Below are positions 1 through 25,749 of a DNA stretch of 25,749 nucleotides, piece by piece. The position numbers and the translations under genes were made by a program. The stretch's first letter is position 1. The number at the start of each line of letters is the position of its first letter. This DNA comes from a virus. The DNA is taken from positions 1 through 25,749 of IMG/VR virus record IMGVR_UViG_3300023245_000097; one strand, given 5' to 3'. Below the pieces are notes generated by a model that saw only the letters and a program-made list of their open reading frames with translations, was not told the DNA's origin and made no database searches.

Positions 1-22
1 TAAAATTATCTAAATGTTTCAT
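1..22 (-). CDS. 5' end of a gene running off the left edge
   Basis: An ATG at 20-22 opens a minus-strand frame reading MKHLDNF before the window ends. It lies just downstream of the gp5-like spike gene and is preceded by an AT-rich GATATATAAC box. Too little is visible to assign a product. From its position it is probably another baseplate or tail gene. Confidence 0.5.
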
Positions 23-33
23 GTGTCGTTTTT

Positions 34-43
34 GTTATATATC
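34..43 (-). promoter_or_regulatory. candidate late-type TATA box
   Basis: On the minus strand this reads GATATATAAC, 11 bases before the ATG at 22. Similar GATATATA boxes lie before the genes starting at 6122, 10217 and 13907. T4 late promoters are a single TATAAATA-like box, so this could be the equivalent here. That is inference from recurrence and AT-richness. Confidence 0.3.
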
Positions 44-44
44 A

Positions 45-971
45 CTAATCAGTAAAGCTAACCTGGCTTAATGCTGGATCTATTGCAAAGGCTGGCAACG
101 GTGGTCCGCTTGGTCCAGTAGGTGTTGGGTGAATGTGATTATCATAAAGTGCTTTAAAGGTATCCCCTTTGATAATTGCTTCTGCTGCTGTTGCTCCAAG
201 TTTTATCTTTGGAGAATCAACATGGACTTCAACACTTGCACTTATCTTACCGTTAATACAATTGATAGTTGCATCTTGGTTAGCAGTTATCTCTGTGTTT
301 TCACAATTTATTACTGCATCTCCACTCACATCGAAAGTTACTGTCCCAGAATGTGTGAAGTTGATATTACCATCGTTTGACATTACAACAGTATCTCCAT
401 TAGGATTCGTAACCTCAACACTATTATCTGGCTTAAGGTTAAAAACTGTTGAACCTTCTGCAGTTGCATAGTCGATCATAAATCCTTTATCTTCAGTGAA
501 GTATACTTTCATACTTTCACCTTCACGATCATTCGTTACTTCACCACTGTCGTCCATGGTTTGGCCGAATGCAGTATCATAGATAAGTATATGTGCGTTC
601 TGGTAAGATCCTTCTACCTCTGCCTTTAATTCATCTGATGCATAGACGGCATGCCCGTAGACAGGAGAATACAGGTTACCGTTATCGAATGTGATTTCAA
701 CAACAGCTCCAAGTTTAGGTACATCTAAAGTACCACCTCCAGTATCACTTCCACCTGTGTTTGAGTTACTTGCCCTAGCCCATGGCAGTTTATCCGTTGG
801 AATAACAAAATCACTATTCGAGTCTTCAAGATCTGTACGCTGATCCATTTTTCCAAAGACTCTAATTCTACAGCGTCCGTCGAAATTTGGATCTTCATTA
901 TCTTCAACATGACCAAGCCACTGTGTACCTGTCAGATTATCGTATTGAAACTCCTTAGCATTTATTTTCAT
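45..971 (-). CDS. gp5-like baseplate spike/hub protein without lysozyme domain
   Basis: 308 residues. The N-terminal ~130 residues look like the OB-fold of phage spike proteins (T4 gp5, gpV and VgrG families): WLGHVEDNEDPNFDGRCRIR, later LPWARA, then PKLGAVVEITFDNGN and SPVYGHA. Residues ~180-260 are short beta-strand repeats rich in N, T, D and V, as expected of the trimeric beta-helix spike. A DNHIHPTPTGPSGPPLP segment near residues 277-293 is typical of the C-terminal region of spike or baseplate assembly V proteins. Unlike T4 gp5 there is no lysozyme domain between OB-fold and helix, so this protein punctures but probably does not digest peptidoglycan. The stop is TAG followed at once by TGA. 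The start overlaps the stop of the upstream 422-residue gene by 4 bases, so the two are translationally coupled. Confidence 0.85.
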   Translation of the reverse strand: MKINAKEFQYDNLTGTQWLGHVEDNEDPNFDGRCRIRVFGKMDQRTDLEDSNSDFVIPTDKLPWARASNSNTGGSDTGGGTLDVPKLGAVVEITFDNGNLYSPVYGHAVYASDELKAEVEGSYQNAHILIYDTAFGQTMDDSGEVTNDREGESMKVYFTEDKGFMIDYATAEGSTVFNLKPDNSVEVTNPNGDTVVMSNDGNINFTHSGTVTFDVSGDAVINCENTEITANQDATINCINGKISASVEVHVDSPKIKLGATAAEAIIKGDTFKALYDNHIHPTPTGPSGPPLPAFAIDPALSQVSFTD

Positions 972-2236
972 TCGTGAACATTAGTTGGGTTAAGCGATGC
1001 CGGGCCCGATGGCTTCCCATTAAATACATTATCAGTTGGTAATGAATTACTTTTTTGTAATGTTTCGTCAAAAACTGTTGTGTTTAATCTAATGCCAGTA
1101 TTTCCACCACTTCCCCTTCCACCACTTCCAGTTACTGCACCTACTATCGCGCCACCTGGATTTTGAAGAGCATTGCTTATTGCATTCTGTGCTCCATTTA
1201 CATTTCCAAATAATAATGACTGTGCTCTGGAGAGAACAGCCTTCTTTGCTGCATTAGCTGCAGCACTAAGTGCTTGTTCTGCAATCTGTTCACCCATCTG
1301 CTGTGCAGTTTCTTTAACGAAATCTAGCAACTTATCAGAATTTTCCACGGTTTGATTTCTACTTTCAAGAATCGCTGAATCATATCCTGAAAATTCACCA
1401 TCGAGCAAAACATTACCATAAGACCATTTTATAGAAGTTGCTGCTACTGCGTCTCCGTTTCCAACAATTTCAAATACTTTGCCACATTCCTCTGCTCTCC
1501 ACTGACAATCTTTAAACTTAAAATTTACAAACGATGTATTATCACCAATAATAGAAACATTATCATTGCTACCAGCACGTCCACCGCTCACTACAGCTAA
1601 ATGGTTGATAGTTTTTTTAAAATTTCTTATTTCAGCAATCTTTACGTCGACATCAAAATATAATAGATTCTGTGGTAGAACGTATCTTCGGTACTTAGAA
1701 TCGTATACTGCCATTCGGTATAATGTAAACAAAGCTGTAAGCTTTAAATCAACTGCTTCTAAGCAAGATATGGTTATTCCGTCTTCACTAGTAGTACCAA
1801 CGTACGGATCGTCTCCCATCTTGCTACTATTCTTCCACGCATCTGATATTCCTTCTACACCTTGCCAATAGTATGGCCTTTCTTCGTTTATCTGTCTAAT
1901 GCCTTGAATAAAAGCTTTAAGATAATTCGCCCGGTTGGTTTCTCCGATAGCTGTTAGATAGCCAATAGCAGATTCTGCACCCTCAAGACTATCGTTTTCA
2001 GGTGATGCCTTCACATTCTTATTAGTTGCCCCATTAAATAGAGGACTTAGAATGATAAATGTAAGCTGAAATCCCAAGTATGTAGGATCGTCATAATCAG
2101 TCAATCCGTTTCCAGATGACTTAGGGTTTTGTTGAACACTAATGAATCGCTTTCGGATTACATCGCCCCGCGAGAATATTGAACCATCAAGACCAACATT
2201 ATCAGCTATACCAGACGCTAGGTTACTTAATGGCAT
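968..2236 (-). CDS. baseplate/tail-tube-associated structural protein
   Basis: 422 residues between the hub gene and the spike gene. The N-terminal region SNLASGIADNVGLDGSIF is followed by a globular domain with many aromatic residues. The C-terminal ~130 residues are helical and Ala-rich (QQMGEQIAEQALSAAANAAK), then contain LLFGNVNGAQNAI and a Gly-rich, low-complexity tail. A helical-to-GNVxG tail of this kind recalls T4-type tail-tube cap proteins (gp48), but I cannot confirm homology by eye. The operon position supports a baseplate role. Function beyond that is inference. Confidence 0.6.
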   Translation of the reverse strand: MPLSNLASGIADNVGLDGSIFSRGDVIRKRFISVQQNPKSSGNGLTDYDDPTYLGFQLTFIILSPLFNGATNKNVKASPENDSLEGAESAIGYLTAIGETNRANYLKAFIQGIRQINEERPYYWQGVEGISDAWKNSSKMGDDPYVGTTSEDGITISCLEAVDLKLTALFTLYRMAVYDSKYRRYVLPQNLLYFDVDVKIAEIRNFKKTINHLAVVSGGRAGSNDNVSIIGDNTSFVNFKFKDCQWRAEECGKVFEIVGNGDAVAATSIKWSYGNVLLDGEFSGYDSAILESRNQTVENSDKLLDFVKETAQQMGEQIAEQALSAAANAAKKAVLSRAQSLLFGNVNGAQNAISNALQNPGGAIVGAVTGSGGRGSGGNTGIRLNTTVFDETLQKSNSLPTDNVFNGKPSGPASLNPTNVHE

Positions 2237-2258
2237 GGTGAATCATTTTAGTTATTTA

Positions 2259-3722
2259 TTAAGCTGAAGGTTTGAATACTCTTCTCTGAAGATATAACTT
2301 CATTTTCATTGGGGCTGGAGCAAGCTGAATCCATTCTATTCCACTAATTACATAAAACCCAGATAAGAATTCATTAAGTATTCCACCGCTTGAAGTCCCA
2401 TTAGATTCTGGATCTCTTTCAACTGCATTTGGTGCCGGTTGGGCATCATCTTCAGTTGATGCAGTAACTACACGTATTACTGGCTCTGCATAATCCCAAA
2501 TCTGGCAGTAAATCCTATTGTACCGGAGTATAGCTGGGTTAACAGTATCAAGTTCAACAACCATTCCCATCTTATTAATCTCTGTTAAATTTTGATAATT
2601 GAGTACAGTACTATACATAAACTGATCATGTACATTTTCAGTCTGCTGTCCTAAATACTTATAGCGTACTTGCTCATCTCTTGGGCCTTCAGTTTCACTA
2701 TCTAATAATCTCCCCTTCGTAACTGTGATCATTCCCTCTACTTCTTCTACGAGTGGATCAACGAATTCATTGATGAATGTTTTTTCAGCTTCGTCCCAGT
2801 ACTGTGCGTATCTCTTATAACCATTGTTTTTACTTATTAGACCAGATTCGTTTACCATTTGGTGTTTACGTAAGTAATTTCCAGAACCTTGCATCTTAAC
2901 ATCATTTGTAAGATAATTTGGTGTTCCTTCTGCTTGTCCTTCACCAGACCGAAATGTATCTCCAGAGTTTAACATATAGCCAATAGACGTATCTATTTCA
3001 CCATCTTGGCTAAACAATTTATTTACATCAATAAATGTTAAGTAGTAATATGGATCAATATAAGCTGTAAAAAAATGATCATCGTTAAGATAGCTATTTG
3101 CGACTATGTCTTTAATGTATGTTTCGACAGTGTCATTTGGATTTATCCAATTCATTTCATCATCAGTATCTTCAACATTACTAGCGTACCCTAGTTCTAA
3201 ATCTTCTGCAATATCTAAAAGCGCGCCCCAGCTTGTAGCTTCATGATATTCAACTCGTTCAGTGAAAAGATTAGGAATGAACATCCTACCTTCTACTGCA
3301 TATCTTGTAACTGCATTACTACCACCCCCAGAAATTGGATATACATCAATGATCGTAAAGTCAATACGAACTGGCTTAAATGTTGTTTCGTCACCTTGCG
3401 ATCTGATGTGTAATTGCATAATGTCTCCATCTTTAGGAAAAAACCTAGAAGTGAAACTTGTATCGTTGTCATTGAATATGACCTTTAGAGTTGGATAAAA
3501 CCCAGTATTACTTAGCTTAAAACTTTTGAGATTCTCTACATTGACTTCATACTCATTAACTCTAATGAGTGGAGTAATATTGTAAATCTTAGATACTGGA
3601 ATGTCCATTGTCGGTAAACTCGAATTCTCAGTTTTACTTTCTGCGTCGCTTATTGCAAGTTCATCAACCTTTATAGCTGGATCCAAAATAGTAAGTATAC
3701 TTCTTTCTAAATTACTCGCCAT
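2259..3722 (-). CDS. baseplate hub protein, gp27-like
   Basis: 487 residues from the ATG at 3720-3722 (MASNLERS). An earlier in-frame start at 3749 would overlap the upstream gene by 26 bases and is less likely. The N-terminal half (YNITPLIRVNEYEVNVENLK, GFYPTLKVIFNDNDTSF) is beta-rich. The middle has aromatic strands (FFTAYIDPYYYLTFIDVNK). The C-terminal part (SGFYVISGIEWIQLAPAP) resembles the closing domain of phage hub and late-control proteins. Genes of this size directly upstream of an OB-fold spike usually encode the hub ring that the spike plugs into. The call rests on fold-like pattern and synteny, not on a diagnostic motif. Confidence 0.62.
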   Translation of the reverse strand: MASNLERSILTILDPAIKVDELAISDAESKTENSSLPTMDIPVSKIYNITPLIRVNEYEVNVENLKSFKLSNTGFYPTLKVIFNDNDTSFTSRFFPKDGDIMQLHIRSQGDETTFKPVRIDFTIIDVYPISGGGSNAVTRYAVEGRMFIPNLFTERVEYHEATSWGALLDIAEDLELGYASNVEDTDDEMNWINPNDTVETYIKDIVANSYLNDDHFFTAYIDPYYYLTFIDVNKLFSQDGEIDTSIGYMLNSGDTFRSGEGQAEGTPNYLTNDVKMQGSGNYLRKHQMVNESGLISKNNGYKRYAQYWDEAEKTFINEFVDPLVEEVEGMITVTKGRLLDSETEGPRDEQVRYKYLGQQTENVHDQFMYSTVLNYQNLTEINKMGMVVELDTVNPAILRYNRIYCQIWDYAEPVIRVVTASTEDDAQPAPNAVERDPESNGTSSGGILNEFLSGFYVISGIEWIQLAPAPMKMKLYLQRRVFKPSA

Positions 3723-3723
3723 A

Positions 3724-4254
3724 TTATTTTCTTGTTGGTAGGTTAGCACCTAGCACGATTTTGCCACCACCAATCTTTTTACTTATTTGTCCTGGCTGTA
3801 GAACATTAGGTGGAAGTGGATTTGATACTCCAGACCTTTTGTCTTTGCCTTTGGCAGCTAGCCTTTCAATTCGAGATTGATCTTTCTTACTCTGTCTATC
3901 AGTATTTATATACTGTGACTGGATTATATCTGGGGTAGCATGGAGTGTTGGCCTGAAATAGACACTATCTTCATTACGAGTCAAATTCGGTATGATAAGA
4001 AGATCACCTTCTTCAACTGAAAATGGATTAGAGATATTATTAAGAATGCAAATTGCATCTATGTTAGCCCCACTTCCAAAATACTGGTTTGAAACTAAAT
4101 CTATGCGGCCAGCTTGGTCTGTCGTAACGTAGTGAATCGCCTTTATGCCATTGCCTGAATTGTATTCAAACGATGGTGCAGATAGATCTAAATACTCTTC
4201 TGAGGTATTTTCGTCTATTAAAATGTTTTTAAGTACTAAAGATCTAATATTCAT
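3724..4254 (-). CDS. LysM-containing baseplate wedge protein, gp53-like
   Basis: 176 residues. Residues ~40-100 (TTDQAGRIDLVSNQYFGSG, ICILNNISNPFSVEEGDLL, then IIPN) have the LysM pattern: a residue run leading to a D-x-I-x-x-xN-xI-xNPF-x-V-x-x-G-D-L-L-x-IP ending. T4 gp53 and related wedge proteins carry a LysM-like domain and sit among baseplate genes, which matches here. The C-terminal ~60 residues are basic and Pro/Gly-rich with many K and R. The start codon overlaps the stop of the 622-residue gene by one base. It is the best-supported wedge component in the window. The alternative is a tail-tip LysM protein of another type. Confidence 0.68.
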   Translation of the reverse strand: MNIRSLVLKNILIDENTSEEYLDLSAPSFEYNSGNGIKAIHYVTTDQAGRIDLVSNQYFGSGANIDAICILNNISNPFSVEEGDLLIIPNLTRNEDSVYFRPTLHATPDIIQSQYINTDRQSKKDQSRIERLAAKGKDKRSGVSNPLPPNVLQPGQISKKIGGGKIVLGANLPTRK

Positions 4255-6122
4255 TATGAGTCTATCATTAAACTAACTAAGTTACCAACATACTCGTCAG
4301 ATTTACCTATGTCAAACTTTTCGTTTTTCTTCTTTATATTGCTAATATCACTATTTAGAATTGCTGATGTAGATACTCCACTTGGTACAGTTCCAGCTTC
4401 ACTTCCACTAACATTACCCTGAGTATCTTCAAATTGATTACTCCCAGTATGAACACTCCCATAAGTTTTTACATCTACACCAGCAAGATTCAAAATATCT
4501 TTGGTATTAGCAGCAGATGTATAAATCCTACCTTTACCTATATTAAACATATTTTCAATGTCACCTTTATCTCTAGGTTTACCGTGCTTCATCTTTAACT
4601 GGAATTTAACCTCCATTGGAAAGTCATCATATCCAAGACCATCACCCAACGTCATAGTTGCACTTTCACAATACATGTTTCCCATCATTGCAATCGGGTT
4701 GAGTGGATTGCCAATGGTAACATGCCAGTTTCCAGTTGGTTCACCACTGATAAATGTTCGCTGTGCTGCTGTAGAACCAGTATCTCCAGCAATACTGCTT
4801 AATAGGTCACCGAGCTTATTTCCTAAGAATGTTTTTGCAATATCTAGACCCCCGCTTAATACTGATGAAACATCCATTCCACCTTCACTATTACCAAATA
4901 TATTAGTAAGCCCTGACGTAACATCTTTAACGATAGACTTAGAAAACCCAGCAAAATTACCAGCCTTTAGCATATTAACATCACCATACTGACTTGCGAC
5001 ATATCCAGCTGCACCATAGTATCGTTGACCTCCACCCCAAAACGTAGCGTTGTTTGTGGTCATAGTAAGCATGTTAGAAATTAAATCTATCATAGCTACT
5101 TTTGGATTGACATAGTTTAGAGATTTAAGTTGATATTCAAAATCTAAACTCATATCTTGTTCAAACTTTAAACCACGATCTCTAATTGTCGTTTTATCAA
5201 TGACATTAACTGGCCCAATTACAAAATCTGCATATTGTGTACCTAGTCGATCTGCGGTAGTAATGTTTGATTTCCTAAACCTGTCTCCAGATGAAACACC
5301 TTTACCTGCATCCATTGCTGCTGATAATAAACCGCCAGTTGTGGTTCCACCAAAAGTCTTATCCATCTGACCAGTATAACCACCACCCTTCTCCACCTCT
5401 TCCATTTTTGATTCGAGATCTTTCCAACTCAAACCGAAAGTCATTCCCATGATCTCACTTAACTTATTGCCTGCAGTTTCTCCCATATAAGTGATTGCTG
5501 TTACGCCTGCTACCTGTGTACTATCTACTGCTTCAGATTTACCAGCAACATTCATTGGAGATTTTCCACCACCTGCAGTATTCATAGCTACTGAATAGTT
5601 AAAAATATTGTCCTCGCATGGCATCGGAAATCTCCGTATTGTTATTAAATGATTAAGTGGAATTTTCTTATAATATTTTGCATATAAAAAATCCTGAGCC
5701 CTATATGATATGCCTGGATAGTAAGTATTGTAAAATTCAATAATCTTAGCTGGAGTAGGATTTTGAGCTCCATTGCCTCTTCCTAAAAATTTCTTTGATT
5801 GTGCAGATGTATCTCTATATCCAGCAGAATCATCTTTACCAGCATCCCCGTACATACCACTATAATTAAATAATGCGTATTGATTGAATATAGATCTAGG
5901 TAATTCTCCACCGAAACTTTTAGGAACACCTAAGCTATCTGGCTTTGCTTTATTAGAATAGAAACTTTTAGCATACTCTGCAGAGACACCATTTGCGAAG
6001 CCATAAGATTCTCCACCGAATGCAGCTAATCTTTTGCCTTGACTATTTGGATTCGGATATAATGCATTGTTTACGGCGTTACTTGCAGATGTAAGAGAGT
6101 TATTTATGTTTTCTAAGCCCAT
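4254..6122 (-). CDS. large baseplate/tail structural protein
   Basis: 622 residues. The N-terminal third is Asn/Gly/Ser/Tyr-rich (NSLTSASNAVNNALYPN, FGGESYGFANG). The middle has Gly-rich loops and a helical segment with GGGYTGQMDKTFGGTTTGG. The C-terminal ~170 residues contain GNWHVTIGNPLNPIAMMGNM, then EVKFQLKMKHGKPRDKGD. That pattern of an N-W-H-x-T-I-G-N-P strand followed by a basic strand is seen in baseplate proteins that bind the end of the tail tube (T4 gp54/gp48 type). I infer a tube-initiation or wedge-to-tube role; this is not proven. It follows the small assembly genes and precedes the LysM gene with 1 base of overlap. A TATA-like box lies 12 bases before its ATG, so it may begin a late transcript. 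Confidence 0.55.
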   Translation of the reverse strand: MGLENINNSLTSASNAVNNALYPNPNSQGKRLAAFGGESYGFANGVSAEYAKSFYSNKAKPDSLGVPKSFGGELPRSIFNQYALFNYSGMYGDAGKDDSAGYRDTSAQSKKFLGRGNGAQNPTPAKIIEFYNTYYPGISYRAQDFLYAKYYKKIPLNHLITIRRFPMPCEDNIFNYSVAMNTAGGGKSPMNVAGKSEAVDSTQVAGVTAITYMGETAGNKLSEIMGMTFGLSWKDLESKMEEVEKGGGYTGQMDKTFGGTTTGGLLSAAMDAGKGVSSGDRFRKSNITTADRLGTQYADFVIGPVNVIDKTTIRDRGLKFEQDMSLDFEYQLKSLNYVNPKVAMIDLISNMLTMTTNNATFWGGGQRYYGAAGYVASQYGDVNMLKAGNFAGFSKSIVKDVTSGLTNIFGNSEGGMDVSSVLSGGLDIAKTFLGNKLGDLLSSIAGDTGSTAAQRTFISGEPTGNWHVTIGNPLNPIAMMGNMYCESATMTLGDGLGYDDFPMEVKFQLKMKHGKPRDKGDIENMFNIGKGRIYTSAANTKDILNLAGVDVKTYGSVHTGSNQFEDTQGNVSGSEAGTVPSGVSTSAILNSDISNIKKKNEKFDIGKSDEYVGNLVSLMIDS

Positions 6123-6133
6123 GAGTCTACAGC

Positions 6134-6150
6134 GTTTATTGTATATATCC
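6134..6150 (-). promoter_or_regulatory. candidate late promoter box
   Basis: On the minus strand this reads GGATATATACAATAAAC, 11 bases before the ATG at 6122. Nearly the same string (GATATATATAATAAAC) lies before the gene starting at 13907, and a looser version (TATATAAACTAATAAAC) before the AAA+ gene. The repetition of both the TATATA and the AATAAAC parts is the evidence. Confidence 0.35.
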
Positions 6151-6155
6151 GACCG

Positions 6156-6719
6156 TTAGTCCAGGCTCTTTATATATTCGTTGATGTCTATATCGAAAGT
6201 TTCGAATTTATTACTCCATGCAGCTCTGAACATTGCATCGAATTCATTCTTACTATCAACAGATAATATACCCGTGAACATAGCACGACTTGACAATTCT
6301 CGTGCTTCTTTATATTTTTGAGAAATGATGTAAAATTGAATTCTATCAAATAGATCTTTCATATCATTCTTAGTTTTAACACATAAGATAGAATCAATAA
6401 TGATATGAAATCTCTTTTCGTCAACTGCATTCAATCGTTCTGCCAACTGTTCGATGTTATCAAAGTCTTCTGCTTTAAGTACCATCTTCCTGGACTTAGA
6501 ATTGAAATCCTTTCTAAACGAAATATCAAAAAAATGTTTTTTGAGGAAGTACATTGAATCGTAGAACTTTAAGATCTTGATTTTGTACTTTGGGTTTACT
6601 TGCTCCCATTTAGTATCAACAATTAAACCTCTTACTGGAATTAGTATGTTTGGTTTACTTTGCGATGCAACTAGGCCGTAGATGTAATCGCCTTTGTTAA
6701 ATATTCTATGCCTCTTCAT
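6156..6719 (-). CDS. unknown protein in baseplate block
   Basis: 187 residues, starting with RHRIFNKGDYIYGL, then a beta-rich segment (PNILIPVRGLIVDTKWEQV, IKILKFYD) and a helical C-terminal half (FDRIQFYIISQKYKEARELS). It is basic overall, with no membrane segment and no catalytic motif I recognise. Its start overlaps the previous gene by 14 bases. Its size and position before the hub genes match the small baseplate-hub assembly proteins of T4-like phages (gp26 and gp51), but that parallel is positional only. Confidence 0.6.
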   Translation of the reverse strand: MKRHRIFNKGDYIYGLVASQSKPNILIPVRGLIVDTKWEQVNPKYKIKILKFYDSMYFLKKHFFDISFRKDFNSKSRKMVLKAEDFDNIEQLAERLNAVDEKRFHIIIDSILCVKTKNDMKDLFDRIQFYIISQKYKEARELSSRAMFTGILSVDSKNEFDAMFRAAWSNKFETFDIDINEYIKSLD

Positions 6720-7092
6720 TTATTACAAACACTTCAGTAAACGTATCCGGGTTTATATCATCTGCAAATTTAGGAGATGAATAAATGTTATATGTAATTT
6801 TTCGCTCTGTGAATGATTCTACTTGATTAGATACGTTACCAATTATGTCGTCATCAGGGCTACTGATGACATAATAGAGTTCTTCTACAACATCTTTCTT
6901 CATAATAGTATATAAGCTTTTGACTAAATAAGATGAAACGACTACATCAGTTGGATCTTCGTGAGCATAATCATTCTTTGCTAACTTATTGATGATCGTC
7001 ATATAGTTTATGCATTCGATTCCTCTTGGAACTTTATCTAAAAATTTCTTAGTAGATACTGCATCTGATAGGCACACAAAATTAAACTTCAT
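6706..7092 (-). CDS. unknown small protein, possibly baseplate assembly
   Basis: 128 residues with mixed alpha/beta character: KFNFVCLSDAVSTKKFLDKV, then VVSSYLVKSLYTIMKKDVVE, and a strand-rich end (YNIYSSPKFADDINPD, TEVFVINEEA). It ends with TAG. It is coupled to both neighbours by short overlaps (11 bases upstream, 14 downstream), so it is co-translated with the baseplate block. No known domain is recognised. A helper or minor structural role is inferred from context. Confidence 0.55.
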   Translation of the reverse strand: MKFNFVCLSDAVSTKKFLDKVPRGIECINYMTIINKLAKNDYAHEDPTDVVVSSYLVKSLYTIMKKDVVEELYYVISSPDDDIIGNVSNQVESFTERKITYNIYSSPKFADDINPDTFTEVFVINEEA

Positions 7093-7414
7093 CTCTTATC
7101 TCTTTTAGTAACTGTAATGTTTCTTCTAATTCAGAGATCTTTGATGCTATCTCTTCCTTGGTTGGATCATAATGACTCCCCCAAGTAAAGTCAATGTCAA
7201 TAACCTCAGATGAAAATTTATTACCAACTTTCAATCCGAGGTCTTCACATATTTCATACAAGAATTTGACTAGAGTTTTCTTCTTTGTTTTTGAATCATC
7301 TTCAATTTCATATACATCAGTATACGTAATGTTCAGATTCGACCCTCCACTATTATCATCATATATCTTTTTGATGATACCATTCCGCGCTACTTCTAGT
7401 ACAATCCTAGCCAT
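7082..7414 (-). CDS. unknown small acidic protein
   Basis: 110 residues. The first half is beta-rich (RIVLEVARNGIIKKIYDD, ITYTDVYEIEDDSK). The second half has a predicted helix and a C-terminal coiled-coil-like run of E, L, K and I (KISELEETLQLLKEIRDEV). No catalytic motif, signal or membrane segment is visible. It lies 1 base after the stop of the 133-residue gene and overlaps the next start by 11 bases. From its place it could be a tail assembly or structural accessory, but no function is assigned. Confidence 0.5.
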   Translation of the reverse strand: MARIVLEVARNGIIKKIYDDNSGGSNLNITYTDVYEIEDDSKTKKKTLVKFLYEICEDLGLKVGNKFSSEVIDIDFTWGSHYDPTKEEIASKISELEETLQLLKEIRDEV

Positions 7415-7415
7415 C

Positions 7416-7817
7416 TTATTTATTTCTACTTAAACGTGATATTTGTACATCCTTTAATATTTGGAACCTTTCCTTCTTCTCAGCTCTTGTAGGTTTGTTA
7501 ACAACAACGATAGACCATGCTTCTCTTAACGATGTAATCTCTTTTTCATTATAGCCTAATGATTTCCACCTTTCAATCTTCTTTTCCTCAACTACCTCTA
7601 GCTTTGCATACCGTTCTTTATCTATAGTATCAACATTACCTTGATGTATTTCTATACCTCTTGTACGATTATGTTGTCTTGCTTCTGCTTTCATAGCAAG
7701 TAATGATTTACGATCAGGATCATAAACATCGTCGATTATTTCAATGTTTGCCATCATTTTTTGGAATTTTAAAACTCCTCTACGTTGTCTTCTGTTTGGT
7801 GTAGTTGTTACGTCCAT
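7416..7817 (-). CDS. unknown basic helical protein
   Basis: 133 residues, strongly charged. It starts MDVTTTPNRRQRRGVLKFQK and contains helices rich in R, K and E (SLLAMKAEARQHNRTR, EKKIERWKSLGYNEKEITSL). It has no Cys, no signal peptide and no membrane segment. The upstream 36 bases are very AT-rich and include ATATATAAT, so it may head the baseplate transcript. The composition would suit an RNA- or DNA-binding protein or a chaperone, but I recognise no family. Confidence 0.5.
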   Translation of the reverse strand: MDVTTTPNRRQRRGVLKFQKMMANIEIIDDVYDPDRKSLLAMKAEARQHNRTRGIEIHQGNVDTIDKERYAKLEVVEEKKIERWKSLGYNEKEITSLREAWSIVVVNKPTRAEKKERFQILKDVQISRLSRNK

Positions 7818-7853
7818 TTTGCTTTTAAGTATTAATGTATAAATTATATATTG

Positions 7854-8513
7854 TTACGTTTTTACAGTGCTATCTATCATTTTCTGCACTTTATCAGCGA
7901 CTGCTTGCTTTAATGCTTTCATATCAACTTGAGCAGTTATATATTCTTCTACATCTTTCATAGCATCTTCTCCAAATGAATCTATTAAAATTGCTAATAG
8001 TGCCGGTGATGGTGCATCGACTTGAACTTCAAGTGCAAATGATACAGCTACCTTACCAGAAGATTTTTTTAACAATGCTGTCACTGGAGATTCTTGTGTT
8101 TGAACTATAGCTTTTGGAATCTCCTGATGTAGTCTCGGAGCAAACTCAGTATTAAACTCAGTATATACATCTATAGCCGGTGTTTTAGGATCTACATCGT
8201 TTAAGAACTCATCTTTAAGTGCTTTACTTATTCGTCCTCCACTTTCAAATGTTAACCATTCTTCATCTTCATCTTTTACGACTTCAACAGTTCCAGTTTT
8301 ATCACCCTTCTTCCATTGCATTTTGGCCTTTCCTTCATCAACCGCTGTAGAAGCAACATCAATTACTGGTGCCAATCTTCTGTCCATTGGATCAGGTTTT
8401 CTAGGTGGAGCTCCTACTCCCATTTTAGCTGCTCCTGGGTAACCATTACCTTTAGCTTTTTCATTAGCTATAAACTCATCAACGTTTATACCTACTCCGT
8501 CCATTTCTTCCAT
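7854..8513 (-). CDS. unknown protein, probably structural
   Basis: 219 residues from the ATG at 8511-8513 (MEEMDGVGINVDEF). An in-frame start at 8654 would overlap the sulfotransferase gene by 140 bases, so the inner start, 1 base after that gene's stop, is preferred. It has a Gly/Pro-rich N-terminus with GYPGAAKMGVGAPPRKPDP, a middle with paired acidic and Trp-containing strands (KMQWKKGDKTGTVEVV, EEWLTFESGGRIS) and a helical end (FGEDAMKDVEEYITAQ). No domain is recognised. It sits between the glycan-modifying genes and the baseplate block. Confidence 0.5.
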   Translation of the reverse strand: MEEMDGVGINVDEFIANEKAKGNGYPGAAKMGVGAPPRKPDPMDRRLAPVIDVASTAVDEGKAKMQWKKGDKTGTVEVVKDEDEEWLTFESGGRISKALKDEFLNDVDPKTPAIDVYTEFNTEFAPRLHQEIPKAIVQTQESPVTALLKKSSGKVAVSFALEVQVDAPSPALLAILIDSFGEDAMKDVEEYITAQVDMKALKQAVADKVQKMIDSTVKT

Positions 8514-8514
8514 A

Positions 8515-9333
8515 TTAGTAATATTTGAATTCTTTGAAGAACCAAGCGTAGTTATCTTTGATCCAATCACTCGTATGTGGTCCAAGAACTTTGTGATAAT
8601 CGTTGGTAACTTGCTCGACTCTTGTTCTGATTGTGTGATCTCCGTAGATGCCATATACTGAATCGTCTTCTTTAGTTATTTGTTTTATATTGTCAAAATC
8701 GTGTTCGTATTCCTCCACTCCTAAATGTTTGTATATCTTAGTCATTTCGGAACGAGGATCTTTCGTCAGATCTTCAAATCGTACAAAGTGAACTTTCTCC
8801 TTTGTGCCATCTAAGATCATCTGTTTCAATCTTTCAATTGCCATTCCTACAGGCTGACTGTTTGCCCAAGTATCAATCCGCTTCTCAGTAGTTGTACCCT
8901 TCATCTCCGAGTGGTTTACTAAGCCACTATCCTTATCCTGTGAATTTCTAAAGTTCTTTTCCATAGAAGCAAAGACAGCCCGGAGATCTCTTACAACACA
9001 TATAATTTTAGGTTCAGGATAGAATGAATTTAGAAATCCATAATGTACACCCCAACCTCTACTCTTATCGACTACATATCGCTTATCAGTAACGCCTTCA
9101 AAAAATCCCTTTAATCCAGCATTACAGAATGAAATCCAACCAGCTTTCATACGATCAGGATTCTGAGCTTTAAATTCTGGTGAATTTGTATAATTGCCAC
9201 GAGCAGCATATAGAAGTTCTAATACACCAGAAGTAGGAGTAACATAAAATTCTGGGTTCTGTCCAATAATATTTTGTAAAAGTGTTGAGCCACTTCTTGG
9301 AAGTGAACTCTGAAAGAAAATCTTTTCAGTCAT
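8515..9333 (-). CDS. sulfotransferase (PAPS-dependent)
   Basis: 272 residues. The N-terminus FFQSSLPRSGSTLLQNIIGQ (residues ~6-25) is the 5'-phosphosulfate-binding loop of sulfotransferases, with the PRSGST core at residues 12-17. A second motif, IICVVRDLRAVFASMEKNF, matches the 3'-phosphate-binding strand and helix with conserved Arg and Ser. Near the end, VHFVRFEDLTKDP is also typical of the fold. The family moves sulfate from PAPS to hydroxyls of sugars, proteins or small molecules. It has no signal peptide, so it acts in the cytoplasm, and the phage would rely on host PAPS. Its start overlaps the stop of the glycosyltransferase gene by 1 base, which implies they work together, most likely on a glycan of the fibre or the host surface. 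The substrate is inference. Confidence 0.85.
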   Translation of the reverse strand: MTEKIFFQSSLPRSGSTLLQNIIGQNPEFYVTPTSGVLELLYAARGNYTNSPEFKAQNPDRMKAGWISFCNAGLKGFFEGVTDKRYVVDKSRGWGVHYGFLNSFYPEPKIICVVRDLRAVFASMEKNFRNSQDKDSGLVNHSEMKGTTTEKRIDTWANSQPVGMAIERLKQMILDGTKEKVHFVRFEDLTKDPRSEMTKIYKHLGVEEYEHDFDNIKQITKEDDSVYGIYGDHTIRTRVEQVTNDYHKVLGPHTSDWIKDNYAWFFKEFKYY

Positions 9334-10217
9334 TACGGTATAGTTGCAGAGATTTCCTCCAGGTTAAACATTCTTACAGTATCTAATATTGGGCATTCAT
9401 GAAGAACACCATTAAAGCTATAATCGAATAAGTAGCTATCTGGTAGATTTACTTCTACTCCAAGATCTGCTACAATATTATTATGAATCTTATAGCCGAA
9501 CGTCTTAGGACTTGTACCAACCCAAAGAACAGTTGATTGCACGTTTAAAGCTGCCGCTGCATGTTGCAGGCTTGAATCTATTAAAATTCTAGCATTACTC
9601 ATCTTCATAAGATAAAACATTTCCATATTTGACATTTGTTTAAAATGTGCCTCATGTACTCCTTCGACTACTTGAGATTCTTCTCGGCAAATTTGAATAA
9701 TGTGATACTTATCTTTGAATTGTTCAACTAATGCTCTACTTACATGAGGTGGCATATCCCTAGTCCAGCTGTATGGATACGCTTGTTCTTTTAGAGGTCC
9801 ACCATTCGTATGGATAACGAGCACTGGTACACCTCTGTTCCATTTATTAAAGCCGAATTGTTCTTGTCGATAATTGAATAGAAGTTCAGGCTTCTCACCG
9901 TTGTATACCATCCCGTAAAGTTCAATCCAGTTTTGAATTAATCCTGTACGCTTATGAACATGATCGGTTGTAAAGTAAGGCTCATGCTTAAACATGATTG
10001 AATCTTTATCTTGAATATAATCTTTATAGAAATACGGAGTATTACCAATACGATAAACTCTATCTACAAATGGTAAGTTGATAAAAATCTCTGGCCATGC
10101 ACAGACGATAATCAACTCCCGATCTGGATGATTTGATTTGATAGCTTTAGCTACCGCGGTTGCAGCGACGTGCTTACCAAGTCCACCTTCGATGTGGAAT
10201 ATAGAATATTTACTCAC
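9333..10217 (-). CDS. GT9-like glycosyltransferase
   Basis: 294 residues starting with GTG (MSKYSIFHIEGGLGKHVAAT). GGLGKHVAATAVAKAIKSNHP is the N-terminal nucleotide-sugar-glycosyltransferase loop of GT9/heptosyltransferase-like GT-B enzymes. FINLPFVDRVYRIGN follows the usual early strand-helix pattern. The second domain has VLVIHTNGGPL, a helix, then MKMSNARILIDSSLQHAAAAL and STVLWVGTSP, equivalent to the D-S-x-x-x-H-x-A-A-A donor-binding motif of the family. It probably transfers a sugar to a phage or host glycan in the cytoplasm. It is paired with the sulfotransferase by a 1-base overlap. A candidate TATA-like box lies ~40 bases upstream. The acceptor is unknown. Confidence 0.75.
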   Translation of the reverse strand: MSKYSIFHIEGGLGKHVAATAVAKAIKSNHPDRELIIVCAWPEIFINLPFVDRVYRIGNTPYFYKDYIQDKDSIMFKHEPYFTTDHVHKRTGLIQNWIELYGMVYNGEKPELLFNYRQEQFGFNKWNRGVPVLVIHTNGGPLKEQAYPYSWTRDMPPHVSRALVEQFKDKYHIIQICREESQVVEGVHEAHFKQMSNMEMFYLMKMSNARILIDSSLQHAAAALNVQSTVLWVGTSPKTFGYKIHNNIVADLGVEVNLPDSYLFDYSFNGVLHECPILDTVRMFNLEEISATIP

Positions 10218-10255
10218 AGGTAATAGATTAAAGATTGAATAGTTTATCCGTTCTA

Positions 10256-10267
10256 GATTATATATCC
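10256..10267 (-). promoter_or_regulatory. candidate late-type TATA box
   Basis: On the minus strand this reads GGATATATAATC, about 38 bases before the GTG start at 10217. It matches the GGATATATA core seen before the gene starting at 6122. This would place the glycosyltransferase and sulfotransferase in their own late transcript. Confidence 0.3.
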
Positions 10268-10324
10268 AGGCCTTTAGCTATCATACCAGAGCTAAGCTGA
10301 GGTGAAAATATTATAAAATTGATT

Positions 10325-10642
10325 CTACCAAGGTACTCCCGTTATTTCTGTTGGATGAGCCTTTGCTTCTCCGCGCTCCTGTAATCTGATTAGCATTGCC
10401 GCATTAATGTTAGCAATTTCATCTGCACCTAGGTCTTCTTTAACCCATTCAATTACAATTGCTTCTGTTAAGTCTGCATATGGTATAAAATCTGGTGAAG
10501 TAGGATCGCCAGTTAATACTATTGAACCAACACGACGGTCAGTTTCTCCAGCCTCGTCAAAGTTCATGACGTAAGTTACCCTAAAGACTACCTCATTTTC
10601 TGGGTATCTTTCCATGTTTGCGATTTTAAAAGTTGTTGTCAT
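10325..10642 (-). CDS. unknown small protein next to fibre
   Basis: 105 residues. The first half is beta-stranded (FKIANMERYPENEVVFRVTY, DRRVGSIVLTGD). The second half is helical with AIVIEWVKEDLGADEIANI and ends EITGVPW followed by TAG. It has no Cys, signal or membrane segment. The pattern resembles short proteins that follow tail-fibre genes in T4-like marine phages, which could be fibre accessory or attachment proteins, but I cannot name the family. It is transcribed after the fibre with a 62-base gap. Confidence 0.5.
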   Translation of the reverse strand: MTTTFKIANMERYPENEVVFRVTYVMNFDEAGETDRRVGSIVLTGDPTSPDFIPYADLTEAIVIEWVKEDLGADEIANINAAMLIRLQERGEAKAHPTEITGVPW

Positions 10643-10704
10643 TTTCTTAGTTATTATTTTATCTTAGGTTAATGCGCATTTATGGTACGATGAGTATACT
10701 GGCA

Positions 10705-13233
10705 TTAAATTAATACGATCGTAAGTTCACATTCATTATCATTGTAGTATATGGTTCCAACTGGATGTGTTGCTGAAGTTAATACTCCTGCATTTCTACA
10801 GAAGTCTTTAATATTCAAGCAGTTTACATGAGTAGTACATGCTGACACTGTGGTAATACACTCCCCTACAATATGAGCAGTACTACAAGTTGCACAATTA
10901 TTACATCCTCCAGAAATAGAAGTATAGTCTGCAGTAATAACATTGTTACACCCTCCAGCAATTACAGATGCTATAGAATTACTACATATTTCATTATTAT
11001 GTCCACCGCCAATGGTTGAATAGCAGCTTGCTATTGTATTGCTACGCCCTCCACCAATAAATGAGTATGGCGCAGTTTCAATAGTTGTATTATTAGACCC
11101 ACCTACAACTGACGTATGGGAGCTACCTGCTATGTTTTCTTTACCACCTAAAATGCTAGAGTAGTCCTGAATAGTACAGTTACTACTCCCACCACCTATG
11201 ATCGACACATTACCAGTTGCGGTATTCAAACATCCCCCAGCAATAACCGTTGCATAGCCTGATGCTGTATTAATTTCCCCACCTCCAACCGTGGCACTAT
11301 TACCTAAAGCTGTATTTGTATTACCACCACCTATTGTTGATTGATAGCCTGATGCTGTATTAATTTTCCCACCGCCAACCGTGGCACTATTACTTGAAGC
11401 TATATTCCCATAACCCCCACCAATTGTTGCATAATACTTTGTCACATTATTTCCCGAACCACCACCAATTGTTGAGCTATTACCTAAAGCTGTATTACTT
11501 TTACCACCACCTATTGTTGAGAAATTCTGTGTCACATTATTTCCCGTACCACCACTTATTGTTGTGCTATCACCTGATGCTGTATTTGTATTACCACCAC
11601 CAACTGTTGAGTTATTACCTAAAGCTATATTCCCATAACCCCCACTTATAGTTGCGCAATTGCCAACTGTACAATTACTACCACCACCACCTATTGTTGA
11701 TTGATAGCCTGATGCTGTATTAATTTTCCCACCGCCAACCGTGGCACTATTACCTGAAGCTTCATTAGAATAACCCCCACCAATTGTTGCATAATACTCT
11801 GTCACATTATTTCCCGTACCACCACTTATTGTTGTGCTATCACCTGATGCTGTATTTGTATTACCACCACCAACTGTTGAGTTATTACCTAAAGCTATAT
11901 TCCCATAACCCCCACTTATAGTTGAGTAAGTACCCTTAGATGCTTCATTATTACAACCACCACCTACTGCTGCATAGTGAGCTACTATTACATTATTACA
12001 ACCACCACCAATAGAAGATGCAATACCAGTAATAGAATTACAATAACCACCACTAACTGTTGATTCGTTGCCTGCAATTATATTTTCTCTACCTCCACCA
12101 ATAGATGAACGAAACCCAGATACACTGTTATCTCTCCCTCCACTAATAGTCGTGGAACACTCTGATGCTGTATTATTTCTCCCACCACCTATTGTAGAAT
12201 ATTGTCCTGATGCTGTATTATTTCTCCCACCACTAACTGTTGCAAAATCTATAGTTGAACTATTACTACATCCACCACTTACTACTGAACAATTTCCATC
12301 TGTCGTATTATTAGTTCCTCCACTTAATGTTGAATAATCTCCTACTGAGGGAGTATTTCCAATTCTGTGAGTTGAGCCTATACCGCTATTGTCATCAAAT
12401 AATACATTAGCACCTACGATAGTTGACGGATCAACTGGTTGGTATTCACTTGAACCTGCTACCCATTGTAGAATATACCCGTTTGCGTTACCTGTAAGAT
12501 CTACATCTATTAAATCGTCAATGGTTGGATTTCCACCATTAATATTTGCTAACTCAATAGCCGATTCATTTAACGAATATTCAATATTATCCTGGAGTGT
12601 TGTGCTTACTGATAGAATTGTACTTCCAGTATTTACAGCAGTAAATCCCCTAAGCTGTATATTTACACCATTCATTCCAGCGTAAACATCTTCATGAGTA
12701 CCTATGCCAATATTTTCTCCTCTGTTAGCTTCTCCTACAGAACCTAAACTATCAATTCGAACACTTTGACTATTTATATCATGTAAGATTGCAATTCCTG
12801 ATCCAGCCACAAGTTTAAGTGTATCATTAGGATTAGATGATTCGATAAGTGCATTTAAACCTCCGTTCCAAACTGCAGGAACAGTACTGTTAATTAGAAA
12901 TTTCCCAAATGAATCAGCACCTAGAACATTCAAATCTCCAGTTCCAATTCCACCGATAAGATCCCATTCATGTATAAGGAACACTCCCTGTGTAGTTCTC
13001 CTATTAGCTCTCCACCAAACTAAATGCTGTTCTCCGTCATTCCCAGTTGGAGTAACTTGCCCGGTTGCTGGTTCTACTTCTACGGGATGATAGACAATAT
13101 TTCCTTCTTCGTAAATGCGGCGGTCAATCCAAGGATTAGCTACCATTCTGAAGTTAGTGTCTACTTCTCCATTGAACAACTCTCGTTGCTCTTGAGTTCT
13201 AAATAAGATATATTCTTGGAGATTGAATGTCAT
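10705..13233 (-). CDS. tail fibre with YadA-like head repeats
   Basis: 842 residues. The N-terminal ~295 residues are unique and contain a short Trp-rich region (LVWWRANRRTTQGVFL) and predicted structural domains. Residues ~297-785 are made of ~14-residue repeats of the form [S/T]-[I/V]-[S/G]-G-G-x-x-N-x-[A/V]-x-[G/A/S]-x-x-[S/A]-x, typical of trimeric autotransporter adhesin head repeats that fold as a left-handed beta-roll. The last ~55 residues are distinct (HVNCLNIKDFCRNAG, HPVGTIYYNDNECELTIVLI) and probably form a tip or trimerisation end. The repeats contain many Cys (for example GGCSN, GGGCNN, CNNCATCST), which is unusual for a secreted beta-roll. Two long perfect DNA duplications lie inside the gene. 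A receptor-binding fibre is the likely role. Confidence 0.82.
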   Translation of the reverse strand: MTFNLQEYILFRTQEQRELFNGEVDTNFRMVANPWIDRRIYEEGNIVYHPVEVEPATGQVTPTGNDGEQHLVWWRANRRTTQGVFLIHEWDLIGGIGTGDLNVLGADSFGKFLINSTVPAVWNGGLNALIESSNPNDTLKLVAGSGIAILHDINSQSVRIDSLGSVGEANRGENIGIGTHEDVYAGMNGVNIQLRGFTAVNTGSTILSVSTTLQDNIEYSLNESAIELANINGGNPTIDDLIDVDLTGNANGYILQWVAGSSEYQPVDPSTIVGANVLFDDNSGIGSTHRIGNTPSVGDYSTLSGGTNNTTDGNCSVVSGGCSNSSTIDFATVSGGRNNTASGQYSTIGGGRNNTASECSTTISGGRDNSVSGFRSSIGGGRENIIAGNESTVSGGYCNSITGIASSIGGGCNNVIVAHYAAVGGGCNNEASKGTYSTISGGYGNIALGNNSTVGGGNTNTASGDSTTISGGTGNNVTEYYATIGGGYSNEASGNSATVGGGKINTASGYQSTIGGGGSNCTVGNCATISGGYGNIALGNNSTVGGGNTNTASGDSTTISGGTGNNVTQNFSTIGGGKSNTALGNSSTIGGGSGNNVTKYYATIGGGYGNIASSNSATVGGGKINTASGYQSTIGGGNTNTALGNSATVGGGEINTASGYATVIAGGCLNTATGNVSIIGGGSSNCTIQDYSSILGGKENIAGSSHTSVVGGSNNTTIETAPYSFIGGGRSNTIASCYSTIGGGHNNEICSNSIASVIAGGCNNVITADYTSISGGCNNCATCSTAHIVGECITTVSACTTHVNCLNIKDFCRNAGVLTSATHPVGTIYYNDNECELTIVLI
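11323..11393. repeat. 71-bp direct repeat in fibre gene, copy 1
   Basis: Identical to 11683-11753, an offset of 360 bases. The repeat lies in the beta-roll coding part and keeps the reading frame, as 360 is a multiple of three. It is the kind of repeat that lets the fibre lengthen or shorten by recombination. Confidence 0.8.
11530..11654. repeat. 125-bp perfect direct repeat in fibre gene, copy 1
   Basis: Perfect match to 11800-11924 with a 270-base offset, which equals 90 codons. It encodes several complete head repeats. A perfect match over 125 bases suggests recent duplication or gene conversion, since synonymous positions have not drifted. Confidence 0.85.
11683..11753. repeat. 71-bp direct repeat in fibre gene, copy 2
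   Basis: Second copy of the 71-base sequence at 11323-11393. Neighbouring sequence also shows partial similarity, consistent with nested duplications. Confidence 0.8.
11800..11924. repeat. 125-bp perfect direct repeat in fibre gene, copy 2
   Basis: Second copy of 11530-11654. The identity stops where the two sequences diverge at GTTGC versus GTTGA. Confidence 0.85.
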
Positions 13234-13310
13234 GTTAAATTTTATTTGAATATTACACCAGACTGATCTCGTTGTAATCTTTAATGTATTCTATTGTATT
13301 TATTTGTAAG

Positions 13311-13907
13311 TTATAATGTACTTGGTGGATTTACTATTGGAGGCTTCTTTTGAATAGGTGTTTGAGTGTATGGAAAGCGATACTGATTAGTACTATCTGT
13401 GAATGCTTCTCTTAATGATTTCAAGTACCAAGTATTTTCTGACCATCCTGGCTCAGCATAGCACGGTGAGTAAATTCCGGTAATGTATATAGCCTTAAGC
13501 TCAGAGTAGAACTTTAGGTATTCTGTTAATGTCTTATTGAGGAACGTTATCTGTCGTTCAGATAATACTTCTCGTTGAGCGTTCCTTTGAATGTCAAACG
13601 AAACACCTTGATCTACATTTAAGTTACCAAGAACATCAGTTACTTTATATGTAGTTGTAAAGTCGTAAATATCACTCGTGGCTCTGAAGAATTGAATACC
13701 ACAAACATCCCCTAGATTACAATTATTTATTGGAATGTAATTTTCATCATAGTTCATCTGCATTGCAGAGTAATCTGCAAAGTCAACGAATTCATGCCTA
13801 GTTCTATCGAAGAAATCTACCTTAACTTCAGTAAGATATATTCTATGCTTACGAAGATAGTCAGTAAAGTCAAGAGCAAGCTTAAAAGTTAGAGCCTCTA
13901 TTATCAA
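13311..13907 (-). CDS. unknown protein upstream of fibre, probably structural
   Basis: 198 residues, apparently starting at TTG (13905-13907); no in-frame ATG is seen upstream, so the start is uncertain. It opens with a helical region (LTFKLALDFTDYLRKHRIYL), then beta-rich sequence (EVKVDFFDRTRHEFVDFADY, VCGIQFFRATSDIYDFTTTY). The end contains ENTWYLKSLREAF and a Pro-rich tail (PIQKKPPIVNPPS). No known domain is recognised. It is transcribed just before the fibre with a 77-base gap, so a fibre-attachment or neck role is possible. A hairpin containing a TATA-like box precedes it. Confidence 0.5.
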   Translation of the reverse strand: MIIEALTFKLALDFTDYLRKHRIYLTEVKVDFFDRTRHEFVDFADYSAMQMNYDENYIPINNCNLGDVCGIQFFRATSDIYDFTTTYKVTDVLGNLNVDQGVSFDIQRNAQREVLSERQITFLNKTLTEYLKFYSELKAIYITGIYSPCYAEPGWSENTWYLKSLREAFTDSTNQYRFPYTQTPIQKKPPIVNPPSTL

Positions 13908-13908
13908 A

Positions 13909-13938
13909 GTTAGCTGTTTATTATATATATCAGCTAAC
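13909..13938 (-). promoter_or_regulatory. inverted repeat enclosing a TATA-like box
   Basis: GTTAGCTG and CAGCTAAC form a perfect 8-base inverted repeat around a 14-base AT-only loop. On the minus strand the loop plus edges read GATATATATAATAAAC (13916-13931), nearly the same as the box before the gene starting at 6122. Its place directly before a start codon suggests a promoter flanked by an operator-like palindrome, or a 5' leader hairpin. It lies too close to the next gene and lacks a good U-tract to be a strong terminator. Confidence 0.4.
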
Positions 13939-13950
13939 CCAAACAGTAAA

Positions 13951-14388
13951 TTACTTCACTTGGCGGAGTGTAATTCCAAGACGTTCGATGTTATTTATTA
14001 GATTATCTGACCAATCGCATTTGTCATAAGTATCTAAGTAAACGATTTCTTTTATTCCAGATTGGATAAGTAAGAGTAGGCAAGCGTTACATGGTTGTAA
14101 GCTACAATAACATATACATCCATCCACTTCGATACCATGCTTAGCTGCAACTGCTATTGCGTTCTGTTCTCCGTGTATTTCATTAGCGCGTGACCAAACA
14201 TGATGTTCATCTCTTTCCCAATCGTCATCAAATACATCACAGCAATTCTTAGCACCTTTGAGTGTTCCATTATAGCCAGTTGAAATAATACGTCCATCTC
14301 TAACTATAAGTGTTGCAACTTGACGTGAAACACATTTAGATTCTTTACGTAGTTCTTTAAGTACTCTTATAAAAAAATCTTCTTTCAT
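13951..14388 (-). CDS. deoxycytidylate (dCMP) deaminase
   Basis: 145 residues from the ATG at 14386-14388 (MKEDFFIRVL), which overlaps the previous stop as ATGA. An in-frame ATG at 14430 would add 14 residues lying inside the upstream gene and is less likely. The zinc-deaminase signature is clear: H72-G-E74 (HGEQNAI) and PC100-NAC103 (SLQPCNACLLLL). VATLIVRDGRIISTGYNGT is the typical early strand and loop of the family. Two further Cys (NCC at 48-50) lie where structural zinc residues often occur. It makes dUMP from dCMP and so feeds dTMP synthesis. This suits an AT-rich phage that replicates fast. No thymidylate synthase is in the window. Confidence 0.88.
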   Translation of the reverse strand: MKEDFFIRVLKELRKESKCVSRQVATLIVRDGRIISTGYNGTLKGAKNCCDVFDDDWERDEHHVWSRANEIHGEQNAIAVAAKHGIEVDGCICYCSLQPCNACLLLLIQSGIKEIVYLDTYDKCDWSDNLINNIERLGITLRQVK

Positions 14389-14657
14389 TGTCGTACTGTT
14401 TGAATGTTTATAAATGACCGTCTTTGCCAATTCCTATTGCCATAAATCTGAGTATCTCTTATTGCCATCATAATTACATCGACGGTACGATCAGGTGTAG
14501 CTAATATTTCAACTTGTTTTGATGTAGCTCTCTGTATGGTTTTTTCTACACTATCACATACTAAAGAACACATGCCCAAATGCTTTTCGATTAGGTTCAT
14601 GTTAATCATTATCGACTTACTCTTAAAGTCTATCTTTATATCTTTAAAACTGCTCAT
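14385..14657 (-). CDS. unknown small protein before dCMP deaminase
   Basis: 90 residues (MSSFKDIKIDFKSKSIMINM, then LIEKHLGMCSLVCDSVEKTI). It contains two Cys separated by three residues (MCSLVC) and a basic end (NRNWQRRSFINIQTVRQ). It shares the ATGA overlap with the deaminase gene, so they are co-translated. No family is recognised. Confidence 0.5.
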   Translation of the reverse strand: MSSFKDIKIDFKSKSIMINMNLIEKHLGMCSLVCDSVEKTIQRATSKQVEILATPDRTVDVIMMAIRDTQIYGNRNWQRRSFINIQTVRQ

Positions 14658-14836
14658 AGTACTGTAATAAGTCCAATTAGTATTGTAATCTATATGAATA
14701 TCCTATTCTAAAATTCTATAACTACAATTCATTTACATTATAGCAAAAACTAAAAATTTCTGAAACTAATCATTACATAGCAATCCTATCGCAAATTCTA
14801 ACTCATAGCTCAATACATAAAATAAAACAAACTAAC
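14658..14836. promoter_or_regulatory. divergent intergenic region
   Basis: 179 bases between the minus-strand gene starting at 14657 and the plus-strand ORF starting at 14837. It is very AT-rich and has no ORF of note. It must hold promoters for both directions, but I see no clear -35/-10 or TATATA box on either strand. Confidence 0.4.
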
Positions 14837-14977
14837 ATGGAAATATTAAAAGTATCAATGGAAGAAGCAACTGGGCTAGTTACCGTTGTCTTTCACGCAG
14901 AGAAAGTATTAGAAGCAAAGGCATTCTTCAAAGAATTATTTGGAGATGAAAGGGAAGAACAACCTTATCACAAGTAA
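14837..14977 (+). CDS. small unknown plus-strand protein
   Basis: 46 residues: MEILKVSMEEATGLVTVVF, then HAEKVLEAKAFFKELFGDE, ending EEQPYHK before TAA. It is amphipathic, one strand followed by a helix. It is on the opposite strand to its neighbours and ends in a block of micro-ORFs before a bidirectional terminator. After the TAA the same frame stays open for 27 codons with a striking Cys-rich stretch (next entry), so this could be the front part of a 74-codon reading frame. Confidence 0.5.
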   Translation: MEILKVSMEEATGLVTVVFHAEKVLEAKAFFKELFGDEREEQPYHK

Positions 14978-15061
14978 TTCCAACAGCAGCAATGTGGAAT
15001 GTGCAACTGCATGCCATGTACATGTGGAACAACAGGAGAACCTTATTACGAGCAGGCATAG
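14978..15061 (+). other. Cys-rich in-frame extension or micro-ORF
   Basis: In frame with the 46-residue ORF after its TAA. It reads FQQQQCGMCNCMPCTCGTTG then EPYYEQA and ends at TAG (15059-15061). The five Cys in a CxxCxCxxCxC pattern look metal-binding. It could be reached by readthrough of the TAA, or be translated alone from the ATG at 14999, giving a 20-residue peptide starting MCNCMPCTCG, or be a remnant of a formerly continuous gene. Only the Cys pattern and the shared frame are seen directly. Confidence 0.35.
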
Positions 15062-15098
15062 ATGACATCAACAGAAGATAAAGACATCACCTGATAAT

Positions 15099-15158
15099 AT
15101 GCTAGGCGAGGATTACAAAGAAGAATACACTGACCCCTTAGCTACAGATAAGATGTAA
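15099..15158 (+). CDS. possible 19-residue micro-ORF
   Basis: ATG to TAA encoding MLGEDYKEEYTDPLATDKM. It is acidic and lies between the Cys-rich stretch and the terminator. It may be translated or be part of a decayed gene. Another tiny ORF of ten residues (MTSTEDKDIT) begins at 15062, right after the preceding TAG. Confidence 0.25.
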   Translation: MLGEDYKEEYTDPLATDKM

Positions 15159-15188
15159 GCATAACACTTCATCAGCATTTAAGCATAG

Positions 15189-15217
15189 AAAAGGATCCTC
15201 AAATTGAGGATCCTTTT
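15189..15217. terminator. strong bidirectional terminator
   Basis: AAAAGGATCCTC, a 5-base loop (AAATT), and GAGGATCCTTTT form a perfect 12-base stem with A-tract and T-tract on either side. It lies between the plus-strand micro-ORFs and the end of the minus-strand ligase gene, so it can stop both convergent transcripts. Confidence 0.88.
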
Positions 15218-15230
15218 CAGAGTGATATTC

Positions 15231-16544
15231 TTAAACGTCCCTCTTTCCTTCGTATACATGTTTCTTAGCTGGGAATCGTAAACTAAACCCACCTTTCTGC
15301 GAAGTCGTTTCTTCAAAGTATTGTACGGTTATTAGTTTTCCAATCAATTCTTCTGGACATTCATGGTAGTAAATACGCTCCTCTTTCGACCAGCCTGTTC
15401 CTACACCTACTTCGCAGCCTTTATGAAGAATTACGGCTTTTGCCAAACATTCGTATTCATATTCAACGCCATCTTCTAACCATCGCATCAGCGCCATCTC
15501 TGTGCCAACTATCTCGTATTCTGCGTCAAACATTTTCTTAACTTTCAGAAGGTTCTTACTTCGCTTTCCTTCGTAAGGTGCGTTAGCTCTTAACATTGAT
15601 CCTTCCCATCCTTCTTTCTCAACAATTATTGCCATCTTCGCGAAGTTTTCTTCCGTTGCTTCAAGCTGTTCAAGATACTTAATCACCTTTCCACTAACTC
15701 CTGGTGATGATAGTGCTATTTCCGCAGCTTCGTAGCGTTCAGACAGCAACCGAGTTGTACCAATACCTTCTGTGTCAAATTCGTTCAAGGTTAACATATC
15801 GAATACGATATACATTGGATTTTGAATTGTATGATCTTTCTTTTTGTATTCCTTCATAATAGCGGTGAAATCTTCGTTGCCATCTTTATCCACAATGCAG
15901 ATTTCACCGTCAAACACAAAATCTCCAGGAATCTTTAATACCTCGTCTGCAACCCTTTGGAGTGTATAGAAGGTTAAACCTTTACGAGAATAGAATGTTA
16001 CGATTCCATTTTCTTTTCTACATACACATCTTATGCCGTCGAGTTTTCTACTTAAGAACCACTGTTCTAATTCGAAGTTTACATATTTTGAATCATATCG
16101 TTGGGCAAGTGCAACATTGAATGTTGGAACAGAACCAGGAATAGCTTTGTTGATAATTGAAGCAGATGCTCTCATTTTAAGATCACCGCCAAGAACAAGA
16201 AGGAATGCAGCGGCTTGTTCAGGTGTTAACTCCTGTAAGAAGTAATTCACTACACCGATTGCATTATATCCGCTAATATGTCTTTGGTCAAGCGCATCAA
16301 GTAGTTCAAACATATCTGAATACCTACCAGCAAAATACTTACCAGAATGTTTGATGAGTGACTTTTCAGTAACGTTGTATGTTTTGTATGGAGTATATGT
16401 ATATCTCATACATTTGATGAGTTCGATATCTTCAGCGTATTTCCCGATGATCTCCTGCTTAATTTTCCCACTTGACGTTGATGATACGTTAGTCGTAAAT
16501 TCGTGGAGTCTCTGAAGTATCGCCTTTGTGTTTTCGTTTACCAT
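15231..16544 (-). CDS. ATP-dependent DNA ligase
   Basis: 437 residues. Motif I is SRKLDGIRC with the adenylated Lys at residue 167. It is followed by VTFYSRKG (the later nucleotide-binding segment), FVFDGEICIVD (motif III, D-G-E), then IVFDMLTLNEF and EGWEGSMLRANAPYEGKRSK (motif IV, E-G-S-M-L-R) and LLKVKKM (motif V). The C-terminal ~110 residues form an OB-fold-like domain (GCEVGVGTGWSKEERIYY, LITVQYFEETTSQKGGFSLR). The N-terminal ~150 residues are the non-catalytic DNA-binding part. The length is between small viral ligases and T4 gp30. It seals nicks in replication and recombination. A palindrome and a shared promoter-like motif precede the gene and a terminator follows it, so it is probably its own transcript. 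Confidence 0.9.
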   Translation of the reverse strand: MVNENTKAILQRLHEFTTNVSSTSSGKIKQEIIGKYAEDIELIKCMRYTYTPYKTYNVTEKSLIKHSGKYFAGRYSDMFELLDALDQRHISGYNAIGVVNYFLQELTPEQAAAFLLVLGGDLKMRASASIINKAIPGSVPTFNVALAQRYDSKYVNFELEQWFLSRKLDGIRCVCRKENGIVTFYSRKGLTFYTLQRVADEVLKIPGDFVFDGEICIVDKDGNEDFTAIMKEYKKKDHTIQNPMYIVFDMLTLNEFDTEGIGTTRLLSERYEAAEIALSSPGVSGKVIKYLEQLEATEENFAKMAIIVEKEGWEGSMLRANAPYEGKRSKNLLKVKKMFDAEYEIVGTEMALMRWLEDGVEYEYECLAKAVILHKGCEVGVGTGWSKEERIYYHECPEELIGKLITVQYFEETTSQKGGFSLRFPAKKHVYEGKRDV

Positions 16545-16569
16545 TGTTGTTTGATTTTTAGTACACTAG

Positions 16570-16604
16570 AATATAACTCATATTTGTCTAGTTCATTGGA
16601 CAAA
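16570..16604 (-). promoter_or_regulatory. candidate early/middle promoter of ligase gene
   Basis: On the minus strand, TTTGTC (16599-16604) is followed 22 bases later by TTATATT (16570-16576), 25 bases before the ATG. The same pair with exactly 22 bases of spacing lies before the SWIM gene, and both have the 11-mer CATATTTGTCC. The matching spacing makes chance unlikely. Confidence 0.45.
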
Positions 16605-16608
16605 TATG
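16579..16608. repeat. 10-bp inverted repeat upstream of ligase
   Basis: CATATTTGTC and GACAAATATG form a perfect 10-base palindrome with a 10-base spacer. It overlaps the promoter-like motif of the ligase gene and begins right after the stop of the preceding small gene. The even spacing would suit a dimeric repressor operator; a stem-loop in RNA is also possible. Confidence 0.6.
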
Positions 16609-16788
16609 TTATTTTAATCTTGGCCACTTTCGTATCCAAATCATAATCATCCCATTTTTAATTACTCCCTCAATGTACACACTATGTACACAAACATAGT
16701 CCCAAAGAAGATCTATCTCGTATAGATATTGCAAGTAAAATATGTACCAACATATGTCATTAAGAATAGTATGTATGAACTCAAACAT
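16609..16788 (-). CDS. small unknown protein
   Basis: 59 residues (MFEFIHTILNDICWYIFYLQ, then a Tyr-rich stretch and a C-terminal GVIKNGMIMIWIRKWPRLK). The ATG at 16786-16788 overlaps the stop of the SWIM gene by 8 bases, the usual coupling in this genome. It has many aromatics but no clear membrane segment. It may be a small soluble phage protein with a C-terminal beta-hairpin. Confidence 0.45.
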   Translation of the reverse strand: MFEFIHTILNDICWYIFYLQYLYEIDLLWDYVCVHSVYIEGVIKNGMIMIWIRKWPRLK

Positions 16789-17128
16789 CGGCTTTAAGTG
16801 TATCGATGTGCTTACATTTTCTACGAAATCCAAATCCTGGACAAGTACAGCCCCAATTCATATTGAGAAAGCTTACAATGTATTCTTTACCTTTGCTTCC
16901 AGGTACAGACCATATATCACCTTTCGGAACAACTACAGCTTCTTTGGCTTTAAACGTTCTCCATCGAGATTCGATGTCTTTGCGTGTAACGTCATCTGTA
17001 ACAAGATACCAACCACCACCAGGATAAACCACATAGCGCCCACTTCGAGGATTGACGAAATTTGGGGGCATCGGATGCTTCACAATTGGAAGCTTTTTAA
17101 TTGTCTTTCTTGTGTATGTTATTTCCAT
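16781..17128 (-). CDS. SWIM-type zinc-finger protein
   Basis: 115 residues. The C-terminal NMNWGCTCPGFGFRRKCKHI gives the SWIM pattern C94-x-C96-x(8)-C105-x-H107. The upstream part (RYVVYPGGGWYLVTDDVTRK, VVVPKGDIWSVPGSKG) is beta-rich. SWIM fingers bind DNA or proteins and often occur next to replication and repair genes. Here the gene neighbours the DNA ligase and shares a promoter-like motif with it, which suggests co-regulation in DNA metabolism. The exact role is unknown. Confidence 0.78.
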   Translation of the reverse strand: MEITYTRKTIKKLPIVKHPMPPNFVNPRSGRYVVYPGGGWYLVTDDVTRKDIESRWRTFKAKEAVVVPKGDIWSVPGSKGKEYIVSFLNMNWGCTCPGFGFRRKCKHIDTLKADV

Positions 17129-17147
17129 GTTGTTTTATTACATACAT

Positions 17148-17182
17148 AATATAATCAATTAAAACGACAACCTACGGACAAA
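17148..17182 (-). promoter_or_regulatory. candidate early/middle promoter of SWIM gene
   Basis: On the minus strand, CATATTTGTCC with TTTGTC at 17177-17182 is followed 22 bases later by TTATATT (17148-17154), 19 bases before the ATG. This repeats the ligase upstream arrangement exactly. A second TTGTC lies 11 bases before TTATATT, and TTTGTC-11-TTATATT also occurs upstream of the gene starting at 21914. Confidence 0.45.
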
Positions 17183-17249
17183 TATGAACTTTATGAATCT
17201 AAAGATTCTTGAAAGAACTCTATTGCACCGTTAGTAGAAATTTTCGTAT

Positions 17250-17438
17250 TCAGCTTTTTAGTAATATGTCTTCATCTTTTTTCTGTTTACCAATTTCTGC
17301 TAGCTTATTTAAAAGTCCAGAGTCACCAGCGTTCAGGGTAACTTTAACAAAATTCCACTTGCTTACAATAAGCATAAGAAAGACAACACCTATAAAATGT
17401 ACCCAACTTCCGAATATAAATTCTAATACTTCAATCAT
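17250..17438 (-). CDS. small single-span membrane protein
   Basis: 62 residues from the ATG at 17436-17438 (MIEVLEFIFGSWVHFIGVVF). Residues ~12-28 form one hydrophobic helix (WVHFIGVVFLMLIVS). The C-terminal ~35 residues are soluble and charged (LLNKLAEIGKQKKDEDILLK). It overlaps the stop of the upstream gene by 8 bases. Role unknown; a small membrane protein made with the DnaJ-like gene. Confidence 0.55.
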   Translation of the reverse strand: MIEVLEFIFGSWVHFIGVVFLMLIVSKWNFVKVTLNAGDSGLLNKLAEIGKQKKDEDILLKS

Positions 17439-17688
17439 ATTCTTCTTCAATTTTTAGTTTAAGACCAGCAAGATTACTACACTTTTCAAATTCATCTCTA
17501 CCTTCAAAATGTTCTATCATCTGGTTCATGCTTTTCACTTTCTCTTCAAGTGTACTTTCTTCATGTTCTATAAGTTGCTCTGGGTACGCAATCACTGTGT
17601 CATAGCATACATCCATATAATGATTCATATCTCTACGCTGAATTTCATCTAGCAACTTATTCACTTTATTCCTGTCCTTCTCTTCCAT
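17431..17688 (-). CDS. unknown helical acidic protein
   Basis: 85 residues from the ATG at 17686-17688 (MEEKDRNKVNKLLDEIQRRD). It is almost all helical and rich in E, K, M and H (STLEEKVKSMNQMIEHFEG). It may form a coiled coil. It overlaps the DnaJ-like gene by 23 bases and the membrane protein gene by 8, so the three form one coupled unit. No family is recognised. Confidence 0.55.
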   Translation of the reverse strand: MEEKDRNKVNKLLDEIQRRDMNHYMDVCYDTVIAYPEQLIEHEESTLEEKVKSMNQMIEHFEGRDEFEKCSNLAGLKLKIEEEYD

Positions 17689-18490
17689 CAATATGTTCTT
17701 TCACTTTTTTGAGAGATGTCTTTTCTTCTATTGATAATTCTGTTGGAATTTTAACAACGACAGTAAGATACAGATCTCCTTGTTCTTTTGGCTTATTCAT
17801 TATTGGCCAGCCTTTGCCCTTAAGTCTTAAAGTTGCACCATTCTGTGTTCCTTCAGGAATTGTATATTTAATAGATTTATCAAAAATCTTAATGTGGACC
17901 TCAGCTCCTAAGATAGCATCAAACACATCTATGCTTTGAAGTGTATGAAGACCAATATTGTCAAGATAGAATGATTCGTTCTCTTGGATTAGAATCTCTA
18001 GAATTAAATCACCATTAAGATCTTCTGTTGCTCCTCGTTGGCCATATCCCTTTATTCTTAGCTTTTGTCCGTTTACGACTCCAGCTGGAATTTTAACATC
18101 GACAAGTCTTAAGCCAATATTCATTCCTTTAGTTGATCCGAAATACGCGTCCTCGATAGGGATGATCATATTGTAAGTAGTATTACGACCCTTACGATTA
18201 TTCCCACCGTACTTAGCATCAAACTCTTCTCTCCAATTTCCAGGATTTCCACCACTAAATCGTGCGAATAAATCTCCAAAGCCAAATTCTCCATAAGATG
18301 AACCAAATGGGCTGCTACTTTTAGCTTTTGGATTTGTAAGCAAATCGTATGCTTCTGCGGCTTCTTTAAACTTATCTTCATCACCACCCTTATCTGGGTG
18401 ATGTTCTTTTGCCATTTTCCGATAAGCCTTCTTTATCTCTTCAAGTGTTGCACTCTTTTCAACTCCTAATATAGAATGTGGATCTTTCAT
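17666..18490 (-). CDS. DnaJ/CbpA-like co-chaperone
   Basis: 274 residues. J-domain at residues 1-~65: DPHSILGVEKSATLEEIKKA, YRKMAKEHHPDKGG with HPD at 31-33, and FKEAAEAYDLLTNPKAK. A Gly/Phe-rich linker follows (FGSSYGEFGFGDLFARFSGG). The Cys-rich zinc domain of DnaJ is absent. Two beta-sandwich substrate domains follow (VDVKIPAGVVNGQKLRIKGY, YTIPEGTQNGATLRLKGKGW), as in class II J-proteins such as CbpA. It would recruit host DnaK to fold or assemble phage proteins. It starts inside the stop of the four-helix membrane gene. T4-like phages mostly rely on the host DnaJ, so a full viral J-protein is notable. It was probably acquired from a host. Confidence 0.9.
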   Translation of the reverse strand: MKDPHSILGVEKSATLEEIKKAYRKMAKEHHPDKGGDEDKFKEAAEAYDLLTNPKAKSSSPFGSSYGEFGFGDLFARFSGGNPGNWREEFDAKYGGNNRKGRNTTYNMIIPIEDAYFGSTKGMNIGLRLVDVKIPAGVVNGQKLRIKGYGQRGATEDLNGDLILEILIQENESFYLDNIGLHTLQSIDVFDAILGAEVHIKIFDKSIKYTIPEGTQNGATLRLKGKGWPIMNKPKEQGDLYLTVVVKIPTELSIEEKTSLKKVKEHIDGREGQE

Positions 18491-18831
18491 TTAACAAATG
18501 CTTGTATTAATATGATGCAAAATGATAACAGTAGACATAAACCGTTTTTAAGATTAAGTGTTTCTCCAGACAGATATAAAGTAAGTATTAAGAATATTAC
18601 CATACCAACACCATAACCAACTAACCGCATTGACCAAAGCGATTGTTCAAATATGATATACGCATATCGTTGATAATTAATAAATAGCCACGAAACTGGA
18701 AATGCAAATGCGATAGCTACGATGATATGATGATCTCTAAACTCATCCCATATAAATTGACCATTAAGTTGAAACCAAACTAAAATCTGAGCAGCTACTA
18801 AAGAAAGTAGTGCGTAGATAATATTAGTCAT
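18487..18831 (-). CDS. four-helix membrane protein
   Basis: 114 residues with four hydrophobic segments: ~4-20 (IYALLSLVAAQILVWF), ~33-52 (HIIVAIAFAFPVSWLFI), ~66-89 (LVGYGVGMVIFLILTLYL) and ~95-112 (NGLCLLLSFCIILIQAF). Short loops carry charged residues. The layout resembles half of an EamA/DMT transporter, but no family motif is certain. It sits directly upstream of the DnaJ-like gene and overlaps it by 4 bases. Confidence 0.55.
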   Translation of the reverse strand: MTNIIYALLSLVAAQILVWFQLNGQFIWDEFRDHHIIVAIAFAFPVSWLFINYQRYAYIIFEQSLWSMRLVGYGVGMVIFLILTLYLSGETLNLKNGLCLLLSFCIILIQAFVK

Positions 18832-19105
18832 TGGTGTCTAAATAAAATTCGTAGCCTTCACCCTGAAAATATCGGAAATGATTATCAAGTTGAGTTGCAA
18901 TAAGTAACCCAATCTTCTCTACTCCAAGTACTTTGCCCCTACGAACATCTTCAGATAAATCCATAAACCATTTCTCTGATTTACTTTTCCATTTATATCT
19001 CATGCATTTCCAAGACTTAGGCTTTTTCATATAGCATTCCTCTCCTCGATCTAATGCTGCCCTGAAATACTTCTTACTTACTAATACTAGATTTTTGTTG
19101 CTCAT
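18824..19105 (-). CDS. unknown small basic protein
   Basis: 93 residues, rich in Lys, Trp and aromatics (CYMKKPKSWKCMRYKWKSKS, EKWFMDLSEDVRRGKVLGVE). Two Cys. The end (NHFRYFQGEGYEFYLDTND) is acidic. No catalytic motif. It overlaps both neighbours (8 and 32 bases), so it belongs to this transcription unit. Confidence 0.5.
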   Translation of the reverse strand: MSNKNLVLVSKKYFRAALDRGEECYMKKPKSWKCMRYKWKSKSEKWFMDLSEDVRRGKVLGVEKIGLLIATQLDNHFRYFQGEGYEFYLDTND

Positions 19106-19289
19106 TTAACTTGAATTTTTCGTTTTTCAACGTCGTTAGTAAAATCTTTTCTTCAATTGCGAACTTTCGCTTCTCTCTAATATTAGATTCTTCCATCTGT
19201 TTTGCTATCTGTCCAAGTGAATCTGCTATACGAGGTATATCAACTTCAGTTAGCTTTTTCCAATTTTGAGATCTGAAATACTCTGCCAT
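19074..19289 (-). CDS. unknown small helical protein
   Basis: 71 residues (MAEYFRSQNWKKLTEVDIPR, then ADSLGQIAKQMEESNIREKR). The sequence is mostly helix with coiled-coil character. It is the first minus-strand gene after the divergent region, so it heads the DnaJ unit. No family is recognised. Confidence 0.5.
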   Translation of the reverse strand: MAEYFRSQNWKKLTEVDIPRIADSLGQIAKQMEESNIREKRKFAIEEKILLTTLKNEKFKLNEQQKSSISK

Positions 19290-19401
19290 GATTTAACTCT
19301 TTTAGATATAATATATATATGGACTATTTTTTAGCAATGAAGTGGCACAAACGATAAGTTTATATCATCTTGTATATATATAGTAACAAAACTAAATTTA
19401 A
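19290..19401. promoter_or_regulatory. divergent promoter region
   Basis: 112 bases between the minus-strand gene at 19289 and the plus-strand gene at 19402. Each side has an AT-rich TATATATA box close to its gene: TATATATATAGTAAC on the plus strand ~20 bases before ATG, and CATATATATATTATATC on the minus strand. These resemble the late-type boxes elsewhere in the window. Confidence 0.45.
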
Positions 19402-19698
19402 ATGAAACAAACGTCATCTACAAAAATTCCATTATTTGAAGAATTTCAAGTAGCAGGGTTTGGTCCAGCTAATCAAACTGTATCATATTCTACCGGTGGG
19501 AGTACACCAACTACAGGATATAGTATGCAGCCTATTGTAGGCCAAGTAAACGAAGTATGTGAATCTGCTACAAACGAAGCGTGTTCATATGAAGACAATG
19601 AAAACCCAGAACATAATGGAGATAGTTATATTGTAGAAGCTAAGAAATATGTCTGTGATAAGATAGACGAATCATACAAAAAGAAAAAGACATGGTAA
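19402..19698 (+). CDS. small protein with FEEF motif near N-terminus
   Basis: 98 residues. It starts MKQTSSTKIPLFEEFQVAGF, then has a Gly/Ser/Thr-rich segment (VSYSTGGSTPTTGYSMQPIV) and an acidic C-terminus with Cys (VCESATNEACSYEDNENPEH, AKKYVCDKIDESYKKKKTW). The LFEEF core is shared with several genes here, though this one lacks the following L-x-E site. It starts the plus-strand operon. The composition recalls small internal or core head proteins of T4-like phages, but that is inference. Confidence 0.55.
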   Translation: MKQTSSTKIPLFEEFQVAGFGPANQTVSYSTGGSTPTTGYSMQPIVGQVNEVCESATNEACSYEDNENPEHNGDSYIVEAKKYVCDKIDESYKKKKTW

Positions 19699-19943
19699 AC
19701 TTACCAGCGTTTGAAGAATTTAATAATCTGAATGAATCAGATGGCTTCGATCCTAAAGATGCGTCAATGCGGCTTAAGAGTAAAGCAGCAGATAACATTC
19801 GTAGATATAGAGTTGCACAAGAGAAAGGTGATAACTATGCTATTAAGAGATATGAACTTCTGCTACAACTTGATACGGTAGAAGAGAAAGGACTTAAGAT
19901 TAAAACTGAGCTCCACCGCCTAAAAGAAAAATTCAAAAAATGA
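19692..19943 (+). CDS. small helical protein with capsid-targeting-like leader
   Basis: 83 residues. The leader LPAFEEFNNLNESDGFDPKD has the FEEF core followed by L-N-E-S, matching the pattern cleaved in T4 internal proteins (hydrophobic-x-E then a small residue; T4 has EFIAE-A). The rest is a charged helical body (RLKSKAADNIRRYRVAQEKG, TELHRLKEKFKK). It overlaps the previous gene by 7 bases. A role as a head-packaged protein is plausible and inferred from the leader. Confidence 0.55.
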   Translation: MVNLPAFEEFNNLNESDGFDPKDASMRLKSKAADNIRRYRVAQEKGDNYAIKRYELLLQLDTVEEKGLKIKTELHRLKEKFKK

Positions 19944-20170
19944 CCGACAAGCAACAATCAGAGTTAGATCGTATCAGACACTACACTGGAACTGTCAAAG
20001 ACTTTAAAAGCTTTTGGGATGAACAAGCAGGTGGAGAAACTAACGCATTCGGTACTCCTGAAAAGCAAGGCTATGAAATTCATCCAACGAGAGATGATGT
20101 AGATAGTGACCATTGGAAAGACATTAAAACAAATGAAGGCTTTCTTCCAATGTTCGAAGATTTTAGGTAA
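19940..20170 (+). CDS. small unknown protein with C-terminal FEDF
   Basis: 76 residues. It contains GTVKDFKSFWDEQAGG and ends NEGFLPMFEDFR just before TAA. The LPMFEDF end echoes the LPAFEEF leader of the gene before it, but at the C-terminus. It overlaps the previous gene as ATGA. It ends 2 bases from the stop of the convergent transglycosylase gene, with no visible terminator between. Function unknown. Confidence 0.5.
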   Translation: MTDKQQSELDRIRHYTGTVKDFKSFWDEQAGGETNAFGTPEKQGYEIHPTRDDVDSDHWKDIKTNEGFLPMFEDFR

Positions 20171-20172
20171 CT

Positions 20173-20697
20173 CTAAAGGTTGTTTTCAGCATGTGCTATA
20201 ATCTTAGCCCAATACTTAACAGTCTTATTTCGAGTGTAACCTTTAGGTCCACCATTCCAATTCCTAGCCATCTTTTCAAATGAACTCTGTTTATGATAAG
20301 CATCAGCCCAAACATTAAACATCTCAATTGAACTATTCCTATCAAAACGATCCTTCATTGTGTACCTCAGTTTTAAACCTGATCGCTTGAGTATCCGATT
20401 TACTTCTCTGACCATAATAGGTCTAATCTGCATACAGCCAACAGAAGGTTCATCAAGATGAGTATCACCTACTGCTTTAGGATTGCCAGTGCTTTCAATA
20501 TGAATAATCGCAGAGATTAGTTCTTCCCTACTATTGATCCGACCGTTCTTATTAGAGCGAAGCTCTATAGGATCTTTAACAGTAGACTGTTCAATTTTCT
20601 CTTTAGTGCAATGTGTAATATTTGCATTCGAGGTTTCATTTGTAGGTGACCCGAGAAGCAACATAGCGCTAAGAGAAGATATTAGAATACTTCTCAT
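20173..20697 (-). CDS. secreted lytic transglycosylase
   Basis: 174 residues. The N-terminus RSILISSLSAMLLLGSPTNE is a signal peptide, probably cut near residue 25. The SLT-like core has AIIHIESTGNPKAVGD with catalytic Glu at residue 68, then PSVGCMQIRPIMVREVNRI and ARNWNGGPKGYTRNKTVKYW, the usual closing segment of phage transglycosylases. It cleaves peptidoglycan glycan strands in the periplasm. With the signal peptide it may act at lysis without a holin-released endolysin, or locally. Its gene is convergent with the plus-strand operon. Confidence 0.82.
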   Translation of the reverse strand: MRSILISSLSAMLLLGSPTNETSNANITHCTKEKIEQSTVKDPIELRSNKNGRINSREELISAIIHIESTGNPKAVGDTHLDEPSVGCMQIRPIMVREVNRILKRSGLKLRYTMKDRFDRNSSIEMFNVWADAYHKQSSFEKMARNWNGGPKGYTRNKTVKYWAKIIAHAENNL

Positions 20698-20706
20698 ATA
20701 ATATTT

Positions 20707-20937
20707 TTAGTCTACTAATTCCAAGATATTAGCCTTAATTCTTAGGCTGTAGTTACGATCTTTAAGCATGACCCAATATTCGTCTTTCGACCCAACACGA
20801 ATTACCTCACCGAAACAAACTTTATCTCGTAGTACTGGTAGGATATTCCCATCTCTGTCTGTCTTTCCCTCTGGGTGTGGTACTGGATGCATTTTTGCAA
20901 CCCACGTAACTTTCGCACCATCTGCTAATTTTTTCAT
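20707..20937 (-). CDS. unknown small beta-rich protein
   Basis: 76 residues (MKKLADGAKVTWVAKMHPVP, then VLRDKVCFGEVIRVGSKDEY). The pattern of short strands with WVMLKDRNYSLRIKANILEL looks like a KOW/SH3-type small barrel. No signal or membrane segment. It is 9 bases upstream of the transglycosylase gene and probably co-transcribed. Confidence 0.5.
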   Translation of the reverse strand: MKKLADGAKVTWVAKMHPVPHPEGKTDRDGNILPVLRDKVCFGEVIRVGSKDEYWVMLKDRNYSLRIKANILELVD

Positions 20938-20993
20938 ATTCCTTGAATTTATTTGTTTCAGTTTAAATATACCAATAATGCTGTAAGTTTGAA

Positions 20994-21614
20994 CTATCCT
21001 ACATATAAGATAGTTGGGTTGTTCTTCTGAATATCAACCTCAGGAAATTGCTTTTTGAAGGTCATTGGGTTGAACGAAGGTGTGATTAAGTGAACACCAT
21101 TCTTTGTTTCAACGACATGAACTGTAAGATCCTTTCCAGCTTCTTGAAGTAATAATTCAACTTTCTGACGAATTGCAACTAAGACGTCTAATTGCTTGTC
21201 TTTGTTACTTCCGTAATCTGCCCAATCAATATCAAGAATCCATTTACGATGTGGTTCATTAGAATGTGCACCACAAGTACTTTCGTATGCCTTACGGACT
21301 GAACGGAAATCTCGGTTCATAATCTGATCTGTGATTTTCTTAAGTGTGTTGAATGCTATCTTTTCAAAAGAACGACGGTTCAAGTTGATGTAAGCACGGG
21401 CACTATGAAAATCACAGAGGTGAACAATTTCTCCTCGTTTCATTTTAAGGTACTCAGCAGAACTGATGTAGTATGTCTTAATGACAAGTGAATTGCTACC
21501 AAGATCTAGATGCTCCTTCTTACGCTTTAAAATCTGAAGGTGATAGAAATCATCCTCTGAGTCAAAGACAAGCATCGACTTAATCTGTTCAAAATTATCT
21601 ACTTCATTTCTCAT
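20994..21614 (-). CDS. possible AEP/primase-like protein
   Basis: 206 residues from the ATG at 21612-21614, which has an AAAGGA ribosome site 7 bases upstream; a TTG at 21647 would add 11 residues and has no such site. KWILDIDWADYG (residues ~124-135) gives a D-x-D pair at the end of a hydrophobic strand. VHVVETKNGVHLITPSFNP (~165-183) is like the second AEP motif, in which a Thr/Ser-x-x-G-x-H segment follows. A third catalytic Asp is not obvious. The N-terminal part (CDFHSARAYINLNRRSFEKI) is basic. The archaeo-eukaryotic primase/polymerase fold fits the pattern, but this is by eye only. It could instead be an inactive relative or a nucleic-acid-binding protein. Confidence 0.45.
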   Translation of the reverse strand: MRNEVDNFEQIKSMLVFDSEDDFYHLQILKRKKEHLDLGSNSLVIKTYYISSAEYLKMKRGEIVHLCDFHSARAYINLNRRSFEKIAFNTLKKITDQIMNRDFRSVRKAYESTCGAHSNEPHRKWILDIDWADYGSNKDKQLDVLVAIRQKVELLLQEAGKDLTVHVVETKNGVHLITPSFNPMTFKKQFPEVDIQKNNPTILYVG

Positions 21615-21692
21615 CTTAATATCCTTTGGGTTGTTTAAAGTCGCCAATCATTCTGTTAACTATTTCAGTGTCTCCTGGTAAATAGAGTTAAG

Positions 21693-21914
21693 TCATCTGT
21701 ATGAAATTTTAACGCTATGTACTTGTCTGATGAAAACTAAACTATCTGGATTACGCCGAGCTCCAGTTTCAATGTCAATCATTAAAAAACCAAAAGTAGG
21801 TCCATTGATACACAGCCATAACCGACTTTGCCGATCTAAGAAATATGCACCACATTTAAGTTCTACTTTCACAGGATCTGTTTCACCTGGCAATAGCTTG
21901 ACGACTGTTTCCAT
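21693..21914 (-). CDS. unknown small beta-rich protein
   Basis: 73 residues (METVVKLLPGETDPVKVELK). It contains CGAYFLDRQSRLWLCINGPT and a middle of short strands, ending VHSVKISYR. The fold looks like a small beta-barrel. On the minus strand, TTTGTC followed 11 bases later by TTATATT lies ~65 bases upstream, similar to the ligase and SWIM upstream regions. No family is recognised. Confidence 0.5.
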   Translation of the reverse strand: METVVKLLPGETDPVKVELKCGAYFLDRQSRLWLCINGPTFGFLMIDIETGARRNPDSLVFIRQVHSVKISYR

Positions 21915-22015
21915 CTAATGAATTATAACAAATGATTTCATTTTAGTTGATAAATTGAATAAGTCTTACATTTACTTTATCAATATAACAAATTAAATTG
22001 ACAAACCTTTGAACT

Positions 22016-22250
22016 TTATGAGATAGTATGAGCTTCTTTAATGTTCTCAATTTGAATTGGGTTGATCCACCCACCAAAACTCGGTGAGCTTTCAATCTCA
22101 ATTAGTTCATCATAAGAATCTTGTTGCCCAATCTGATAATGAATGTTAACAATTTTTATATTCGTAGTAACAGCGTTAAGATCATCTTTACTTTCAGTCC
22201 TTGTCGGAACGTTCCTTCAATTTATCTTTAAACCAGTCTTCGTTTGCCAT
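22016..22250 (-). pseudogene. small gene with apparent +1 frameshift
   Basis: The ATG at 22248-22250 opens MANEDWFKDKLKERSDKD and hits TGA at 22194-22196. Skipping one base at that stop gives a continuous protein-like frame (ESKDDLNAVTTNIKIVNIHY, then EIESSPSFGGWINPIQIENI) to a TAA at 22016-22018. That second part has no start codon of its own. The total length of 235 bases is one more than a multiple of three. The joined protein would be 77 residues. The break may be a real mutation, a recoding site or a sequence error. It starts 2 bases after the stop of the previous gene. Confidence 0.5.
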
Positions 22251-22252
22251 GA

Positions 22253-22471
22253 TTACTTAGTTACTTCCATTGTTTCATAAACACCTTCTTCATTAAATAT
22301 TTTCATCCAAGTCGTAAGAAGTTGTGATGCAGCTTTCTTGCTTATACCAAACTCACGCTCAATGTATACGCCTGCTCCAAACATGTTCGTAATACCATCA
22401 TTTCTTAAATCGTTAAGAAACAAGAATACTTCCTGATCATCTTTACTAATTTTAATTATTTCCGTTACCAT
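22253..22471 (-). CDS. small conserved phage-type protein
   Basis: 72 residues. FLNDLRNDGITNMFGAGVYI, then EREFGISKKAASQLLTTWMK. The pattern L-R-x-x-G-x-x-N-M-F-G-A followed by a helix with a Leu/Trp-Met end is one I recall from many phage hypothetical proteins. The second half resembles a helix-turn-helix. Function is unknown. The upstream sequence has GTTATATT, as other candidate promoters here do. Confidence 0.6.
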   Translation of the reverse strand: MVTEIIKISKDDQEVFLFLNDLRNDGITNMFGAGVYIEREFGISKKAASQLLTTWMKIFNEEGVYETMEVTK

Positions 22472-22623
22472 CTGTTGTAGTTTAATTACAATACAATATA
22501 ACTATAAAATACTTACCATGAAAATATTTATGACATTATTATGAATAGTCCATTAAATGAATATAGAATCTTGGAAATATCAAGATATTTTCTACATTAA
22601 TAAAGATTGAATCTAATATAGTG

Positions 22624-22782
22624 TCATCTGTAGTAGTATGTAGCTACTCTAATGGCTTCATTTATAGTTTTGAATAATTCTTCTTTCACGCCAGCGTAGA
22701 ACTTAATATGAACATCATGCATTTCATCAATTGCACTACTGTTTACTTTTCTTAGAATGCTAAAGTAAGTTATGACGTTCAT
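22624..22782 (-). CDS. small unknown protein
   Basis: 52 residues (MNVITYFSILRKVNSSAIDE, then VHIKFYAGVKEELFKTINEA). Its ATG overlaps the upstream stop as ATGA. It is mostly helical. After its stop, ATCTTG and CAAGAT (22568-22586) form a weak hairpin that might end the transcript. Confidence 0.45.
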   Translation of the reverse strand: MNVITYFSILRKVNSSAIDEMHDVHIKFYAGVKEELFKTINEAIRVATYYYR

Positions 22783-22967
22783 TTGCTTCTTTCATTTATG
22801 TCTGAATGAATCGTGGCTATTTGGTCATTTAATACATCATTAGATAATCTTCGTACTAAATCAACAATAGCTTTTTCATTCTCTTTATTTAGGATGATCT
22901 GTTTAAGTGGATCAATAACGATATGAAATACCAACCCAGTAATGTCATACCTGTGATTTTTGCTCAT
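22779..22967 (-). CDS. small unknown protein
   Basis: 62 residues (MSKNHRYDITGLVFHIVIDP, then a helical region with NEKAIVDLVRRLSNDVLNDQ). No membrane segment or motif. It is followed by the 52-residue gene through an ATGA overlap. Its own start lies on an ATGA overlap with a possible broken upstream ORF. Confidence 0.5.
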   Translation of the reverse strand: MSKNHRYDITGLVFHIVIDPLKQIILNKENEKAIVDLVRRLSNDVLNDQIATIHSDINERSK

Positions 22968-23059
22968 TCTAATATTTTAACAATTTCTACTACAGCGTTT
23001 GAAGAAATTTACTCATTTATGGTTACTACTCTCTTCGTCCATATTGCAGAGTAGATCAT
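22964..23059 (-). pseudogene. possible small ORF with in-frame TAA
   Basis: ATG at 23057-23059 opens MIYSAIWTKRVVTINE, then TAA (23009-23011), then in the same frame ISSNAVVEIVKILE to TGA, which forms an ATGA overlap with the next gene. The overlap suggests that the end of the frame is real, but the second part is only 14 codons, so chance is possible. Confidence 0.25.
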
Positions 23060-23112
23060 ACTAGCATTGAGCTGTTATTAAGTTCATAAATACAGTAAAG
23101 AACCAATCATAT

Positions 23113-23271
23113 TTAGATACAGCTAAGTATGGATATTTCATATACTAATTCTGGTATATACTCAAAGGCATCTGGCAAATCTTGAGATATGCGTCTAATG
23201 AAATCTTTTTCATAGTTCATTAACCCACTCTGCCATAGTGTGTACTCAATATCAACAGTAACTCTGTTCAT
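23113..23271 (-). CDS. small unknown protein
   Basis: 52 residues (MNRVTVDIEYTLWQSGLMNY, then EKDFIRRISQDLPDAFEYIP). Mixed strand and helix, acidic end. It lies alone between two gaps of ~70 and ~50 bases. No family is recognised. Confidence 0.45.
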   Translation of the reverse strand: MNRVTVDIEYTLWQSGLMNYEKDFIRRISQDLPDAFEYIPELVYEISILSCI

Positions 23272-23343
23272 TTTAAATTGATTGGTACATTCTTAGTATC
23301 AAGATAATGCCCAGACACATTCTAATCAGCTCAACAGCTTATA

Positions 23344-23520
23344 TTAGTCATTCCCAGTAAAAAATAAAATGTACAGAATTACAGGCCAACCTATGACCCA
23401 AAGTAATCTATGAAAATTATTTAGACCTAAGCCACCAGAAATCATTGCAACTACGTCAATAGAGAGGCTTACTAAACAGCCTATGAATAAGTAACCGATT
23501 ATAATTTGTGCTAGGTCCAT
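23344..23520 (-). CDS. small two-span membrane protein
   Basis: 58 residues with two hydrophobic helices: ~5-28 (QIIIGYLFIGCLVSLSIDV) and ~38-55 (LLWVIGWPVILYILFF), separated by a Gly-rich loop (AMISGGLGLNNFH). Ends with TGND. Its ATG lies soon after the terminator at 23566-23593, so it begins a new transcript. Role unknown; a small inner-membrane protein. Confidence 0.55.
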   Translation of the reverse strand: MDLAQIIIGYLFIGCLVSLSIDVVAMISGGLGLNNFHRLLWVIGWPVILYILFFTGND

Positions 23521-23565
23521 CAGATTAAATATAACATAAATAAACTAAAGTAGAAACTTAAGAAA

Positions 23566-23593
23566 AATAAAGTCACTATATAGCGACTTTATT
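23566..23593 (-). terminator. Rho-independent terminator
   Basis: On the minus strand, AATAAAGTC pairs with GACTTTATT around a 10-base loop that can pair a little further, and is followed by TTTC. It lies 22 bases after the stop of the gene ending at 23615 and closes the AAA+ gene unit. Confidence 0.7.
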
Positions 23594-23614
23594 AAATGTA
23601 TGTTGACTTAATAT

Positions 23615-23951
23615 CTAATACTGTTCCCTTATCTCCTTGTCTTTAATTGCATCAAACAATTCTGCTTTTGTAAGCTGGTGTTCTCCTCCTCCACTATGTG
23701 GGGATGCGTCTTCCCAAGTATAAAAATTATCTTTAAATCCAGTGTACTGCCATTCACCGTTCCACGCGTCCATCCCTGGATCGTATAGCACATACTTTTC
23801 ACCATCAGTCAAATCCTCTACGCGAGTAACTAGTGAACCGACGTCATGTTTAGATAACCATTTTTGGATAAAGTTTCTTACCTTTATATTTAGACTCGTT
23901 GAGAGTTTTTGACCCTACTAAAAACTCTTTAAATGTTGGTACGTTTTTCAT
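23615..23951 (-). pseudogene. leader-bearing gene with apparent +1 frameshift
   Basis: The ATG at 23949-23951 opens MKNVPTFKEFLVGSKTLNES then KYKGKKLYPKMVI and TAA. In the +1 frame the sequence continues as a convincing protein (VRNFIQKWLSKHDVGSLVTR, YVLYDPGMDAWNGEWQYTGF, SPHSGGGEHQLTKAELFDAI) to TAG at 23615-23617. That frame has stops just upstream of the join and no ATG. The span of 337 bases is one more than a multiple of three. A joined protein would be ~111 residues. The TFKEF...LNE-S leader matches those of the AAA+ ATPase and the 83-residue protein. It follows the AAA+ stop by 10 bases. The conserved Trp/Gly-rich body has no family I can name. Confidence 0.6.
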
Positions 23952-23961
23952 ATTTTTTTGT

Positions 23962-25329
23962 TTATAGATATCTCTTAGCCATTCGTTGCCAATTGCCAAG
24001 TCCAGCAACTTTGAAACCTGCTGCCTTAACAAATGTTCTCATCGAAACATCTTTAGCTGATTTCATAAATTCATAGATTTCTTCTTTATCTGCAAGTGGC
24101 ATATCTACTGGATCCAAATGTGGAAGTAGAACTTTTAATCTCTCCATCAAAGTTGCATCGTCTGGATTAACATCGACAAGAATAGACCTTGAGCGAATTG
24201 CTCCGTCTGGGTCAATCTTTTGCTTACTAAGATTTGAGATAAAAATAACTCTACCAGAAAAGTCAAATCTATTTGGAATTAATCCACTCTCTACAGCATT
24301 GAACTCTCCCTCTGGATCATTATCATAATCTTTTGGATCATACAGCATTTTAAGTTTCTTCATATAAGAAACTTTTCTGATCTTCTTAGTATCGAGTGCT
24401 GTCTTAAGAATGTTACGACCATCTTCGTTTGAGAATACAGCGTCACAATCATCAAATACTAGAACTTTAGTTTTAAACTGATACATCACTTTGTACATCA
24501 TGATAGTCGATACAGCTCCAGAGATTTTCATCCAATCATCACCTTCAACTAATCCTTCATCTGCCATTGCTCGGTCAACACTATAAGTCTTACCAGTTCC
24601 AGCTCTTCCTGAAATAAGCAAACTGTTAAATGCACCTGCAGCTACTGCTCTACTTATATCATAGATGTCATTCATAGTTTCTTCTAGGAACAACACTTTA
24701 TCATCAAGTGTTTCTTCGTTCCTCTTAACAGTAGGGTCAGATTTTTCGATCATTACTTCTCCTCTCTTAATCTTAAGGATTTGTCCGTACGGAATACCAA
24801 TCTCAACCGCAATCTTCTTACCAGATTCACCATTAGCTAACTTCTGACCAATTATACGAATCTCGTCTGGTGTAAGAGATTTTCTACCTTCATACAGCTC
24901 ACCCTCAAACAGTGCACTTTCGTTCATAGCTTCTTTCGCGTACTTCTTATCTTTAATCAGCTTAGCAAATTCGCCAACTAATTGTATAATTGGAAACTCT
25001 TCACTAGTAATACTGAAGGTAGCTTTAGTGTCATAGAATTGTTCGAACCAATCTAACTGCCCAACAATTCCAGGTCCTCTTTCTGTGCCCCTTCCACTTA
25101 CACGAAATGCAGTGTCATTTTTATTACTATAGAACATAATACCAGGAACTCCGTTATAATACGTAAGGAATGGGAACTTTTTAAAATCACCACCAACTTT
25201 CCTATTAATATAACTCCCAATAAGCTCAGCAGCTTTGTTTAATTTTGGCTCTCCCATTATCCCAGTGGTTCCAGCCATAATGCCCTCAGATAACATGTTA
25301 AATTCTTCGAAAGAATTAATTCTTTTCAT
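23962..25329 (-). CDS. AAA+ ATPase with HTH segment and capsid-targeting-like leader
   Basis: 455 residues. The leader KRINSFEEFNMLSEG (residues 2-16) has F-E-E-F and then L-S-E-G, like a T4 internal-protein processing site. Residues ~20-130 are an unknown beta-rich domain. Residues ~152-192 (LTPDEIRIIGQKLANGESGK, then IAVEIGIPYGQILKIKRGE) look like a helix-turn-helix. The ATPase has Walker A GRAGTGKT at 241-248 and Walker B VLVFDDCDAVF at 289-299, plus FSGRVIFISNLSKQKIDPDG (sensor 1 region, Asn) and AIRSRSILVDVNPDD (Arg finger region). A C-terminal helical lid follows. The ATPase part resembles single-domain helicase/loader or clamp-loader-like phage proteins. The role is unknown; the leader suggests head packaging. 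Confidence 0.8.
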   Translation of the reverse strand: MKRINSFEEFNMLSEGIMAGTTGIMGEPKLNKAAELIGSYINRKVGGDFKKFPFLTYYNGVPGIMFYSNKNDTAFRVSGRGTERGPGIVGQLDWFEQFYDTKATFSITSEEFPIIQLVGEFAKLIKDKKYAKEAMNESALFEGELYEGRKSLTPDEIRIIGQKLANGESGKKIAVEIGIPYGQILKIKRGEVMIEKSDPTVKRNEETLDDKVLFLEETMNDIYDISRAVAAGAFNSLLISGRAGTGKTYSVDRAMADEGLVEGDDWMKISGAVSTIMMYKVMYQFKTKVLVFDDCDAVFSNEDGRNILKTALDTKKIRKVSYMKKLKMLYDPKDYDNDPEGEFNAVESGLIPNRFDFSGRVIFISNLSKQKIDPDGAIRSRSILVDVNPDDATLMERLKVLLPHLDPVDMPLADKEEIYEFMKSAKDVSMRTFVKAAGFKVAGLGNWQRMAKRYL

Positions 25330-25340
25330 TTATATTGATT

Positions 25341-25357
25341 GTTTATTAGTTTATATA
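25341..25357 (-). promoter_or_regulatory. candidate late promoter box of AAA+ gene
   Basis: On the minus strand this reads TATATAAACTAATAAAC, 11 bases before the ATG at 25329. It shares both the TATATA and AATAAAC parts with the boxes at 6134-6150 and 13916-13931. It overlaps the end of the small ORF upstream. Confidence 0.35.
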
Positions 25358-25482
25358 TTAGTATTACTCTGTGTACCTTTAAAACCAATCTTAATAAAAT
25401 CTCCCGCCTCTGCCTGATGTAGTCCCTTTATGTAATCTTCACCTTCATTTATAAACTACGAGTATGTTTTAAAGTTTTTCAT
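25351..25482 (-). pseudogene. small leader-bearing ORF interrupted by amber codon
   Basis: The ATG at 25480-25482 opens MKNFKTYS, then TAG (25456-25458), then the same frame goes on FINEGEDYIKGLHQAEAGDF and IKIGFKGTQSNTNI to TAA. Put together, MKNFKTYS-x-FINE-G matches the T4 capsid-targeting leader (MKTYQEFIAE-A) if the TAG replaced GAG or CAG. Total 43 codons. It looks like a small internal-protein gene inactivated by a nonsense mutation or made through readthrough. TAG is an ordinary stop for other genes in the window. Confidence 0.5.
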
Positions 25483-25568
25483 ATTATTAGTATCAGATAG
25501 TATATCAATCCCAATAATGAGGGACTTTCTGCACCTCTTCCTCACTATCCAATCCTCCGGCTTCCGGG

Positions 25569-25652
25569 CCTCTATTGACCTGCCTCTATTGACCTGCCTC
25601 TATTGACCTGCCTCTATTGACCTGCCTCTATTGACCTGCCTCTATTGACCAA
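25569..25652. repeat. 14-bp tandem array, six copies
   Basis: Five exact copies of CCTCTATTGACCTG and a sixth ending in AA, followed by a partial ATTGACCAA. The unit is not a multiple of three, and stops recur in every frame on both strands, so it is not coding. It is more GC-rich than the rest of the window. Confidence 0.9.
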
Positions 25653-25691
25653 ATTGACCAAACTCACTAAACCTGCCACGACCAACCTACA

Positions 25692-25749
25692 CTAGTTATA
25701 CTGCTCTGCTAGTTATACTGCTCTGCTAGTTATACTGCTCTGCTAGTTA
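25692..25749. repeat. 17-bp tandem array at window edge
   Basis: Three exact copies of CTAGTTATACTGCTCTG and seven bases of a fourth, cut by the window end. The unit is not a multiple of three and contains stops in each frame. It may extend beyond the edge. Confidence 0.9.

Follow-up and report, generated by a model that had tools for sequence, protein, structure and literature searches.

The stretch of DNA analyzed here (25,749 nucleotides, hereafter the window) belongs to a T4-like phage, and its bases 1–25622 are identical to bases 45017–70638 of IMGVR_UViG_3300023237_000012 (G001). The initial annotation had proposed that four or more otherwise unrelated genes in this stretch share a leader resembling the T4 capsid-targeting sequence (CTS), and that their products form a set of proteins packaged in the head and delivered at infection. 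The relevant features are as follows:

19402..19698, plus strand: 98-aa neighbor of the 19692 gene, with an aromatic pair (IPLFEEF) and no LxE within reach
19692..19736, plus strand: CTS-like leader MVNLPAFEEFNNLNE of the 19692 gene, identified by sequence, with a predicted cut after Glu15
19692..19943, plus strand: 19692 gene, 83 aa, leader-bearing and intact, reading MVNLPAFEEFNNLNE followed by SDG
19940..20170, plus strand: 76-aa third gene of the 19692 cluster, with FKSFWDE near its start and LPMFEDFR at its C-terminus
23615..23951, minus strand: 23951 gene with a frame break, the leader frame ending at 23850 and a second frame running on to 23615
23895..23951, minus strand: CTS-like leader MKNVPTFKEFLVGSKTLNE of the 23951 gene, identified by sequence and followed by S
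23962..25329, minus strand: AAA+ ATPase, 455 aa, its C-terminal part homologous to T4 NrdC.10 (phrog_1250)
24889..24891, minus strand: Glu147 of the AAA+ protein (LYE followed by G), a predicted second cut at an invariant Glu in a variable linker
25285..25329, minus strand: CTS-like leader MKRINSFEEFNMLSE of the AAA+ gene, kept in orthologues, with a predicted cut after Glu15
25351..25482, minus strand: small ORF with an interrupted leader (MKNFKTYS, a TAG at 25456–25458, then FINE followed by G)

The leader is intact on two of the four genes originally cited, namely the 19692 gene and the AAA+ ATPase (an intact gene whose start reads MKRINSFEEFNMLSE followed by GIM), whereas the 23951 gene is frame-broken and the 25482 ORF is interrupted by a stop codon. 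In the former, the leader frame runs for 33 codons and is then closed, identically in G001; by eye, the second frame is temptingly similar to one of the polyprotein modules discussed below (modI), but this similarity is not significant. In the latter, the position previously given as "x" is an in-frame TAG, after which the frame continues as FINEGEDY, again as in G001; the agreement of G001 on both defects may not be independent evidence. Recoding of this codon was rejected: G001 uses TAG as an ordinary stop (at 9 of its 64 genes of 80 aa or longer), and the records scanned yielded no suppressor tRNA, so this leader copy is interrupted rather than recoded. As a count, "four or more" was an understatement, with a looser leader rule, which has a clear background of its own, marking more ORFs in the same phage and in a relative (counts below).

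The mature part of the 19692 product is basic and probably helical, and matched no family in PHROG and Pfam searches. Its orthologue in G002 carries a variant leader that retains both the aromatic pair and an E-A junction (MEILNFNEFHLYE followed by A), and the G002 orthologues of the two flanking genes read IPSFNDFLTE (98-aa neighbor) and retain both FKSFWDE and LPMFEDFR (76-aa gene).

The ATPase belongs to the leader set, and a leader opens every one of the 31 distinct orthologues whose 5′ end is complete (30 by pattern, and the variant L272 by eye). Residues 166–453 match the phrog_1250 profile with an E-value of 1e-38, and the GRAGTGKT and FDD motifs are invariant or nearly so among the aligned orthologues; a fold search with a model of modest confidence (mean pLDDT 69) returned generic AAA+ matches only, at low TM-scores. 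An LxE is also found in the linker between the N-terminal domain and the HTH-AAA+ part in 35 of 35 distinct orthologues, with Glu147 invariant across the 18 that were aligned while the neighboring residues vary. Taken together with the leader at all complete starts, this suggests that the ATPase is probably cut twice, the second time after Glu147, parting the N-terminal domain from the HTH-AAA+ part. The C-terminal part shares about 26–30% identity with the T4 NrdC.10 AAA+ family; in contrast, the family members of T4, of an E. coli T4-like phage and of Vibrio and Acinetobacter phages start differently and lack a leader. In a 642-kb uncultured phage, the homologue begins in a leader-like manner (MKIKKYQAFYE followed by A). 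In G003 the ATPase gene is located among other leader genes, and in G008, G015, G017 and G019 it lies approximately 7 kb ahead of the protease gene described below, in the same direction.

Beyond the window, leader statistics were obtained from eight related records, fetched whole or in part, whose 858 ORFs of at least 60 aa were grouped by homology beyond residue 45 into 402 clusters. A strict leader pattern occurs near the N-terminus in 24 of these clusters, compared to a mean of 1.4 (maximum 6) in 500 shuffles, and in 4.3% of N-termini compared to 0–0.7% at internal positions. The exact register of T4 IPIII, [FY]xx[FYW][ILVM]xE, is found in 25 of the 402 clusters, compared to a mean of 1.7 (maximum 8) in 1000 shuffles, which corresponds to an enrichment of approximately 15-fold over shuffles and 9.5-fold over internal positions, and 32 of the 46 exact-register matches begin at residue 7. 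The leader is therefore real and not a product of chance. Applied to 150 kb of T4 (246 ORFs), the same rule recovers IPII, IPIII and gp61.1, together with gp61.4, which is likely false. The usual form in these records is MKHIKLFEEFINE followed by A or S, with MKHIKLFEEFINEA an example of the consensus type, and in many leaders the residue following the Glu is none of Ala, Ser and Gly. The intact leaders of the window fall outside the exact register, with LxE set 2–6 residues farther from the second aromatic residue; T4 IPI likewise has extra residues before its LxE site (MKTFKEFTSTTTPVSTITE), as do many variants of the small protein adjoining the protease. The regions upstream of the leader genes showed no enrichment of T4-type late promoter signals, and 50-kb stretches sampled from the huge phages LR756500, LR756502 and Lak-A1 contained only a few leaders.

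The mature parts of the leader bearers are unrelated to one another, falling into 25 homology-separated clusters and unrelated Pfam families, and the bearers vary between relatives in the manner of accessory genes. Profile searches identified among them a poly(A)/CCA-type polymerase (PolyA_pol, E-value 4e-34) and a RimK-like ATP-grasp protein (6e-37), as well as a second ATP-grasp protein with a weak match. Most of the small leader-bearing cargo gave nothing or weak matches in the PHROG and Pfam searches, and a PADLOC search of this cargo gave no match. The product of G001 43025–44044 resembles an ADP-ribosyltransferase by eye (WRGM), an assignment without profile support that we do not claim.

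A protease of the T4 gp21 family (Peptidase_S77) was found above the cut-off in 20 of 29 related records (14 of 20 and 6 of 9, some of them near-identical phages from different samples), with E-values down to 1.9e-16, but not on the window's own 70.6-kb record or its 78-kb sister, both of which are fragments. When further members of the window's own lineage were sought with a close baseplate-region gene, these two records were the only ones recovered. The first approximately 170 residues of the protease align with T4 gp21, including the conserved catalytic-motif residues His (in LGEL(N/D)HP) and Ser (in SSR), and the remainder forms an extended scaffold-like tail in which [IV]AE[SAG] recurs. 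The gene order is portal (assigned by position), a leader protein of 112–127 aa, protease-scaffold and capsid, comparable to 20-67-68-21-22-23 in T4. The gene directly before the protease carries the leader pattern in 49 of 58 loci, and in the other nine a near match in which Ile replaces the first Phe.

Several of the leader-bearing proteins are long and mosaic in structure. One module, of approximately 65 residues, comes after the leader in G002_55776 and recurs inside G015_99245 (1072 aa), G019_55346 (891 aa) and the protease tail of G008; a second, of approximately 32 residues, is shared by G019_55346 and the protease tail of G015; and a third, of approximately 80 residues, follows immediately after the leaders of G001_122, G017_75644 and G019_55346. 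The module junctions are mostly LxE[AGSK] sites, and when 336 proteins of at least 250 aa were ranked by their excess of [LIVMF]xE[ASG], a protease-scaffold frame came first (z 5.8), and mosaics and capsid proteins likewise ranked high. This is the pattern that substrates of a single LxE-cutting protease should show.

In T4, gp21 cleaves after L/I-x-E, and residues 4 and 7 of IPIII control targeting while residues 8 and 10 control processing (PMC9026906). As the leaders described here fit these rules, they are, by sequence, of the CTS type, and their predicted role in head targeting is well supported at the sequence level. They are N-terminal, like those of T4 IPI, IPII and IPIII that are cut by gp21 (PMC9026906), with aromatic residues three apart followed by hydrophobic-x-Glu, and, as in T4, a gp21-family protease gene lies between the portal and capsid genes in the relatives and the mature proteins are unrelated. 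Unlike in T4, the first aromatic residue usually comes three residues later, there are far more bearers per genome, with known enzyme families among them, the protease is fused to its scaffold, and several bearers are multi-site mosaics. The processed ejection proteins of phiKZ, 201phi2-1 and SPN3US (PMC9026906, PMC5694885) resemble the proposed system in that they form large sets of head proteins cleaved after Glu by a gp21-related protease, with several sites in each propeptide; however, the giant phages use S/A-x-E or A-x-E and mostly long, unshared propeptides, rather than LxE and a short shared leader. Phage polyvalent proteins (PMC5512222) are also multi-domain and predicted to be packaged and injected, whereas the modules here are parted by predicted protease sites and also occur in the protease's scaffold tail, and domains of the polyvalent type were not found. 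CTSs have been suggested to possibly allow T4-like phages to acquire various proteins (PMC9026906), and we found no report of a leader system of this kind in related phages in the open-licence literature. The CTS concept is not new in itself, but its scale, the inclusion of enzymes and the sharing of polyprotein modules with the protease-scaffold frame appear to be.

Taking these observations into account, we consider that the leaders represent T4-type capsid targeting and cleavage, much enlarged and partly organized as polyproteins, with a probability of roughly 0.84. The aromatic pair (usually at residues 7 and 10, compared to 4 and 7 in T4) probably binds the prohead scaffold core, and the gp21-type protease of the phage probably cleaves after the Glu of [L/I/V]-x-E, which would free the mature protein inside the head, from where it would be carried in the virion and may be injected into the host. 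One system would in this way serve, in this lineage, dozens of unrelated proteins, including the AAA+ ATPase, the poly(A)/CCA-type polymerase, the RimK-like ATP-grasp protein and numerous uncharacterized ones, with some substrates resembling polyproteins with several cut sites. The proposal of a T4-like CTS with a gp21-type protease is supported at the sequence level by the register, the protease beside a leader gene in relatives, the conservation among orthologues and the modules shared with the protease tail. Set against it are the defects in two of the four cited genes, the lack of the protease on the window's contig and its sister fragment, the deviation of the window's intact leaders from the exact T4 register, the leaderless T4-type NrdC.10, the varied residues after the Glu, and the lack of a T4-type late promoter signal.

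The alternative that deserves most attention accepts that the leader targets the prohead core, but holds that most bearers are scaffold or assembly parts that are degraded or expelled rather than delivered. We regard this as possible, if on the unlikely side: the most constant bearer lies next to the protease, in the place of gp67/gp68, the scaffold tail of the protease contains modules also seen in bearers, and T4 gp22, gp67 and gp68 are reduced to fragments (PMC9026906), yet the bearers include clear enzymes (PolyA_pol, RimK-like ATP-grasp and AAA+), which would be unexpected in a scaffold, and they come and go between relatives as accessory genes do. The protein at the gp67/gp68 position and the scaffold modules may nevertheless themselves be degraded core proteins that are not injected, and the delivery at infection put forward in the initial annotation is suggested by analogy with the T4 IPs and Alt.

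It is considerably less plausible that the motif is an unrelated signal with no more than a resemblance to the T4 sequence, for example a helix that binds a membrane or a partner, or a tag for degradation. Short amphipathic N-terminal helices are common and the link to the head is drawn from sequence data, but against such a signal stand the exact T4 spacing with LxE conserved at the right place, the invariant second LxE in the ATPase linker, and the S77 protease as a constant neighbor with modules shared with its tail. As for chance, AT-rich genomes do yield N-termini rich in F, Y, E, L and N that match a loose pattern, and the looser rule, which carries a clear background of its own, selects 12 of the 84 ORFs in this phage's 70.6-kb record and 23 of the 203 in a relative of 176 kb, compared to 18 of the 246 in T4, with 17.8 clusters expected by chance under the loosest rule. 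This explanation is already contradicted by the enrichment of the exact register over both shuffles and internal positions, by its preferred start at residue 7, and by the leader at every complete ATPase start, and we give it almost no weight.

The most closely related capsids belong to an uncultured huge phage (51%), the Prevotella Lak phages and the Tenacibaculum phage PTm1, and the Tenacibaculum phage PTm5 has a related capsid as well, a kinship that hints at a Bacteroidota host. Returning to the enlarged T4-type system, we would put at even odds the broader proposition that a T4-like lineage, perhaps of Bacteroidota hosts, has made the CTS a general loading code, with dozens of proteins per genome, among them enzymes, and polyproteins built of interchangeable modules, some of which also occur in the protease's scaffold tail, being loaded, cut at LxE and injected as a pre-made takeover kit. 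The leader would allow likely head-borne proteins to be read from sequence in uncultured phages, information that has otherwise come solely from proteomics on the virions of a few cultured phages, and the modules common to cargo and the protease-scaffold frame suggest how cargo sets could grow. If injection holds, the bearers would constitute a large, labeled set of candidate first-minute effectors, comprising the ATPase, ATP-grasp and nucleotidyltransferase-type proteins and many unknown proteins.

The related record G003 holds, at 21201-26989 (L084:1201-6989 in the stretch examined), a run of adjoining genes in which the majority have starts resembling the T4-type capsid-targeting sequence (CTS) or of the FxxF type. 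The AAA+ gene belongs to this run, as does one for a RimK-like ATP-grasp protein; we read the run as a putative cargo island. At the opposite end of a protein, the 19940 product terminates in LPMFEDFR (window 20141-20167) and its orthologue in G002, another related record, in LPKFSDFR. Since these ends are alike despite large divergence in mid-protein, the leader-like aromatic pair seems to be kept at the C-terminus of both.

Further features of the window are as follows.

10705-13233: 842-aa protein, with 45-base repeats in tandem arrays at 11258-11926
25568-25650 and 25692-25749: perfect tandem repeats of 14 and 17 bases, at the contig end

The 842-aa protein, which weakly matches a beta-roll ice-binding family and has a 1798-aa counterpart in G002, is probably a tail fibre. 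As the overlapping record G001 terminates inside the first contig-end array, these arrays may be either genuine repeats at which assembly breaks off or artefacts of the assembly itself. The phage also carries a sulfotransferase-family gene (window 8515-9333; PF13469, E 3e-22), and 25 tRNA genes are arrayed in a 176-kb relative (L077:15754-19979 and L078:1-166).

In T4 itself, the gp61.1 N-terminus (gene 61.1, L113:18966-19130) reads MKTFKEFIKE/D (slash, predicted cut), in exact CTS register; gp61.1 may be an overlooked internal protein of T4.
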